IMG/VR virus record: IMGVR_UViG_3300022745_000017
Span: 1-64,000 of that record
Length of the DNA stretch: 64,000 bases
Reading direction: 5' to 3' (one strand)
From: a virus
Numbering within the stretch: position 1 is the first letter of the stretch; each line of letters opens with the position of its first letter. Of the stretch, positions 1 to 64,000 are shown one piece after another. The notes beneath the pieces are model-generated. The model was not told the DNA's origin and searched no databases. It worked only from the letters and a program-made list of their open reading frames with translations. The position numbers and the translations under genes are program-made.

Positions 1-2015
1 GCATCTGGGAAGTTAACCAGTTTAGATGCCCAGTATGACGCAGTCGTCAGCTTGCTGAGCTCAGCGCGCTTGGTAGCTAGCTGGTACTTCATGATCTGCC
101 AGCGACTATCTACGTCTTTGAGCTGCATTCCACTCAAAACCATCATGTAATCGGTGAAGTTATTCTCAGAGTCAAACACCCCTTTGAACAAACTAAACCC
201 AGGCTGGATCGGCATCGCTGTCATGCTACTCATGTCTCTGACAGCAATACTGATCTCAATGCCCATGGCATGGCCGGTGTTGGTAAAGCCAATGTTGCCT
301 GTACCGCGTGTGACGGTAATGGACTCCATCATGCAAAGACGCTTCATGGTACGACCACGGTCATACATCTCTAGCATGTAAGGCGATGTGTAACTCTGCT
401 TACCTGTAGACAGCGCCATGCCCATCCCCAAGATTGCGCACAAAGGCACGATCTGTTTGAAGAGTTTGTGCACGGGGTTGTTGTATGCCACAGGTAGTTT
501 GATCACATACGTTGACTTAGGGAAGGTAGCTGACGAGTCATCCCAGTAGTCAGGGATGTCTACAAACGCTGAGCCAGCAAACGCAGCGACGCCTTGGATT
601 TGTAAGACATCCGCAGCACCTGTCAAGATGCTTCTTGCCCCATCAATGATTGAGCTGGTAATGCCCATGCTGTCAAAGTTACCGTCAGCTAAGTTTACCC
701 GCAGGTTACGGGCTGACTTGGAAGCTGAGTTAATTGTCCCTTTGAGTGTGTTCTCGGAAAACGAGCTACTGAAAGACTCTGAGACTTGGCCTGTGCTATC
801 AACACGGATAGATACCCACGAAGCACCGTCGGCCTTTTCTGCTGTGAAGAAGTCAACGATACCGCCTTCCGGGTACTGTGGGCCATACTGCTTAGTCTCA
901 TCGACTTTACCTGGGTACTTGTTAACTTGAATAGCCTTCTCACCAGAGCTCTCATTGCCTTTATCTGTACCTGAGAGATCAGTTGTCTCCCACCACTTTA
1001 AGAAATACGCTTCTAGAGATAGGCTCCTGGATTCATTGGCTTGAGGCTTATCAACCCCTAGCTTATCAATCATCACGACATCACGGACAATGCCGTACAT
1101 GTCTTTCTTGCCCTGATTGGACTTGAGATACGCATCCATGAGGTACTCATGACGCATCTGCATCCGCTTGGCTTTATTGAAGATCGCGTAGACATTGACG
1201 ACACCATCCGAGTTGATGATGTCAGGCAAGATGTCATGCATTGCACTGACTTCACCGCCTGAGATCTTGTGCTCTTTACCAATGATGTTGTCGATTTGAT
1301 CGTGGTGGGAGTAGCTGGTAATACCCATGTTCACCGAAATCTGGTTGATCATGTTCGTTACCGCAGCGTAGTACACAGGCATACATGGCTTGAGGTAGTA
1401 GAACTTACTGGCTGGCCAACGCATAAAAAACCGAGCCATTTGACCTAGCATCATGATACCCCAAGGGATGATCATGAGGGGCATAACCAACAGCCCTAGT
1501 GCGTTACCAGCTACCCGCAGTACGGTATTGATAAAGCCTTCGCTCATCCGGCCTGTGCGCGCCATAAGTGCAGCACCCGAGTCATAAAACCCTGTCATGA
1601 ACTGCATCATGGAGTTATAAGAAGGCACACCTACACGGAAGTGCACAATCTGGTTGTTGTCATCGATCGCCTCAGAGTAGTACCGGCCCATCCCAGGTGA
1701 GCCAGCGATATAGTCTCTACGTGTCTCCACTGCACCGAAGCGGGCAATCCCTGGGTCACGGATGTCAGCAAACCGGGTGAATTGACTCGGTGGGTTGACA
1801 CACAAGTTACCACCTACACTACTGTCAGTGTATTTGAACGACGCGGAAGTATACCTGCGATTGCGTACTTCGTTGTCAGATAAACTACCTGGACTGATCG
1901 CGTAAGCTCTGGCGATCCATTCGCTGTTGCGAGGCAGTGCATTAGGCCGCTCACCACTGGGTTCGGTCTTAGCCAAATACACATTGGCTAAGTCGGAGAG
2001 TTTAGATGTTGTCAT
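1..2015 (-). CDS. Virion structural protein, probably tail-associated (3' end outside window)
   Basis: An open frame of at least 671 codons runs from ATG at 2015 off the left edge, so the C-terminus is missing. It starts MTTSKLSDLANVYLAKTEPS. Two strongly hydrophobic stretches are visible, one around residues 165-200 (GLLVMPLMIIPWGIMML) and one around residues 510-530 (IVPLCAILGMGMALS). The protein may therefore touch or cross a membrane during infection, or be packed with the tape measure. It lies downstream of the tape-measure-like gene on the same strand, separated by a hairpin terminator. That position in phiKZ-like genomes is occupied by virion proteins, so a structural role is inferred from context only. 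I recognise no domain. No strong Shine-Dalgarno sequence precedes the ATG. Confidence 0.7.
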   Translation of the reverse strand, partial: MTTSKLSDLANVYLAKTEPSGERPNALPRNSEWIARAYAISPGSLSDNEVRNRRYTSASFKYTDSSVGGNLCVNPPSQFTRFADIRDPGIARFGAVETRRDYIAGSPGMGRYYSEAIDDNNQIVHFRVGVPSYNSMMQFMTGFYDSGAALMARTGRMSEGFINTVLRVAGNALGLLVMPLMIIPWGIMMLGQMARFFMRWPASKFYYLKPCMPVYYAAVTNMINQISVNMGITSYSHHDQIDNIIGKEHKISGGEVSAMHDILPDIINSDGVVNVYAIFNKAKRMQMRHEYLMDAYLKSNQGKKDMYGIVRDVVMIDKLGVDKPQANESRSLSLEAYFLKWWETTDLSGTDKGNESSGEKAIQVNKYPGKVDETKQYGPQYPEGGIVDFFTAEKADGASWVSIRVDSTGQVSESFSSSFSENTLKGTINSASKSARNLRVNLADGNFDSMGITSSIIDGARSILTGAADVLQIQGVAAFAGSAFVDIPDYWDDSSATFPKSTYVIKLPVAYNNPVHKLFKQIVPLCAILGMGMALSTGKQSYTSPYMLEMYDRGRTMKRLCMMESITVTRGTGNIGFTNTGHAMGIEISIAVRDMSSMTAMPIQPGFSLFKGVFDSENNFTDYMMVLSGMQLKDVDSRWQIMKYQLATKRAELSKLTTASYWASKLVNFPD

Positions 2016-2066
2016 GGTACTTGTGGCTAAAAGGTTGGGGTAAAATACACAGTATAAAAATACGCA

Positions 2067-2098
2067 CTAAAGAGGTGGGCCGAAACCCACCTCTTTAG
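2067..2098 (-). terminator. Hairpin terminator after the tape-measure gene
   Basis: Perfect 13-bp arms (CTAAAGAGGTGGG / CCCACCTCTTTAG) with a 6-nt loop begin 9 nt beyond the stop of the 2,835-aa gene. On the minus strand they are followed by a T-rich stretch (GTATTTTTATA). The 50 nt between this hairpin and the ATG at 2015 must hold any promoter of the next gene. Confidence 0.75.
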
Positions 2099-2106
2099 CA
2101 CTTGTT

Positions 2107-5100
2107 TCACGTCGTAAATGAAGACCTCATAGGCACTGGGACATTCCTTGGCTTGATGGTTTTCACATCAGCTGCTGGTGTCTTGCTGTCTATGGGAGTC
2201 GCTGCCTGAGTAGGCGTTTCCTTTTTAGTCGTGATAAACTTCTCTAACCTTGTCAGGGCTTCGAGGATCTTTTGCTGCACACCTAGTTGTGCCGTCAGTG
2301 TATCGTTAGCAGTGCTAAGCGCTTTTTCCGACAAACCTTGGTTAGGAATCACCTTTTGCTCTTTGAGCATTTGACTAGGTTGGAAACCATAAGGTGTGCT
2401 CATTGGTCCTTGCGTAGCAATGGCGTTGGCCTTTTCGATGGCTTGTGACCTCGACATCGGTGGCTGCTCAGCATTAGACACCTCAGGCTTACCTGTGGTC
2501 GCAGACTTATCAGCTGGCGCTGGTTTAGCCGCAGGAGCGTAACTATCACGAGCCTGAAGTTTACCCGTCGTGCCGAAGCGATCGACGTAGCTTTGCCCAG
2601 GCTCTTTTGCCACGTCAGTCTTTTGCTTATCCACCTTAAACCGAGCTGGGCGCTGACCGCCCGATGTTTCCTCTGGTTTGGTCTGTTGAATAGTAGGCGC
2701 ACCATCTGCTGGTGCCGTGGCCACAGGTGTGGCGGTGTCGATGCCAGAGGTAGTCGGCGTAGCCGCAGGCGATGCAGCAGTTGACGCTTTAGTCGGTTTA
2801 CCCAGCGGGGCTGACTTCGCCGGGTTGGCTGTCGCTGGAGCACCAGCCGCCGGCGCTGGACTGGGCGCAGCCCCGCCGATATCTGGTGCATCAGAAGCAA
2901 CAGGTGTGCTGTTGGCCTTCATCAGCTTATCAGAGTAAGCTGCATTGATCGAGCCAAGAGGTGCATTAGGGATCGTGCCGAGGCCACCCCCACCAATACC
3001 AGCTCCCTTCTCGATCACATCGCGCGCCAAACCTTGGTTGCGCTTAAAGCTCTCACGCGCTTCCCCTTGTGTCGCCGCATGCTCCATGTGCCATGGCTCA
3101 CCCCCGATCGGACGTGTAAACCCGTACTTGCGCATCAGCCCTAGCTTTTCAGCCTCGTTGAGCTCATCGCGGTTCAAGTCCATCGCTAGGCCAAACTCAT
3201 GCATCGAGCTACCTGGCTTAGCTGCGCGCTTTGGCCCGTACTTCTCATATAGCTCAGCTTGCTTAGCTATTGAGCGATAGCCAGAGGTGACGATGAACTT
3301 CTTGCCTGTGATCTTATTGTACTCTTCGGCCATGCCGTAGAGCTTTTTAAGGAAGGCAGGATTAACACTGTTGATGTCCACGCCAGGCATGACCTGTAGC
3401 GCGTTATAGCCATTCTCTCCGTCTAACAGAGCCCCAGGTGCTGTCTTGATGCTCGAAGGAGCACTTGGCATGGGCGCGTTGGTTTTTGCCGCACCCTGAT
3501 CTTTAGGGGCTGTTGGGCTAGCGCCTATCGAAGCGGACTTCTTAGGATCACCTTCTGACAGGGGGGTCGCTGCTGGTGTTGTTCCAGAAGGTGATCCGGG
3601 CATCCCAGGCTTGAGGCCTGTGATTTTACTTTGCCCAAAGCCAAAGAAGTCACCGATCTTGTCCATGACAGATTTCGATTTAGTGACATCATCACCGCCT
3701 TGCAGATCCGCCTTCGTTGCTTTCTTGACATCATTACTAGAGGACTTACCTGTCTGTTCAGACAAGTTGTCAGACTTCATCATCGACTCAAGCAAGTCCA
3801 AATTGGCTTTTACACTTGACGAGTCTGTGTTAAGCGAATAACCCGGCCATGGCGAAATAGCGACATTCCAGCAGCTAGAGTCTCCAGAGGTGGTTTTAGC
3901 AATCTGGTAGAGTTGGCGAGCTTTAAGGGTTTTGATCCCTTCTAAAACATCGACTCGCTTAGTCTCACGCTTATACGCTGATGCAAACGTGGTGATGACT
4001 GGCAAGAAGCGCTTAACAAACCAAACTGTCCAATTACTGACAGCGTCTTTGTTGATCAAAGAGACACGGAAATCCCCGCACACTTTGTTCAACACCGCCG
4101 CTGGATCGCCTTCCCAGGCAGCACCAGAGTAGCCAGAGTAGCTGACATCTGCCAGAATCATACGCTCCAGCTTAGACAGTGCCAAGACTTTATCGAAGTC
4201 AAGCTTTGTCAAGCCATAAGAGCGCCAGCGAACAGCGTCAATAGCTTGCACCTGCTGACGCGAAGCGTCTTGCGCATCACCGGTCTCTTTGGTGACTTTA
4301 GCCTTAGCGACTTCTTTTGGTTTATCTGCGCCGGCGTTTTGAGCAATCGCTTGGCTGACGATCGCACCGGGTGTTTCTTTAGGCTTGGCTTTAGTAGGAG
4401 CTACTTTTGCCGCAGGTGCGGCCTTTACCATAGGTGAGGCTTTGCGATACGCCTCCATTGGATCGACTTCTGCTTCGGGGCCAACCGCTTCTTGCGACGC
4501 GTCATCTGGTTTCTCAGCGACAGGTGCCAAAGACATGCTCAAAGGTTTTTGCACCTGTGTGCTAACGCCAGCTTGACGATGTCGGTTAAACTTAGTAATT
4601 GGCTCTGTTCTGGCATTTGCTGGCGATAGGTGGCTGGCTTGGCCTGCTGCTACGTCTTGCTCAGTGAGTTCTTCTTGCTCGACTTGCTTTGGTGGCGCGT
4701 TAGTAAACGTCTTCTTAACCACCGGGGTTGCTAAAGCTAATGTAGGGACAACAGCAGCAGCAGCGGCCGCCGCTTTCACACCTGGGATCTTTTCAGATGC
4801 CTTGAGAGACTTAGGATCTACAACCAGATTAGCTTTTGGCTGATCAATGCTGTAAATGTTGTCTTGGCCAGCGTCCTTGCTGATAGCTGCCATTGCAGCG
4901 GCTGTCTTACCGATCGCCTTTTGCTTACTCTTGCTATTGTCTTTCTTGTCGATGAGCAAGTTATCGATAAACGCTTTAACGTACTTGCCATCAGTTGCAG
5001 CAATCGCTGGGATGATGGGTAGTTTGTTATAGTCGTAAGGGCCGTTGTCAAAGCGAGTCGCAGTGACAAACTTCTTAAACTCCTCACCCTTGAACTCGTC

Positions 5101-8100
5101 GGCTTTCGTGAGGTCATTTGACTTTGTCATGGCGTCGCATGCTACGACGTGTGACAAGAAGATAGGTTTAAAGCGCTTTTGATACCAGCCATAGAAAGTA
5201 GCTTGTTGTTGCTCATCCGTCGGATCTAGTCCAAAAGGCTCCAACATTGATTTAACATCAATTCCTCGCTCATTGATGTAGGCTTCGCCTTCGTTGAGAC
5301 GGACATTTTTCTTGACAACATCTTCGAGCGCAAAGACTTTATGGGCGTGTTTGTCATCTTCGATCGGGAAGCCATACTGCACGTAGCGCATACGTTGCAG
5401 TTTTGTCATGCTGTCTCTGGTCAGGTACTGGTAGGCTTTGTAAGCCCCGTAGCCAGCCAATGCAGCCGCACCAATACTCAAGACAACAGGTGAGGCTAAC
5501 AAGGACAGCAACCCACCACCAATGGTCATGACAGCAGAAGCTGTGCCAGCAATAGCACTACCAACCATGCCAAGGCCACCGCCTAAGACACCCACTCCTA
5601 AGCGCAGCGCACCCCCAAGCAAGTTAAGTCCTAAGCCACCCGTCATGCCAAGAGCTTTGAGACCAAATCCAGCAGTCGCCATGACGCCACGCCCAACCAT
5701 GCCTAAGCCTTTACCAAAGCCACCTCCAAGCTTCAAGCCAGTGGAGAATATGCTAGAGAAGGTACTCAGAGCTCCCGTGACATTGCTGAGCATGCCACTG
5801 ATCCCAGCCAAGAGACCGGTGGTCTCACCGCCTTTACCGTCTTTGCTGTCTTTACCCTTTCCAGCGATACCGGGAGCTTTGGGGTCTTTTGCCTTCTTTT
5901 CTTCATCGGCTTTCTTCTTGGCTTGGTAGTCCTGCCAAGAGTTTGCAACGATACCGTCACCATCGGGGTCACCGAGCTTGTTCTTTTTAGGGCGGAAGCG
6001 CACCATCAAGAACTCGTAAATCTTACCTAAGGTATCGGCGCTGCGTTTGTTGTTGATCTCGATAGAGAGTTCACCAAACAAGCCTTTGATACCTTTGCTC
6101 AACTTACCAGCCACACTGCGCGTAACACCCCAACTCCACTTGGCAATGTCCACACCTTTACCAACGACAGCCGAGATGATGTCCTTAAGCTTACCAGACA
6201 AAGCTTTGATGGGCTTGCCATGGGCGTCAACGATACCTTTCTTGAGGTCATCAATCGTAAGTGCAACAACAGGTTTATCACCTGTGACATCCATCACAGC
6301 CCCATCGATTTCACCTGGGCGCGTAATCTTCTTATCATGGTCTTTGGCACTGACGTAGCCTCCAATCTCCATGATCTTGGCGTAAAGTGCAGGAGTGGGA
6401 GACCCTACCACGTACACATCGATCGGGCGATCAAGCGCTTCAACGAGACCTTGTTTGACAACACCAGCAGCCGAGGTCAGTGTTTTAAAGGCTGTCGCTA
6501 CCAAGCCTGTCTCAGCTTTCCAGATCTTGGGATACCACTTAACCATGGCATCCTTCATCATGTTAAGTCCGGGCTTAACTAAGCTGACACCACTGCGGTA
6601 CGCTCGCACTACGCGTGTTTTAATGTCCATCACGTAGAGCTTAGTCAACTCTTCAGCACTGATGACACATTGACCAGCGGGATCGGCCACCGGGCGGTTG
6701 ATGTTCATGGAGTTTACCAGCTTTTCGCCGTTGTCCATGAAGTGATACAGTCCAGCTTTGATCCCTGTCGCTGTCAGTCTGGGTTTGTTATCACCCTCGA
6801 CATACACATCGAAAGTATCATCTGTGGCAATGTTTTTGAGAACATTACCAATGCCTCGCACGAGCTTGAAAGACTTCATGCCTCCCCATGAAAATAGCTT
6901 TGCGCCACCGTGCGCGCCTGAACCAATCAACTGGGCGACCTTGTAGGCAATGAAGCTAGCTACGCCTGGCAAAGACGCATCGAACTGCTGGTCAGCTGGG
7001 AGTCCGGCATTTGTCTTTGCGAGCTTGCTGTCAACCAAGTCTTTCGTCTTGGTTTTAGCAGCGCTCATCAAGGCAGTGACAATCTCTTTTCGCTCTTTGA
7101 AACTGCCTTTGGTAGGGTCAACAAAGTCAACGATATCAGGATAGTGCTCAAGCAGGTAAGCGCGAGTGGTTTCCCACTGCTCTTTGCCTTTCTCTAGCAC
7201 CTCGCCACCTTTTTTCTTAGCAGACTTTGCCAGATCAGCAGCTTTGTCGAGGTGTTGCTTGGCCTTACCAAAGAGTTCTGGGTGGTTCTTCTCCAGATAG
7301 TCGAGCATCTCCTTTTGCTTTTTAGCCGCCAGCTCTTTTGCATCACCAGTGATTTCGGTGATCTTATCGCCAGCGGCTTTGGCTTTGTCTAGCAACTCCG
7401 GGTGATTCTTCTCGAAATAGTCAAGCGCTTGTTTTGTCTTGGCTTTACCAAAACCCTTCGCACCTTCCAGCTTCTCCTTGGCAAATGCTTTCACACCTAC
7501 CTTTTGCATCACCAGCAACTCTTCACGCATTTGTTGCACAGAGTCTGCGACGAGTGCTGCGGGACGGGTTGCTTTGATCTTTTGGTACAGCTCTTTAACC
7601 TTGCTGGGGTCGAGATCTTTGATCTGGAGTGTCTTTAGCTTTTTGAGCAGGGGCACTGCTCCCAAGAAGTCTGTGTTAGAGCGTGTGACTTTCATCACCA
7701 GACCAGACTTCATGACCTCGAACATGTCTGTTACATTCCAAGCAATGCTCAAGACACCCTCTTTGATCTGCTCAAGCATCTCGCTGAGTGGTCCACGAGG
7801 AGGCTTACCTCCACCACCCCCTCCGCCAAATTCAGGGGTTGTGATAGATTCCGTAAAGCTACTATCGTTACCAGCCTGAGTAGAGCGGGCTAGCTGTGCA
7901 ATCTTTGGTGAGAAAGCGTCCAGACTAGCTTTTTGAATGTCTTTAGGCTGGGCTGTTTTGATAGCATCCCGAATACCGAGCTTCACAGCTCCATCATGGA
8001 TTGCTGAGCGCACCATCGAGAAAGCTCGCTCTGTCAGCCCTTGCGCAGGTTGTGGGTTACTAGCAGATCCCTTGGTGAAGGAAAAGCCACCACTACCCTT

Positions 8101-10614
8101 ACCAGCACTCATCATGATCCCGGTGCCATTGGAGTCTTGTGCAGTGAATTGGTCACTCTGCCCAATAGCATCTACAGGCGGTGCCCACCAGCCCGCGTTG
8201 GCGACGTTCTTGATACGCTCAGGCATGACAGCCATGGCATCGTCATTGCTGGAGCGTCCACGCATGAAAGTCGTAAGATCACTCTTAGGCAGTGACAAGT
8301 CACGCCAGCTCGCAGTCACAGAGGCACCTGACGACTTACCCCTTTTGCGCTTAGCCTTGCCTGTCGAGCTCGTCGACTGTCCATCTGTGTTCGTTCCATC
8401 TGTCGTTGGTGGTGGCGCGGGTGGCTCTGGAGGCTGAGTCGGTTTGAAGAGCCCTCGCAAATCGTCAAAGCCCTCAGCATGCAGCCTGACGAAGATAGGC
8501 TTTAAGACACTAGCGGCTTGGAAGTCTTGAATGAACTGATCGGAGTTAAAACCAGTTTTAGGGATTTCAGCGCGCTCCCTCCAAGCTTTCAAGGGGTCCA
8601 CCCGGTTGGAGAGCACTTGTGCATTGTTAGTGCTCGTCATAGGCCTTTGCGACTCATCGTAGAATCCACGCAAGTAGTCGCTCAGTGCAAAGCTAGACGT
8701 ATCGCTGTTCTTGTCTTGCCTAATGAGGCCAATGCGCTGGAGGCGGTCAGTTTGTCCGGCATGCACTTGTGACTGGATACGCTCACGCGGATCACCGACA
8801 TTGTTGCGCAGGGAGTTGTGCAACTTGTCAAACTCTAACTTCTTAGAGGGCTCCAGTCCGGGGGCATAAAACTGATCGAGCAGCTCAGTGATCGCTTGCT
8901 TATCTGACGATGAGGCTGTGCTGACGGCTTCAGTCTTCAGGAAGTTATCCCTGGTAGCGGATGTACCAGCCACAGAGTTTTGGAACAATGCTGCGCGCAA
9001 AGCTTTATTTTGCTCAGGCGTTAGTTTCTTGTCCTTGTCGAGCTTGTCCATCAGCCGGTCTAGATCGGAGTGCGTACTGTACTGACCGATGCGATCAGTG
9101 AAACGCTCTTTGAACTTATCGTCAATGCTGCTCTGGGTATCAAACACACCTTTATCGTGATCAAACTCAGTGAGCTCAATGTCTTTCATACCCGTCAGCA
9201 GCATTTGCTGAACTTGCAATTGCCTAGATAGCAATCCGGGGATGATCTCATTGATTGTTCGATCTGTGCGACGCGTGTAGATGAAAGCGTTGTCGAGCTC
9301 TTTGCCGTTGATGATCTCCATGCCTGTGCTGACGGAGTTGTTAGGCAGCACACTTTGGATCGAGCGCACAATGGCAGGAATAAGGCCCGTCTTATAGTTG
9401 TACTCATCTGACCTGCGGAAGTCTTCGGCTTTACGGGTCTTATTCTCCATCATATCCAGCAACCAGTCATTGGCTTTACCAATGGTCTTATTGCCATCCA
9501 CGACGTTTTTCTTGACCCATGAGCCAGCCCTGTTCATCATCTTCTCACCGACAAACCCACCTGCGATGCTGCCTCCGAGTTCTGTCGGATCAACCATGCC
9601 GCCTTCACCAGCGACCGATTGCAGCATGTCCGCACCACTCTCAGCGCCAGCCAAACCCATGCGGAAATCACTGGCCATGGAGCTGACTTTACCCGTGATC
9701 TTGTTGCGCACATTGGTAAAGAGGTCTTTGATGTATTTGGAGTTATCACCAAACAAACCAGATTGCACGGAGCCAAAGAACTTATTGCGACCAAGCTCCA
9801 TGAAGGCTTCAGACTTCTGAATCTTCTTGAACTCAGGCAGTCCTGTGTTCTTGATAACGTCTTGAAAGCCTTTGTCTGCGAGCTCTCGGTGGGCTTTGCT
9901 CTCTGTCAAGATGTCTTGCAGTGCGAACAGGGATCGAAACTGGAGCTCCAGTGATTTCTTCTGGAATGCCAAGGTGATCGTTGTCTCGTACTTAGACAAC
10001 CGTGAGACATCTTTAGAGATGTTGTTAATCACACCAAACGACGTTGCAAACCGAAACTGGTCTGTGCCTTCTTTCAAGGCGTCTTTGGCTTTATCCTCGA
10101 CTCGGTTTTTGGTGTCTTGCTCTACAGAGAACTTAAACGCTTCTGCCATTTGCCCAGTGAGGAAATCCTCACGTTGGCGCTCAGCAGAGAGATCTGGCCG
10201 AATGGAGTCTACTTCGTCTTGCTTCCACTCTTTGAGCTTATCGCGTACACTCTGTGGTATAAACGAGGCGTCTTGAGGGATCAGCTTAGTGACCAGGCGT
10301 TTAGTGTCTTTGATGACAGGTTTGACTGTCTTGGCGACTTCGTCGTAGGTCTTACTGACATTTTGTGTCACGTCGCTGGCAAAGTCTGCCGTTTGACCAA
10401 ACCCGGCTGGCAACACCCCGCGTGTTACACGAGAGATGGTATGGATGTCTTGTGCGCTATCCTTCAAGCCATCGAGAAACCCGGTGCTAAACTTGGTGAT
10501 CGGCTTGCGGTCATCTTTGCCATCAGGTGCGTCAAAGTCAAAGCCAGCAAAGTCTAAATCGGCATCGATGTCAAACCCACTGTCTACCTTTTCGTCGATC
10601 TTCTTGGAAGCCAT
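2107..10614 (-). CDS. Giant tape-measure-like tail protein with M15-type peptidase domain
   Basis: This 2,835-aa protein is the largest in the window. The N-terminal third is helical and charged. Around residues 1080-1180 there are degenerate helical repeats (LDYFEKNHPEL, LDYLEKNHPEL, YLLEHYPDI). Near residues 1270 and 1400 two related modules share the pattern DVYVxGxxxP, a feature of large phage tape-measure proteins. A Gly/Ala-rich hydrophobic belt at about residues 1610-1725 resembles the membrane-inserting part of tape measures. Residues of about 2440-2510 form a D-Ala-D-Ala carboxypeptidase/L-Ala-D-Glu peptidase (M15) domain. It shows VTSGYRS, then SSMHEFGLAMD (zinc His and Asp) and PWHMEH (catalytic Asp is expected upstream; zinc His here). 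The C-terminus is Pro/Ala-rich and disordered. The start has a good AGGAG site 6 nt upstream. It probably sets tail length and digests peptidoglycan during DNA entry. It sits where I recall phiKZ gp181. Confidence 0.8.
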   Translation of the reverse strand: MASKKIDEKVDSGFDIDADLDFAGFDFDAPDGKDDRKPITKFSTGFLDGLKDSAQDIHTISRVTRGVLPAGFGQTADFASDVTQNVSKTYDEVAKTVKPVIKDTKRLVTKLIPQDASFIPQSVRDKLKEWKQDEVDSIRPDLSAERQREDFLTGQMAEAFKFSVEQDTKNRVEDKAKDALKEGTDQFRFATSFGVINNISKDVSRLSKYETTITLAFQKKSLELQFRSLFALQDILTESKAHRELADKGFQDVIKNTGLPEFKKIQKSEAFMELGRNKFFGSVQSGLFGDNSKYIKDLFTNVRNKITGKVSSMASDFRMGLAGAESGADMLQSVAGEGGMVDPTELGGSIAGGFVGEKMMNRAGSWVKKNVVDGNKTIGKANDWLLDMMENKTRKAEDFRRSDEYNYKTGLIPAIVRSIQSVLPNNSVSTGMEIINGKELDNAFIYTRRTDRTINEIIPGLLSRQLQVQQMLLTGMKDIELTEFDHDKGVFDTQSSIDDKFKERFTDRIGQYSTHSDLDRLMDKLDKDKKLTPEQNKALRAALFQNSVAGTSATRDNFLKTEAVSTASSSDKQAITELLDQFYAPGLEPSKKLEFDKLHNSLRNNVGDPRERIQSQVHAGQTDRLQRIGLIRQDKNSDTSSFALSDYLRGFYDESQRPMTSTNNAQVLSNRVDPLKAWRERAEIPKTGFNSDQFIQDFQAASVLKPIFVRLHAEGFDDLRGLFKPTQPPEPPAPPPTTDGTNTDGQSTSSTGKAKRKRGKSSGASVTASWRDLSLPKSDLTTFMRGRSSNDDAMAVMPERIKNVANAGWWAPPVDAIGQSDQFTAQDSNGTGIMMSAGKGSGGFSFTKGSASNPQPAQGLTERAFSMVRSAIHDGAVKLGIRDAIKTAQPKDIQKASLDAFSPKIAQLARSTQAGNDSSFTESITTPEFGGGGGGGKPPRGPLSEMLEQIKEGVLSIAWNVTDMFEVMKSGLVMKVTRSNTDFLGAVPLLKKLKTLQIKDLDPSKVKELYQKIKATRPAALVADSVQQMREELLVMQKVGVKAFAKEKLEGAKGFGKAKTKQALDYFEKNHPELLDKAKAAGDKITEITGDAKELAAKKQKEMLDYLEKNHPELFGKAKQHLDKAADLAKSAKKKGGEVLEKGKEQWETTRAYLLEHYPDIVDFVDPTKGSFKERKEIVTALMSAAKTKTKDLVDSKLAKTNAGLPADQQFDASLPGVASFIAYKVAQLIGSGAHGGAKLFSWGGMKSFKLVRGIGNVLKNIATDDTFDVYVEGDNKPRLTATGIKAGLYHFMDNGEKLVNSMNINRPVADPAGQCVISAEELTKLYVMDIKTRVVRAYRSGVSLVKPGLNMMKDAMVKWYPKIWKAETGLVATAFKTLTSAAGVVKQGLVEALDRPIDVYVVGSPTPALYAKIMEIGGYVSAKDHDKKITRPGEIDGAVMDVTGDKPVVALTIDDLKKGIVDAHGKPIKALSGKLKDIISAVVGKGVDIAKWSWGVTRSVAGKLSKGIKGLFGELSIEINNKRSADTLGKIYEFLMVRFRPKKNKLGDPDGDGIVANSWQDYQAKKKADEEKKAKDPKAPGIAGKGKDSKDGKGGETTGLLAGISGMLSNVTGALSTFSSIFSTGLKLGGGFGKGLGMVGRGVMATAGFGLKALGMTGGLGLNLLGGALRLGVGVLGGGLGMVGSAIAGTASAVMTIGGGLLSLLASPVVLSIGAAALAGYGAYKAYQYLTRDSMTKLQRMRYVQYGFPIEDDKHAHKVFALEDVVKKNVRLNEGEAYINERGIDVKSMLEPFGLDPTDEQQQATFYGWYQKRFKPIFLSHVVACDAMTKSNDLTKADEFKGEEFKKFVTATRFDNGPYDYNKLPIIPAIAATDGKYVKAFIDNLLIDKKDNSKSKQKAIGKTAAAMAAISKDAGQDNIYSIDQPKANLVVDPKSLKASEKIPGVKAAAAAAAVVPTLALATPVVKKTFTNAPPKQVEQEELTEQDVAAGQASHLSPANARTEPITKFNRHRQAGVSTQVQKPLSMSLAPVAEKPDDASQEAVGPEAEVDPMEAYRKASPMVKAAPAAKVAPTKAKPKETPGAIVSQAIAQNAGADKPKEVAKAKVTKETGDAQDASRQQVQAIDAVRWRSYGLTKLDFDKVLALSKLERMILADVSYSGYSGAAWEGDPAAVLNKVCGDFRVSLINKDAVSNWTVWFVKRFLPVITTFASAYKRETKRVDVLEGIKTLKARQLYQIAKTTSGDSSCWNVAISPWPGYSLNTDSSSVKANLDLLESMMKSDNLSEQTGKSSSNDVKKATKADLQGGDDVTKSKSVMDKIGDFFGFGQSKITGLKPGMPGSPSGTTPAATPLSEGDPKKSASIGASPTAPKDQGAAKTNAPMPSAPSSIKTAPGALLDGENGYNALQVMPGVDINSVNPAFLKKLYGMAEEYNKITGKKFIVTSGYRSIAKQAELYEKYGPKRAAKPGSSMHEFGLAMDLNRDELNEAEKLGLMRKYGFTRPIGGEPWHMEHAATQGEARESFKRNQGLARDVIEKGAGIGGGGLGTIPNAPLGSINAAYSDKLMKANSTPVASDAPDIGGAAPSPAPAAGAPATANPAKSAPLGKPTKASTAASPAATPTTSGIDTATPVATAPADGAPTIQQTKPEETSGGQRPARFKVDKQKTDVAKEPGQSYVDRFGTTGKLQARDSYAPAAKPAPADKSATTGKPEVSNAEQPPMSRSQAIEKANAIATQGPMSTPYGFQPSQMLKEQKVIPNQGLSEKALSTANDTLTAQLGVQQKILEALTRLEKFITTKKETPTQAATPIDSKTPAADVKTIKPRNVPVPMRSSFTT

Positions 10615-10649
10615 TTGGTACTCCTAAACCAGGATTCATTAAAAGTAGT

Positions 10650-10705
10650 ATTATTCTGTTTTGACTTACTCGCCTTTGCTTGGCGGGGAGTCAAAACAGA
10701 ATAAT
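10650..10705. promoter_or_regulatory. Long inverted repeat in the divergent promoter region
   Basis: Perfect 17-bp arms (ATTATTCTGTTTTGACT at 10650-10666 and AGTCAAAACAGAATAAT at 10689-10705) flank a core that contains a second small CGCC/GGCG stem. The element lies between two divergent genes that both start here, the tape measure leftward and virion RNA polymerase rightward. It therefore cannot be an ordinary terminator for either gene. Read outward, both strands carry the same 17 bases ahead of each gene, as expected for a symmetric operator or paired promoter element. Confidence 0.6.
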
Positions 10706-10706
10706 G

Positions 10707-10716
10707 CATATATTGA
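10707..10716 (+). promoter_or_regulatory. Candidate phage promoter motif (CATATATTGA)
   Basis: CATATATTGA lies 78 nt upstream of the virion RNA polymerase beta'-N start and directly abuts the inverted repeat. It matches the CATATATCA-like motif found before six other plus-strand operons in the window. The assignment as a promoter rests only on this recurrence. Confidence 0.4.
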
Positions 10717-10784
10717 GCATGCGTCAACTATAGCATGAATTTTTTAACGCTTACCATTCATCACTCAAACCAGGAATTAGCATC

Positions 10785-12413
10785 ATGGCTGCTGTACCAT
10801 TTAACATCAAGCTCTTGCAAATCACCGATCCGATGGCCTCTTTGATGCAGGCTGTCCAGGTCCTAGACTTTTTTGACGGGGCGACGAAGAACTTTCATCC
10901 AGATGGTTTGTTCTCTACGAAGATTTTTGGGGCAGCAGGCACAGAGCAGCGGTCGAGTAAGTTCTCTTACATCGACATGAAATTACCAATCTTTCACCCG
11001 ATCATCTATAAACGCATTGTCAAAATGAAAGCGTTTTACGGTGATATCATGGCTGGTAAAGAGTACGCTACCTGGGATGTCAATCTCAGTGACTTCGTGC
11101 GCAGCAATGCCTTGACAGGCGAGACGGGTTATACATTCTTCTTGAAGCACTGGAAGAAGATCAAGTTTGAAGAAACCGATACGATCTCCCGGCGTGAAAC
11201 GATTGAGCTGATCGAAAAGTACAAAGACACCTGCACCACGTCCAGGCTGCTAGTGATCCCTGCCGGATACCGAGATTTGGAAATCGATGAACATGGTCAG
11301 CAGAGCTCCGATGAGGTCAATGGTTTATACCAGAAAGTCTTGTCTACCTCCAACACGATTCACCGCACTGTCGCTAACACCACACCCGAAGCATATGACC
11401 ACCAGCGTGTTGTGTTGCAGCGGGCATTCATCGAGATCTATGAACTCTTTGAGAAAGTCGTTGAAGGCAAGAAAGCCCTACTGCTTAACAAGTGGGCAGG
11501 TCGAAACATCTTCAATGGCACGCGAAACGTCATCACAGCTCAGCAAGCTAACGTCGAGTTTTTAGGCAGCCATGGCAACCCCGGATTTAACAACACCAGT
11601 GTCGGCATCTATCAGACACTCAAAGGGATCTTGCCTATCTCCAAGTACCTGTTGCGCACGGGTTTCTTGTCTGAGGTCTTCACCTCTGTTACCACGCCTG
11701 CACTGCTGACGGATAAGAAGACCCTCAAGAGTGTGCGCGTGACACTCAAGCACAGTGACTTTGATGAATGGATGACAGGTGAAGGCATGGAGAAAGTCAT
11801 TGAGTCGTTTTCTGAAGAGAGTATTCGCCATGACCCTGTGGAAATCGATGACTACTACTTGGGCTTGATGTACAAGGGGCCTGACGGCACTTTCAAACTC
11901 ATTCACGGGATCGACGAACTCCCAGAAGGCCGACTCGCTAAAGATTGCACCCCGCTGACTTTAGCTGAGCTGTTTTATTGCTCGATTTACTTCAAAGCCA
12001 ATACCTACCCACTGCTGGTCACACGCTACCCTATCACTGGGATGGGGAGTATCTACACCTCGTTTACTTTCTTAGAGTCAACGATCGTCACCGAGGTGCG
12101 CAAAGAGCTCGGGACTGACTGGACTCCCATGGGTCCAGAGCGGGTAGCTTATCGTTTCCCGACGCTGACATCGTTCTACAACAGCTTGAGCCCACATGGC
12201 TCTCGCTTGGCAGGACTAGGCGCTGACTTTGACGGCGATACCGCATCGGCTAACTTCCTCTACAGCGATGAAGCCATTGAGTCGGCGATCAAGATGCTCA
12301 AGTCACGTAACTACTACGTCGGCAGTGATGGCAAGATCAACGTGGCAATCAACACAGACACGGTGAAATACGTGGTGCACAATCTCGCGCGTGGTCGCAA
12401 GAAAGCCAAGTAA
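10785..12413 (+). CDS. Virion RNA polymerase, beta' N-terminal subunit
   Basis: This 542-aa protein carries the catalytic Mg-binding signature of multi-subunit RNA polymerases as GADFDGD at residues 479-485, with aspartates 481, 483 and 485. The usual first Asn is replaced by Gly. Near the N-terminus, GLFSTKIFG matches the conserved beta' GLFCxxIFG block. Around residue 240, GRNIFNGTRNVIT corresponds to the segment after the beta' lid and rudder. The cysteine pairs of the bacterial beta' zinc domain are absent. It is followed after 25 nt by the beta-type gene. Gene order (tape measure, this gene, beta gene, structural genes, protease) is as I recall for phiKZ gp181-gp180-gp178-gp175, which makes this the virion-packaged enzyme that transcribes early genes. 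The start has AGGA upstream. The matching beta' C-terminal subunit is not in the window. Confidence 0.85.
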   Translation: MAAVPFNIKLLQITDPMASLMQAVQVLDFFDGATKNFHPDGLFSTKIFGAAGTEQRSSKFSYIDMKLPIFHPIIYKRIVKMKAFYGDIMAGKEYATWDVNLSDFVRSNALTGETGYTFFLKHWKKIKFEETDTISRRETIELIEKYKDTCTTSRLLVIPAGYRDLEIDEHGQQSSDEVNGLYQKVLSTSNTIHRTVANTTPEAYDHQRVVLQRAFIEIYELFEKVVEGKKALLLNKWAGRNIFNGTRNVITAQQANVEFLGSHGNPGFNNTSVGIYQTLKGILPISKYLLRTGFLSEVFTSVTTPALLTDKKTLKSVRVTLKHSDFDEWMTGEGMEKVIESFSEESIRHDPVEIDDYYLGLMYKGPDGTFKLIHGIDELPEGRLAKDCTPLTLAELFYCSIYFKANTYPLLVTRYPITGMGSIYTSFTFLESTIVTEVRKELGTDWTPMGPERVAYRFPTLTSFYNSLSPHGSRLAGLGADFDGDTASANFLYSDEAIESAIKMLKSRNYYVGSDGKINVAINTDTVKYVVHNLARGRKKAK

Positions 12414-12438
12414 TCACTGACAACCAGGAACCAACATC

Positions 12439-15400
12439 ATGGCACAATTGATCCATCAAAACGCGTTCTACCTCAAGCACGGCTTGCGCAATCAGCAGCA
12501 ATTCTCCCAACTACCTCTCTCACCGTGGCTTGACATTCGCTTGCCTGTTAACTCAGTGCTGCACTACCACACCCTGGACGCTGTTGATCCAGGTCCCAGT
12601 GCCAGCGATCCGATTTTCAAGAACCAAGAATCGGTTCCACTGATTCAACACGTTACGAGTCTGGCCAGCACCAAGGGCAATCCAACTCATCTGTCGGTCA
12701 ACCCGACACAACTCGTGACAGATTATCAGTCTAAGCACCGGATGTTTCGACTGATGAAGAACATGGACAGCGCTATTCGCAACCCGAATACACTGGTCGT
12801 GTTTAACTACAATCTGATCAACCAGGCTTACAAGTACACTCGCACGGTCTACACGGCGTTTCATAAGTGGGAGAACTTGCTGGCGACAGTGTTTGCCAAT
12901 GTCGCTAAGGTGGTGACAGAGTCTACGATTCACCATCACTACATCGTCTGGGAAGTCCCCAGCGTCTGTCCCACCATCATGCAGTTGGACAACCTCTGCA
13001 AAGAGGTGACCTCCTCGCATCTAGAGCCGTTTACAGAAGCTTCGGCTTTCAACGTGTTTGAGATGTGGCGCTGGTTGGGTAAAGACAGAACAGCGTCCCT
13101 GATCTCAAAGATCCCTAAGGAGCATATCCACAAGGTCAACATCATTTACAAAGATGTCAATCGCTGGATGGTTGTGAACCTTGGGGTGCTCAACTCCCTG
13201 CGTGTGTGTGATGACACCGACACCGGCTACGTGACCAAACCCCTCAAGGTGTTTGACCCGATTCAGTTGCAAAAGCGCATGCTGTTGGTCAACATCTCGA
13301 TCGTGGCCGCACGCACTTCCGACCTAGCCAGCCAGGTTAAGCACAGCAACGATGACACCCAAGGGACTCCCAAAGATCATGTACCTCTGGCAGATGACAG
13401 TGTCGATACTGATCCAATGGCTCAAACGCCTGTGGACAACAACACTGTCTCACAAGACTTACCGAGCCAAACAACGGTAACTCCAGCTGAGCCCGAGTTA
13501 AAAGCCGGCACGCTGCATGTCCAGATCGATGATGATGACACGGCTAAAGACATCATTCGAAAAGAAGACAAAAGCATCGACGAGCAGCTCGACGCATTAG
13601 CTGAAATCGCTGCGCGCAAAGTCTCACAAGGCACTGAGCCCAAGCGCAGCATCGGACAGATCATTCGCACCAAAGCGCCTGATCTGGAAGAAGCCTTCAT
13701 GCAAGAGTGCGACATCTTGGCCAGCACTGGCGCTGTGACTGCTGGCGAGTACCGACGCTTTGAGCGCTTAGCCAGTGCTCACAAGACCCTGGTCGCACCT
13801 AACGGTCAGCCGATGATTGACTTCATCAAGATTGACCCAGAAGACCTTAAAGTCGTTAACAAACAAAACCTCAAAGACGACCCCACAGTTCTTGACAAAT
13901 CCATGTTATCTAACACGCTGATGGATATGGAGAAGAACTACGTCGAGAAGATCTTGCAAAAAGATATCGCTGCGTGTGTGATGAACTTTCACCGTGCAGG
14001 TGTTGCGATCACTGGGTATAAGCTAGAGACGGTAGAGGACTACACTGGCGCGGAAGATCTCCTGACCATTAAGCTCGCACCGATTGAAGGCAAGCCAACC
14101 ACGTCTCGCCACAAGCTCCCCAAGATCTACCCCGAAGGCTACTACAAAGCCAACGGCGTGAAGTACCGGCTCCGTAAGCAACGCGGGGAAATCCCAATCT
14201 GTAAAGTCGGGCCTGACCGTGTGGCGCTCACCAGTTACTACGGTAAGACTTTCATCAACCGGGGGCGTCGCAAAGTCACTGACTACGGAATCTGGTTGAC
14301 TAATAGTGTCATGGCCAAAGCCATTGACCCTAATGACCACCAAATCACCAACATCATCACCTCAGAAGTGTTTGATGGTGAGCAAAACGTCTGCCGGGCT
14401 TACTCTGCTTTGTCGGGGCGTATCCGCTCTTTCCATTGTGGGGGTTACGAGCTGTGCTTTGACAAGATCATCAAAGAAAAGTCAGTAGATGAAGCTGTCT
14501 TGAAGGCACTGGAGAATAAGGGCAGTGTCGTAGCTGGTTGGAATGGGCCTAAAGAGAAACCCTTCTTGGTCATTGACAAGAACAACATCGCTTACGCTAG
14601 CGATGGTAAAAGCCTTGACCTCATTGGGCCTTTCGAGAACTTCCTGGGCCTGCAAGCTGATGACGCTCCGGTGGAGTGCGCAGAGCTGACAGTGTTTGGT
14701 AAGGACGTTCCAGTCGGTGTGATCCTTGGTTACCAGATGGGATTGACAGCACTGCTGTCTTTGCTAAAGGCCAATGTCCGCCGAGTACCTGCTGGCACAC
14801 AAATGCGTTTGCAGCCGCATGAGTATGCTATTGAGTTTTCCGATGAGTCTTTGATTCTCCCTAAGGACGACATCTTTACGAACTTGGTGGTCAGTGGGTT
14901 TAACGAATACCGTAAGGCCATTCGCACCTTCTCCTCACGCAGCTTTGACAACCCCGGTGTCTATCTGAATCTGCTGGAGTCAGCGGGTCTATCTACACGC
15001 TACCTGCGTGAGATCGACACCATGCACAAGCTGTTCATTGATCCGATCACACTAGACATCTTGATCGAGATGAAAGAGCCTGAGACGTTTGAAGGCCTAC
15101 TGCTGCGAAGTTGTGAGTTGCTGACGGATGATTTCTGCTACCCCGCTGGTGACCCTCGCAATCTGCGCGATAAGGGTTATGAGCGTATTGCTGGCGCTGT
15201 CTACAATGAGCTCGTTCAAGGCTACCGCAATCACAATGCGCGCTTTGCTAAGAGCATGTACGGCATTGAAGTACCGCCTTACGCGACTTGGAACCGTATC
15301 ACGCAAGACCCGGTGAAAGTCCAGCTCTCCGAGATCAACCCCGTGCACGCTCTTAAAGAGCTAGAAGCAGTAACGTACTCGGGCACGGATGGTCGTAACC

Positions 15401-16752
15401 GCCGTAGCATGACGAAAAAGACCCGTGCATTTAGTCCGCGAGAAATGGGTGTGACCTCGGAGTCTACCAGTGACTCGTCTGATGTGGGGATTAACTTCCA
15501 AGTCACCGGCAATCCTCAGTACACCTCTTTGCGGGGACTGTTGGGAGACTTTGATTACAAGAAAACAGGCGCTACCAGCATGTTTTCTACCGCAGCGCTG
15601 TTAGCCCCAGGTAGTGACCAAGATGAGTTTCGCCGGGTTAACTTCGTGGCTATCCAGCAGTCTCATGCTGTTGCATGTGTTGGCTACACACAGTCTCCGT
15701 TTCGCACTGGCTATGAAACGATCTTGGGCCAGCGCACCTCTGATCTGTACTGCTACACAGCCAAAAAGCCTGGGAAGGTCTTACAGATCAATGACCACGG
15801 GATCATCGTCAATTACGATGACGGTAGTATCCAAGGCTATGAGCTGGGTGTTAGACACGGTCACGCAGCTGGCTTGGTAATTCCGCACAACGTCGTTACA
15901 CCGCTCAAGCTCGGGGATAAAGTCGAAGTAGGTGACTGCATCGTCTACAACACTGGGTTCTTCGAGCGAGACTGGATGAACAAAAAGCGGGTGGTGTGGA
16001 AAAATGCAGTGATGGTTAACACGGTCTTCTGGGAGTCTGCCAATACTCATGAAGATGCTTCTGCTATCTCTGCTGACCTCGGCGCTAAACTAGAGACCAA
16101 GTACACCAAGATCAAAAACATCACGATCAACTTTAACCAAAGTGTCTCCAACTTGGTTAAGCCTGGTCAAAGCGTCAAAGCCAAAGATGTACTATGCTAC
16201 ATCGAAGACTCAATGACGGCTTCGACTGACTTGTTTTCTGGCAAGTCTATTGAACTACTCAAGGCTTTGGCTAAGCGCTCTCCTAAAGCCAGCGTGAAAG
16301 GGGTTGTCGATAAAATCGAAGTCCTCTATCACGGTGACAAAGAAGACATGAGTGACTCTTTGCGAGCGATTGCAGATGAAAGCGATCGTCAACTCAAGCG
16401 CATCGCTAAGTCCACAGGCAACGAAGGTTTCACAGGAGCCGTTGGGTCAGGTTATCGCATTGAGAACAAACCCATTGCGCTAGATACAGCTGTCATCCGG
16501 GTCTATATCACAGCCAGTGCTGGTAACGGCCTCGGCGATAAGGGCGTGCTGTTTAACCAGATGAAAACCGTGTTTTCTTCGGTGATGGCAGGTGTTTACC
16601 GTGATGCTTATGGTCGGCAAATCGATTTCATCTTTGGACAGAAATCCTTGGATGACCGGATCGTGCGATCACCTGTCAAGATAGCGACGACTTGTACACT
16701 AAACCGCTTGGGTGCCAAGCGCGTGTGCAACGCGTACTGGGGCCGTAAGTGA
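12439..16752 (+). CDS. Virion RNA polymerase, beta subunit
   Basis: This 1,437-aa protein belongs to the split beta family. Near residues 1360-1375 the sequence GNGLGDKGVLFNQMK corresponds to the conserved beta block GDKMAGRHGNKG, which carries active-site lysines. Residues 1140-1230 (VLQINDHGIIVNYDDG, then HNVVTPLKLGDKVEVGD) resemble the beta hybrid/flap region. The N-terminal 295 residues form a region I cannot assign. Residues of about 298-380 are an acidic, Ser/Thr/Pro-rich linker, probably disordered, that separates it from the polymerase core. The gene is translationally next to the beta' N-terminal subunit (25-nt gap, AGGA start signal) and ends just before a strong terminator. It is expected to be packaged in the capsid and injected. 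The proposed phiKZ counterpart is gp178, from size and order as recalled. Confidence 0.85.
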   Translation: MAQLIHQNAFYLKHGLRNQQQFSQLPLSPWLDIRLPVNSVLHYHTLDAVDPGPSASDPIFKNQESVPLIQHVTSLASTKGNPTHLSVNPTQLVTDYQSKHRMFRLMKNMDSAIRNPNTLVVFNYNLINQAYKYTRTVYTAFHKWENLLATVFANVAKVVTESTIHHHYIVWEVPSVCPTIMQLDNLCKEVTSSHLEPFTEASAFNVFEMWRWLGKDRTASLISKIPKEHIHKVNIIYKDVNRWMVVNLGVLNSLRVCDDTDTGYVTKPLKVFDPIQLQKRMLLVNISIVAARTSDLASQVKHSNDDTQGTPKDHVPLADDSVDTDPMAQTPVDNNTVSQDLPSQTTVTPAEPELKAGTLHVQIDDDDTAKDIIRKEDKSIDEQLDALAEIAARKVSQGTEPKRSIGQIIRTKAPDLEEAFMQECDILASTGAVTAGEYRRFERLASAHKTLVAPNGQPMIDFIKIDPEDLKVVNKQNLKDDPTVLDKSMLSNTLMDMEKNYVEKILQKDIAACVMNFHRAGVAITGYKLETVEDYTGAEDLLTIKLAPIEGKPTTSRHKLPKIYPEGYYKANGVKYRLRKQRGEIPICKVGPDRVALTSYYGKTFINRGRRKVTDYGIWLTNSVMAKAIDPNDHQITNIITSEVFDGEQNVCRAYSALSGRIRSFHCGGYELCFDKIIKEKSVDEAVLKALENKGSVVAGWNGPKEKPFLVIDKNNIAYASDGKSLDLIGPFENFLGLQADDAPVECAELTVFGKDVPVGVILGYQMGLTALLSLLKANVRRVPAGTQMRLQPHEYAIEFSDESLILPKDDIFTNLVVSGFNEYRKAIRTFSSRSFDNPGVYLNLLESAGLSTRYLREIDTMHKLFIDPITLDILIEMKEPETFEGLLLRSCELLTDDFCYPAGDPRNLRDKGYERIAGAVYNELVQGYRNHNARFAKSMYGIEVPPYATWNRITQDPVKVQLSEINPVHALKELEAVTYSGTDGRNRRSMTKKTRAFSPREMGVTSESTSDSSDVGINFQVTGNPQYTSLRGLLGDFDYKKTGATSMFSTAALLAPGSDQDEFRRVNFVAIQQSHAVACVGYTQSPFRTGYETILGQRTSDLYCYTAKKPGKVLQINDHGIIVNYDDGSIQGYELGVRHGHAAGLVIPHNVVTPLKLGDKVEVGDCIVYNTGFFERDWMNKKRVVWKNAVMVNTVFWESANTHEDASAISADLGAKLETKYTKIKNITINFNQSVSNLVKPGQSVKAKDVLCYIEDSMTASTDLFSGKSIELLKALAKRSPKASVKGVVDKIEVLYHGDKEDMSDSLRAIADESDRQLKRIAKSTGNEGFTGAVGSGYRIENKPIALDTAVIRVYITASAGNGLGDKGVLFNQMKTVFSSVMAGVYRDAYGRQIDFIFGQKSLDDRIVRSPVKIATTCTLNRLGAKRVCNAYWGRK

Positions 16753-16771
16753 TGGGTTAATACTGTGTGCG

Positions 16772-16803
16772 CTGTAGGCCCTGTTTCTAAACAGGGCCTA
16801 CAG
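16772..16803 (+). terminator. Hairpin terminator after virion RNA polymerase genes
   Basis: Two perfect 15-nt arms (CTGTAGGCCCTGTTT / AAACAGGGCCTACAG) are separated by 2 nt, so the innermost pair must open. They are followed by TGTCTTTATTTG. The site lies 19 nt after the beta stop codon. Confidence 0.75.
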
Positions 16804-16842
16804 TGTCTTTATTTGCGAGCTTTTTCTTGTAAAGGAAATCAA

Positions 16843-17046
16843 ATGAAAACGAGTTCTGAAGTTTCAGTGCTCACCATGGGGTGCGCAATCACTCTGGGTG
16901 GTGAAATCGCGCGGCGTGTCGTTGGGAAAAACATCTCTGACACCCTCTCCGGTGAGGTCATTACGCCCAACCAACTCTACCAAGTGATTGGCCAGCGCAT
17001 CGCTGCTCGGCTCATCGAGCGTGTCTCTGCCAAAAAAGGAGCTTAA
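16843..17046 (+). CDS. Small unknown protein (67 aa)
   Basis: I place the start at ATG 16843 (MKTSSEVSVLTMGCAITLGG) because AAAGGA lies 7 nt upstream. The frame is open further upstream, but that part overlaps the terminator hairpin. The protein is small and basic at its C-terminus (IERVSAKKGA), with a short hydrophobic stretch near residues 9-20. Its stop is 3 nt before the start of the next gene, so the two are probably co-translated. I recognise no family. It is the first gene of the structural operon that leads to the prohead protease. Confidence 0.7.
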   Translation: MKTSSEVSVLTMGCAITLGGEIARRVVGKNISDTLSGEVITPNQLYQVIGQRIAARLIERVSAKKGA

Positions 17047-17049
17047 GCA

Positions 17050-18480
17050 ATGATTCCCGTCGAAGCTGCAAAAGTCGCCATCAGTCAAGTCGAGTTGTTT
17101 GACCGTCGTGGCGAGATCCTCACTACCATGGGCCAAACACCTGTGGCTACGATCATGTCTACGATCGGTATGCGTAGCTGTTACGCTGGCGCTACGGAGT
17201 ACTCCCCCACCCCGGAATCCGTGAGTTACATGAGCACCGGCGATTGCACGGATGGTCCCATCAGTTTGTGCAGCAAGGCGATCGAAGCGCTGGCCGCTGA
17301 CATCGGTGGTGAGATTGAAAAGCATCTGTTCTTTACTCGCAACACCGTACAACCAGTGATCAAGCTGGTAGCCGCATCCATCAAAGCGCATACGGATCGC
17401 ATCCCACCAGACGTGGACAAAACGATCACCGTCATCGAACGTGAGCTCCCACCTCCGATGTTTGATCTGGAAGACGACATCAACAAGTTCTCTGACGCAC
17501 CTTACCGGGCGATCAATCAGCGCATTTTGGTGGGCGACAAGTCACCTCCCGAAATCATTGAGCTGATGCTCACTGGCAAGAAAGGTGTGGACGCTAAGCT
17601 CAGCGCCTGGGCGATTGGCCAAGACCCCTTGTTGCTGCAAAACATCTGGGACGCCTTGTTCACTGCCAAAGAAACACTGGCAGCTGATGCCATCTTGCGT
17701 GACCCTGAGAAGTCTGTCGCTAGTGCGTTGGTGGCGTACTTGTGCGCTAGCAAGATGTATGAGAAGATCCCCGAGGGCATCAACTCATCTCTGGGCACTT
17801 TCCGCGCATTCCTCACCTTGGTGATGGAGCAGTGTGCCAAAGTCATGATTGGTGGTTTTGAAGACGAACACCAAGCCATCAAGTCTGGTCGCATTGTGTT
17901 TGCCAACGTCTTCCGTAAGGTCTATGTCAACAAGACGGTATACCGACAATGGTTGAGTGAAGGTGGTGTTGAGCAAGCCATCTATGGCAACAGCTTGATG
18001 GCTGTCCCATTCTTCTTTGTCGATCAGATCAAGGAAAACCAAAGTGCACTGATTTCGCGCTGGCGCGATTACACGCTGCAATCAGCTACCGGTGAAGCTG
18101 AGCGTCGCCATGCACTGATTCGGGACATCATCAAAGATGCTTTCGATGATGTGGTGGTGCAAAACTTCAAGATGTGCTTTTGCCACCTCTGTGATGACCC
18201 GACGCCTGAGCGCAACCAAAGTGATTACGCTGCGTTCCGAGCCAAGCTAGCGATGGTGACAGCTCGCATGGCCAACGCGGACTACGAGAAAGATCCCTGG
18301 AACTTCGTGATCAACTTGGTGCTCGATTGTCTCTACGAGAAAGCCCCTTGTGCGCGACGCATCCTGGACGGCATCTCTCAGGCCAGTCGCGTCAACCCAG
18401 ACGCTACACCTGAAGAGTGCGCAAGCCTGGCGACACTGACCTACATCGCTGACTTCTGCGCAGATCAGATCGTCATCTAA
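17050..18480 (+). CDS. Probable virion structural protein (476 aa)
   Basis: The protein begins MIPVEAAKVAISQVELFDRR and I recognise no catalytic motif in it. It is mostly helical with a Cys-rich patch (MCFCHLCDD) near residue 380. The start has AAGGAGC 8 nt upstream. The gene lies between virion RNA polymerase and the prohead protease. In phiKZ this interval (gp176-gp177 as I recall) encodes capsid-associated proteins, so a head role is an inference from position. The next gene follows after 12 nt. Confidence 0.6.
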   Translation: MIPVEAAKVAISQVELFDRRGEILTTMGQTPVATIMSTIGMRSCYAGATEYSPTPESVSYMSTGDCTDGPISLCSKAIEALAADIGGEIEKHLFFTRNTVQPVIKLVAASIKAHTDRIPPDVDKTITVIERELPPPMFDLEDDINKFSDAPYRAINQRILVGDKSPPEIIELMLTGKKGVDAKLSAWAIGQDPLLLQNIWDALFTAKETLAADAILRDPEKSVASALVAYLCASKMYEKIPEGINSSLGTFRAFLTLVMEQCAKVMIGGFEDEHQAIKSGRIVFANVFRKVYVNKTVYRQWLSEGGVEQAIYGNSLMAVPFFFVDQIKENQSALISRWRDYTLQSATGEAERRHALIRDIIKDAFDDVVVQNFKMCFCHLCDDPTPERNQSDYAAFRAKLAMVTARMANADYEKDPWNFVINLVLDCLYEKAPCARRILDGISQASRVNPDATPEECASLATLTYIADFCADQIVI

Positions 18481-18492
18481 GGGAGATTGGCC

Positions 18493-19218
18493 ATGGATTT
18501 TTCACGCCTCGTGCATGATAAATCAAAGGTACTTGCGTCCCTGGCGCAAATGCCTGATGGCCAAGTCATCGCTTTGAAACCGTGTAAGGTTCACATCCCT
18601 TGCCGGTTTACAGAACATGACCTGGCTTACGTCGGAGCACAGACCAAGATCGTAGGACTTTTCAGCATCGTTGTTGAAGATTCGTTTTACTGTGTTTTGA
18701 TGATTAACGCCATCTTACAACTCGATCCGATGACCACTGACAAGGTCAAGATCGAGGGCAATGACTACTATGAGTTTGGATTCCCTAAAGGATCTACTCT
18801 CATCACGTCCTGCCTGGCTGTGAAGGACAACACGGTTCCTTACAAAATCTACGACGAGATCTTGTCAAAGGCCAAAGTGCCCGCCTATGTAAGCTACGAC
18901 ATGCTCGGGCGACTGTTTGACACCGCCAAAAAGCACGCTGGGGCTAACGTGGGTGGTCAGTCTGAGGTCACTGAAATGCTAGCGAGTGTGATTACTCGCT
19001 GGTCTGATGACTTGACGATGTACTTTCGTCAAGTCATTAAAAAGCCCAGTGATGTCAATCGCTACAAAAAGACTTACGCTGCTATGCGTAACGTAGCGCT
19101 ATCGGCTACCAACACCTCCGCCAAGCTGCTAGGTAGTCACTTCGATTCAGGTATCGCTAGCGCACTCCTACACCCCTCAGAGCGTGTAGAGCGTATGGAA
19201 GAAATACTGCGCAAGTAG
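18493..19218 (+). CDS. Probable virion structural protein (241 aa)
   Basis: The start is ATG 18493 (MDFSRLVHDKSKVLASLAQM), supported by GGGAG 7 nt upstream; an earlier TTG in frame would put the ribosome site inside the gene. The N-terminal half looks like a beta-rich domain (VIALKPCKVHIPCRF, IVGLFSIVVEDSFYCVLM), and the C-terminal half is helical. No known motif is visible. It is the middle gene between the 476-aa protein and the prohead protease, in what I recall as the phiKZ gp176 position, so a head-associated role is plausible but unproven. Confidence 0.6.
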   Translation: MDFSRLVHDKSKVLASLAQMPDGQVIALKPCKVHIPCRFTEHDLAYVGAQTKIVGLFSIVVEDSFYCVLMINAILQLDPMTTDKVKIEGNDYYEFGFPKGSTLITSCLAVKDNTVPYKIYDEILSKAKVPAYVSYDMLGRLFDTAKKHAGANVGGQSEVTEMLASVITRWSDDLTMYFRQVIKKPSDVNRYKKTYAAMRNVALSATNTSAKLLGSHFDSGIASALLHPSERVERMEEILRK

Positions 19219-19245
19219 TCTATTATTTTTTAAGGTAGATCAATC

Positions 19246-20046
19246 ATGGAAAAACTCCGTTTCACATGCACCTCGCTTGCAGCAGGTGTGAAAGGCATTT
19301 TGCCTAAGGATGAGAAAGGCTATCGCAAGATGCCTGTAGGTGGGCTCAATATGTACAACTCCGTAGGGGATTACTACCCTTACGAAGGTGTGCAAGAGAT
19401 CTTCCACCGCTCTAACTCTTTCATGCGACGCATCGAGACACGCTGCTTGAAGTGTGAGGAAGGCCATCCTGAGTTCTTGCCAGGCATGACCGATGACATG
19501 TATGCTCAGCGCATCATGCACATCGAAGAGACCAGGGTGTGTGCTCACATCAAAGCCATTGAGCTGGACTTTGACTCGCTCACCGATGAAGCAGGCCGAC
19601 CTATCGTTGCGATCATCGCCTTGATGAAGGGTGATGGCATCTTTGGCCCGGCACTGGAGAAATCCTTTGACAACACGGAAGAAGACGTTTGCTTCTCCAT
19701 CCGTGCACTCACCGAGAACCGCCGCATTGTAGGGGTGAATAACCGCTACATTCGCCAGATCATCACTTGGGACCGTGTCACTGAACCAGGTTTGAATGTG
19801 GCTCGCAAAATGCGCGCACCTTCTCTGGAAGGCTTCCGAGACTCTATCGCAATCGCTACCAGCATTACCGAGCGTGACATGGAACTCGCTAGCTTTGCCA
19901 AGGCGATCGAGCGTCAGTCGCAAGTGCTCAAGTCTGCTGGGATGTCGTTTGAGTCTGCTGGGATGTTGACAGCCCAAGAGCTGTTTGCTTCCTTCCGCTG
20001 GGGCATTGACGACCAGAAGAAACTACCTGCCAGCATGCAGTGGTAA
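19246..20046 (+). CDS. Prohead maturation protease
   Basis: This 266-aa serine protease probably cleaves scaffold and head-protein propeptides during capsid maturation. Two blocks typical of the herpesvirus/T4 gp21-type prohead protease fold are visible: EEGHPEF with His74, and CFSIRAL with Ser151. A third acidic or His residue is expected but cannot be assigned by eye. A short duplication near residues 228-240 repeats SAGM twice (KSAGMSFESAGML). The gene closes the operon and is followed by a strong terminator. Its place beside the virion RNA polymerase genes fits phiKZ gp175, which is known as the head protease. The start has AAGGTAG upstream. Confidence 0.75.
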   Translation: MEKLRFTCTSLAAGVKGILPKDEKGYRKMPVGGLNMYNSVGDYYPYEGVQEIFHRSNSFMRRIETRCLKCEEGHPEFLPGMTDDMYAQRIMHIEETRVCAHIKAIELDFDSLTDEAGRPIVAIIALMKGDGIFGPALEKSFDNTEEDVCFSIRALTENRRIVGVNNRYIRQIITWDRVTEPGLNVARKMRAPSLEGFRDSIAIATSITERDMELASFAKAIERQSQVLKSAGMSFESAGMLTAQELFASFRWGIDDQKKLPASMQW

Positions 20047-20048
20047 AC

Positions 20049-20083
20049 CCCTAGGTACAGAGCTTTTGTCTCTGTACCTAGGG
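20049..20083 (+). terminator. Hairpin terminator after prohead protease
   Basis: Perfect 14-bp arms (CCCTAGGTACAGAG / CTCTGTACCTAGGG) and a 7-nt loop start 3 nt beyond the stop codon. A T-run (GTTTTTATTT) follows about 10 nt later. Confidence 0.75.
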
Positions 20084-20120
20084 ACTATGCCGTTTTTATT
20101 TGATCCTATTTTTCTTCAAT

Positions 20121-20132
20121 CACATATATCAG
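20121..20132 (+). promoter_or_regulatory. Candidate phage promoter motif (CACATATATCAG)
   Basis: CACATATATCAG is one of the clearest copies of the recurrent motif. It lies after the protease terminator and 66-77 nt before the next start codon, so it probably drives the Ala-rich membrane protein gene alone. Confidence 0.45.
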
Positions 20133-20197
20133 TAGTGAGTTGGTAATGATGTTAAAGCCATTCTCGTATCTTAACCTACATCATGAAAGGAATTGAG

Positions 20198-21061
20198 GTG
20201 ACTCAATTATCATGGAATGGTGTTGCGGAGTTTACCGCAACAGCTGGGGAAGTCTTCCCCAGTCTTGAAGCCATTGGCACCAAGCTCGGTGCTATCAGCA
20301 TCCTCGCCGACCTGGTGCACCCAGAGGGCGAGGAGTCAATCTGGCAAGTCCAGATTGACGCACCCCAGGCTTCGTGGCATCCAGTGCGCAAGAGCTTGCC
20401 CAAAGCTCTGCGCGCCGCCGGATGGGCAAGCCTAACCACAGTACAGGGCGGTCCCGGCCGCACTGTACTGATCCTCACTTGCCTAGCCGGCAATGAGGAT
20501 CAGGGAGAGTCGCAAGACGCTCCTGTTGAAGTTTCCACCACCCCCACTGTTACCCAGGAGTCTACAATGTCCGCTGTTCCCACTTCCACCATCCCCGGCG
20601 TGAGCGCCGCCCCCACCACCGCCGCAGTGACCATCGAACAGCTGCTGGCGGCAGTCGCCGCTACCAACGCCAGCGTCGACACGCTGAGCAAAGCGGCTGC
20701 CTCCGCCCAAGCGGCGCAACTGGCACTGGGCCAGCGCGTCGACGCGCTGGCACCCGCCCTGCCCAAGGCCAGCGAGGCAGCCGCTGCTGCCGAGGCGGCT
20801 AACAAAGCAGCAGCAGCAGCGGCTGCTGCTGCTGCTGACGCAGCCGCCAAGGCCCTCAAGGCTGAGGCTGATCTGCAAGTGTTGACCGCCAAGGTCAACG
20901 CCCTGCCCGCCCCGAGTGCGGCCGGTGCCACCAAGTCCTCTACGGCTTCTGAAGACTGGACCACGGGCGAAATCGCAGTAGCGGTTGGCTGCACCTTGCT
21001 GCTCATTGGTGGTGTGTGGATGCTTGTGGACAAGTTCACAGGCAAAGCCACTCCGGTCTAA
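20198..21061 (+). CDS. Ala-rich coiled-coil protein with C-terminal membrane anchor
   Basis: GTG at 20198 is preferred as start because AAAGGA lies 6 nt upstream; ATG at 20183 has no ribosome site. The 287-aa product has three parts. An N-terminal compact domain covers residues 1-100. A Ser/Thr/Pro linker follows, and then a long Ala-rich helix (about residues 150-235) that must be a coiled coil or extended rod. Near the C-terminus (IAVAVGCTLLLIGGVWMLV) there is one clear transmembrane helix with a short basic tail. An internal in-frame ATG at 20567 has a perfect AGGAG 6 nt upstream and would give a separate 164-aa product holding only rod and anchor. The third codon position turns strongly G/C after that point. 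I do not recognise the family; a role at the host envelope is inferred from the anchor only. Confidence 0.65.
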   Translation: MTQLSWNGVAEFTATAGEVFPSLEAIGTKLGAISILADLVHPEGEESIWQVQIDAPQASWHPVRKSLPKALRAAGWASLTTVQGGPGRTVLILTCLAGNEDQGESQDAPVEVSTTPTVTQESTMSAVPTSTIPGVSAAPTTAAVTIEQLLAAVAATNASVDTLSKAAASAQAAQLALGQRVDALAPALPKASEAAAAAEAANKAAAAAAAAAADAAAKALKAEADLQVLTAKVNALPAPSAAGATKSSTASEDWTTGEIAVAVGCTLLLIGGVWMLVDKFTGKATPV

Positions 21062-21064
21062 CTG

Positions 21065-21114
21065 GTGAGGTGCCCTAGGGCACCTCACCTAGAAAACCCC
21101 TCACTGGGTTTTCT
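21065..21114 (+). terminator. Double hairpin terminator
   Basis: A perfect 24-nt palindrome (21065-21088, centre CCCTAGGG) is followed directly by a second hairpin (AGAAAACCC / GGGTTTTCT, 6-nt loop). The second hairpin ends in a run of T, the classic intrinsic form. Confidence 0.8.
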
Positions 21115-21137
21115 TTTTTTATCCAAACATTGTTTAC

Positions 21138-21148
21138 CCATATATCAC
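21138..21148 (+). promoter_or_regulatory. Candidate phage promoter motif (CCATATATCAC)
   Basis: CCATATATCAC lies between the double terminator and the 102-aa gene, 90 nt upstream of its start. It shares the CATATATCA core with the other candidate promoters. Confidence 0.4.
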
Positions 21149-21227
21149 TGCTTGGTGAATGGTTATAAAAGTAACGTCATACAAGTATTTAGTGCAGCGG
21201 TGCACATCCATTTTTAAGGAAACAAGC

Positions 21228-21536
21228 ATGACTCATTTTGTTACTCACAACAACATCGATTACGATCCGAGCGTTTTGACTGCGCAAGCAGCATTGGCTC
21301 ATACTGAAGAAGTAGACCGTAGCCTCATTGTCATGAGTCCGGGAGCAATCGCGGCTGCTGAACGTATGGGCAACTTTCCCCCCATTGCTTTCAAATCAGA
21401 AGGCAAGTACGTGATTTTGCTGGTATGTCGGGCAGACCTAGATGTCATGTGCCGGCTCAAAGAAAAGAACACGCTGCGAGTGCTCAGCAAGCCAGCGCTC
21501 AAACGCGCTAAGCTTTTCAGTGGTACAGAACCCTAA
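21228..21536 (+). CDS. Small unknown protein (102 aa)
   Basis: ATG 21228 is chosen because TAAGGA lies 9 nt upstream; the frame is open earlier but without a ribosome site. The protein reads MTHFVTHNNIDYDPSVL and contains a beta-strand pattern (GKYVILLVCRADLDVM), ending in a basic segment (KPALKRAKLF). No family is recognised. It is a single-gene unit with its own candidate promoter, lying among other small genes between head and tail modules. Confidence 0.6.
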   Translation: MTHFVTHNNIDYDPSVLTAQAALAHTEEVDRSLIVMSPGAIAAAERMGNFPPIAFKSEGKYVILLVCRADLDVMCRLKEKNTLRVLSKPALKRAKLFSGTEP

Positions 21537-21574
21537 GGCGCTTGACTATGCCTTTACAAATAGTCGCAACTCCC

Positions 21575-21591
21575 AGGAGATAGACATGTAA
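21575..21591 (+). other. Start-stop minigene (AGGAG then ATG TAA)
   Basis: AGGAG at 21575-21579 is followed 6 nt later by ATG TAA (21586-21591), an ideal initiation site with no coding sequence behind it. It lies in the 122-nt gap between the 102-aa and 163-aa genes. A CACATACCACC motif follows one base later (21592-21602). It may be a ribosome-stalling or leader element, or chance. Confidence 0.3.
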
Positions 21592-21658
21592 CACATACCA
21601 CCTTGTTAATCCCTGAGAACCTATACAACCTCCTTACCTTCATCACCAAGGAAGCATC

Positions 21659-22150
21659 ATGGCAAAGAATCACTTTGACGAGCTGGCAGCTCAAATCGCC
21701 AAGCATTTCAGCACCGAAGGCGCGAACATCACCTTCAATGGCCAAGCCGCATGGCAAGAAGCCGTTGAGAGCTCGGGCCTCACCATGGACACCGTGGCCA
21801 AGGTGCGTGAGCTGGATGTGACCTACCACGCCGGCTTCGTGAGCGCAATGGGTGCACACTGCAACCAAGCGTCCAAAGAAAACCCTGACATCTCGAATGT
21901 GTTCCTCGAATCCCCGATGGGTGCGCACGACAAGGACGTGACCAAGGGCCACGCCCGCTGGCAGCGTTCAGTGGAGATGCCCAAGATTGGTTCTTCCAGT
22001 GGCGAAACCACCACGCGCTACGGGGCCATGGACACCGGGATGACCTACCCCGAGAGCGACCGCTTGATGCTGAGCAAGGCGCGCAAGGCGGTGAGCTCTA
22101 CCGCAGCAGCTCTGTTCCAAGACGCGGCTGTGGCCGCTGCCATGAGCTGA
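21659..22150 (+). CDS. Unknown protein (163 aa), G/C-rich codon use
   Basis: The protein starts MAKNHFDELAAQIAKHF, with CAAGGAAG upstream of the ATG. It is helical at both ends, with an Ala-rich C-terminus, and has a central stretch rich in Gly, His and Asp (SPMGAHDKDVTKGHARW). The codon use is strongly biased to C or G in the third position, as in the sheath, tube and chimallin candidate. That suggests high expression, perhaps as an abundant virion or cytoplasmic protein. No family is recognised. Confidence 0.65.
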   Translation: MAKNHFDELAAQIAKHFSTEGANITFNGQAAWQEAVESSGLTMDTVAKVRELDVTYHAGFVSAMGAHCNQASKENPDISNVFLESPMGAHDKDVTKGHARWQRSVEMPKIGSSSGETTTRYGAMDTGMTYPESDRLMLSKARKAVSSTAAALFQDAAVAAAMS

Positions 22151-22168
22151 TCGCCTGAATCGCTGGTG

Positions 22169-22202
22169 TTACGTGAGTACGGATGGTTCTGTACTCACGT
22201 AA
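22169..22202 (+). terminator. Hairpin terminator
   Basis: Perfect 12-bp arms (TTACGTGAGTAC / GTACTCACGTAA) with a 10-nt loop are followed immediately by TCTTTTTTCTTTT. The site ends the 163-aa gene. Confidence 0.8.
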
Positions 22203-22292
22203 TCTTTTTTCTTTTATTCTTTTGGATTCTAAAAAATCGAAGACACTTATTACCAAAGTGTAAGTTGGTTGGTAAAATATTAAGGAACCTCT

Positions 22293-22682
22293 ATGGAAAA
22301 CACAACACCTTTCTTCACCACTACCATGCAGGGCTTTCTAAACAGCCTTCTCAACGCTGTACTGGATAAAACCACAACGACGATTGAGCTGCTTCAAACG
22401 TCTCGTGATGAGCAGACGCTTCAGATCATCTGGACGCCTGTCGAGGCCACGTATGGTCAGCAAATCGAATACGCCACCCGCCTGTCATGCAGTCACACCA
22501 ACACCCTACTGAGGGCTGTACTCAAAGAAAGCCCTCACAGTCTGCGTGTACCTCTGGCACTGGCTGTCTTGATGCCCTTGCCCAAGTTTTCTCTGTTTAG
22601 TCCTGTTCGCATCCCGGCAGACCAAGACATTGAACAAATTTTGCGCAGTAAGTTGCGCCGCCTGACAACTAGCAAAAGCTAA
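22293..22682 (+). CDS. Small unknown protein (129 aa)
   Basis: The protein begins MENTTPFFTTTMQGFLNSLL with TAAGGAACC upstream of the ATG. It looks like a mixed alpha/beta domain with a basic C-terminus (LRSKLRRLTTSKS). No motif is recognised. It faces the tail tube gene convergently across a perfect hairpin. Confidence 0.6.
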   Translation: MENTTPFFTTTMQGFLNSLLNAVLDKTTTTIELLQTSRDEQTLQIIWTPVEATYGQQIEYATRLSCSHTNTLLRAVLKESPHSLRVPLALAVLMPLPKFSLFSPVRIPADQDIEQILRSKLRRLTTSKS

Positions 22683-22702
22683 TGGCCTTTAAACAGGCAT
22701 AA

Positions 22703-22742
22703 TGCCTCCTAGGAGCGTCCAAACGGACGCTCCTAGGAGGCA
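22703..22742. terminator. Bidirectional terminator between convergent genes
   Basis: Perfect 18-bp arms (TGCCTCCTAGGAGCGTCC and its complement) with a 4-nt loop sit between the plus-strand 129-aa gene and the minus-strand tail tube gene. The site can serve both. Confidence 0.8.
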
Positions 22743-22786
22743 GTGCCACCAGACTTTATTTTTGGCTCTAGGAGGCTTTAAACCAA

Positions 22787-23653
22787 TCAGCCACGCGCCA
22801 CTGAGTTGTTGCGCAGGTAGTCTAGGTTGGTGACCAAGCCTGTGCCTTGTTTGGCGATGTCTTGGCTGACTTCGCTCACAAAGGCCTTGGCATTCGAGTA
22901 GATCACACCGCCGATTTGCTGTGCCGAGAGCAACTGTTGTGTCATGGCGTTGATGCCAAAGCCAACTGCTGCAACACCAGTCATACCGATGGTGAGTTCG
23001 GTCTTGGCTTCCATGCCCTGCGTCAAGTCACGCTTGCCGGTCACTTCACCCGTGGTCTTGGGAGCCATGTTGGTCACCAGCCAAGCCTTCATGATGTACT
23101 TGTACAAGGGGTCAGTCTCGTAAAAGAGCATCGTGGCAGTGTACCAGTCGGGCAACCAATCTTCAGCGGTGTTGTTCAGGCCGATGATGGCGGGGTACTT
23201 GGTATTGGCGTCAGCGATCAGGTAAGTGATCCAGTCGTCAAAGAACGTGCCAACCGGGCGGCCAGGGCGTTCAGGGAAGACGAAGTTGGGCTCAGTGCGC
23301 GTGCGCGTCACGTTGGTGTAGTCTTGGAAGAGCTCGCCAGCGCCGCCTACGGCCTGCTCGGCGCTCCAGTCGACTTCCAGCCCAGAGTTGAAACCGTCGT
23401 AACTTTTGGCTACGGTTTCAAACAGTGCCTTACCCGCAGAGTAGTAAGGATCAGGGTCGGGGAACAGACCAAAGCCGCGTGGCATGTCGATGACGATGCA
23501 GTTGAGGTGGCGGGCCACGTAGGTGCCAGAAGACAAAATCTCCTGCATCACCGGCGAGAAGCCGTTTTGACCCCCTCGGGCCAAGTTCACCATCGGGTTG
23601 CGACCAGCGGCATATGCGCCGGTGGCCATCATGTCGGACAGACGTTGTACCAT
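22787..23653 (-). CDS. Tail tube protein
   Basis: This 288-aa protein lies immediately downstream of the tail sheath gene on the same strand, the invariant sheath-then-tube order of contractile-tailed phages (phiKZ gp29-gp30). Its size fits a jumbo-phage tube protein. It has a Gly/Asn-rich N-terminus (MVQRLSDMMATGAYAAGRNP) and a beta-rich middle, and no enzymatic motif. It should polymerise as hexameric rings inside the sheath. The codon use is strongly G/C-biased, as expected of an abundant virion protein. GAGG precedes the ATG. Confidence 0.8.
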   Translation of the reverse strand: MVQRLSDMMATGAYAAGRNPMVNLARGGQNGFSPVMQEILSSGTYVARHLNCIVIDMPRGFGLFPDPDPYYSAGKALFETVAKSYDGFNSGLEVDWSAEQAVGGAGELFQDYTNVTRTRTEPNFVFPERPGRPVGTFFDDWITYLIADANTKYPAIIGLNNTAEDWLPDWYTATMLFYETDPLYKYIMKAWLVTNMAPKTTGEVTGKRDLTQGMEAKTELTIGMTGVAAVGFGINAMTQQLLSAQQIGGVIYSNAKAFVSEVSQDIAKQGTGLVTNLDYLRNNSVARG

Positions 23654-23737
23654 GTCGGATACCTCGTAAAAGTTCGTTTGAAGAATTCAAAATGTGGGAT
23701 GGGGTCACTGTTAAATCACCCCATCCCTGGAGCTCGA

Positions 23738-25921
23738 TCAGGCCACGTAGTCCGACATACGGAACAGCGACAAGTCGACGGTAGCGGCCGTCTTCATGTT
23801 GTTGGCGTACACCTCGGTCAGCATGCTCCAGCTGTAGCCGCGCAGCTCATCTCCGTCAGAGATGTAGCAGTTGGGCTTGATCTGGAACAAACCAGCAAAG
23901 CGACCAAAGGTCTTGGCAGCAATGCGGCGGTTGGCTTCTTCCACCAGTTGGCCACCTGTGTAGCGAACAGCACCGGTGAGCTCGGCGTGCGTGCGCTCCA
24001 TCACCTTCTGGACTTCAGCACAAGCCATCACCACGAAGGCACTGGTCAGCGGAGAAGTTTCTTCGGCGTAGATGGTGCGAAAGCCCGGCATGTAGCACTT
24101 GGTGCGATCGGAGTCAAGCGGGAAGTTCATCCCTGCGGTCAACCAATCTTCCGTGCGAACATCCGTCGGTGTCCACGAGTTGCTGATCTTGCGGAAGCGC
24201 TTGAAGGTGTTGTTGGGCTGGATGTCGAACAGGTACTTGGAATTCCACTTACCGTTGGAAGCACCCATCATCTTCGCACACCACTCGACGACTTCGATCA
24301 CCAGGGGCAAGCGATGCGGGTACTCGCTGGAGATCAGCTCACCGCTGCGAGCCACCAAAATGCCACGCACGGCTTGAGTGCCGTAGTAGTCACTCTCGGG
24401 CAGCACTTGCAGCATGGTGCGCAAGCTAACTGCACGGGCTTTTTCGGTGTCCAGATCTGGGTCGGGGTCACCGACGATGATCGGAGTGCCGATGAAGTAC
24501 GTGTCCTTGCGCAGTGCAATGATGTTGGTCATCGCATTTTTGGTTTCCACCCCGAAGCCGGTGTCGATCAGGCAGGATTGATCGAAACGCGCACGGTTCA
24601 TGTACACATTCGTCGGATCAGCGTACTTCAGTGCTTCTTGCTTGACCAGGTAGTCAAAGACTTCCAGGTTCATGGTGCCGTCGTCACCACCAGAGAGCAT
24701 CATGTTGGTTTCGCTCGAAGGCATCACCGACCCACGGAAATCCGTTTCCAGAGCCACCGTGAAGTACGGCACCCCCTTGAACGACTTGGCAGTGAGCAAG
24801 TTGATCAGTGAGGCGTGGGTGTCGTCAGTGGCTGAGAAGTCTGTGTGGCGATAGCTGTTGTTGGTGTTGTATTGTGGGATTTCCGCAGCATCACCACCTT
24901 GGCCAAAAGCACGCTCAGTGTTGAACAAGATCCGTGTGACGGTCTGCACATTGTCGTGGTAGACAAAGACATCACCAATGTCACCGTAGATGATCGGGTC
25001 AGACTTGGTGCTATAGGCATCTGAGAAGATCTCGTCAGCACTGATTTTCACACCTGTGTCGCTATTGCGCTGATTCGGTTCCAAAGAGACCGTCAGACTG
25101 GTGCGCATGTCGCCAGTGGTCACCAACACCGGAGTGGTCGTCGGTTTGGCGCGGCGTACAAAGGCCATCTTGTAGAAAAATGCCTTGGAGTCGCGCAGCG
25201 TAGCCGATGTCGGGGCATCGACATCCGTGCTTTGGCAGGGCCACAAACGCACGCCACACTTGTTGTAGTGAGAGCCTTCGCCACGACCGACGATTTCCAT
25301 GATCGGATAACGCGTCGTGTCCTTGCCCGCCGGCTTGTGCCACTCGTTAGCGGGGCCACCGGCAGCCATGGTGTAGCTATCCAAATGACCAACTGGGCCG
25401 CTTGCAGTGCCGTCTTCCAAGTCATTGGTCACGACCCAGCGGATGTTGCGACCCATGGTCTTGACGGGGACGTTGTTACTATCCACCAGTGCCGTCGGAG
25501 TGGTCGTGGTGTACGTGCCATTGGTCTTGCGAGCGTACTGCTGGATGGGTGTTTGCTCAGAGACTTCAATCCACAGCACCATGCGAGCCAGTGCAGCGTT
25601 TGTGTAGCCCTTGTTCGTCATAGAAGCAGGCAGTTCTTTGGCTACCACGCGCTGCCACATCTGTGCGCAACCGGTGGCGTTGATCAGCCGGGCTGCCACG
25701 CTTTGGTGTGTGGCGTAATCGCTGCCGTCGTCAAAGACTTCAGTGCCAAAGTTGCTGGTGACTGCCGAGCCCACCATCGGGAAAGGCTCACCCGTCGGGC
25801 CCTTGGCCGCGAAGGTGAAGATGTGCGGGAAAAACGTCGGCACCGGCGGGGTTTCAGGCGGCAGGGTGCGAGCACCCAAGTCCTGAATACCGCGCGGGAT
25901 CGTCATCGGGGTAGAGTTCAT
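23738..25921 (-). CDS. Contractile tail sheath protein
   Basis: This 727-aa protein has the features of a jumbo-phage sheath. It opens with a Pro-rich segment (RGIQDLGARTLPPETPPVP) and then FFPHIFTFAAKGPTGEP, a pattern typical of the sheath N-terminal domain. The long middle domains are followed by a C-terminal region (INxxxR-like LVEEANRRIAAKTFGRFAG) that in sheaths forms the inter-subunit mesh. It surrounds the tube and contracts on infection. The gene is cotranscribed with the tube gene (84-nt gap). It lies divergent to a structural gene across a 281-nt spacer that contains a hairpin. GAGGAAA precedes the ATG. Confidence 0.85.
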   Translation of the reverse strand: MNSTPMTIPRGIQDLGARTLPPETPPVPTFFPHIFTFAAKGPTGEPFPMVGSAVTSNFGTEVFDDGSDYATHQSVAARLINATGCAQMWQRVVAKELPASMTNKGYTNAALARMVLWIEVSEQTPIQQYARKTNGTYTTTTPTALVDSNNVPVKTMGRNIRWVVTNDLEDGTASGPVGHLDSYTMAAGGPANEWHKPAGKDTTRYPIMEIVGRGEGSHYNKCGVRLWPCQSTDVDAPTSATLRDSKAFFYKMAFVRRAKPTTTPVLVTTGDMRTSLTVSLEPNQRNSDTGVKISADEIFSDAYSTKSDPIIYGDIGDVFVYHDNVQTVTRILFNTERAFGQGGDAAEIPQYNTNNSYRHTDFSATDDTHASLINLLTAKSFKGVPYFTVALETDFRGSVMPSSETNMMLSGGDDGTMNLEVFDYLVKQEALKYADPTNVYMNRARFDQSCLIDTGFGVETKNAMTNIIALRKDTYFIGTPIIVGDPDPDLDTEKARAVSLRTMLQVLPESDYYGTQAVRGILVARSGELISSEYPHRLPLVIEVVEWCAKMMGASNGKWNSKYLFDIQPNNTFKRFRKISNSWTPTDVRTEDWLTAGMNFPLDSDRTKCYMPGFRTIYAEETSPLTSAFVVMACAEVQKVMERTHAELTGAVRYTGGQLVEEANRRIAAKTFGRFAGLFQIKPNCYISDGDELRGYSWSMLTEVYANNMKTAATVDLSLFRMSDYVA

Positions 25922-25980
25922 GGTACATTTCCTCTTGCAAGAAAGAAAAGAAAAACAAAGAAAAGCAGGTTATCGGTAAA

Positions 25981-26020
25981 GGCGGATTTGACTGTTTATT
26001 TTTAACTGTCAAAAAGCCGC
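25981..26020. repeat. Imperfect inverted repeat in sheath leader
   Basis: A stem with TTTGAC/GTCAAA and GTT/AAC segments, one mismatch, and outer GCGG/CCGC flanks lies in the divergent spacer 60 nt upstream of the sheath start. No gene ends here, so a leader structure or operator is more likely than a terminator. The rest of the 25922-26202 spacer shows no gene. A weak CACATCATAA motif at 26136 may belong to the next plus-strand gene. Confidence 0.4.
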
Positions 26021-26202
26021 ATAAATCGAGACAGCCTGCGGCTGACTACATCAGGCCAATAGCCGCTGATGACAGCCATGACATACCATTAGTAAGCGCT
26101 TAAATTAGCATGAGTGTTATATTTTTAGTTGATTTCACATCATAAATAAGGCATTTATTGTAGGACTCCTCGTTTTTACATTTACTTTATTCGGAGAAAG
26201 CA

Positions 26203-27171
26203 ATGCCTATCTTTAAAACCCCCTGGGATACGACCTCGCGCAGTGGCGCTGTGATGACCCCCACGATCAAAGCGCTTGACAGCATCTCCTTGAGCAGGGG
26301 GAGTGCGCAGTTCAAAACTATCAAGCCTGGAGAATATGAGGACGGCTTCGAGATCCTCATGGTCACTGGTGGCAATAGCATCATTGACGCCATCAAGTAC
26401 TTCAACCACCCTGTGATTTTGCCCACACCTGGGCCCAATGGCGTGGTGCCAGCTATTGATGTGCGCGGGTTTGGTAAGTGGGATGCTGTGCGTGGTGACT
26501 TCCATGTGCGCAACATGCCCGAGTACAAGATGATGGTCATGCGTGCTTGCATGAACTACTTCTGGCTGACACGTCGCCCCACCATCATGCGTGACATGAC
26601 GACGCTGCCCATCAAGCTATTTGCTTCGATGATCAGTGAGACGATCAAGCGCACGTACTCTCTGGACTTGGGTGAGCAGTTGCGACTGAGCATTCTGGCG
26701 GCTTACTTCTACTTGGGTTTGTTTACCGATGCCAAGGAGTTCAGTGAATCTGAGCAGCATAAGGTGACTGCACAGATTATCGCCGCGACCAATGCGCCTA
26801 ATCAGCTCATTGAAGAAGTGCTCGACGACTTGCCGATCATTGCGGACATCTTGACGTTTTGTGATGTCTGCAAAAAGCGCGTGGGTAGTGTTCGGCTGGA
26901 TGACTTCAACTACGGGATCTTGTTGTCGGCTATTGGTGGTGTTTGGTACGCTACGAACGGGCATGAGATCTTGACGATTGCTCTTGAGCACCCACCGACT
27001 TGGTTGATGATCGTATATGCCTGTATCAGTGAGGCGACCTTCCGTCGCAGCCCTCTAGCACAGATGGCTGAAAAGCAGGGCAAGTCAGGCAGTGGTCAAG
27101 CGTTTACGGCCAGCATCAACAGTTTGTTTGGTGGGGATCGTTGCCTCAAAGAGATCTTCGAACAAGAATAA
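26203..27171 (+). CDS. Virion structural protein near TerL (322 aa)
   Basis: The protein begins MPIFKTPWDTTSRSGAVMTP, with CGGAG before the ATG. It is largely alpha-helical after an N-terminal beta-rich segment. The CDVCKKR at about residue 225 contains a lone CxxC pair. The gene lies between the sheath/tube pair and the terminase, in the position of phiKZ gp26-gp28, which are structural as I recall. A neck, connector or tail-completion role is possible; nothing in the sequence decides between them. A hairpin terminator follows. Confidence 0.65.
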   Translation: MPIFKTPWDTTSRSGAVMTPTIKALDSISLSRGSAQFKTIKPGEYEDGFEILMVTGGNSIIDAIKYFNHPVILPTPGPNGVVPAIDVRGFGKWDAVRGDFHVRNMPEYKMMVMRACMNYFWLTRRPTIMRDMTTLPIKLFASMISETIKRTYSLDLGEQLRLSILAAYFYLGLFTDAKEFSESEQHKVTAQIIAATNAPNQLIEEVLDDLPIIADILTFCDVCKKRVGSVRLDDFNYGILLSAIGGVWYATNGHEILTIALEHPPTWLMIVYACISEATFRRSPLAQMAEKQGKSGSGQAFTASINSLFGGDRCLKEIFEQE

Positions 27172-27183
27172 GTGCTATGGCAG

Positions 27184-27215
27184 CTACAGGTAAGGGTTAG
27201 TCCCCTTACCTGTAG
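27184..27215 (+). terminator. Hairpin terminator
   Basis: 13-bp arms (CTACAGGTAAGGG / CCCTTACCTGTAG) enclose a 6-nt loop. The site starts 12 nt after the 322-aa gene. The T-rich tail is weak (ATGACCGG), so termination may be partial. Confidence 0.6.
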
Positions 27216-27242
27216 TATGACCGGAATGTAGTTTTCTTCAGT

Positions 27243-27253
27243 CACATATACTA
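27243..27253 (+). promoter_or_regulatory. Candidate phage promoter motif (CACATATACTA)
   Basis: CACATATACTA lies between a terminator and the 165-aa gene, 71 nt before its start. Its context (TTCAGTCACATATA) closely matches the copy at 20121 (TTCAATCACATATA). Confidence 0.45.
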
Positions 27254-27313
27254 AAAATGAATCGGCAGTGATGCAAACCGACTCTATTCATTAACTGCAT
27301 CTAGGAGAATATC

Positions 27314-27811
27314 ATGACTGAAATGTACAACCCATATGGATGGAGTGCCAGTGAGCTGGCTCGCCATCCGGTGCAAACATTCCAAGGCGTTGGCTACGCC
27401 CTGTTACCGGGCCTCACCATGGCTGGTGAGGGTTGGAAGGCGGTGGCTGGCTTCAAGGCTGGAAAACGCTTCGCCTTCGGGGAATACCCCGACCGAGCGA
27501 ATGGGGCGTACTGCGCAGCTTGCGAGTACCTTGGGCTGCATGAAAATACGGAAGCTACGGCTACTACTGCACCCACCGCAGTGGGCAAGAAGCCCGAGAA
27601 AGAGCCCCTCACGATGGAACTCCAGCGAGGGATCTGGTATCGTGATCTGCCCGGAGGTCAGATCGAGCTTACAGTGGTCGCCAAGAAGGCCATCGAGTTT
27701 GAAGGCAAGACCTATGAGTGGGGCGACTCGTGCGTCCTGATGTGTGACAGCAAAACCTACCAAGAAAAGATCAGCTTAGCTCGCCAGCTCGCCAAGCAGG
27801 CCGGCTACTGA
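27314..27811 (+). CDS. Unknown protein (165 aa)
   Basis: The protein begins MTEMYNPYGWSASELARHPV, with CTAGGAG before the ATG. It shows two small domains joined by a Thr/Ala/Pro linker (residues of about 78-95). The first has a Cys pair (YCAACEYLG); the second is beta-rich (YRDLPGGQIELTVVAKKAIEF). The codon use is G/C-biased. It is flanked by its own promoter-like motif and terminator, upstream of TerL. No family is recognised. Confidence 0.6.
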   Translation: MTEMYNPYGWSASELARHPVQTFQGVGYALLPGLTMAGEGWKAVAGFKAGKRFAFGEYPDRANGAYCAACEYLGLHENTEATATTAPTAVGKKPEKEPLTMELQRGIWYRDLPGGQIELTVVAKKAIEFEGKTYEWGDSCVLMCDSKTYQEKISLARQLAKQAGY

Positions 27812-27823
27812 TCCTATGTAGCG

Positions 27824-27855
27824 CTACTACAGTGGGCCTAAGCCCACTGTAGTAG
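27824..27855 (+). terminator. Hairpin terminator
   Basis: Perfect 14-bp arms (CTACTACAGTGGGC / GCCCACTGTAGTAG) with a 4-nt loop are followed by CTTTCTTTTTTTT. The site separates the 165-aa gene from TerL. Confidence 0.8.
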
Positions 27856-27894
27856 TCAGCTTTCTTTTTTTTGTTATTAACCGAGTAAAAACAA

Positions 27895-30156
27895 ATGGAC
27901 ATCATCTTATTTAAGAAAGACTGGGCACGCTTTCCAACAGCTAGGCCTGACTGGAAGACTAAGAACAAATCGTTCTTAGACATGGCATTAAAGTTTAAGA
28001 TGATGGGCATTGAAAACCATGCCTGGCCACTGGCTCTGGTGGATCAGTCATTGGTGGGGGTCGATCCGCATGACCCTGACTTGACTCTTGAGCAAATGGG
28101 GCGTGTGACGATTGAAATACGTCGCAACCCATGGTACTACTTCCGTGAAGTTGGTAAGGCTCCTGGACAGTCTGGTAAAGCCTCGGGGCCTATTGAAGCT
28201 AACCGAGGAAACCTATCAGCTTGGTGGTGTTTTTTCAACCATGTCACCTACATTCTCACACAGCCTCGGCAGACAGGTAAGTCATTCTCCATTGACCACT
28301 TGATGACACTGCTCTACGCTGTGTACTGTAAAGACACAGAAATCAACCTGCTCACTAAAGATGATAAGCTGCGTATCGCCAATATTGACCGGTTGAAGAA
28401 GATTTACGAGGAGCTGCCGCCTTATCTCCAGTTTAAGGTCTCTGGCGATACCTATAACACGGAAGAGATCGGCATCAGTGCGCTCAAGAACAAGTACCGC
28501 ACCCATGTCCCTAATGCCTCTGAGAAGAGAGCTTACAATGTGGGCCGGGGTCTAACGACGCCAATCCTTCAGATCGATGAGCCCCCCTTCCAGCCCAATA
28601 TCAAAGTCGCTATGGGTGCAGCCATGGCTGCCATGAAGGCCGCTAGAGACTTGGCTAAGGAAGCTGGTGAGCCCTATGGCACGATGCTCACAACGACCGC
28701 TGGCAAGATCGATGACCCGGACGGCTCTTACGTCTATGGCTACATTCAAGAGGCTGCTCTATGGACGGAGCGACTCTATGACTGTATTGACGAGGCTGAT
28801 CTGGAATACACGATTCGCAGAAACTCTCGCAGCAGCAAAGCTGGTAGTCTTTTGAGTGGGGAAGAGGGCGGCGGGGATAGTGGTCGCGGTGTGTACCGGG
28901 TTTATGGGTGTTTCTCTCACAGGCAGTTAGGTAAGACCGATGCTTGGTTGCGTGACGCTCTGGAAAACTCTGACCAAAAAGACCTCGATGCTGACCGAGA
29001 CTACTTTAACGTGTGGACGGCCGGTAGTATCAGCTCACCCATTGATAAGCGACTCCTAGAGATCATCAAGCGCAGCTCTACAGAGCCTGTGTATACCGAC
29101 ATCAGTGCGATAGGCAATTACATCACACGCTGGTACATCGATGAGAACACGATCGACAGCTACATGGCTAACAACTACTGCACCATCGGGATTGACACAT
29201 CTAACGCTGTAGGCAAGGATGATATCTCCTTGGTGTTGTCAGATGTGAAGACAGGTGATACGATCGCTGTAGGGGCCTTTAACGAGACGCTGATCACCAC
29301 GTTCTCTAACTGGCTAGTGAGTCTAGCTGTCAAGTGGCCTAAAGCCATCTTTGTCATTGAGAACAGATCAACCGGTCAGGCTGTGATCGATCACCTCATC
29401 ACTTTCTTGCCTCAAAAGGGGATTGATCCGTTTAAGCGCATCTTCAACTGGGTCGTCAATAACCCTCTGGATCACCCTGCTTTGTATGACCAAGCCAAGC
29501 TGCCGATGTCTCGTAGAGCTCAAGACATCTATAGAAAAGCTAAGGGTCTGTTTGGCTTTGCTACCAGTGCGAGAGGGCAGACTTCACGAGAAGCTCTTTA
29601 TAGCAACACCTTAAAGAGTGCTTGTAAGTACTGTGCTAAGGCTGTGAAAGATCATGAGTTGATTGGTCAGATCGCTGCGCTGACAAACCGTAAAGGTCGC
29701 ATTGATCACCCTGAAGGTGGACATGATGACTTGGTGATCGGATGGCTGCTGGGTCACTGGTTGATCACAGAGGGTAAGAACCTAGCCTTCTACGGGATTG
29801 ACTCCCACACCATCTTAGTGAACTCGGTTACTGAGAAGACTGATCCTCTAGCACTGTTCCAAGCTGCTCAGCAAAAGAAGGTCAGACAAGCTATTGAAGA
29901 GATGGTAGGAGAGTTGTCCCAAGAGGAAGATCCTAACGTCATCTTCTATATCCAGTCTAAGTTGAAACACTTGTCTTCTCAGATTGTCTATATGGAGGGT
30001 GAGTCTCTCAGTGTGGATGCGATGATTGAGCAGGCTAACAAAGATAGAAATTTACGCATGAAGCAAAATCAGATGAGACAAAGCTCTCACTGGTCTACTG
30101 CTCGTGAGAGCGGTGGGTCGAGAGGATGGAGTAACGCACTGACTCGTGTCATGTAG
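27895..30156 (+). CDS. terL: Terminase large subunit (DNA packaging ATPase/nuclease)
   Basis: This 753-aa protein is the motor that pumps phage DNA into the prohead and cuts it. The ATPase domain shows a Walker A motif QPRQTGKS at residues 123-130 and a Walker B strand ILQIDEP ending near residue 230. A coupling motif TTAGK follows (about residue 265). The C-terminal RNase-H-like nuclease domain has CTIGIDTSNAVGKDD, IFVIENRSTG and GGHDDLVIG, supplying the usual acidic metal ligands. The N-terminal PWYYFRE block is typical of jumbo-phage TerL. The ATG is preceded by an A-rich stretch without a Shine-Dalgarno sequence. The gene stands alone between two strong hairpins. No small terminase subunit was recognised. 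Confidence 0.9.
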   Translation: MDIILFKKDWARFPTARPDWKTKNKSFLDMALKFKMMGIENHAWPLALVDQSLVGVDPHDPDLTLEQMGRVTIEIRRNPWYYFREVGKAPGQSGKASGPIEANRGNLSAWWCFFNHVTYILTQPRQTGKSFSIDHLMTLLYAVYCKDTEINLLTKDDKLRIANIDRLKKIYEELPPYLQFKVSGDTYNTEEIGISALKNKYRTHVPNASEKRAYNVGRGLTTPILQIDEPPFQPNIKVAMGAAMAAMKAARDLAKEAGEPYGTMLTTTAGKIDDPDGSYVYGYIQEAALWTERLYDCIDEADLEYTIRRNSRSSKAGSLLSGEEGGGDSGRGVYRVYGCFSHRQLGKTDAWLRDALENSDQKDLDADRDYFNVWTAGSISSPIDKRLLEIIKRSSTEPVYTDISAIGNYITRWYIDENTIDSYMANNYCTIGIDTSNAVGKDDISLVLSDVKTGDTIAVGAFNETLITTFSNWLVSLAVKWPKAIFVIENRSTGQAVIDHLITFLPQKGIDPFKRIFNWVVNNPLDHPALYDQAKLPMSRRAQDIYRKAKGLFGFATSARGQTSREALYSNTLKSACKYCAKAVKDHELIGQIAALTNRKGRIDHPEGGHDDLVIGWLLGHWLITEGKNLAFYGIDSHTILVNSVTEKTDPLALFQAAQQKKVRQAIEEMVGELSQEEDPNVIFYIQSKLKHLSSQIVYMEGESLSVDAMIEQANKDRNLRMKQNQMRQSSHWSTARESGGSRGWSNALTRVM

Positions 30157-30175
30157 TAAAAGTAATGCTAATGCT

Positions 30176-30214
30176 AGTAGGAGTAGAGAGAGCAAAGCTC
30201 TCTCTACTCCTACT
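30176..30214 (+). terminator. Hairpin terminator after TerL
   Basis: Perfect 17-bp arms (AGTAGGAGTAGAGAGAG and its complement) with a 5-nt loop begin about 20 nt after the TerL stop codon. They are followed by a pyrimidine-rich tract rather than a clean T-run. Confidence 0.7.
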
Positions 30215-30329
30215 CATACTAAGCTCTTACCTTGTCTATCACTTCTCTTACTATATCTCACCTAGAGACTACTACCTCTTATACCTATACCTACCTAAGA
30301 CTCTCTACCTACTCACCTACCAACACCTA
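30215..30329 (+). repeat. Pyrimidine-rich, G-poor tract between convergent genes
   Basis: About 115 nt on the plus strand consist almost only of C, T and A, with repeated CTAC, CTCT and ACCTA words and very few G. It lies between the TerL hairpin and the stop of the convergent minus-strand gene. On the minus strand it would be a purine-rich 3' region. No gene is seen in it. Confidence 0.5.
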
Positions 30330-30734
30330 CTACTGCTGAGACTTAATGGCATGGATGTAGGCTAGGTAAGCCTCTATAGCCATACGTGAGTGCAAAGCAT
30401 TAGAAGCACCACTATGCAAGATGTGAGGAATGGTCATCTCTGTCTCAAAGAGCTTTTTGATATGCTCAGGGGTATCGGGTGAGCATTCAGCGTAGACTTT
30501 GAAAACAGTGAGGTCTCTGTGCCTGGGCCATAGGTGATTGAAGGTACAGGCATAAGACTCCTGTTGACAAAAGATCGTTGTCTTTTGTACATGTCCTACA
30601 CGGATCTCTAGGAGCTCATAGAGGTCTTCAGCGGTGAGGACTCTTGTAAAGCTTTTGATACCTCTTTGGGCTTCATAGAGGTCAAAGATAAACTGAGCAC
30701 ACGCTCTGAGGGTTTTGGTGATACGCTTAAACAT
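30330..30734 (-). CDS. Unknown protein (134 aa)
   Basis: The protein begins MFKRITKTLRACAQFIFDLY and is the last gene of a four-gene minus-strand operon, 6 nt after the 411-aa gene stops. A helical N-terminus is followed by a mixed region with several His and Cys residues (FNHLWPRHRDLTVFKVYAEC). No motif is recognised. The ribosome site is weak, suggesting coupling to the upstream gene. Confidence 0.6.
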   Translation of the reverse strand: MFKRITKTLRACAQFIFDLYEAQRGIKSFTRVLTAEDLYELLEIRVGHVQKTTIFCQQESYACTFNHLWPRHRDLTVFKVYAECSPDTPEHIKKLFETEMTIPHILHSGASNALHSRMAIEAYLAYIHAIKSQQ

Positions 30735-30740
30735 AGCCGC

Positions 30741-31976
30741 TCAGTGGTGGGTGTAGTGGTTCATGGTGAAAGCTCGCAAGATCACGTAGAGCATGAAGCC
30801 TGTGCGAGCAGCAGAGATAGCTGACTCGTTTTTAGACTTTGTCGCTGCTTTGACGATATGCGCGATGGATACACGCAGCTCTAGCAAGACAGGCTCAGTC
30901 GTTCGTGAGGACATGTACACCCCTTTCAAACGCCTGAGGATGCCTGTGAGGTCGTCCTTATGGCGGATGAGGTCTTTGTTCTCAGCGAAGTATGTGTGGG
31001 CGTGCTCGATGATCTTGGTGAGGGTTTGAGAGATCTTGATGTCAGTGGTTGTGTAAGCGAAGTTCTCACTGGCCCACTTGAGGGTGTTCTCTAGCATGCC
31101 TGGGTAGAGCGTATCGACGGCTTCGTAGATGATGCCAATGAGCTCTGGCTTGATAAGCGCATTAGCGTCTGGGAAGATCGTCTGGATGTAGCGCTCATGC
31201 TCCATGAGAGAGTTCTTCTTGTCTTTGAGGATCATCTCTCCATCGATCTCAATGACGGAAGAAGTCTGGGAGATCTTGACACCTGAGTTGTGGATACTCA
31301 AGAAGACCCCGTAGATGTTTTTGAGCATATCACGGATACGCCCTTGCACATCGTTGATCATGTAAACGATTCTAAAGTCATCATCGAGTTTAGCGATGGT
31401 ATCGCCGTGGATGCCTTTAGGGTTGACGACCTCCTCTGCACGGGCTCTGAGAGCTGCTCCCCAGGAGCCGTAGTACTTGAGAGCGTACTTGCGCGAGAGA
31501 GCTGCGTAAGTCGCTTCAGCCGTGTCACGGTTAGCTGGGTAGCGAAAATGCTGGAAAAGCCGAGAGGTGAGGAACTTGTATTGCAAGTACATGACCACAC
31601 GCACCTGGGCTTCAAATCGCTGGTCATCGGTGAGACTAGCAGACTTGTAGAAAAGGTGGAGCAGGTAAATGCACGAGATGTTAAAGATGTCTGAGGAGAC
31701 AATGAAGTCCTTGTTGATGGCTGGCAGGGCATGCAGCTCATGCTCTAGTGCGGATTCATCAGCTAGCAAGACCTCATTGAAGAGTCGGTTTTTGTCTTCA
31801 GTCATAAACCGCACGACATGCACACCAGTCAAGTGCCCACCGAAGAACTCCATGTGCTCACGCTTTTTATTGACAAACCCAGCCTCCAGAGAGATCACGA
31901 GTTTGTAGAGTCGCATGTCTGCGACCAAGTGAGGGCACTCGTTTTCAAATACGTCTTTGACGCTACGATAAGTCAT
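30741..31976 (-). CDS. Unknown, probably virion-associated protein (411 aa)
   Basis: The protein begins MTYRSVKDVFENECPHLVAD, with GTGAGG just before the ATG. It is mainly helical and charged, with a more hydrophobic C-terminus (FMLYVILRAFTM). No enzymatic motif is visible. Its place in an operon beside TerL and with the genes at 31984 and 32499 suggests a structural or assembly role. The gaps within the operon are 6-35 nt. Confidence 0.6.
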   Translation of the reverse strand: MTYRSVKDVFENECPHLVADMRLYKLVISLEAGFVNKKREHMEFFGGHLTGVHVVRFMTEDKNRLFNEVLLADESALEHELHALPAINKDFIVSSDIFNISCIYLLHLFYKSASLTDDQRFEAQVRVVMYLQYKFLTSRLFQHFRYPANRDTAEATYAALSRKYALKYYGSWGAALRARAEEVVNPKGIHGDTIAKLDDDFRIVYMINDVQGRIRDMLKNIYGVFLSIHNSGVKISQTSSVIEIDGEMILKDKKNSLMEHERYIQTIFPDANALIKPELIGIIYEAVDTLYPGMLENTLKWASENFAYTTTDIKISQTLTKIIEHAHTYFAENKDLIRHKDDLTGILRRLKGVYMSSRTTEPVLLELRVSIAHIVKAATKSKNESAISAARTGFMLYVILRAFTMNHYTHH

Positions 31977-31983
31977 GTGGGCC

Positions 31984-32463
31984 TCACTTGACGGTCTTGG
32001 TCTTGCGCAGCTTGTGCAGCAACTTAGCAGGGTCTTTGATGACTTTGACCTTGTGCTTATTGGCTACTGTGAGCAAACTAGCGACGTAAGGATTGTCTTT
32101 CTTACTCACGCCTTCTTGCACATAAACCACGGCGTTAGACTTATCGTAGTCTGTCATGTCACTCAGACTATCACCTAACTCAACCGTGTCAGTGCTGCTG
32201 ACCTGGTCGCTGTCGACAGCGTAGACAAACCCCATGGGTTTATTGAGAGCGGCTTCTTTGTCTTTTTGCATCTGTGCGGCTAGCCATGCACTCGCTAGGT
32301 TGTTGGAGTCAATAGCGAGCGTCTCCAAGACGATGCCTGTTTCTGGATCGACTTCTTTTTGGTAACGCTCATTGAGCTGGGCTACCAGTGCTGCCGAGAG
32401 TGGGCCATCGACGAGGGTGAGTTGGTCACCGATTTCGATGAAGTTGGACTTTTGATCAGCCAT
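31984..32463 (-). CDS. Unknown protein (159 aa)
   Basis: The protein begins MADQKSNFIEIGDQLTLVDG, with AGGAG 8 nt before the ATG. It is acidic in the middle and basic at the C-terminus (KVIKDPAKLLHKLRKTKTVK). No motif is recognised. It is the second gene of the operon that starts at 33329 and ends 7 nt before the next start codon, which argues for coupled translation. Confidence 0.65.
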   Translation of the reverse strand: MADQKSNFIEIGDQLTLVDGPLSAALVAQLNERYQKEVDPETGIVLETLAIDSNNLASAWLAAQMQKDKEAALNKPMGFVYAVDSDQVSSTDTVELGDSLSDMTDYDKSNAVVYVQEGVSKKDNPYVASLLTVANKHKVKVIKDPAKLLHKLRKTKTVK

Positions 32464-32498
32464 GATGTTTTCTCCTAGAAGGTAAGGGATGGATTAGA

Positions 32499-33329
32499 TT
32501 AGCGTGAGGTCGAGAACTTCATTGCGATGAACTTGCGCATCTGGCGGTCATCGCTTTGGAATGCAACGAGCCTCCATTTTTGGAGTTGCTCTTGGTAGCT
32601 CTTGTAAGCGTCAGAGTAGCTGTCGATGATGCTCTTGAACGACCCCAGTGTGTAGCCGTTTTGGACTTCGTTTTGATCGATCGCTACGACCAGCTTTTTC
32701 CAGATGTGTGCTTTGGTAGCTAGCAGCACCAGCTCAGAGAAGATTGGAGCCGAGGACATTGGGATGTTGTTGAGCTCTTTGTCGTTCTCTAAGGTGCAAT
32801 CCAAATAGCAGTACGGAGTCAGTACAGCAGTGTCGTGAATCAAGATGGTGTTTTCATTGACCTTTGATACACGAGCTGTAGAGAGGATGGGGATGTTGTC
32901 AAAACTCTCCATCAGACTCTGGGAGGCTGCCATGGTCGCCGTAGCGTCACCAGACCCGAATAAGCTATTAGAGTATGAACCCGTGGAGGCTGTCGTATTT
33001 GAAGCGCTGTACGCTAAGAAGACGACTTTCGTAACGCCCATGATAGAGCGCCCCGAGGTCAGTGACTTAGGTATGCGAAACATGTAGCTGTAATCAGACG
33101 GCTTTTCATACCCGAGACCATCCAAGTTAATCATGGTCGTTGTCCCGCCCACGACATTACAGTCACTCATGACGCGACGGTAGATCACTTCTTCTTTGAT
33201 GATCTCTTCAATGTTAATGATCGAGCGAGACAAGTAGTTGATGTTCTTGCGAATGAATGCTCGCTCCAAGATTTCTTCTGGGATATCTGAGCTGCGCAGA
33301 TCCAACAGAGCCTTTTCAATAAGGTTCAT
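32499..33329 (-). CDS. Probable virion structural protein (276 aa)
   Basis: The protein begins MNLIEKALLDLRSSDIPEEI, with AGGAG 7 nt before the ATG. It has a helical N-terminus, a Ser/Thr/Gly-rich central region (SASNTTASTGSYSNSLFG) and a helical C-terminus ending in a basic segment (RQMRKFIAMKFSTSR). This organisation resembles proteins at head-tail joints of jumbo phages, but no catalytic or binding motif settles it. It is first in its operon and divergent from the gene at 33440. The ATCACATAGGTAATA sequence upstream may be its promoter. Confidence 0.6.
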   Translation of the reverse strand: MNLIEKALLDLRSSDIPEEILERAFIRKNINYLSRSIINIEEIIKEEVIYRRVMSDCNVVGGTTTMINLDGLGYEKPSDYSYMFRIPKSLTSGRSIMGVTKVVFLAYSASNTTASTGSYSNSLFGSGDATATMAASQSLMESFDNIPILSTARVSKVNENTILIHDTAVLTPYCYLDCTLENDKELNNIPMSSAPIFSELVLLATKAHIWKKLVVAIDQNEVQNGYTLGSFKSIIDSYSDAYKSYQEQLQKWRLVAFQSDDRQMRKFIAMKFSTSR

Positions 33330-33370
33330 GGTAAACTCCTAAGGGTAGATTGAAAAAGAATTGAGCCACT

Positions 33371-33385
33371 TATTACCTATGTGAT
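33371..33385 (-). promoter_or_regulatory. Possible minus-strand promoter motif (ATCACATAGGTAATA)
   Basis: Read on the minus strand, ATCACATAGGTAATA lies about 42-56 nt upstream of the ATG at 33329. It shares TCACATA with the plus-strand candidate promoters. Support is weaker because the second half of the motif differs. Confidence 0.3.
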
Positions 33386-33439
33386 ACGCTGGCGCAGCTA
33401 TCACACCGACATAGCATCTCTCTGAAGAAAGGTACTCGC

Positions 33440-33973
33440 ATGGAAAATACACCGCAAGGTGTCATGCAGGTTTTGCGAAACTTGCAAAAGGTTTTTCCCC
33501 TCCCACAAAGCTTACAACTGGGCTCTACCAAAGTGCCCGTTGTGTATCGGTGCTTCATTGAAGACGATACATTCGTCGTGAGTGGCTTCACGATGAGTAG
33601 CAAGCCTGAAGTCGAGCTCACTGCCATCCATCCTCAGGCCGAACTCTACATGCCCTTTGGCCGGCGAACGTGGGTGGCAGGAAATCAATTCGTCTTTGCT
33701 GACTATGTCAGCTCTGGCACGGGCACCAAAGCCTACGAGAAGTCCAATGGCCTGTTCAGCCTGTTCATGGCAGGTCAGCAGCCTTTGGCCATTGAATCTT
33801 TCCATGTCAACCTCAACAAGCCTGTGATGAACATGCAGTTCCGCTGTTCGCACCTTGAAGAGCTGGCTGACAGCTTGGTCAAATCTCCCGAGACATCTAC
33901 GGTTATCCGTGTGGTGGCTCCAGAAGTTGACGACCCCGTCGTCTCCGGCATTTCTTCCTTAACCGGTCAATAA
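33440..33973 (+). CDS. Unknown protein preceding PhuZ (177 aa)
   Basis: The protein begins MENTPQGVMQVLRNLQKVFP, with AGAAAGG upstream of the ATG. It looks beta-rich (VPVVYRCFIEDDTFVVSGF, LTAIHPQAELYMPFG), with an acidic Val-rich C-terminus. It is 26 nt upstream of the tubulin-like gene on the same strand with the same G/C-biased codon use, so the two are probably expressed together. No family is recognised; a partner of the phage cytoskeleton is a guess from position only. Confidence 0.6.
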   Translation: MENTPQGVMQVLRNLQKVFPLPQSLQLGSTKVPVVYRCFIEDDTFVVSGFTMSSKPEVELTAIHPQAELYMPFGRRTWVAGNQFVFADYVSSGTGTKAYEKSNGLFSLFMAGQQPLAIESFHVNLNKPVMNMQFRCSHLEELADSLVKSPETSTVIRVVAPEVDDPVVSGISSLTGQ

Positions 33974-33999
33974 GACCAACCCCTCTAGAAAGTACTCCC

Positions 34000-34965
34000 A
34001 TGAAAGTTTCTCTGATTGCATTCGGTGGCTGTGGTCACAACCTGATGAAGGCCGTGTTGGAAGCTGAAGTCTTCCAAAAGGCTGAAAAGTTCCAGACGGA
34101 CTTGGTCAAAACCATCGATGGGCTCGATGGTGTCAAGACCTACACCTACAAAACCAAGGCCAAAGACGGCTGTGGCCGCAACCGCAATGCCGCTGTGGAG
34201 CCCGTCAAGCGCGAACTCGACAGCCTGGCGGTGGCCTGCCCTCCCGGTGATGTGGTGATCATGCTGCACTCCTTGGGCGGGGGTAGCGGGAATGTGCAAG
34301 CGCGCTACTACGGTGAGCTCGCGGCCAGCCAGGGCAAGCTGGTGTTCTCTCTTGGCGTGGGCTCCAAGAGCAACACCAAGGAGATTACCAACACGATTGG
34401 TAGTCTGGCCTCCCTGGAAAAGGCGGTGAGTGACGCTGGTGCGCCGATCATCTTCTGCCCCTTCTTCAATCAAAATGAAGCCAAGCGCGCCGAGGTGAAT
34501 GCACAGGTGATCGAAACGCTCAAGATGTTGGAACTCCTCTTCAGTGGCATTTGCAAGACGCCCGACGAGAGCGATCTGGCTTCTTGGGTGAACTTTCACA
34601 AAATCACCAAGGCCGAGCCCATGCTCACCTCCATCGTCTTCTTGGACGGCTCAGCCAAGAGCGACGATTGGGCCAAGGTCGAAAGCATTGAAAGCGTGAT
34701 CACGCTGACGACCGAAGAATCGCCAGCGCCCCTGCCGATTCTGCCTGCGTTTGATATTTGGGGCCAACTGCCGCCCAAGTACATTCTTAAGGCAGAAGGA
34801 AAGCTGCCGCAAGACCAGCGCCTGAGCTTTTGCCTCAGCGTGAATCACACGGCCGTCTTCATGGCCAAGATGCAAGAGATCCAAAAGGCCGACAAGGCCA
34901 GCAAAACGGCCTCTGTGCGCCGCTCTTCGCTGGCCGAAGGGGTAGATGAGGACGACGTGATCTGA
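34000..34965 (+). CDS. phuZ: Phage tubulin/FtsZ-like GTPase (PhuZ)
   Basis: This 321-aa protein has the two nucleotide-binding loops of the tubulin/FtsZ fold. The N-terminal FGGCGHN is at residues 8-14, and the tubulin G-box LGGGSGN is at residues 92-98. In phiKZ-like phages PhuZ forms three-stranded filaments that centre the phage nucleus and move capsids to it. Its acidic C-terminal tail is needed for assembly, and the sequence here ends in an acidic DEDDVI. The length matches known PhuZ proteins (about 310-325 aa). The region around residues 150-175 (CPFFNQNEAKRAEVN) is the likely catalytic T7 segment, but I cannot name the exact residue. Codon use is strongly G/C-biased. A perfect hairpin terminator follows the gene. 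Confidence 0.85.
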   Translation: MKVSLIAFGGCGHNLMKAVLEAEVFQKAEKFQTDLVKTIDGLDGVKTYTYKTKAKDGCGRNRNAAVEPVKRELDSLAVACPPGDVVIMLHSLGGGSGNVQARYYGELAASQGKLVFSLGVGSKSNTKEITNTIGSLASLEKAVSDAGAPIIFCPFFNQNEAKRAEVNAQVIETLKMLELLFSGICKTPDESDLASWVNFHKITKAEPMLTSIVFLDGSAKSDDWAKVESIESVITLTTEESPAPLPILPAFDIWGQLPPKYILKAEGKLPQDQRLSFCLSVNHTAVFMAKMQEIQKADKASKTASVRRSSLAEGVDEDDVI

Positions 34966-34989
34966 CGCCTCTGACGGCCTCTAATTAAA

Positions 34990-35026
34990 CGCACTACCCG
35001 CATCATGTGCAGATGCGGGTAGTGCG
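34990..35026 (+). terminator. Hairpin terminator after PhuZ
   Basis: Perfect 14-bp arms (CGCACTACCCGCAT / ATGCGGGTAGTGCG) with a 9-nt loop are followed by ATTTTCT. The site begins 25 nt after the stop codon. Confidence 0.75.
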
Positions 35027-35075
35027 ATTTTCTACCCCTTTTGTTTTTAAATTAAACGATGATTCAAAACTCATT

Positions 35076-35798
35076 ATGGAAAAATACAGGTCTACTACCT
35101 CAATTGACAGTCTTGATATCTTGGAGACCTATTGCTTCGATATGTTTCCTCTGGCCACTGAAATCGAAGCGCGATTAGCTCCGCTTCTGAGGCCACTGCC
35201 TGAGCGCATCTACATTGGTGCTGACTTAGAAGGTATCGATCTCAACCGCGACTACTATTTCATGCAAACGGGGCGTGAGCGGGTGAGAGTGCGTAGTTTG
35301 CAAGACATTGTCCTTCCTGTATACCGACAAGACGGAGATGATGTAACAGGGATTGTGCGCCCCGTCATTACAAGCTGGCACCTTAGAAATAAGAGTGTGA
35401 CAGACACCCCAAGAGGCCCTAAGCGAGGCATCGCTATTTTATCTGACTACGTCAAGTATTTTGTCGATAGGATGTTGCCCCACTGTCGTGGCCATGATTT
35501 TATAACTTCGCTTGATAAACACATCCTTTTGACTCCTCGTAACTCACCGAGGGCATTCGAATACGGTAACACTGACGACGATAGTGACAGGCTTTATTGC
35601 GAAAAAGACGCGATAAAATGTGACATTGAGCAAATCATCGAAAACCTACTCACGAACATAAATCGATTCGTCGGAAGTTACCGAGACCATCTGTACTTCA
35701 TCAAACGTGACAAGACGTTTATGCTGATACAGCGCAGCATTGACCACCGAGCCTGGAACTGGCTACAGTCACAAGCACGCGAACAAGGCTATGATTAA
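35076..35798 (+). CDS. Unknown protein (240 aa), first of a small-gene array
   Basis: ATG 35076 is chosen (MEKYRSTTSIDSLDILETYC). An earlier in-frame ATG at 35007 lies inside the terminator hairpin and is unlikely to be used. No strong ribosome site is visible. The protein ends with a beta strand and basic/aromatic segment (DHLYFIKRDKTFMLIQ). A similar C-terminal strand closes the following genes, so this may be a larger, distant member of the same array. No family is recognised. The next gene follows after 11 nt. Confidence 0.55.
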   Translation: MEKYRSTTSIDSLDILETYCFDMFPLATEIEARLAPLLRPLPERIYIGADLEGIDLNRDYYFMQTGRERVRVRSLQDIVLPVYRQDGDDVTGIVRPVITSWHLRNKSVTDTPRGPKRGIAILSDYVKYFVDRMLPHCRGHDFITSLDKHILLTPRNSPRAFEYGNTDDDSDRLYCEKDAIKCDIEQIIENLLTNINRFVGSYRDHLYFIKRDKTFMLIQRSIDHRAWNWLQSQAREQGYD

Positions 35799-35809
35799 AG
35801 GAAGTACAC

Positions 35810-36190
35810 ATGAAGAGTGTGATTATCGACCTATATCCAGCGCACGCTGAGTGTCTTAGTTTGCTCAATGAGCATATTGACATCGATGAAGCAGGCTGGG
35901 ACTTTAGCCTAGATGTTTTGCAGTTGGCTGTAGACTACCAACTCATGAGTGTGTCCAAGAACGTCGTCAAGCCTTCTAACACCCTTGAGCTACTAGAGCA
36001 ACAATTAGAGCAAACCGTCGGGCTCGACCGATCCAGCAGAGCGATATTCTTGAGACGTTTGACGGATGAGATCATTCGCAACATCTGTCGCTACCTGCCT
36101 GACTTACGGCTTGCGCAAGTCGCCTCTGTAAACTGGCTAACCCGAACACTCGTGATGATTACTTATGAAACAAAAGACAGTGGTCGTTGA
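35810..36190 (+). CDS. Small array protein with VIIDLY N-terminal motif (126 aa)
   Basis: The protein begins MKSVIIDLYPAHAECLSLL, with AAAGGAAG upstream of the ATG. The N-terminal hydrophobic strand plus DLY recurs in the genes at 36165, 36993 and 37808 and more weakly in 36527. The rest is helical and ends in a beta strand (RTLVMITYETK). Its last 26 nt overlap the next gene. It is a member of a paralogous-looking family of unknown function. Confidence 0.6.
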   Translation: MKSVIIDLYPAHAECLSLLNEHIDIDEAGWDFSLDVLQLAVDYQLMSVSKNVVKPSNTLELLEQQLEQTVGLDRSSRAIFLRRLTDEIIRNICRYLPDLRLAQVASVNWLTRTLVMITYETKDSGR

Positions 36191-36530
36191 CCTATACTTG
36201 GCGCGCGATACACTTCATCAAGCACTCAGTGAGTGCGGCGTGGTGCCAGACAGAGCGGTTAGTGATGAGTTGTTTCAACACTTGTTGTTTCAACACCTCT
36301 GCCCGCCTGACGGAAACTCTCATGCACGAGCAGGATGTATTCGGATCATCTTAGGCGAGCATCGCTGGGATGAGGCTTGCTTTTATTGCAGCGATGAGTG
36401 GTTTTACATTCTTGAATATATGGATAGGGCGTGTAAGCTGGCAGGTGTCAACAAGCGCTTGCTGCCTGAAAACATACGCATGCTCACTCCAACCCTCATG
36501 CATGTCGTACTCACAAGGCACACGTTATGA
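36165..36530 (+). CDS. Small array protein with VVVDLY N-terminal motif (121 aa)
   Basis: The protein begins MKQKTVVVDLYLARDTLHQA and ends LMHVVLTRHTL, the same strand-helix-strand plan as its neighbour. Codons of about residues 35-44 contain an in-frame 15-bp tandem duplication (TTGTTTCAACAC at 36270 and 36285), giving LFQHL twice. It overlaps the preceding gene by 26 nt and the next start by 4 nt (ATGA-type overlap), so translation is probably coupled. Function unknown. Confidence 0.6.
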   Translation: MKQKTVVVDLYLARDTLHQALSECGVVPDRAVSDELFQHLLFQHLCPPDGNSHARAGCIRIILGEHRWDEACFYCSDEWFYILEYMDRACKLAGVNKRLLPENIRMLTPTLMHVVLTRHTL

Positions 36531-37120
36531 ATGTGGTATTTGTTATAGATATGAAATACACAGACGCAGCGAAGTCCATTAGCCGAGCGCAAGCTTACAA
36601 CGCTGCGCTGGAGATGGACTTTTGTGTCTACAGCATCTTGGACTTGGTACTTGGCACCTTATGCATGCCGCGTGATTACGTGGATGAGTTCATAGACGCT
36701 ACGCAAGACGCAGACTTAGAGACAGCGTTTGCTAACTTGCTCGATTACTTCTACTGTGCACTCGATGCCATCTTAGATGACCAAGCCAGTGACATAGCCA
36801 TCCGAAATACACCCCAATTTAATAAAGATCAAGAGTTCCATTCTAAGATACACGCTAGTGACGACACTTACCTCAATGAGAGTGTCTCCAACACTTACCT
36901 CATCAGCACAGCGTTTGCTGAGCACGTCATCCAGACACTGCGCAGCAACCTCCCTGATGACCTGTTTTATCTCAAAGGTTACACTATCACCGATGCTAAA
37001 AAATTCCAGTTCGGTGGCCCTTACTACGTCACCGCAGAAATCGAAATCCTTAGAAAGTCCGTACCTCGTTTTAGACCTGTACGAGACTATTTGCGGCTTA
37101 GCAAGCTTTCCGCTCTTTAA
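36527..37120 (+). CDS. Array protein of unknown function (197 aa)
   Basis: The protein starts at the ATG that overlaps the previous stop by 4 nt (MNVVFVIDMKYTDAAKSISR). A second in-frame ATG near residue 29 precedes DFCVYSILDLVLGTL, which aligns better with the DLY motif of the neighbours. It is acidic and helical in the middle. A strand (YYVTAEIEILRK) that looks like the family's natural end is followed by 20 further residues that overlap the next frame. The true C-terminus may therefore lie earlier, or an indel may separate this gene from the next. Confidence 0.5.
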   Translation: MNVVFVIDMKYTDAAKSISRAQAYNAALEMDFCVYSILDLVLGTLCMPRDYVDEFIDATQDADLETAFANLLDYFYCALDAILDDQASDIAIRNTPQFNKDQEFHSKIHASDDTYLNESVSNTYLISTAFAEHVIQTLRSNLPDDLFYLKGYTITDAKKFQFGGPYYVTAEIEILRKSVPRFRPVRDYLRLSKLSAL

Positions 37121-37493
37121 CAACGAGGAAGTTTTAGAAACCGTCTTGAGGTTATTTTTTGAATACTTTGACGATGAGTGCGAGGCGCTGGATGATCTGG
37201 CGACCTATGTAGAGTGGCAATCAAAACTCGTCATGGAATCAATGCCTGTTGCGATGAGTGATGAAGCTTTGAAAGAAATGACATGGGTGTGTCAGAGCTG
37301 TCTCTACACTGCACTTGAAATATTTATAAGAACTTTGCGCAAACTAGGGGTCATTGACCATGCAAACAGACTACCATATGCGCTGGATAGGCGCTTGCCA
37401 AACAATAGAGTACTATGCAAACGAAAGCAAGTACTCCCTATACCCAGGCGCAGTGGCGATGGATATCCCGGAGCTGGCGCAGATATCTTCTGA
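36993..37493 (+). CDS. Array protein with VLDLYE motif, start uncertain (up to 166 aa)
   Basis: The convincing part starts at about 37060 with YLVLDLYETICGLASFPLF, the array motif, and continues as an acidic helical protein (FFEYFDDECEALDDLATYVE). No ATG, GTG or TTG lies just before it. The nearest candidates are GTG 37014 and ATG 36993, both inside the preceding gene and without ribosome sites. The last 45 residues become basic and proline-rich, overlapping the next gene in another frame. The annotation is therefore a best guess. A broken or frame-shifted reading with its neighbours is possible. Confidence 0.4.
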   Translation: MLKNSSSVALTTSPQKSKSLESPYLVLDLYETICGLASFPLFNNEEVLETVLRLFFEYFDDECEALDDLATYVEWQSKLVMESMPVAMSDEALKEMTWVCQSCLYTALEIFIRTLRKLGVIDHANRLPYALDRRLPNNRVLCKRKQVLPIPRRSGDGYPGAGADIF

Positions 37494-37824
37494 TCAATAT
37501 GTCCAAGGGGACTTACATAAAGAAGTCATCTGTGTAGACACACTCAAAGCAATTCGCAATCAGTGCAGTGCGCTTAACAACATCCACGTCCTAGCTGATT
37601 GCGAAGACTGGCGATTTGCTGTGTCTGTCGAAAAAGACGGTAGTGCTGATGAGGTCGACGTACTAAGCATTGCCTTAGGGATTTATGATAGATGCAACTA
37701 CCGCAGACTCTATACGCACGCTGGCAAACTAAGGTACTCATTTTACAGTGTCGTTGGCACTGTGCTGCTGATTATCCGCAATGACATCATGGCTAGGATG
37801 GTAAGAGATGAGACCATTGCCTGA
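37360..37824 (+). CDS. Array protein of unknown function (154 aa)
   Basis: ATG 37360 (MQTDYHMRWIGACQTIEYYA) is taken as start; a TTG two codons earlier is less likely. The first 44 codons overlap the previous frame. In that stretch this frame looks more protein-like than the other. The protein ends with the family-like closing strand (YSFYSVVGTVLLIIRNDIM). Its last 17 nt overlap the next gene. No function is recognised. Confidence 0.5.
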   Translation: MQTDYHMRWIGACQTIEYYANESKYSLYPGAVAMDIPELAQISSDQYVQGDLHKEVICVDTLKAIRNQCSALNNIHVLADCEDWRFAVSVEKDGSADEVDVLSIALGIYDRCNYRRLYTHAGKLRYSFYSVVGTVLLIIRNDIMARMVRDETIA

Positions 37825-38206
37825 CACTGTAATCGTTGACTTACATGACTGTGCCGAGGTACTGCCTAAACACATCAGAGATGTTTTACATCCTGGGGAT
37901 TGGACGACACTGATGCACTTGGCCATTGATCAATGCATCAGTGTTTATATCCACCGACCGGACTACTGCCGCCTAGATCTAAGGATGCTGAGGTGTTACC
38001 GCAGAGCCCCGTCTTATCGCAACATGAATATAACCGAGGACGTTTGTAGAGACATCAAAACGAGCTTTGCAACGCTGTGCGAAGCAGTTCGCCACCGGCT
38101 GTGGATGACGCTAGGGCCACAAGCCGCTGGAGAAGACGGCGGTCTCGATTATATGGTGGTACAATTCGCTTTCAGTCGCGTCATCTTGAGACGCTTTAAA
38201 AATTGA
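37808..38206 (+). CDS. Small array protein with VIVDLH motif (132 aa)
   Basis: The protein begins MRPLPDTVIVDLHDCAEVLP, matching the array motif with His in place of Tyr, and ends in the closing strand YMVVQFAFSRVILRRF. AAGAG precedes the ATG inside the upstream gene, which overlaps it by 17 nt. It is the last clear member of the array. Function unknown. Confidence 0.6.
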   Translation: MRPLPDTVIVDLHDCAEVLPKHIRDVLHPGDWTTLMHLAIDQCISVYIHRPDYCRLDLRMLRCYRRAPSYRNMNITEDVCRDIKTSFATLCEAVRHRLWMTLGPQAAGEDGGLDYMVVQFAFSRVILRRFKN

Positions 38207-38217
38207 GGTCATAGAAA

Positions 38218-38610
38218 ATGTTTAATCTAGTCGTCGGTAACAGCTACACGTTCAACATGTTGGCTCCCCAGACGTTTGGCGCTACTTTTGTTAACGCAAA
38301 AGTAGAAGGCATTGTGAGTTATAACATCGCCATGCTCACGGAGAATGTGGCTCACTTGCACGCCAAGGTGTTGCCTTACCTGCCAGCGGGCACCAGCGCA
38401 GATCCGGCTAACTTGAGCTATGTCATCATCACGACCATGTCAGGAGCAAGGCGCGCTATAGCGATGGACTGGATCGCTGACCAGCCTGCTGAGAGTGGTA
38501 CGAGTGTCATTGTGTTTCGCTGCGTGGGTAGTGCCTCCGATGTGGCTGCTTACATGGCCATGTTCGCAGAAAACAATCGCCAAGTCATTGACTACACCCT
38601 GTCTAACTAA
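38218..38610 (+). CDS. Small beta-barrel protein, SH3-like virion protein family (130 aa)
   Basis: The protein begins MFNLVVGNSYTFNMLAPQTF and is a run of short beta strands (FGATFVNAKVEGIVSYNIA). The opening VVGNxYTFNxLAP resembles a family of small jumbo-phage proteins I recall as annotated with an SH3-like barrel fold and virion location. Neither point can be verified from sequence alone. Codon use is more G/C-biased than in the array before it. A long perfect hairpin follows. Confidence 0.55.
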   Translation: MFNLVVGNSYTFNMLAPQTFGATFVNAKVEGIVSYNIAMLTENVAHLHAKVLPYLPAGTSADPANLSYVIITTMSGARRAIAMDWIADQPAESGTSVIVFRCVGSASDVAAYMAMFAENNRQVIDYTLSN

Positions 38611-38613
38611 CCC

Positions 38614-38657
38614 TTAAGCCCACCTACTCACAGATCGTTGTGAGTAGGTGGGCTTAA
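38614..38657 (+). terminator. Hairpin terminator before the DNA polymerase gene
   Basis: Perfect 18-bp arms (TTAAGCCCACCTACTCAC and its complement) with an 8-nt loop are followed by AAAA on the plus strand. The T-rich element is absent, so the structure may instead protect the 3' end of the transcript. Confidence 0.65.
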
Positions 38658-38710
38658 AAAACCATGATTCTTTTGTATTGTTTGTGAGCTAACTCTTACC
38701 TCTTAAAACC

Positions 38711-40891
38711 ATGTCAGAAGTCATCGAAAATCCTTTTCAGTTGCAAACCCACGAGTATGTCCGTGACATCAATCCTCTCAAACACTATATCGAGAATCAA
38801 GCACTCGGTTTGAGCAAGATGCGCAACATCCCTTTAGACAAAGCTAAAGAGATCGTGGTCTCGATGCTAAAGCCCGGTGGTGTCTTTGAGTTTAAAGACC
38901 CGAAGATCGTTTATCTCCAGCGCAAAGAAAATGGAGACCGTGAAAAGCGTGAGTCTACATTTTTAGCTTATATCAAGGATTCTGTCAAAAAGCGTGAATT
39001 GATATCTCCGAGTCTGGCGACTTATCTCCATCCTGATGTTAAAGTCTCCTTGCTCTCGGAGTTCATGGACTTTGGCGTGGCCAAGCGCAATAGCGCCAAA
39101 CAAGCCCAGCATGAAGCAGAGGCGGTTGGCGATAAGTTCATGGCGGAGTTCAAGAAGTGCGAGCAAACTGGTGCTAAGCGTACAAACAACGCTGGCTCAG
39201 GAGCGCAGTGCACAGAGTCTACACCTTTGTTTAACCCGACTGCCCACTCGACACTGACTTCTAACTGTCGCTCTACAGCTGGTAACGGTAACGCTAATAA
39301 CGAAAAACTACTAGCTGGCAATCGTCACTATTGGTCAAGTGAAGTTGTAGTCAACAATATCATCTCCATTAGCATCTTGACAGACTTGCAAGCTGTTAGT
39401 GCTGTGATGAAGAAGTATAAGCTTCATGTGCCTAGTGTAGACGATGTCATGAAAGTGATTCGTTACTCGACGGACTTGTATTGGCGCAATGAGAGCAAGA
39501 TGGCTTTCATTCATGAGCTAGTCTCTAAGCTAGAGCCCGTTGAGCGCGCTGCGTTTGTGTATGTCAGTGACTTGTACCACTTGAGGCTTTTCAATGAAGC
39601 CTTTATGCGCAACTTCTTGTCTACCTTGGCAGCAAAGACATATGGTGACATCACTGATGAGGTCGCTTATGCGATCATCAAGTCAGCTAATGAAGACGTG
39701 CTTAACTTTGCTCAGCTGGTTTGTCGCAAAGAGACCATGGGGCATGGCAAGAAGCACTCTCAGATGGGCGAGCAAGCCAGAGCTATCTTGGCGAGCACGA
39801 TCAAAAACATCCAGTCTGTTATCAACGCGCACAGCGATCTGATACGTGCCTTTCTCACGACGCCCAATATGCCTGCGAGTATGGCGTATTTCCCGTCCAG
39901 TATTCGGCGTGTGGTGGTGACAGGTGATACTGACTCAACGATTTTCACCGTACAAGAGTGGGTGCTTTGGTTTAAGAACAAGGTTTGCTTCGATGACGAA
40001 GCTGTGTCTATCGCTACGGGGATGAGCTTTTTTGCCAGTGCGACAATCACACACTTGTTGGCCATCATGAGCTCGAACTACGGTGTGGTACAAAAGCGTC
40101 TGTACCAAATCGCTATGAAAAATGAGTTCTTCTATCCGATCTACCTGTTGACTCATTTGGGTAAACACTACGCTGCACTCATGGGCGCTAAAGAAGGCGC
40201 TGTTTACAAAGACATGGTGCTCGATATCAAGGGTGTGTATCTTAAGTCTTCTACCCTGCCTGAAGATATTCGTGTGCGGGCTGTGCAGATGATGAAAGAC
40301 ATCTTCAATGAGCTGATGGAAACAGGTGTGATCAGCATCATGAAGTACATTCGTCTTGTGACCAATGTAGAAAAGCTCATTGAGCACTCGATCGCTGCTG
40401 GTGAGTTCACTTACTTGCGAGCTGGTCAGATCAAAGACGCCGAGACTTACTCCAAGGAAGAAAGCAAGTCGCCTTTCCAGATGCACCATTTCTGGAACCA
40501 AGTCTTCGGTGAGAAGTATGGTGAAATGCCCCTACCCCCATATGACACCTTGAAGTTCTCACTGACTTGTAAGAACAGGACTGACACAAAGCGTTGGCTA
40601 GCCTCCATCGCAGATGAGAGTGTACGCAAGCGCCTTGAGACGTACATGGCTAAGAATGGTAAAACACATTTGACGACTCTGAACTTACCGACTGTCATGA
40701 TGATGAACACTGGTTTTCCTGTAGAGATTTTGCCTGTACTCGATATGCGCAAGATCGTTAAGGACATCAGTAAGATTTTCTACATTTTGATGGAAGTGTT
40801 AGGTGTATTTACCCAAGGCGAAAAGAAAGTAGATCGTTTGATTGGAGACATGTATCCCCTTGAAGAGATCGATCTGAAAATTGAACTATAG
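38711..40891 (+). CDS. Divergent family-B-like DNA polymerase, catalytic part
   Basis: This 726-aa protein carries GDTDSTIF near residues 404-411, the motif C of family B polymerases with the catalytic Asp pair. The segment TSNCRSTAGNGNANNEK, followed by LAGNRHYW, near residues 182-207 resembles the motif B region of phiKZ-type polymerases. I cannot find motif A (DxxSLYPS) or the 3'-5' exonuclease motifs. The polymerase of this phage is probably split, with the rest encoded outside the window. It is expected to replicate phage DNA inside the phage nucleus. The ATG has no Shine-Dalgarno sequence. A bidirectional terminator follows the gene. Confidence 0.7.
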   Translation: MSEVIENPFQLQTHEYVRDINPLKHYIENQALGLSKMRNIPLDKAKEIVVSMLKPGGVFEFKDPKIVYLQRKENGDREKRESTFLAYIKDSVKKRELISPSLATYLHPDVKVSLLSEFMDFGVAKRNSAKQAQHEAEAVGDKFMAEFKKCEQTGAKRTNNAGSGAQCTESTPLFNPTAHSTLTSNCRSTAGNGNANNEKLLAGNRHYWSSEVVVNNIISISILTDLQAVSAVMKKYKLHVPSVDDVMKVIRYSTDLYWRNESKMAFIHELVSKLEPVERAAFVYVSDLYHLRLFNEAFMRNFLSTLAAKTYGDITDEVAYAIIKSANEDVLNFAQLVCRKETMGHGKKHSQMGEQARAILASTIKNIQSVINAHSDLIRAFLTTPNMPASMAYFPSSIRRVVVTGDTDSTIFTVQEWVLWFKNKVCFDDEAVSIATGMSFFASATITHLLAIMSSNYGVVQKRLYQIAMKNEFFYPIYLLTHLGKHYAALMGAKEGAVYKDMVLDIKGVYLKSSTLPEDIRVRAVQMMKDIFNELMETGVISIMKYIRLVTNVEKLIEHSIAAGEFTYLRAGQIKDAETYSKEESKSPFQMHHFWNQVFGEKYGEMPLPPYDTLKFSLTCKNRTDTKRWLASIADESVRKRLETYMAKNGKTHLTTLNLPTVMMMNTGFPVEILPVLDMRKIVKDISKIFYILMEVLGVFTQGEKKVDRLIGDMYPLEEIDLKIEL

Positions 40892-40904
40892 AGCTAAGGC
40901 TCTG

Positions 40905-40942
40905 GCCACTGGTACTGGAGTTTACACTCCAGTACCAGTGGC
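40905..40942. terminator. Bidirectional terminator between convergent genes
   Basis: Perfect 16-bp arms (GCCACTGGTACTGGAG and its complement) with a 6-nt loop exactly fill the gap between the DNA polymerase stop and the stop of the convergent minus-strand gene. Confidence 0.75.
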
Positions 40943-42025
40943 TTACAGATAACCCAGTAGTTTAGAAAACTTAGCCTTCTCCTCGAAAAACAAATCAGAA
41001 GGCAATACCTCTTGCATGATCTCGATGGTGCTGTCAGACTTGATGGACTTGGCCATCTGGTAAATGTCGTGACGATTGGCCGCTGAGCTCTTGACTTGAC
41101 CTAAGTCAATCAAGAATAATACTTCATCAATCCGAGCTAGCTGGAGTGCCCAGTTGATTTGCCTTGTCAGAGACACTTCCGGTATCTTTAAGAACTCTCC
41201 TGCGTTGGTGAGTGTGATCAAATCCATACACTCTAGCATTGCATCAAAGTCGGCCTTAGCCAAACGAATGTTGCCAAGCATCTTAGAGATGCCTCTGTCC
41301 ACATGCGCTGTGTGATTGGCTAGATTAAAAGGGTGGTATTTGAAGCTTACGTCCGTGTAGTCGTTTTGTCCGTAGTGCAAACGCATCAGTCTTTTGATAA
41401 TCGCATTATCGAGCTGACTATAGAGAATGTTTGGAATGACAAACCGCGCAACAAACTGTGTGGTCGTTCCAGCGTAGTCATTAGCTGAGCACCATTTCTT
41501 ATAAGAGCGGTACTGAAGAGCTAGGCGAGGGATATCGATCTGGAAGATAGACAGCCCGGTTTGTGTTGAGTATGCTTGCCCATTGGCTAGCATCAGCGCT
41601 AGATCCGACTTAGGGGAGCGCAGCACCTTGATAGCTTGTACATTCCACCACTGGGCTTCATCATGGTTAGGATTGAAAGACTCGTTGACACTGATCAATA
41701 GCTCTGTTGAGCCTGCACCAAAAAAGAGACCCTTAAAGACCCTACCTACATTGTAAGGCCCAGTCCAACCAAGCATCGAAGTCATAGAGACTGCGTTAAG
41801 TGCGATATCGTCGATGTAATTATAGGGACTTTGTGTAGGTGGTGTTGGCACGGAGTTCAGCAGGCGTACAAGCAGGTGATCTGACTTAACCACAAAGACG
41901 TGCTTGCGGTAGTAGTCAATCGTCGTAGCGATGTTTTGGCGCATCATGCGGCGCACATAAGGCCAAATGATCGGATGCTGTACACCAGACACAATTGGAC
42001 TATAGTAGGTAAAGTAATCGAACAT
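40943..42025 (-). CDS. Unknown protein (360 aa)
   Basis: The protein begins MFDYFTYYSPIVSGVQHPII, with TTTTAAGG before the ATG. It is a single-gene minus-strand unit facing the DNA polymerase and divergent from the chimallin candidate. It has mixed alpha/beta character, rich in aromatic residues, with a hydrophobic patch (GRVFKGLFFGAGSTELLISV). No motif is recognised. Virion or early-function roles are both possible; the context does not decide. Confidence 0.6.
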   Translation of the reverse strand: MFDYFTYYSPIVSGVQHPIIWPYVRRMMRQNIATTIDYYRKHVFVVKSDHLLVRLLNSVPTPPTQSPYNYIDDIALNAVSMTSMLGWTGPYNVGRVFKGLFFGAGSTELLISVNESFNPNHDEAQWWNVQAIKVLRSPKSDLALMLANGQAYSTQTGLSIFQIDIPRLALQYRSYKKWCSANDYAGTTTQFVARFVIPNILYSQLDNAIIKRLMRLHYGQNDYTDVSFKYHPFNLANHTAHVDRGISKMLGNIRLAKADFDAMLECMDLITLTNAGEFLKIPEVSLTRQINWALQLARIDEVLFLIDLGQVKSSAANRHDIYQMAKSIKSDSTIEIMQEVLPSDLFFEEKAKFSKLLGYL

Positions 42026-42211
42026 GTGGATGACCTTAAAAGCTTTTCGTATGAATATTTACGCCGCGTTGACATACGATGTCCGACACAGATGCAAACA
42101 TTAATTTTTTACACAATCACCTATAGTGTGTAGAAGATTAGCGTCTTCACACTGATCGGCGTAAGCTGGTCAAGCGAAGCTGTGTTGTCTTTTGTGGTCT
42201 TAAAAAATTTG

Positions 42212-42223
42212 ACCCACATATCA
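42212..42223 (+). promoter_or_regulatory. Candidate promoter of the chimallin-like gene (CCACATATCACC)
   Basis: CCACATATCACC lies 57-68 nt before the start of the 646-aa gene, and matches the recurrent motif. The remaining divergent spacer (42026-42211) contains a weak hairpin near 42133-42148 and a CACCTATAGTGTG sequence at 42117, but no gene. Confidence 0.45.
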
Positions 42224-42279
42224 CCCTTATGACTTGACATCCGTGTCGTGTCGTTTTAACTCTTGCAAGAGGATTTTTC

Positions 42280-44220
42280 ATGTCGACTCCCACTGGGATC
42301 AAAATCGGTGGCGCTTCCCCTTTGGTGCGCCCTGTAACCACCGCCCCTGCCGCTGCACCCGCAGCTCCTTCCTCCCCCGCCTACAGTAAGCGAGAAGATG
42401 CAATGGAAAAAGACAAAGACTTCGATCAGCGCGCCAACTGGCGCGCTAAAGCCATCAGCACCCCCAGCCAATCTGCGCAAGCCGGTGACCTGCTGGAGCT
42501 GACCCGCAAGGTCATGAGCGATTACAACATCCCTGGCTGCAAGCTCTCGGCCGAGCTGGTCTCTGGCACGACCTACGGCCTGCTGTTCTCGACGGTGGTG
42601 GTGCGCCTCTCTGCTGGCTCCAGCCATGCGGTGTACATGCTGGCTGCTGAAGGCAGCTTCGCCGATGGTCGCTACCCCGACGCTGTCGTCAAAGTGGCCA
42701 ACTCCGGCGAAGTAAGTGTGGCCCGTGGCCCGATGGACGCACTGGGCGGCAAGTATGCCAAGACTTTGACCGACCATGTCTTGGCTGGCCTGCCCCACGG
42801 TGACACCCTCATCTACGTGGGCAACACCTACGTCCCGCGTGAGTGGGATTGTGGCGCGGACACGAGCGTCAACGTGCGCACCAAGGTGGTTGGCCTGATC
42901 GTCAACGCCATCGCAGCGGTGGCCGCTGAGTTCACCGAGCAACGCGGCGAGCAGCCCATCAATTTGGCAACATGGTTGCAACCAGGTGAAATCCTGGAAG
43001 CCGCTGTTTCGTTCGGCAACGAACCTCGCCCCAATGCCCTCGGCGTGCCCACTCGCACCGATGTCATCATCGACCTGCGCACTGCGGTGACTGGTCGCAC
43101 AGCTGTGCGTGAACGCGACCGCGACGGGTTCGACTTCATGGACTTGAACACCACCAAGGGCGGCGGCACACTGGCGTCGATCGGTGGTTGGCTCCAAGCC
43201 GAATGGATGCCTGAAACGGGCGAGGTCGTGCGTGACTCCGAAGGCCGGATCTTGCCGCGCCCCTTGGCGGCTCGCTTGATCTTGAGCAACCTCGTCAGCA
43301 CCGAAGCCAAGTGCTTGTCCCTCACCACGTTGGCGGTGGCAACGGCAGCGGTAATGCGTCAAAGCAGCATCTGGTGGCATGGCTTCAAGCCGCGCTACAA
43401 TGCCACGCAAGCGGTGAAGGACGCCACGAACGTGGGCGCGCTGGATGTGCTGGTGAACCTGGCCGAACGGATGACGCCGCGTACCGCCATGGGTGACATC
43501 CCCTATGGCGAAGTGCAACGCCTGGGCAGCGACGCTGAGTGGGATTTCTTCATGAACGCCAGCTTTCAGCAACGTCTGGCCATCGGCTTGCTGGTGCCTG
43601 CGGCTGATCCCGAAAGCTGGGCCCTCGATCCTTTCCTGCGCTCAGCGCTGGGCGATCCCGACAGCGATGCCTTGATCGCAGGGTTGCTGAACTGGTTGAC
43701 CAACAACAAGTTCGCCGACTACTACGACGGTGGCTCGATCTGCCTACCCTACTCCGAGCAGGTGCAAACGGGCACCTACACCGGCAGTGATGGCATGCCA
43801 CGCCCCATCGAGGACGTTGACTTGACCGCCGTTTGCGCCCGCTTTGGCAAGCAGCAGCCTGACGGCATCGTGGCCTGGATGAACGCCGTCAACGACGCCA
43901 ACACGTCGTTTGCCCGCTCGGCAGCCAGCCGCGCGACGATCCGTGACACGGTGCTGGGTGTGCCCAGCAAGGTGCGTGGCACTGCCACCATCGTGATGCT
44001 GCGTGGCCATGTTCTGGACGCCGCACAACGTGCCATGGACGCCGCCAAGGTCAGCCCGCGTGTCATCGCTCCTGGCCTGGCTGCCATCGATCAGCGCCGT
44101 CAAGGTGCTCGCTGGGGTGATGCCTTGCTGGACAGCCGCACCTACGGGCGTGGTCGTGGTGGTGACGACGGTGGTGGCAGCACGCTGAGCCTGCGCAGTC
44201 GCGCCTTCCGCAACGCTTAA
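42280..44220 (+). CDS. chmA: Probable chimallin (phage nucleus shell protein)
   Basis: This 646-aa protein is a strong candidate for the shell of the phage nucleus. Three points support it. Its size is close to known chimallins (about 600-630 aa). It lies directly upstream of the non-virion RNA polymerase beta'-N gene, the same order as phiKZ gp54-gp55. Its codon use is extremely G/C-biased, like sheath, tube and PhuZ, as expected of one of the most abundant proteins. The N-terminus (residues 1-45) is Pro/Ala-rich and flexible, and the C-terminus has a Gly/Arg/Ser-rich tail (RGRGGDDGGG and then SRAFRNA). Flexible ends link chimallin protomers in the lattice. I do not recognise a sequence motif unique to the family, so the call rests on context. 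AGAGGA precedes the ATG. Confidence 0.65.
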   Translation: MSTPTGIKIGGASPLVRPVTTAPAAAPAAPSSPAYSKREDAMEKDKDFDQRANWRAKAISTPSQSAQAGDLLELTRKVMSDYNIPGCKLSAELVSGTTYGLLFSTVVVRLSAGSSHAVYMLAAEGSFADGRYPDAVVKVANSGEVSVARGPMDALGGKYAKTLTDHVLAGLPHGDTLIYVGNTYVPREWDCGADTSVNVRTKVVGLIVNAIAAVAAEFTEQRGEQPINLATWLQPGEILEAAVSFGNEPRPNALGVPTRTDVIIDLRTAVTGRTAVRERDRDGFDFMDLNTTKGGGTLASIGGWLQAEWMPETGEVVRDSEGRILPRPLAARLILSNLVSTEAKCLSLTTLAVATAAVMRQSSIWWHGFKPRYNATQAVKDATNVGALDVLVNLAERMTPRTAMGDIPYGEVQRLGSDAEWDFFMNASFQQRLAIGLLVPAADPESWALDPFLRSALGDPDSDALIAGLLNWLTNNKFADYYDGGSICLPYSEQVQTGTYTGSDGMPRPIEDVDLTAVCARFGKQQPDGIVAWMNAVNDANTSFARSAASRATIRDTVLGVPSKVRGTATIVMLRGHVLDAAQRAMDAAKVSPRVIAPGLAAIDQRRQGARWGDALLDSRTYGRGRGGDDGGGSTLSLRSRAFRNA

Positions 44221-44240
44221 GCAATTAAGCGCTAGTGGCT

Positions 44241-44270
44241 AAAGAGGGGAGCGAATTCGCTCCCCTCTTT
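44241..44270 (+). terminator. Perfect palindrome terminator after the chimallin-like gene
   Basis: A 30-nt perfect palindrome with centre GAATTC and outer AAAGAGGGG / CCCCTCTTT arms is followed by TATGCCGTTTG. It begins 20 nt after the stop. Confidence 0.75.
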
Positions 44271-44308
44271 TATGCCGTTTGATCAACCTTTTCCTTTTGT
44301 AACAACAC

Positions 44309-45784
44309 ATGCCCGTATACCAGCGCCTCGTTTATTTGGACAAAGTGTTTGAGTCTCTAAAGACACAAGCTGTTGTGGTCAATGATGTCTCGATCACAAC
44401 AGAGAGCGAAAAAGGCATCTTTTCGAAGTTGTTGTTTCAGCGATTTGGCTCTGAGCTGGTGTCTTGTGTGCCTAAGTGTGAGTGCGGCGCAACCAAAGAC
44501 GCTCACCGGTTAGGCGAGATCTGCAACATCTGTGGGTATGCTGTCAAAGATCCGATGGATCAGAGACTCGAAGCTCTGGTCTGGTTGAGAGCGCCTAAGC
44601 AGGTGCTAGCGCTGATCAACCCGATCGTGCTGCTGCAATTGCGGCAAAAGTTTACCAAGTCAGGATTTAGCATCATTGACTGGTTGCTCAATACGGATTA
44701 TAGGCCAGGGATCAATTTACCCCCTGACGTAGTCGTGTTGATGGATAAAGGCGTCAAGCGGGGCTACAATAACTTCATTCAAAACTTTGATGTCATTATT
44801 GACCAACTGTTTTCCCTGAAGTTAACCCGCAACAAATCCCTAATGGATGACGATCTCTATAAGGAGATCCATCTGTTTAAAGACCGGATATTTTCTCAAC
44901 ACATTCCGCTGCCTAATCGGTCGCTGATGGTGGTTGAGGACAACTCAACTGGTAGTTGGGTTGATCCGGTCATCTTGGGTGCCTTAGATGCAGTGAACAT
45001 GTTGACGGGGATTGACACCCCACTGAAGTTCCGCAATGAGCGTCAGCGACAGAACACGACAGCTAAGGCACTACTGACACTGTGTGATTTTTACACGGGT
45101 CTGAATCAAACAGTTTTTGCTAAGAAGGGTGGCTTGTACCGCAAGCACATCTACGGCGGCAGAAACATGTACTCTGCGCGTGCAGTGATCAGCTCAATCA
45201 CTGACCCACATGAGTACGACGAGCTGCACATCAGCTGGGGCGTCGGGGTGACGATGCTGCGCATCCATCTGCTCAACAAGCTGATGCGCGCGCCTTACAA
45301 GCTCAGTCCCCGTGAGGCCAACTTAAAGATTCGCTCTGCGACATACACGTATGACGCGGATCTCGATAAGTTGTTCCAAGAGATCATTGCAGAGTCTGAA
45401 GAAGGTGGGCTGGTCTGTATCTTTCAGCGCAACCCAAGCCTTGAGAAGAACTCTGCACAGCGTCTAAGAATTACACGCGTCAAGACTGATCCGCGAGACC
45501 CGACGATCTCGCTATCGATCTTGGTCGTGCGTGGCTTTAATGCCGACTTTGACGGCGATGCCATGAACTTGATCTTGGCGCTAGACAATGCAACTGCACT
45601 GTCATGGATGGCTCTGGCTCCTCACACCAGCATGATCAACATCAACCACTCGCGTCGCTTGAGCCAAGCTGCCGCAATGCCAAAACCTGTCGTGACGACC
45701 ACAAACGTCTGGCTGACCTGGCCTGATCAGCAACCTAATGCCGAGCAACTAGAGTTTATGGAATCAATCCGCATGAAGGACTAA
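44309..45784 (+). CDS. Non-virion RNA polymerase, beta' N-terminal subunit
   Basis: This 491-aa protein has two hallmarks of the beta' N-terminus. A zinc-binding domain has Cys57-x-Cys59 and Cys72-x2-Cys75 (CECGATKDAHRLGEICNICG region). The exact catalytic signature NADFDGD is at residues 411-417, with aspartates 413, 415 and 417. GGRNMYSARAVIS at about residue 290 matches the conserved beta' block GRSVI. It differs from the virion version at 10785, which has GADFDGD and no zinc domain. The C-terminal part of beta' is the separate gene at 57518. With the chimallin-like gene upstream it mirrors phiKZ gp54-gp55. It should transcribe middle and late genes in the phage nucleus. No Shine-Dalgarno sequence is visible. 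Confidence 0.85.
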   Translation: MPVYQRLVYLDKVFESLKTQAVVVNDVSITTESEKGIFSKLLFQRFGSELVSCVPKCECGATKDAHRLGEICNICGYAVKDPMDQRLEALVWLRAPKQVLALINPIVLLQLRQKFTKSGFSIIDWLLNTDYRPGINLPPDVVVLMDKGVKRGYNNFIQNFDVIIDQLFSLKLTRNKSLMDDDLYKEIHLFKDRIFSQHIPLPNRSLMVVEDNSTGSWVDPVILGALDAVNMLTGIDTPLKFRNERQRQNTTAKALLTLCDFYTGLNQTVFAKKGGLYRKHIYGGRNMYSARAVISSITDPHEYDELHISWGVGVTMLRIHLLNKLMRAPYKLSPREANLKIRSATYTYDADLDKLFQEIIAESEEGGLVCIFQRNPSLEKNSAQRLRITRVKTDPRDPTISLSILVVRGFNADFDGDAMNLILALDNATALSWMALAPHTSMININHSRRLSQAAAMPKPVVTTTNVWLTWPDQQPNAEQLEFMESIRMKD

Positions 45785-45785
45785 T

Positions 45786-46397
45786 ATGGAGCTGATGACA
45801 GCATCTGACCACGTATGGAACGCTGCTACGCGCAGTGCACCATCGCCCAGGCTCACTGAGCACGTTCGCTCACAGTGGGACAGGGTAACTGAGTACGCCT
45901 CTAAGACGCAACGACTGGTCTTAGAAACCGCCAGGAGAGCCTATGAGGATTTCAACTCCTCACAGACTTTGAGCATTGTTCGCTCGGCGCTAGGAAAGAT
46001 CAACAAGCGTGTCACCGTTGAGCGAATCATGGAGCTGACGACGCTCGACCAGATCCGGCACGCACCAGTCATCATGCAACGCTATTTGGTGGCTAACCCA
46101 ACCGTTCGCAAGATGTACAACCAGCAGTCTATCGACGGCTGGGCGGGTAGTTACATGGATTGCGATCCTGGCACAATTGGTGATGATCACTACGATTATC
46201 GCCGCGCTACGGATTGTATGTTCATCGAAAAGGACGGGCGCATGCAGCTCACCCGCTACTTTGATGATCTGCGAGACGGTGATGCACACTTGTCCTTCCA
46301 AGATAAGTGTGCTGTCTTGATGACTTGGTCTGCAACTGATGCGTTGCTGGCTGCGCAACAAGATGACCCGACAAGTCCAGTAGGCGAAATGCTCTGA
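45786..46397 (+). CDS. Conserved unknown protein cotranscribed with RNA polymerase (203 aa)
   Basis: The ATG lies 1 nt after the polymerase gene stop, so translation is surely coupled. The protein (MELMTASDHVWNAATRSAPS) contains NPTVRKMYNQQSIDGWAGSY, a Cys-Asp-Pro-Gly turn and HYDYRRATD near residues 105-140. I recall this NPxxRxxYxxQ...PGxxGxxHYDYRR pattern from other large phages, without known function. The coupling suggests a factor acting with the polymerase, or simply shared timing. Confidence 0.6.
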   Translation: MELMTASDHVWNAATRSAPSPRLTEHVRSQWDRVTEYASKTQRLVLETARRAYEDFNSSQTLSIVRSALGKINKRVTVERIMELTTLDQIRHAPVIMQRYLVANPTVRKMYNQQSIDGWAGSYMDCDPGTIGDDHYDYRRATDCMFIEKDGRMQLTRYFDDLRDGDAHLSFQDKCAVLMTWSATDALLAAQQDDPTSPVGEML

Positions 46398-46407
46398 TCT
46401 TGTGTAG

Positions 46408-46437
46408 CTGAGTGATGGGGCTAGCCCCATCACTCAG
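46408..46437 (+). terminator. Perfect palindrome terminator
   Basis: A 30-nt perfect palindrome (outer CTGAGTGATGGGG arm, centre CTAG) begins 11 nt after the 203-aa gene. CTGCTTTATTTTTT follows. Confidence 0.8.
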
Positions 46438-46475
46438 TCCTACTGCTTTATTTTTTCGATATCTAGGAGTTTAAA

Positions 46476-46871
46476 ATGACCATACCTGTACCTACGCTCA
46501 GCACCGATGGTTGGGTTTACGATACCGCTAAGCGACTAGACCATTTGCTCGCCAATGCCTGGATGTGTGAGTCTACACAGAGCGACGATTACCAAGGCAA
46601 GATCACCAGCGTGCCCGACATCTTTGCGCAGATTGGCTCACGCTTAGACACAGCACCAGCTTTGCTAGAAGAAGCATTGACCCGCTACCTGACATGCTAT
46701 TTCGATAGTGTCACAGTGTCAGCTTCTTTGACAGATGCTACGGACGGAGGTAGTCTTACGACAATCAACTTGGTCATTGGGGTGTATGAGAAAAATGACA
46801 CTTCGACATTTGAGTATCTCTTTAGCAGTGAGGGCTCCAAGTTCGTCAATTACTTGCGGATTAGTCAGTGA
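46476..46871 (+). CDS. Small unknown protein (131 aa)
   Basis: The protein begins MTIPVPTLSTDGWVYDTAKR, with TAGGAG before the ATG. The N-terminal half is helical; the C-terminal half looks like three beta strands (LTTINLVIGVYEKNDTSTFEYLF). No motif is recognised. It may be cotranscribed with the following gene (54-nt gap). Confidence 0.6.
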   Translation: MTIPVPTLSTDGWVYDTAKRLDHLLANAWMCESTQSDDYQGKITSVPDIFAQIGSRLDTAPALLEEALTRYLTCYFDSVTVSASLTDATDGGSLTTINLVIGVYEKNDTSTFEYLFSSEGSKFVNYLRISQ

Positions 46872-46925
46872 ATTTAATTAGACAACCCCATCAAATTTTG
46901 TGCATTTAACCCACCTAGCCAAATC

Positions 46926-47513
46926 ATGAGCACCCCACCCAACTTCATTCAAGCCAATCAGATCCAACAACTGCGTCGCAATAGCGACAATATTCGGGAC
47001 TTCCTGGGCGATATTCCTGTGCCCAAGGGACGTATCTCTGAGCTTGCATTCGTTGAATATTTCTTGCCTTTGTTCACCGGCAAGATACCACCCCAGGAGC
47101 ACGATGAACGCTTAGGGCGCTGGTATCGCATCAGTGGTGGGCCCTACAAGGCAGTCGATATCGTAAAGCCTGATGGGAGTGTTTTAGAGTTCCCGATGTT
47201 TTTCGATCTCAGCACCATCTCAGTGCGCCGGGTTGAGCGGCGAGATTCCTTCAGCTTGGAGTCTTTGTCCCATCAAGCGAGTTTGGCTGTCGGTAAACCC
47301 CCTGCGCAAGCGGCTCAAGCTGTTACTGACCTAGTGGATGCAACCCTCGCAGCCATCGGTACGACAGAACAAATAGAGGTGCCAGAGAACGTCAAGAAGA
47401 TCCATGCGATCTTGAAGAGCTACGACCCGAGCTTTACGCCCAACACAGGTACTGTAAGCACGCAAGTAGCTCCACCTCCCGTACAGGCTTCTTTTACCGA
47501 TGATGAATACTGA
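46926..47513 (+). CDS. Unknown protein (195 aa)
   Basis: The protein begins MSTPPNFIQANQIQQLRRNS, without a clear Shine-Dalgarno sequence. A compact N-terminal domain (residues 1-105) is followed by a helical segment and a Pro/Thr-rich tail ending SFTDDEY. Its last codons overlap the start of the SbcD-like gene by 14 nt, so the two are coupled. No family is recognised. Confidence 0.6.
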   Translation: MSTPPNFIQANQIQQLRRNSDNIRDFLGDIPVPKGRISELAFVEYFLPLFTGKIPPQEHDERLGRWYRISGGPYKAVDIVKPDGSVLEFPMFFDLSTISVRRVERRDSFSLESLSHQASLAVGKPPAQAAQAVTDLVDATLAAIGTTEQIEVPENVKKIHAILKSYDPSFTPNTGTVSTQVAPPPVQASFTDDEY

Positions 47514-48666
47514 GCTCACACCAGTAGCCCAGGCAGCGCGTATTGTGGTGGTGAGTGACTTACACTTAGGTCACCGCAATACGCCTACGCGTCACATCGT
47601 TGAAAACCTCAACCGGCATGTGACGTGCCCTAAGGTGTTTTCCAAACTCGACATCTTCTTTGTCGCAGGTGACTTGTTTGATGATTTGCTCTTACTCACA
47701 CAAGACGAGATCGCTGAGATACAGGCTTGGTTGTTTAGGACATTGGCGCTGTGCTTAAAGTACCGTGTTAAGTTTCGCCTACTCAAGGGCACACCTAGCC
47801 ATGACCGAGATCAATCTGATTGGGTAGACTCAATCGCCAAGTTGTGCAATGAGCACTTTAACTGCAAGATCGATTTTAAGTATTTCAACGACATCTCTCT
47901 AGAGTACTTTCCTGAGTTTGATCTGAAGGTGCTCTATGTCCCCGATGAGATTAGGCCAACGGGCGTAGAGACTCTCAGAGATGCAAAGCAGTTAGCGCTA
48001 TCAGAGGGTTGGGATGGTGTTGATTTGGCAATCATGCATGGGTTCTTCAAGTCTCAGCTACCGGCTTGTGCGGTGAGTCCTCAAGCCCTCGATGAAAACG
48101 ATTGGCAAGACTTTGTCAAAGGGCAGCTCTTTATTGGGCATGTGCATACACACACCGTGTGTGGACGTATCTTTGCACAAGGATCTTTCGATAGACTCTC
48201 TCACGGTCAGGAAGAAGACAAAGGGTTTGCATTGGCTAACTTGGGGCCAGGTAGTGCGATCAACAGTGTAGAGTTTGTGACAAATCCACAAGCTCAGACT
48301 TATAAGACATTGACCTGTAATCACTCAGAGGTTGACCGAGCCATTACTTACATCGATAAGATGTTAGCTAATGAGACAGGTAGGATCTTTGTGAAGATCA
48401 AAGCACAGGAAGATAAGCCGATCTTACTGGCTAAGCGTCTGCTCAAGCAGCGCTACCCTCTTGTGCACTGGGACTTTGAGAAGATTAAGTCCGGTGAAAA
48501 GCAAACGAGAGAGCACGCCAGCAAGTCTAGACTAACCCAGTCACTTATCATTAACCGCAGCACAGTTCGTGCACAGCTCCTTGATCGTTTAAAAGTCAAT
48601 GGAGTCAGCAAAGAAGTCATTCACCATTGTTCTGTCCTCATCGATGAAACACTAGGACGCATATGA
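47500..48666 (+). CDS. SbcD/Mre11-like nuclease (calcineurin-type phosphoesterase)
   Basis: This 388-aa protein shows the metallophosphoesterase motifs in order. They are SDLHLGH (residues 19-25), GDLFD (57-61), KGTPSHDRDQ (near 101, in place of GNHD), MHGFF (near 182) and GHVHTH (near 211). These supply the two-metal site of SbcD/Mre11 nucleases, which trim DNA ends and hairpins. The C-terminal 100 residues form an extra region without recognised motif. No SbcC/Rad50-type ATPase is seen beside it. Either of two tandem ATGs (47500, 47503) may be the start. The stop overlaps the next start by 4 nt. A role in processing replication or recombination intermediates is likely. Confidence 0.8.
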   Translation: MMNTELTPVAQAARIVVVSDLHLGHRNTPTRHIVENLNRHVTCPKVFSKLDIFFVAGDLFDDLLLLTQDEIAEIQAWLFRTLALCLKYRVKFRLLKGTPSHDRDQSDWVDSIAKLCNEHFNCKIDFKYFNDISLEYFPEFDLKVLYVPDEIRPTGVETLRDAKQLALSEGWDGVDLAIMHGFFKSQLPACAVSPQALDENDWQDFVKGQLFIGHVHTHTVCGRIFAQGSFDRLSHGQEEDKGFALANLGPGSAINSVEFVTNPQAQTYKTLTCNHSEVDRAITYIDKMLANETGRIFVKIKAQEDKPILLAKRLLKQRYPLVHWDFEKIKSGEKQTREHASKSRLTQSLIINRSTVRAQLLDRLKVNGVSKEVIHHCSVLIDETLGRI

Positions 48667-49523
48667 GTCTATCTATCTTAGCTTCTAGAGCCACTTCGGC
48701 TTTTCCCATCTCGATTGGTACGAGCTTAGCACTGGAGTCTTGCTATAAAGGCACACAACCACCGTTTGATCCTAACCGAGTCATCCCGCAAGTCATCGAT
48801 GTCTCCAAGTACGGCTCTGTCTGGATCAACCTACTGACAGTTGTGAGAAACATCTACAGTAGTGTGCCTTCGGCTGATGCGAAAGCTTTGCACGTCAGAG
48901 ACATCGTTGATGTGATGGCAAATGAGTGTGACTTGATCAAAGAGATCTTCACCAAGAATACGCCAGGCATCAAAGTCGTTTTCTATCAATGCGATTACGA
49001 CGGGATCAAAAGCAACTATCCTCGGGCCATCCCAAAAGAGAGTCAGACCACCAACCAAGTGATGTTTGACAAACTGTGCGTATCGGTACTAAAGACATAT
49101 CTGAGGACAATCGCCGAAGACGATGTCAAGACTTTCGCTTTGTTTCTCAGTCCCGATCTGTTTGAGAAGGCAATCATCATCACTCATATGACGCACGATC
49201 TGCTCAGTCATGAAAAGTTCCACACACTAGACCTACTGGAGTCTCACACCGGGGCGCTTAAGTCCAAAGCGCGCTGGTATACGAAGTTTGCAAAGTCTGT
49301 TGTCAGCGACGGGATTGAGCGTATTGCGTTTAACCGAGTGACTTGGCAATTCTTCGGGGATGGACAGCTAGTGAGTCCTTATCCTAACAAGGCTAGAAAG
49401 ATGCTTCTAGACTTTGCCAAAGAAAAAGATTGGACAGCTCTAACCACTCTGGAGCGCATGCGCTACACACTGTCTGATTTCCCCGACCGCTTCCTAGGAG
49501 AGACGCTCAAACTCATGTTTTAA
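48663..49523 (+). CDS. Unknown protein coupled to the SbcD-like nuclease (286 aa)
   Basis: The protein starts in a 4-nt ATGA overlap with the nuclease gene (MSLSILASRATSAFPISIGT). It is mainly helical with some beta strands (GIKVVFYQCDYDGI), and ends LGETLKLMF. No P-loop is present, so it is not a Rad50/SbcC homologue. The tight overlap suggests that its product works with the nuclease or in the same process. Confidence 0.6.
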   Translation: MSLSILASRATSAFPISIGTSLALESCYKGTQPPFDPNRVIPQVIDVSKYGSVWINLLTVVRNIYSSVPSADAKALHVRDIVDVMANECDLIKEIFTKNTPGIKVVFYQCDYDGIKSNYPRAIPKESQTTNQVMFDKLCVSVLKTYLRTIAEDDVKTFALFLSPDLFEKAIIITHMTHDLLSHEKFHTLDLLESHTGALKSKARWYTKFAKSVVSDGIERIAFNRVTWQFFGDGQLVSPYPNKARKMLLDFAKEKDWTALTTLERMRYTLSDFPDRFLGETLKLMF

Positions 49524-49597
49524 ACTCAACACACGCTACATCTATTGAGTCAGAGGTGATGCCACTTACCTTTGACTTTTATTTTTAGGAAAACATC

Positions 49598-50290
49598 ATG
49601 GCATATGAGAAAACCAGCAGCATTTTGAATGGCCGCCCGCAAACTTTCAGCTCCAAATCAGCCGATGGTCATTGGGCTACCATTCGCTTCCTCGTCAATC
49701 GCAACATGGTGCAGCTCGAAGCAGCCACCAACAACCCTGCTGATCGCAACAAGCAGCGCAACTTCGGCAAGATCACTTGCAACATCAGCTTCGTCGACTT
49801 CATGTTTATCTTGGATCAGTTCGACAAGATGATCAAGTCGGAAAAAGAAGCTTCAGTGGCCATGCAGCTGAGCGACACGGTCTGGAAAGATGGTCAGCGC
49901 ACCAAAGATCCTGAACCCGTGTGCCGCCTGACGATTGGCAAGAACGAAAAGCTCATCGTCTACATCGAAGTCGAAGACCTGACCAATGTCGGCCTGGGCA
50001 CGCTGCGGTACTACCCTGGCACACCCGATCGCCGCACGTTTGCCGTACTGTCTCCCACAGGGGAAGTGGTGCCGCCAGCCAAGGTGATCAACGCCTACGC
50101 TCGCTCTTGGTACACAGCTTGGTCGACTCTGGTTCCTGCGGTGATGGTCCAAGAGTGGCAACCTCCTTCGCCTCCGGGCTCCAATGGCGGTGGCGGTGGC
50201 GGTGGTGGAAACTCAGGTGGGGCTCCCAAGCGTGCGCCGGCCAATGTATCCGATGGTGACCTCGGACTCGATGACGACATTCCGTTCTAA
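49598..50290 (+). CDS. Single-stranded nucleic-acid-binding protein with SSB-type tail
   Basis: This 230-aa protein ends in DDDIPF, identical to the C-terminal tip of bacterial SSB. The tip is preceded by an acidic segment and a Gly/Asn linker (residues of about 190-215), the usual SSB layout. In bacteria this tip recruits replication and repair proteins. The N-terminal domain (residues 1-180) is beta-rich but is not recognisable as a standard OB fold by eye. It may instead be the Whirly-like fold I recall for the chimallivirus nucleic-acid-binding protein ChmC, which lies a similar number of genes after chimallin. Codon use is strongly G/C-biased, implying abundance. The ATG follows TTTTTAGGAAAACATC. 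A hairpin follows the gene. Confidence 0.7.
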   Translation: MAYEKTSSILNGRPQTFSSKSADGHWATIRFLVNRNMVQLEAATNNPADRNKQRNFGKITCNISFVDFMFILDQFDKMIKSEKEASVAMQLSDTVWKDGQRTKDPEPVCRLTIGKNEKLIVYIEVEDLTNVGLGTLRYYPGTPDRRTFAVLSPTGEVVPPAKVINAYARSWYTAWSTLVPAVMVQEWQPPSPPGSNGGGGGGGGNSGGAPKRAPANVSDGDLGLDDDIPF

Positions 50291-50312
50291 AGCGGCATTG
50301 ACGTAAAACGCC

Positions 50313-50332
50313 ACAGCGGCTACGGCCGCTGT
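50313..50332 (+). terminator. Short hairpin terminator
   Basis: ACAGCGGC / GCCGCTGT 8-bp arms with a 4-nt loop are followed by TTGTTATTT. The site begins 22 nt after the SSB-like gene. Confidence 0.65.
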
Positions 50333-50430
50333 TTGTTATTTACACAACAGTACAATATAGTGTCTAACTAACTCTCTACCAAAATGACAAAATTCAACCC
50401 ATCCAAATACGTGTATACGGATAAATCGTT

Positions 50431-50468
50431 ACAAACACATTGAACCATAACAGGTTCAATGTGTTTGT
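50431..50468 (+). repeat. Perfect hairpin in the spacer before the gp68-like gene
   Basis: Perfect 16-bp arms (ACAAACACATTGAACC and its complement) with a 6-nt loop lie 100 nt after the previous hairpin and 68 nt before the next start. No gene ends here. It could be a second terminator, the end of a small RNA transcribed from 50333 on, or a leader structure. Confidence 0.5.
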
Positions 50469-50499
50469 AAGAGTGTATTTTACTCAAAGCAAAAACACT

Positions 50500-50510
50500 C
50501 ACATATCATC
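50500..50510 (+). promoter_or_regulatory. Candidate phage promoter motif (CACATATCATC)
   Basis: CACATATCATC lies 27-37 nt upstream of the 532-aa gene, closer than other copies. It follows the hairpin at 50431. Confidence 0.45.
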
Positions 50511-50536
50511 CCTTTGACAGACAACTGAGAGAACAA

Positions 50537-52135
50537 ATGCAAATCAATCTACCGAAAGATCCTATTGCCAGCAAAGGCATGACCGCGCACCTGATGCATA
50601 AGGGGTTGGTATTGGAGTGGGATGTTTCCCAGTTTCCATTCCGTGCATTCAAGGCTGATGTGCTCTCCAGACATATCAACGCCTATTGGGCGAGCTTACC
50701 CAGCGCAAGGCAAGATCAGATCTTTGAGGTTTACAGAACCATTCGCAAGATCTTCGACCGAGCCAGCGACGTTTTTAGTGTCCAAGAGTTCAGTGTCAAT
50801 GCGCTGATTTGTGAACTCAAGGACCCCTGCTGTCAGTTGATCAACTTGCACCCATTTGACGACATCTGGAAATGGGCAAGTGTGCGCCAAGACATTGTCG
50901 TGCCTGCGAGCATGAAAAATAGCTTCAATCCTGATAGTGATTGGATGCAGACAGCTGCCAAGACTTATACTGCGATGGACTACACGCAGTTGACAGCGAT
51001 GGTCGTTATGCTTCGGTCACTGATTCCGGTGTGGGGTGAGTTTTTGTTTCGAACCAACAGCGAGATCAGCAACTCCTGGAAAAGCTACTACGCTTTGCAG
51101 TTGGTGGACTCAGCCGAGATCATGACGTGTATTCCGATGGAGAAGTTGACGCAATACGTTTTGCACAACATGCCCAAGGACAAGACCAATGCGGCTGCAA
51201 CACTGGAAGGCGCTAGCACTGAGGAGTATCCGACGATGCTGCTAGCGACACTGCTCATCGGTAAAGTCGCCGTAGGTGACATTAGCAAGGTCGTCGATGA
51301 GACTAACCTCGTGACCATCATCTTCAATGCGCTGGGTACAAAAAGCGGTGTGAACAATGGTGCGTTGTTTCGTAACAACGACATTCGCATGAAGGACTTC
51401 CCAGAAGACGGCGACGGTGCGCTGGCTGTTTCACGTATTGAGTCGATGCGTGCTCAGATGGAGATCCCTTCGAGTGCCATTGTCACGGCCAATTATTACG
51501 CAAGCAAGCCATTCGATGTCCTGGAAAAGATTGACAAGAGTTGTCCACCCCAACTACTTGAGACGTTTAGCCAGAACAATCTACGGCTTATCGGGGCATC
51601 ACACCGCATCAAAGATGTGCAAGTCTTGTTGACGAGCTATGTCGTGCACAAAGCCATGTCAGCGAGGTATTTGCCCTACATTGACAAGAGCAATGTCATC
51701 AATTGCATCAGTGTAGCTCAAGCCGTTTTGTGGCATTGGGGATTCAAACAACTGGCTGGCTTGCTTAGCGCTAGTGTCCCTAATGATGCAGGCATGATGG
51801 CTGCCACCGGGACGTGCTTTAACATCCCTAGCGAGCTGATGGCCAAGCTCCAAGACATCTATCCTTACGGGCAACCTGCGCCTACCCGTAAGAAATACGA
51901 AGCAAACGAAGATGCTTCCCAACGTGCCACAAGGAGAGTCCCACCCGTCTCAAGAGACATCGCTCACATCACCGAGCAGCTCACTCAATACGAGTGGCTG
52001 ATCAACCTCCCCAAAAACATGCTGGAAGAAGTCACAGGTCGCGCTGAACAGCGCAGACTACCTTGCCCCAGCGATATCCGCGTACAGCTAGCCCAACTAG
52101 CTATTCGCATCCACTCAGCCTCTATGGAGAAATAA
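50537..52135 (+). CDS. Candidate non-virion RNA polymerase fifth subunit (phiKZ gp68-like)
   Basis: This 532-aa protein begins MQINLPKDPIASKGMTAHLM. No motif of known polymerases is visible, which is itself the known property of phiKZ gp68, the subunit required for promoter recognition. Its size is in the right range. Three genes then lead to the beta-C gene, matching gp68-gp69-gp70-gp71/73 as I recall the phiKZ order. It is helical, with a charged tail before residue 460 (TRKKYEANEDASQRATRRV). The stop abuts the next start with no gap. GAGAG precedes the ATG. The call is by synteny only. Confidence 0.5.
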   Translation: MQINLPKDPIASKGMTAHLMHKGLVLEWDVSQFPFRAFKADVLSRHINAYWASLPSARQDQIFEVYRTIRKIFDRASDVFSVQEFSVNALICELKDPCCQLINLHPFDDIWKWASVRQDIVVPASMKNSFNPDSDWMQTAAKTYTAMDYTQLTAMVVMLRSLIPVWGEFLFRTNSEISNSWKSYYALQLVDSAEIMTCIPMEKLTQYVLHNMPKDKTNAAATLEGASTEEYPTMLLATLLIGKVAVGDISKVVDETNLVTIIFNALGTKSGVNNGALFRNNDIRMKDFPEDGDGALAVSRIESMRAQMEIPSSAIVTANYYASKPFDVLEKIDKSCPPQLLETFSQNNLRLIGASHRIKDVQVLLTSYVVHKAMSARYLPYIDKSNVINCISVAQAVLWHWGFKQLAGLLSASVPNDAGMMAATGTCFNIPSELMAKLQDIYPYGQPAPTRKKYEANEDASQRATRRVPPVSRDIAHITEQLTQYEWLINLPKNMLEEVTGRAEQRRLPCPSDIRVQLAQLAIRIHSASMEK

Positions 52136-53614
52136 ATGTCCTATGGTATTCGCAGCGTTACTGCTGTCTCAATCAGTTTTCAGGAAATCGGCGGATACGA
52201 TCCGGTTTACTTGCGCCCATGGGAGATGGCCTACAGCGAACGCGAGAAAGGTGCGTTTGTCGATGCCCTGGGCGGCGCGAGCCAGGTCACCGTCGGTGCA
52301 ATGGCTCGCGTCGCACACCACCTTATCAAGCCTTCGGTGCGCCCCTATGGTGCGGCTGAGATTGCCAACGGCTGGGAAACCCAGCGCTTTCGCTTTTGCG
52401 GTACGTTCGAAATGGAACGGCTGGATGGGGACATCTTCTACTGTGAAGTCCAGGGCTATACTGACTACCTTGGGATCACAGACATGGGAGACCAGATCGA
52501 TCCCAAGATGGTTTTGCACATCAATAGCCTGACCAACCTCTATAAGTCGGTGCGGCGAACTCCCACCGGCTCACAAGCACATGCTCGTGTGCTCAACTCG
52601 TGTCAGGCAGTCAACACAGTTGGTGAAGAAGACACCTATGCGTTGCGACCCGAGGACATCGCACGAAAAGTGCAGTTGCTGGAAATTGGAGATTCGCCCG
52701 ACGAGCGCAGCAATGGGCAAATCTCCATGGCGATGGACTTGACATCGAAGATCACCGCTGAGGGCGCTCTGAGCAACCGCTCAAACCAAGTGGCTTCCAG
52801 CATGCTGGTCAGGACACTCAATCCGTTCTTTGCTCAAACGCTCAACCCCGAGGGCCCGAGTGAGACGTATAACCTGATCGAGGAAGCGCTGCCCGAGATG
52901 CGCTCCACGAGCGTGACATCTGACCAATTCATCAGCTACATCAATGGAGATGATCGATTCAATTACAACAGGCGCTGTAATGAGATCACATGGGGTGATT
53001 TGTGCTACAAGATCCCCAACGCATTACGCGTGACGACCGTCTTGCACTTGGACTCGCGCCAGCGCATGGGTTTGGATCGCCCTGGCATGTACCAGGGCTG
53101 GAACAACACCCTGCCAGAAACCATTTTTGCAGATCAAGTCCTCAAAAGCTTGCCGGCATTGATGGGTGAGTACTACCTGAACACGGTGGCATTCACAGTG
53201 TCTAACTATGACACTGGCAACGGCCAAGCTTACTTTGCTTGGTCACAAGCGCCGACCTTGTCGGTGCCGGGTCTCGATGAGTTGCGCTTGGCTACGGGGT
53301 TCGAAAACCGCATCCTGATGGAGCTCTATGCCATCAGCCGGTCTAATCTGATCGGCTATCACCTGGAAGTGTTCTGTAGCGCCGACGGCATGTTCCGCTG
53401 CAAGTTGGGCATCGAAGGCGCATCGCCCTTGACCTACGCTGCGCCAGTGCTGGCAGACTCCCTGTTCCCGCCGGTCTTGACGACCAATCCGAATCACCTG
53501 CAAAACCTGGCCGCAGGTTTCAATGACTTGTACACGGTCGTGCAGGACTATGTGGCCAGCCACAACACCCGAGCACCTGTGCGTGAAGCAGCGCGCTTGC
53601 TTGGAAATCTGTAA
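52136..53614 (+). CDS. Unknown protein between polymerase genes (492 aa)
   Basis: The protein begins MSYGIRSVTAVSISFQEIGG directly after the preceding stop codon, so translation is coupled. It looks beta-rich with many aromatic residues. Its central part (FFAQTLNPEGPSETYNLIEE) and its C-terminal helix show no enzymatic motif. G/C-biased codon use suggests high expression, perhaps as a virion protein. By order it would be phiKZ gp69. Function unknown. Confidence 0.6.
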   Translation: MSYGIRSVTAVSISFQEIGGYDPVYLRPWEMAYSEREKGAFVDALGGASQVTVGAMARVAHHLIKPSVRPYGAAEIANGWETQRFRFCGTFEMERLDGDIFYCEVQGYTDYLGITDMGDQIDPKMVLHINSLTNLYKSVRRTPTGSQAHARVLNSCQAVNTVGEEDTYALRPEDIARKVQLLEIGDSPDERSNGQISMAMDLTSKITAEGALSNRSNQVASSMLVRTLNPFFAQTLNPEGPSETYNLIEEALPEMRSTSVTSDQFISYINGDDRFNYNRRCNEITWGDLCYKIPNALRVTTVLHLDSRQRMGLDRPGMYQGWNNTLPETIFADQVLKSLPALMGEYYLNTVAFTVSNYDTGNGQAYFAWSQAPTLSVPGLDELRLATGFENRILMELYAISRSNLIGYHLEVFCSADGMFRCKLGIEGASPLTYAAPVLADSLFPPVLTTNPNHLQNLAAGFNDLYTVVQDYVASHNTRAPVREAARLLGNL

Positions 53615-53623
53615 GGAAAAAAG

Positions 53624-54886
53624 ATGGAAGACATCTATGCCCAGGTCGTAAAGGCCTACACACCCATTCTGGCCAATGCAGGATTAATCGCATCTGCCGA
53701 TGGCTACATCAGCATCGTCGGCAGCGACAAGCCTTTGCCCTTCATCACGGAAGGCAAGCGCTGGGTATTGCCAGTTCGTGAACGCCTGGCTGACCCATCA
53801 GTGTTGGCTAACAACCACGTCTTTCACCCACTCAGTGAAAGCAGTCTGATGGAGTCCGAGTCACCAGTGCTGTCGCGTTTGCGCATTGCACAACTGGCCC
53901 GACTGAACTTCCAGCTGTGTGCACTGTTTGGCTCCCTGGTGGCTCTCATCACCAGTACTGCCTTGCACGCCACACTGGTGGGCGATCAGCGACAACTCAT
54001 CAACGCCACACCTGAAGCAACGGAAAAGACCATGGAAGTGGTCAACAAGTTGCTGGAGGTGATGAAAGGCCAGGTGCGGGAGAACTGCTTTGTCAGTATC
54101 TTCTTGAAGCGCCATGCGATCGTGCGTGGCAAGACGTACACGCGTGGCGCGATCGTGCGCTGGCCGCTGTACGAGGCCATCAAAGCAGCAGGCAAGAAAG
54201 ACAAGATCTTTGGCGTCGATGTCAAGGAAAAAGATCGCTCGACGATCTTGGCGGTGTTGGAGTACATGATCCCTGGCATCGGTGAATCGGAGCAATCCAT
54301 TTACAACCAAGGCTCACTCCATCCCGATGCGCCTTTTCTGGATGCGCTGCTGCGCTGTGTTGGCAAGATCGCTGGGTGTGTCACGACGATCGTATCGTTG
54401 TTCGGTGATCACGTCCCTGACCACAAGCTGTTTGCCTACAGTGATGAGTGGCGTGAGGTCATGGACAACCCCGACAACTACGCCAAGTTGACACGGATCA
54501 TTGCGACACCAGCGGAAGACTCTCCCGCCAGATCGATGTCCATGGCAGCCCCAGCTCCAACCACCCAGCAAACTGCGGGCAAGAAGTCCAAGACTATCGC
54601 CGAGCTGATGGCAGAAGCCCCACCTGCTTACGTTGATCCTCGCTACGAGCGCCGTGGTTACGCCCCGCGCCAGTATGAGGATGATCGCTACGACTCGCGT
54701 GTCAGTGCTTTGCCTCGGGCGCGTGATGACCGGGGTTATGATGATCGTCGTTACGACCCACCCCCACCACGTCGTGAAGAGCCACGCGATTGGAGCGGTA
54801 TCCGCCGAGTGGAGCCAGATCCCTACGAGCGTCGCGGTTACGATGACGATCGGCGTGGCTACCGACCAGGGCTTGATCGCCTGTAA
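53624..54886 (+). CDS. Unknown protein with Arg/Tyr/Asp-rich disordered tail (420 aa)
   Basis: The protein begins MEDIYAQVVKAYTPILANAG, with AAGGAAAAAAG before the ATG. Residues 1-300 form a largely helical folded part. From about residue 330 the sequence becomes a low-complexity tail of repeated RRGY, DDRYD, DDRGY and RRGYDDDRRGY units with Pro blocks. Such tails bind nucleic acid or drive condensation in other proteins. By order it would be phiKZ gp70. A strong convergent terminator follows. Confidence 0.6.
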   Translation: MEDIYAQVVKAYTPILANAGLIASADGYISIVGSDKPLPFITEGKRWVLPVRERLADPSVLANNHVFHPLSESSLMESESPVLSRLRIAQLARLNFQLCALFGSLVALITSTALHATLVGDQRQLINATPEATEKTMEVVNKLLEVMKGQVRENCFVSIFLKRHAIVRGKTYTRGAIVRWPLYEAIKAAGKKDKIFGVDVKEKDRSTILAVLEYMIPGIGESEQSIYNQGSLHPDAPFLDALLRCVGKIAGCVTTIVSLFGDHVPDHKLFAYSDEWREVMDNPDNYAKLTRIIATPAEDSPARSMSMAAPAPTTQQTAGKKSKTIAELMAEAPPAYVDPRYERRGYAPRQYEDDRYDSRVSALPRARDDRGYDDRRYDPPPPRREEPRDWSGIRRVEPDPYERRGYDDDRRGYRPGLDRL

Positions 54887-54905
54887 GTCGGCATAAGTGC
54901 CATGC

Positions 54906-54939
54906 GAAAAAGAGGGGCCTTTGACAGCTCCTCTTTTTC
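54906..54939. terminator. Bidirectional terminator between convergent genes
   Basis: 13-bp arms (GAAAAAGAGGGGC / GCTCCTCTTTTTC, one G-U pair) with an 8-nt loop give T-rich tails in both directions. They serve the 420-aa gene and the convergent 113-aa gene. Confidence 0.8.
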
Positions 54940-54946
54940 TTTTGGA

Positions 54947-55288
54947 TTATAGCTTGATAACTCCGGTGTTTTTAAACGCTGCTCTGAGTTGCTCTAATGC
55001 GACAGTCGTAGGTAGCTTGATGGTCGTGATGTGAGAGAAGTCTTGCTGCGGGTGAGACAGGCCTGCGAGCTGCATGACTGTCCAATGTAGCTGAGGCTTG
55101 ATTTTCATCTTAAATAGTAGCGAGTAAAAGTTGCGCTCGTAGTCGAGTTTATCTTTTTCCTCCAGAGGGACATCAGCTGTCTCCCTGTGATTGATTAAGA
55201 AAGGCTTGCTGGATTGGATCACTGCCCGAAACTCTCGGGACTGATACACAGCAGCCACTTTTGCTTGATCGAAGTCGAGGATTTTCAT
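54947..55288 (-). CDS. Small unknown protein (113 aa)
   Basis: The protein begins MKILDFDQAKVAAVYQSREF on the minus strand, inside an otherwise plus-strand polymerase cluster. It is mixed alpha/beta, with a Lys-rich middle (LFKMKIKPQLHW). No family is recognised. It is divergent from the polymerase beta-C gene with a 100-nt spacer. The lack of a strong ribosome site (AAGCAAACTT) suggests low expression. Confidence 0.55.
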   Translation of the reverse strand: MKILDFDQAKVAAVYQSREFRAVIQSSKPFLINHRETADVPLEEKDKLDYERNFYSLLFKMKIKPQLHWTVMQLAGLSHPQQDFSHITTIKLPTTVALEQLRAAFKNTGVIKL

Positions 55289-55332
55289 AAGTTTGCTTTC
55301 TCAAGAGGGTTATAAATACCAAAGCAGCGTCA

Positions 55333-55345
55333 GTCATATATCATC
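55333..55345 (+). promoter_or_regulatory. Candidate promoter of non-virion polymerase genes (GTCATATATCATC)
   Basis: GTCATATATCATC lies 45-57 nt before the beta-C start in the divergent spacer. It shares CATATATCA with the other copies. Confidence 0.45.
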
Positions 55346-55388
55346 AACATGGGCCTCGCTGATGGCTCTATCTTTTACGGAAAAACAC

Positions 55389-57524
55389 ATGTTAGATCCC
55401 AAGTACGCTAAACTTTTTCCACAACCCAAGCCAGCTACTCCTTATGACCTGAGCTTGATTTACCCCAATCAGCTCAACAATGCTTGGATGGGCGTGTGTG
55501 GCCTACAGCCTTTTGTAGGTAATGTGTCCTCATCACGGCTCCAAATGGAGTCCCAGCACATTGGGCAGTGTTTACCCATTGAAGGCGCTGATGAGCGCAT
55601 GATTCAGACCACACTAGATAAAGAGTATGCAAAGTATTCTTTCAGTGTGAGCATGCCGGAGAATGGTCGCATCTTGAAGATTTTCAAGAAGTACCCTTCT
55701 TCTGGGCTTGCGGCGGACTCCATCCAGCACAACCCGCTGACAACGGTGATTTACGAGTCTGAAGAAGGTGAGATTGGATACTTTAACTTAACGGACTACC
55801 GCAGCGAGCATCAGTATTTTGGATTTCGCTACGAAGCTGGCGCTGAGTTGTCCAATCTGGCCCCTGACCGCGACTTCAAGAAAGGTGATGTGTTCTTGAA
55901 GTCCCCACTCGTGTCTAAGCGCGGTGGTTGGAAGTTCGGTGTGACAGCCAACATGGCTCTGTTTAGCCACCCAGGCACAGCTGAAGACTCGGTGTTGGTG
56001 CGTGCTGGGTTTTTGAAGAAGATGCGATTCAAGATGTTTCGCCAACGCGTCTTCGAATATGGCAAGACAGCGTTTCCGAAGAACTTGTACGGCAAGAATG
56101 GGCGCTTTAAGTTCATGCCTGACATCGGTGAGAAGGTCGCTGAGCATGGCTATTTGTGTGCACTAGGGCAGCATGACGAAGGACACTTGTCGTTCGTTGA
56201 GCAAAGCACGCAAGCCATGGCAACGATCGATGAGTTTGATGAAACTGTGTTCGTTGGCCCAGGTGGTACAGTGGTGGATGTGCAAGTCTTCCACGACATG
56301 AAGGACGACAAGAACATTCAACCGGAAATGGATGAGCAGGCGCTGAAGTACTACCTGGCTGGTAAGCGCTACTATCAGAGTATTTACGATTATTACAAGC
56401 GCTTGCGTGCAGCACGCGGAGATGGCTTGCGCATGACGGATGCGTTCCATCACCTGATCGTAGAAGCGATGTCGGTCATCACTCCGACAAAGGCCAGGCT
56501 GATTCACCGTCGCACTCCGATCGATCGGTTTCGCATCGTCGTCACTGTCGAGTATGACATCGAGCCCAACATCGGTTTTAAGATGGCTGGTCTCAGCGGC
56601 GATAAGTCGATCATGTGTAAGATCGTGGCCGATGAAGACATGCCTGTCGACGAACACGGCAATGTGGCTGACTTCATCTCATCTGAAGACTCTACCGTGG
56701 GTCGTAACAACTCGTCACGTATCTACGAGCAGTTTGTTGGATCGGTTCAGGTACAACTTCACCGCGAGATATGTCAAGCGCTAGGGATAACTCCCAAGAC
56801 AGTGTTTGCACGAGCTGTCAAGCACCTGCAACAAGTCGATCAGTCGATCATTGATGAGGTTTGGGCGACACTCATTCGCTTTTACACGATTACCCGACAA
56901 GAAACAGCGCAAGCGGCTCTGAATACACCGAATGTGCGCAACTTCTTGGCGACCATCGTAGCCTACGGAGTCAACCTGATCTGGCCTACTGATAACGAGG
57001 TCGATAACCCGTTGATGGCGCTGGAGTTGGAGCGTGAGTTCAGGCCACTGCATGCCCCCATCTCTTACCGAGTGGAAGGCAGAGCTGTCAGAACCCTGCT
57101 GCCTATTCGCATTGGCCCGATGTATATCATCTTGCTTGAAAAGATCGGCGATGACTGGTCAGCGTGTTCTAGTACGAAGACACACTACCACGGCGTCCCT
57201 GCTCAAACGAGCATGGGTGACAAGTACCGCAACCCAGCGCGCGAAACACCTGTGCGTGCAACCGGTGAAGCCGAGGTCCGATTGCTTGTGAGCTACACAG
57301 GCCCTGAATCGGCGGCTGAGCAAATTGACAGAAACTCTAACCCCCAGACCCATGCGCTCATTACCAGAGGTTTGTTTGAAGCTGAAAAAGTCGGCAACAT
57401 CGGACAATTGGTAGATCGCAACAAGCACCCATATGGCGGAGCTAAGTCGCTTCAGATGGCTCACCACTACAACCTGTGCATGGGTTGGGAATTTGCCTAT
57501 AGAAAGGCCACTGTAACATGCTAA
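55389..57524 (+). CDS. Non-virion RNA polymerase, beta C-terminal subunit
   Basis: ATG 55389 (MLDPKYAKLFPQPKPATPYD) is chosen as start, with ACGGAAAA before it; the frame is open further upstream but that part lies in the promoter spacer. The 711-aa protein shows the beta C-terminal hallmarks. Near residue 200 is FSHPGTAEDSVLV, equivalent to the beta block with the conserved EDA. Near residues 395-425 GFKMAGLSGDKSIMCKIVAD and EDMPVDEHG match the bacterial GDKMAGRHGNKG...EDMPYDENG stretch. It should combine with the separate beta'-C subunit, whose start overlaps its end by 7 nt. It corresponds to phiKZ gp71-73 by order. Here the reading frame is uninterrupted. Confidence 0.9.
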   Translation: MLDPKYAKLFPQPKPATPYDLSLIYPNQLNNAWMGVCGLQPFVGNVSSSRLQMESQHIGQCLPIEGADERMIQTTLDKEYAKYSFSVSMPENGRILKIFKKYPSSGLAADSIQHNPLTTVIYESEEGEIGYFNLTDYRSEHQYFGFRYEAGAELSNLAPDRDFKKGDVFLKSPLVSKRGGWKFGVTANMALFSHPGTAEDSVLVRAGFLKKMRFKMFRQRVFEYGKTAFPKNLYGKNGRFKFMPDIGEKVAEHGYLCALGQHDEGHLSFVEQSTQAMATIDEFDETVFVGPGGTVVDVQVFHDMKDDKNIQPEMDEQALKYYLAGKRYYQSIYDYYKRLRAARGDGLRMTDAFHHLIVEAMSVITPTKARLIHRRTPIDRFRIVVTVEYDIEPNIGFKMAGLSGDKSIMCKIVADEDMPVDEHGNVADFISSEDSTVGRNNSSRIYEQFVGSVQVQLHREICQALGITPKTVFARAVKHLQQVDQSIIDEVWATLIRFYTITRQETAQAALNTPNVRNFLATIVAYGVNLIWPTDNEVDNPLMALELEREFRPLHAPISYRVEGRAVRTLLPIRIGPMYIILLEKIGDDWSACSSTKTHYHGVPAQTSMGDKYRNPARETPVRATGEAEVRLLVSYTGPESAAEQIDRNSNPQTHALITRGLFEAEKVGNIGQLVDRNKHPYGGAKSLQMAHHYNLCMGWEFAYRKATVTC

Positions 57525-59560
57525 TGCGATTTGATGCCAGAACAATTCGCGGGATCGCTCCCACTGCACTGTGGAAAAAGATTGAAGGCGACATGGAAGT
57601 CGTTTGCAGTGACGGGGCGGTCGCTTGCACTGGACGTGATACCATCTGGACACGTTTTACGTGGGATCTTCTACGTGGGTTTGAAGAAACACCCATCACG
57701 AAGATGATGCACTTGAGAGGCTTTAGCAAGCCTTACACCGAGATCGATAACAACACCCACACCAAACTGTTGGGACATCTGTTGTTCGGGATCTACGATA
57801 GTTATGCGAGTCGTGTCAATGACCGCATGAAGATGGTAGATCATCTCAAGAGGCAGGCTTACGTCATCACCAACGTCATGTACAACTGGTTTTCTGTCCA
57901 GATACCTGAGTACGTGAGCTCGATTGACTTACTCGACTTTTTAGAGTGCTGTCAGTTTGAGCCAATTCGGCAGTCGATGATCAGTATCCAGCCTACGCCC
58001 GCTAGTATCGCTAACTGCCATGCCACGATTCGTAACGCACTCAACACAGCACCGGAGCTGCGTTACAATTCACTGGCTCGTGCAGTGCGTGGCAAGACAG
58101 TTCGTGTCGACCAGGTACTCCAAGCAATTGGTCCCGTTGGCTATCGCACAGAGACAGATTCTTCTGTGTTTCCGGCCCCGATCTTAACGGGATTCTTTCA
58201 CGGAGTACGCTTAATCGCTTGGTCAGCTATGGAGTCAAGGTCTTCAGCGAAGTCCTTATCGTTTACAAAGACTCCACTACAGCAAGCTGAGTATTTCTCC
58301 AGGCGTCAGCAGCTCGTTTGTTTGAATGTTTGGCGCATCCACCGTGGTGACTGTGGCTCGACTCAGTATTTGACCTGGCATGTCAAAGGCCCAGAGATCA
58401 ATGCTGAAGGCAAAGCCGTTGGCAATAGTGATCTGGATGCACTTGACGGGAAGTACTTCGTCAATGCTTCGGGTGGCTTGTCAGTCATTCGTCCCTGGAA
58501 CAAAGAGCTGATCAATACGACGATTAAAATCCGTTGCATTGTCGCTGGTTGTGCTCACCCCGATCCAAACGGTGTGTGTGAAGTCTGCTACGGTGAGACT
58601 TCACTAGGGATTGATGATGGTACAAACGGTGGGCACCAGTCATGTGTTACCATGACAGCGCCTGTCTCACAGATCGTGATCTCTAACAAGCACTTTGACG
58701 GCAGTGCAGTGGTGAGCTCGATTGTGCTATCCTTGTTTGAGAAGAAGTACTTGTCTGCCCCGTCAGGTGGTAGTCTGTACTACTTACAGCAAGACCTCAA
58801 GAACCGCAAAGTCAAGATTCGCTTGTGCGCTGATGAAGCGCCTGGGCTACCTGACGTGTTCACCATCGACGATGTGAACCTGTTGAGCGCCAGCCGGGTG
58901 AGTGAGATCTCCAGCTTGCGCTTGGTGGTGTGGGACAAATCTGGTAACCCGGAAGAAATCCCTCTCAACACAACGGTTGATAAGAATGCGTCTAACATGA
59001 CGCACCAACTACTTGCTCACATCAAGAAGGTTGGCTTCGAAGTGGCAGAAGGTGGCTACTACCAAGTCGATATGGCTGGGTGGGATTATAGCCAACCGAT
59101 TCTGTCGCTGCCGATGCGTCAAGTCAACATGGGTGACCACCAAGCCGAAATCGCTGGCTTGCTGGAGTCTACAGTAAGTGACTTGGAAAAGCGCTCCAAT
59201 GTGGTTTCTCCCGAAGCCCTGTTGGCTGAGCTGTTCAACCTCATCAACCGTGGTCGACTACTGGTGAACATGGCTGTGCTTGACCTCATCGTCTACAGCT
59301 CTATGGTGATCAGCAACTCCAAAGCTGACTACCGTTTGCCCAAGCCTTGGACGACAAAGGAGCTAGGCATTTTAAGGCACAACATGGAAGGTCGCTCAGC
59401 AGGAGCAGCATGTGCTTTTGAGCGCCATCAGACGTACTTGACTGACCCTAAACAGTTTGTCAATACAGATCTGCGCCCAGATCACCCGATGGACGCACTC
59501 TTGCTGCCTGAACAGGTGCTCGGTGGTAAGTACGGCCGGTTTTACGCTGACGTGGACTAA
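57518..59560 (+). CDS. Non-virion RNA polymerase, beta' C-terminal subunit
   Basis: This 680-aa protein contains the second beta' zinc site: Cys340, Cys345, Cys354 and Cys357 (CIVAGCAHPDPNGVCEVCYG). The site is followed by the segment GGHQSCVTMTAPVSQIVISN that corresponds to bacterial beta' [22 protein letters not shown]. That places it after the active-site fragment encoded at 44309. The gene overlaps the beta-C gene by 7 nt, so the two subunits are coupled. It corresponds to phiKZ gp74 in position. A perfect hairpin follows, then a helicase gene. Confidence 0.88.
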   Translation: MLMRFDARTIRGIAPTALWKKIEGDMEVVCSDGAVACTGRDTIWTRFTWDLLRGFEETPITKMMHLRGFSKPYTEIDNNTHTKLLGHLLFGIYDSYASRVNDRMKMVDHLKRQAYVITNVMYNWFSVQIPEYVSSIDLLDFLECCQFEPIRQSMISIQPTPASIANCHATIRNALNTAPELRYNSLARAVRGKTVRVDQVLQAIGPVGYRTETDSSVFPAPILTGFFHGVRLIAWSAMESRSSAKSLSFTKTPLQQAEYFSRRQQLVCLNVWRIHRGDCGSTQYLTWHVKGPEINAEGKAVGNSDLDALDGKYFVNASGGLSVIRPWNKELINTTIKIRCIVAGCAHPDPNGVCEVCYGETSLGIDDGTNGGHQSCVTMTAPVSQIVISNKHFDGSAVVSSIVLSLFEKKYLSAPSGGSLYYLQQDLKNRKVKIRLCADEAPGLPDVFTIDDVNLLSASRVSEISSLRLVVWDKSGNPEEIPLNTTVDKNASNMTHQLLAHIKKVGFEVAEGGYYQVDMAGWDYSQPILSLPMRQVNMGDHQAEIAGLLESTVSDLEKRSNVVSPEALLAELFNLINRGRLLVNMAVLDLIVYSSMVISNSKADYRLPKPWTTKELGILRHNMEGRSAGAACAFERHQTYLTDPKQFVNTDLRPDHPMDALLLPEQVLGGKYGRFYADVD

Positions 59561-59585
59561 AACGCGACTGATTAGTCGGTGACAT

Positions 59586-59617
59586 AGGTAGCTTGTGTAT
59601 AACAACACAAGCTACCT
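59586..59617 (+). terminator. Hairpin terminator after polymerase genes
   Basis: Perfect 13-bp arms (AGGTAGCTTGTGT / ACACAAGCTACCT) with a 6-nt loop are followed by TTATCTTTTG. Confidence 0.8.
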
Positions 59618-59685
59618 TTATCTTTTGACTATGTCCGCCGGCATTTATTTCAAAATGAGTGCCTCTAACTACAAGCAGGTACATC

Positions 59686-61221
59686 ATGATTGCAATGGAA
59701 ATCCAGGAGAAGTCTCACAACTTCACTGTTAAGATAAAATCACCTGAAGAAAGAAAGATTTGTTACGCGTTTAGCCGAGACTTTATTGAGTACGACTTGC
59801 AGCGCAAGGGCGGTAACTACGTTCGGCAAATGAAGCGCGTGTATGCCACGTCTAACAGTGGACATACTGAGTTTAGATTCATGCAGTCAACTCTGCCTGA
59901 CTTCCTGAAGTTTTTGAAGAATCACGGCTACACGGAAGGTAAAGACTACAAGTTTACACCTTGTGAGCTTTATGAGCCTGCTGCTGCTAAATTTACGGTG
60001 TTTGATAAATGGACAGACTTACCTGATCAAAAGCCGATCTTAGACAAGCTCCATGTGCCGCAACCTGTCACAAAACCGAGCCGTGTTTTGATCACGGTTC
60101 AAACAGGCAAGGGCAAGACTTACACAGCTCTGAGGGAGTTGAGTAAAAGAAACCACAGATGGATCAACATCTGTAAGCCCGCTTACATGGAGAAGTGGTG
60201 GGAGGATATCAAGAAGACTTACGACATGGACATGAACCGTGTGCTCATGGTCGCGGGCAGTAAGTCACTCAAAGCGCTACTCCAACTCGATGCAGAAGGC
60301 CAGGCCGATTGGGATATCGCTATCGTTAGCACCAAGACCATGCTCAATTGGTTAAAAGAGTATGAAGAACTTGGTAAAGACACGCTCGATCTTGGCTATG
60401 CATGTTTGCCAGAGAACTTCTTCGAACACCTCAAGGCAGGTACACGCCTTAACGACGAAGTCCACTTAGAGCTGCACTTTCAGATCAAGCTCGATTGCTA
60501 CACGCATGTGCCTAACAGCATTTCTTTGTCTGCGACTTACTCTAATGACAACCCGTTCTTAGAGCGCATGATGAAGCTGGCGTACCCCATCAGCACCCGG
60601 CTTAAAGACATCCAGATCGACAAGTACGCTGACGCCTACCCTGTGTTTTATAAGGCGTCAGATAGTCGGCATTTGCGCACGACGGAGCTCAACAGCAACA
60701 ACTACAGCCACATCGCTTTTGAGAAAAGCATCATGCGCCACAAACAGTGGCGAGAGAACTATCTCAGGATGATTGGTGATATTGTTCAAAATACTTACAT
60801 TGGCTTAACCAGGCCAAAGAAAGTAGCTGCCGTTTTTGCAGCCAGTATCGCCATGTGTACATTGCTTAAAGAGTATCTCTCTCAGCGCTTTCCAGACAAA
60901 GTGGTTAAGCGTTACGTGGAAGATGACTCTGTCGACAATGTCTACTCATGTGACATTTTAGTGACCACTGTGCTATCGGCTGGTACGGCGCTAGACATCC
61001 CGGACTTGGTAGCGGTTTACCTCACGATCGCTATCAACTCGACCCAGGCAAACATCCAGACGTTTGGCCGGCTGCGCAAACTGGCTGACCACAAGACAGA
61101 GTTTTACTACTTCGTCTGTATGGATGTCGCTAAGCACTGCGAGTACCACGACAACAAGCTCAAGATGTTGAAAGTCAGAGCCAAGAGCGTGCGAGAATAT
61201 CACTCCGGCGTTACCATTTAA
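59686..61221 (+). CDS. SF2 DNA helicase (UvsW-like)
   Basis: ATG 59686 (MIAMEIQEKSHNFTVKIKSP) follows CAGGT; longer forms start in the terminator region. The 511-aa protein has a Walker A motif VQTGKGKT at residues 140-147 and a DEVH box near residue 255 (RLNDEVHLELHF). SLSATYSNDNPF matches helicase motif III (SAT). A C-terminal RecA-like lobe holds the motif VI region as QTFGRLRKL. This is the layout of phage UvsW-type helicases, which remodel recombination and origin structures. It follows the non-virion polymerase genes, as phiKZ gp75 does in my recollection. A perfect terminator follows. Confidence 0.82.
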   Translation: MIAMEIQEKSHNFTVKIKSPEERKICYAFSRDFIEYDLQRKGGNYVRQMKRVYATSNSGHTEFRFMQSTLPDFLKFLKNHGYTEGKDYKFTPCELYEPAAAKFTVFDKWTDLPDQKPILDKLHVPQPVTKPSRVLITVQTGKGKTYTALRELSKRNHRWINICKPAYMEKWWEDIKKTYDMDMNRVLMVAGSKSLKALLQLDAEGQADWDIAIVSTKTMLNWLKEYEELGKDTLDLGYACLPENFFEHLKAGTRLNDEVHLELHFQIKLDCYTHVPNSISLSATYSNDNPFLERMMKLAYPISTRLKDIQIDKYADAYPVFYKASDSRHLRTTELNSNNYSHIAFEKSIMRHKQWRENYLRMIGDIVQNTYIGLTRPKKVAAVFAASIAMCTLLKEYLSQRFPDKVVKRYVEDDSVDNVYSCDILVTTVLSAGTALDIPDLVAVYLTIAINSTQANIQTFGRLRKLADHKTEFYYFVCMDVAKHCEYHDNKLKMLKVRAKSVREYHSGVTI

Positions 61222-61231
61222 GATGGACATA

Positions 61232-61265
61232 CCCAGGTACTCGTGCTTGCGCACGAGTACCTGGG
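61232..61265. terminator. Bidirectional terminator between convergent genes
   Basis: Perfect 15-bp arms (CCCAGGTACTCGTGC and its complement) with a 4-nt loop are followed by ATATTTTCTTTTT. They lie between the helicase stop and the stop of the convergent frameshift product. Confidence 0.8.
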
Positions 61266-61284
61266 CACATATTTTCTTTTTCTC

Positions 61285-61800
61285 TTAGGACTCTAAGTCC
61301 TTCATTGAGTCTTTCAAGTTGTCTAAGACCTCTCTGCCTTTTGCCTCTTTTGAAGACATGATCTTGTCGCACACCGCGATCATCTTTTCGACGACTTCAG
61401 GGGGGCAGTTGATGAAGTCCAAAAAGCTGATGTTGTAGAGTTCACCGATCTTTTTGTTTGGGAAAACATCCAGTAGTTTGAACAGCTGGCTGTGTTCGGT
61501 GTACTCTTCAGCAGGGTGTATCTCGAACGAAGCAAAGGGTCGTTTCAAGCTTGGGTCGACGGCGGGATTATCATCCAGGGCTTCTTGCTGAATGTGATCG
61601 AAGATGCCGTAACGTGTGTTGTAAGCATCTCCGAGTAACTTCCTAGCTTCTGCCCAGGTTTTAATCCGATCGCCTTGTAGCAAGATCTCTATAACGCTCT
61701 CTCCGGTAGCTTCTACCCCGAAGTCGACGTTACAGATGTGATTGACCCTTACCGGGTCTCCTTGATGATTTTTGCTTTCTGCCCCAGGAGGGTAAAAAAA
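61285..61800 (-). CDS. -1 frame extension of the zinc-ribbon tail-assembly protein
   Basis: This frame is open without stop from the T7 run at 61794-61800 to a stop at 61285. It is exactly the -1 frame relative to the 488-aa gene. It has no ATG or GTG near its beginning; the first possible start is TTG 61683, which would discard the well-formed segment NVDFGVEATGESVIEILLQG. The simplest reading is that it is translated by a -1 ribosomal slip on T_TTT_TTT, giving a fusion of about 643 aa. That arrangement is typical of phage tail assembly chaperone pairs. The extension is helical and acidic (AEARKLLGDAYNTRYGIFDH). The alternative is a homopolymer sequencing error in one long gene. Confidence 0.6.
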   Translation of the reverse strand, partial: FFYPPGAESKNHQGDPVRVNHICNVDFGVEATGESVIEILLQGDRIKTWAEARKLLGDAYNTRYGIFDHIQQEALDDNPAVDPSLKRPFASFEIHPAEEYTEHSQLFKLLDVFPNKKIGELYNISFLDFINCPPEVVEKMIAVCDKIMSSKEAKGREVLDNLKDSMKDLES

Positions 61801-63215
61801 GCTTTCGTCGCATCCACCGGAATGACATCAGCCCAGCGCGGAGATGCGTCGGTGATCTTTTCCACACCGCCGCAAGAAGGGCACTTGTAGGCATTCACAC
61901 CGATGATGGCGATCGTGGAGTCGTCGATGAACTTGCCGACTTCCGTGGTGAAAGCCTTGCGCAACTCATCATCACAGCTCAAGCGTCCCAGGGTTTCTTC
62001 GATCGCTTCTTGTTGCTCTTTCTCGCACGTCGCACGCACTTCACCATCCACCAAGATCGCTTCCACGAAGTGCGCGTATTGACGCATTGCCGTGGCTTTG
62101 GCTTGATCGAAGAGGTAATCGTTGCGGGTTTGTGTGTCCGCGATCAGCGCTTCCGTGTAAGCCTTTTCCAGCTCACTGACCCAGCGGTAGCCGCTGTCGG
62201 CGTAGTCCTGGATGGTGCAGATGCGCAGTTGCAGACCAATGCCTGTGTCCTGACCCAAGCTGATGATGCGGGGTTGGCCACGCAGGAACTCCTTTTGGTA
62301 AGACTTCAAGTCTTCTACCGTGACGGAGTTGTAAGTGCGGCGAGCCAGTTGAGCACACTGACGCTTGGTGAGCGCTGTCAGATCGATCTGGTGCATGCGC
62401 TGCGGGAACATCTTACCTGTCGAGACGTGTGTGCATTTGTCGGGATCGACTGTACAGGCTCGACTGTATTTCACGCCATTGGGCCAAGTCGCTGCGGCAA
62501 TGGCAGTCACCAAGGCATCATGATCAAGCAGCTTGATGTGGCTCATCAGTGTTTCCACCGGGACATTCAAGGTAGACTCCTTGATATGTCGCATGATGAA
62601 TCGCATCACTTCTGCACTGAAGTAAGAGCGCACATTGGAGAAGATCGCCCCAAAGGTTTGGCGACCCAGCGTAGCGCGCTCTTCGACGATCAGGCGATGC
62701 AGCTCCAGCAGCTCACCTTCAGTGGCTGGCAAGATCGAGACACAAAAGCCCGAATGAGGCAGGGGTGTCCACTTGGGCGTGCCCAGGCCCAGGCGCTTGG
62801 TGACGATGTCAGCCAGTTGTACTGAGCCAGTCCCACCTGAGGTGTTGACACTGCGCATCTGGATGAGGTCGCCTTCGTACTCGATCTCTTGCCGCCAGTC
62901 GCTGTTTTTGTCTTCAGCCGATTTGACGAATCGGTCGGCGTGGGTGGTGGTGTAGGAGCCGTTGTTAACAGCACTGATCCATTCCCGCCCATCCTGCGTC
63001 CGCCCGAGCTTTTCGAGCAAAGCGGTGTTGCCCAGGAGCACACGGTAGCGCGTTTCAGAGGTCGTGGGAATAAAAAGCGTTTCAAAGCCCTTGACACCCT
63101 TGACATCATCGGAAAACAGTGGCGTCTTCGTGCTCCAGGTGATGTTCTTTCCTTCGGCGATGGGCGGTGTATCGTCGCCAGTGGGCACAGTGTTGGTATC
63201 GGTTTGATTGTTCAT
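61749..63215 (-). CDS. Zinc-ribbon baseplate hub / tail assembly protein
   Basis: This 488-aa protein starts MNNQTDTNTVPTGDDTPPIA, with AGGAG 9 nt before the ATG. Near the C-terminus YKCPSCGGVE is half of a zinc site; the pattern CPxCG followed by IPVDATKAFF resembles the T4 gp26-type baseplate/tail-assembly family (CPxCG...P.D...FF). The domain before it is helical. Earlier Cys residues (CTVDPDKC near residue 255) might contribute a second metal site. The slippery T7 run lies in the FF codons, and the frame ends 15 codons later. Both zero-frame and -1 products are therefore likely, as for chaperones that bind the tape measure. Codon use is G/C-biased. Confidence 0.6.
   Translation of the reverse strand: MNNQTDTNTVPTGDDTPPIAEGKNITWSTKTPLFSDDVKGVKGFETLFIPTTSETRYRVLLGNTALLEKLGRTQDGREWISAVNNGSYTTTHADRFVKSAEDKNSDWRQEIEYEGDLIQMRSVNTSGGTGSVQLADIVTKRLGLGTPKWTPLPHSGFCVSILPATEGELLELHRLIVEERATLGRQTFGAIFSNVRSYFSAEVMRFIMRHIKESTLNVPVETLMSHIKLLDHDALVTAIAAATWPNGVKYSRACTVDPDKCTHVSTGKMFPQRMHQIDLTALTKRQCAQLARRTYNSVTVEDLKSYQKEFLRGQPRIISLGQDTGIGLQLRICTIQDYADSGYRWVSELEKAYTEALIADTQTRNDYLFDQAKATAMRQYAHFVEAILVDGEVRATCEKEQQEAIEETLGRLSCDDELRKAFTTEVGKFIDDSTIAIIGVNAYKCPSCGGVEKITDASPRWADVIPVDATKAFFTLLGQKAKIIKETR
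61794..61800 (-). other. Slippery heptamer T_TTT_TTT for -1 frameshifting
   Basis: On the coding strand the zero-frame reading is GCT TTT TTT ACC. The seven T fit the X_XXY_YYZ rule exactly in register. Both tRNAs could re-pair perfectly after a 1-nt backward slip, after which the -1 frame is open for about 170 codons. Confidence 0.6.
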
Positions 63216-63231
63216 GATGACGTTCTCCTGA

Positions 63232-63738
63232 TCAGAGTTGGCTCAAAAGAGTGGGTTGTTGTTTGGCGCGTTTGGTGGCTGCCACAGTTTTCTCAACGAT
63301 CAGCAGTTGCCGCGTCAGATCCACAGTCAACGGATGCATGACTGAGTTATAAAACATTTGCAGGTCGGCGTATTCTTGGCCTAATGCAAGGGCCTCCATG
63401 TTCTCGTCGGCATTGACAGCTGCTCCCTTGCGGTCAGTGTGTTTGTCACGCAAGGCGTACAGCCTGTCTCGGTATGTTTCATACTGAGCGTCCAGCGCTT
63501 CGACGACTTCACGCAGAGCTTGTGCGTTGGTGATGAGGGGAAGCACTTCCTGATCTTTGATGAAATCACACGCAAGCATCAGGGATTCGGTCACACGCGA
63601 GAAGCACTCCATCTGGATGTCTTTGAGGCCATTGACCTCATCCCAGATTTTCACACGGGTGTAGACTTGTTCTTTGGGAGGGCGTTCTTCCTTGGATTGG
63701 AGGACGCGCTGATGGACTTTGGACATACGAGAAGACAT
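63232..63738 (-). CDS. Unknown protein upstream of the tail-assembly gene (168 aa)
   Basis: ATG 63738 (MSSRMSKVHQRVLQSKEERP) is preferred, as GGAG lies upstream; the second Met 4 codons later is possible. The protein is almost entirely helical and charged and looks like a small coiled-coil assembly protein. The stop lies 17 nt before the start of the zinc-ribbon gene, so they form one operon. A tail-assembly role is inferred from position only. Confidence 0.6.
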   Translation of the reverse strand: MSSRMSKVHQRVLQSKEERPPKEQVYTRVKIWDEVNGLKDIQMECFSRVTESLMLACDFIKDQEVLPLITNAQALREVVEALDAQYETYRDRLYALRDKHTDRKGAAVNADENMEALALGQEYADLQMFYNSVMHPLTVDLTRQLLIVEKTVAATKRAKQQPTLLSQL

Positions 63739-63857
63739 GGTGTGTAAACTCCAAGTTAAAATAAAGAGGTAAAACGCGCAATCCGCGTACACCTAGACCA
63801 AAAGATTGGTGCTTGGTTAATTTTTTATAGTACATCCACTGCGAAGGAACTCTCCAA

Positions 63858-64000
63858 ATGTTAGACCGCGAAGAGCTTTTCACTTACCTCTCACACGCCA
63901 CAGATGACACGGACATGGTGCTGACGCGTGCGTCTTTCGATGTGTTTGACAAGTATAACTTACCCGACTACATGGACATGTACGACATGATGGTTGGGGA
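63858..64000 (+). CDS. Unknown protein, 5' end only
   Basis: ATG 63858 is preceded by GAAGGAAC and opens a frame that runs off the right edge (47 codons visible). The visible part reads MLDREELFTYLSHATDDTDM and continues acidic, with DYMDMYDMM near the edge. Too little is present to name a family. It is divergent from the 168-aa gene. Confidence 0.6.
   Translation, partial: MLDREELFTYLSHATDDTDMVLTRASFDVFDKYNLPDYMDMYDMMVG

Follow-up and report, generated by a model that had tools for sequence, protein, structure and literature searches.

A predicted programmed -1 frameshift, conserved among phiKZ-like nucleus-forming phages, in a probable tail assembly chaperone gene

Background

Frameshifting is a classic feature of tail assembly chaperone (TAC) genes, to which T4 has been given as an exception (PMC5009743). 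In lambda, a single gene specifies the short protein gpG and, by a -1 frameshift near its 3' end, the longer gpGT (PMC5009743). The TAC locus of the Vandenendeviridae and Andersonviridae, as represented by phage Adele, has a conserved poly-T motif, GTTTTT, and an open -1 frame (PMC12846349). For T4, passages in two papers credit the short and long tail assembly chaperones (TAC-N and TAC-NC) to Vladimirov et al. 2022 (PMC12846349, PMC10885494).

Here we describe a gene of comparable organization in a stretch of 64,000 nucleotides, referred to below as the window, which is part of a virus record of 217,973 bases. The original prediction was that this DNA comes from a phiKZ-like phage, which the gene content of the window bears out: it encodes a homologue of the nuclear-shell protein, a sheath and several subunits of RNA polymerase. 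The nuclear-shell protein (chimallin-type, 42280-44220) is diverged and matches phrog_4795 at 1.6e-27.

The slip site and the two reading frames

The locus is composed of the following elements:

61749..63215, minus strand: zero-frame gene of 488 aa, homologue of PHIKZ077 (phrog_4585), proposed short TAC (TAC-N, T4 gp26-like)
61794..61800, minus strand: slippery heptamer T_TTT_TTT in the zero-frame register, GCT TTT TTT ACC
61752..61793, minus strand: dual-frame region, 14 codons from the slip site to the zero-frame stop
61285..61794, minus strand: extension in the -1 frame, 169 aa and a stop codon (phrog_12109); would form the C-terminal part of the 643-aa TAC-NC (gp51-like)

On the minus strand the context of the heptamer is ACG AAA GCT TTT TTT ACC CTC CTG, and 14 codons separate the second TTT from the zero-frame stop, TAA, at 61749-61751. 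The -1 frame continues to a stop at 61285-61287, a length of 169 residues counted from the slip. After the slip, the first codon that could serve as a start is codon 38, a TTG (61683); the interval from the preceding -1 stop to the slip contains none. Thus, the two local features on which the original prediction was built, a T7 run in register near the end of the gene and a long open -1 frame without an early start, are both present. Two forms with a common N-terminal part, of 488 and 643 aa, are predicted from this arrangement. T7 runs occur four times in the 64-kb window; the slip site is the only one within a coding gene, the others being intergenic. When 32 window genes were examined, the slip gene included, 9 had a -1 or +1 frame that remained open over 120 codons or more after the stop. 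Since such long open frames mostly represent neighbouring genes, the length of an open frame is by itself weak evidence, and it is conservation that decides.

Like lambda gpG/gpGT, the predicted products are a short form and a -1 long form from one gene, with the slip near the 3' end. The lambda slip sequence is a different one, the lambda protein is far smaller, and the lambda locus adjoins the tape-measure gene. The resemblance to the Adele locus lies in the poly-T slip motif and in the annotation of the -1 frame as a separate hypothetical gene, but that locus belongs to another phage lineage and is directly upstream of the tape-measure gene.

Conservation of the slip site and the -1 frame

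A first set of 24 divergent loci (the window and 23 phages) was compared. All have an in-frame TTT_TT(T/C/G) located 9 to 44 codons ahead of the gene stop, and the open -1 frame yields 149-175 aa in each, with the exception of RVTF4. In RVTF4 (L010) a break cuts the -1 frame short after 58 aa, and the gene annotated next lies in the +1 frame, in contrast to close relatives; this reflects either a mutation of that lineage or an error in the record. The zero-frame gene, as a homologue of PHIKZ077, is carried by 192 phage records.

A scan of virus contigs with the single 488-aa protein (P0001) found no relative, but three such scans with sub-family alignments provided a larger set of 71 homologue clusters at 70% identity. 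In all 71 clusters the -1 frame remains open for 110 codons or more beyond the zero-frame stop; the +1 frame does so in none of them. An in-frame TTT_TTN is found in 70 of the 71 and the strict form, T_TTT_TTN, in 62. The codon that precedes the two Phe codons is not fixed (A, T, V, I, G, L, Y, E and others), but in 62/71 clusters it ends in T. Computed from each gene's own codon usage, the chance that the first Phe codon would be TTT in every case is about 10^-36, a figure to be taken as indicative since the clusters share ancestry. The departures from the strict heptamer are a clade (L150-L158) with CTT_TTT_ATT, which is not a classic heptamer but is still followed by an open -1 frame, and eight other clusters in which A or G replaces T at the first heptamer base. 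The T run and the downstream frame, whose conservation was named as a check of the original prediction, are therefore conserved, and a single uninterrupted frame, which would have refuted that prediction, was found in none of the 71 clusters. On this comparison, chance is excluded as the origin of the two-frame arrangement.

The same alignments bear on whether the T run is simply misread in this record, the locus really being one frame. Homopolymers are error-prone and the virus contig was taken from a public collection; nevertheless, the two-frame arrangement recurs in 71 clusters of relatives, finished phage genomes included. Moreover, both frames match those relatives downstream of the run: the 14 zero-frame codons (FFTLLGQK..., compare FFTLLGQKVSQIRDRT of FLC9) as well as the -1 frame (YPxx...H-I/V-xxxxFG...). 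We regard a sequencing or assembly error as extremely improbable.

Several relatives have only 5-6 T's at the site (GAG_TTTTTC, ACA_TTTTTT), which is short for slippage of a polymerase. This speaks against a transcriptional origin of the long form, in which the phage RNA polymerase rather than the ribosome would slip on the T run, as does the fact that the run keeps its codon register and tolerates TTC as the second codon, in line with what ribosomal slippage predicts. Long T runs can make polymerases slip and these phages encode RNA polymerases of their own, but on balance transcriptional slippage appears very improbable.

The -1 frame holds the next annotated gene in 21 of the 22 annotated relatives, and in phiKZ (PHIKZ076.4), PhiPA3 (073), FLC6 (gp203) and others it is annotated as an independent ORF. 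Some loci also offer an early start codon, for example an ATG at codon 19 in D6, so that the downstream frame could be a separate gene that is translated from its own start with no frameshift. However, the first start is 85 codons past the slip in phiKZ, and in the window it is only the TTG, 37 codons past. The region from the zero-frame stop to the first possible start codon was compared between relatives. In 322 codons from 31 non-overlapping pairs, the differences at codon positions 1, 2 and 3 of the -1 frame numbered 61, 43 and 154. This excess at the third position, ahead of any start codon, indicates that the stretch is translated, and ribosomes arriving from upstream are the simplest source. 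An invariant -1 relation together with an in-frame slip site would likewise be unexpected for independent genes. A separate downstream gene is thus very improbable, and the comparison of sequences makes a very strong case for a programmed -1 frameshift conserved across the phiKZ-like nucleus-forming phages. The frameshift that was originally proposed for the window gene is supported by the slip site and the open, selected -1 frame of its relatives.

Stimulatory elements

Not every known frameshift site needs a stimulatory element. Downstream of the slip site there is no consistent RNA structure (z scores between +1.3 and -2.7 for the phiKZ family and between -0.6 and -0.7 for the window), and the heptamer itself therefore probably drives slippage. 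Nor was a consistent Shine-Dalgarno-like element found upstream of the site.

Gene neighbourhood

Two further elements flank the frameshift gene:

63232..63744, minus strand: small upstream gene, homologue of PHIKZ078 by position; conserved 5' neighbour (synteny)
61232..61265, no strand assigned: perfect 15-bp inverted repeat with a 4-nt loop, terminator-like, with a T-rich tail on the plus strand

The order PHIKZ078 homologue, PHIKZ077 homologue, extension is conserved in the annotated relatives. In the window and in these relatives, the neighbours are homologues of PHIKZ078, PHIKZ079 and PHIKZ080, a helicase and RNA polymerase subunits; in neither does a tape-measure gene adjoin the frameshift gene. 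The match of the small upstream gene (63232-63744) to Phage_TAC_12 is weak and not significant (E 0.079). The inverted repeat (61232-61265) lies some 20 bases beyond the -1 stop, between the convergent helicase and chaperone genes. As a terminator of the minus-strand transcript it was given little weight, because the T-rich tail is on the plus strand only.

The zero-frame protein

The 488-aa protein has two pairs of cysteines:

62433..62456, minus strand: second Cys pair, C254...C261, part of a probable metal site
61872..61883, minus strand: C445/C448 in a CPSC knuckle, a short distance ahead of the slip site; co-varying with C254/C261

The original prediction described a zinc-ribbon protein. 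The cysteine motifs are indeed present, but they consist of two pairs about 190 residues apart. Both pairs are present in 63 of 77 homologues and both are absent in the remaining 14; one pair is never found alone. Since they are kept or lost together, the pairs probably form one metal site.

Pfam searches with single sequences gave nothing significant; the 488-aa protein had no match to PF12322 at its gathering score, and only 2 of the 77 homologues matched that family (best E 0.0079). In a profile comparison, hhalign aligned the final ~120 residues, up to and including FF, with T4-like gp26 at 92% probability. The AlphaFold2 model of the zero-frame protein is confident (pLDDT 91) and that of the extension fair (80). 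A fold search of the PDB gave no match. In a Foldseek search, the zero-frame model retrieved proteins of the phiKZ family first and then T4-like 'baseplate hub assembly' proteins, the latter with E values of 1e-4 to 1e-3, prob 1.00 and a target TM of about 0.5. For the 169-aa extension, hhalign against the gp51 tail gave 1% and E 0.05, which is not significant.

The last result, a protein more than twice the size of T4 gp26, and the lack of an adjacent tape-measure gene would all be compatible with a genuine frameshift pair that serves some late function other than that of a tail assembly chaperone. Such a function is unlikely in view of the gp26-like C-terminal region, the Cys knuckles, the fold match and the common position of the frameshift. 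The tail-assembly role first assigned to the gene is supported by its likeness to T4 gp26 in profile, Cys knuckles and fold, and by the frameshift in gp26 of cyanophages described below. The identification of the frameshift gene as a probable tail assembly chaperone is thus well supported, if indirectly, by sequence, structural models and analogy.

Comparison with gp26 and gp51 of T4 and its relatives

The short and long chaperones of T4 are, we take it, the products of genes 26 and 51, in line with the sequence evidence given here. T4 gp26 and gp51 both match PF12322, and gp51 has an extra tail of 48 aa; gp26 contains two Cys knuckles, KCTCG and KCPECG. The T4 short form ends in CPECG...FF, comparable to the knuckle and FF near the C-terminus of the window protein, and its long form adds a C-terminal tail to a gp26-like region, as does the long form predicted here; paired Cys knuckles and a related fold are further similarities. 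T4 differs in that its proteins are encoded by two separate paralogous genes with no frameshift, and in their sizes, 208 and 249 aa compared with 488 and 643 aa in the window phage. T4 itself has no such slippery site. T4 gene 26 also is not adjacent to gene 29, just as the window gene lacks a tape-measure neighbour.

In cyanophages and in the schizo-T4 phage Vibrio phi-ST2, gp26 ends with T_TTT_TTC, one codon and a stop (loci L026:1474-2372, L028:2060-3075 and L165-L244). The tiny 'gp51' annotated in these phages is the -1 frame of gp26, and the sequence T_TTT_TTC-NNN-stop is nearly invariant. S-RIM50 and Vibrio phi-ST2 thus resemble the window phage in having the in-frame heptamer just ahead of the gp26 stop and a gp51 made up of the -1 frame. 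They differ from it in that a single codon separates slip and stop, the -1 tail measures about 57-68 aa and gp26 has 236-282 aa; in S-RIM50 the Cys knuckles are also lost. It should be noted that in ECML-4 (Ackermannviridae, L027:2252-2956) an open -1 frame of ~57 codons comes after the gp26 homologue, with no classic slippery heptamer.

One possible history, which we put forward tentatively and somewhat short of even odds, is that the phiKZ-like nucleus-forming phages and the T4 superfamily both inherited a frameshifted gp26-gp51 pair from a common ancestor. The two-gene state of T4 would then be derived, and in the phiKZ-like phages the parts would have become enlarged (TAC-N to about 490-690 aa, the -1 domain to 150-180 aa) and unlinked from the tape measure.

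Proposed mechanism and implications

We consider it highly probable that programmed -1 ribosomal frameshifting allows the gene to specify a tail assembly chaperone of two lengths. The majority of ribosomes would read FF and stop 14 codons on, producing the 488-aa short form. In a fraction of them, the two Phe tRNAs on T_TTT_TTT would slip back in tandem by one base, and these ribosomes would translate 169 more codons to give a minor long form of 643 aa. If lambda gpG/gpGT and T4 gp26/gp51 are a guide, the short form may coat the complex of tape measure and hub, and the long form may contribute a domain that initiates assembly of the tube or hub; both would depart before the virion is completed. 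In this scheme we infer slippage and its rate, the binding partners and the chaperone role.

A search of the open literature found no report of a frameshift in the phiKZ-family gene. The kind of frameshift is thus known, but its phiKZ-like branch is apparently unreported. The finding suggests a likely function for two conserved 'hypothetical' genes of phiKZ-like jumbo phages, which would both be parts of one frameshifting gene. The annotation of the second as a separate and usually truncated hypothetical gene would consequently be wrong across the phiKZ-like group. The tail assembly of phiKZ-like phages would also be linked to that of T4, offering a clean comparative case in which one phage has two paralogous genes where its relatives appear to use a frameshift.
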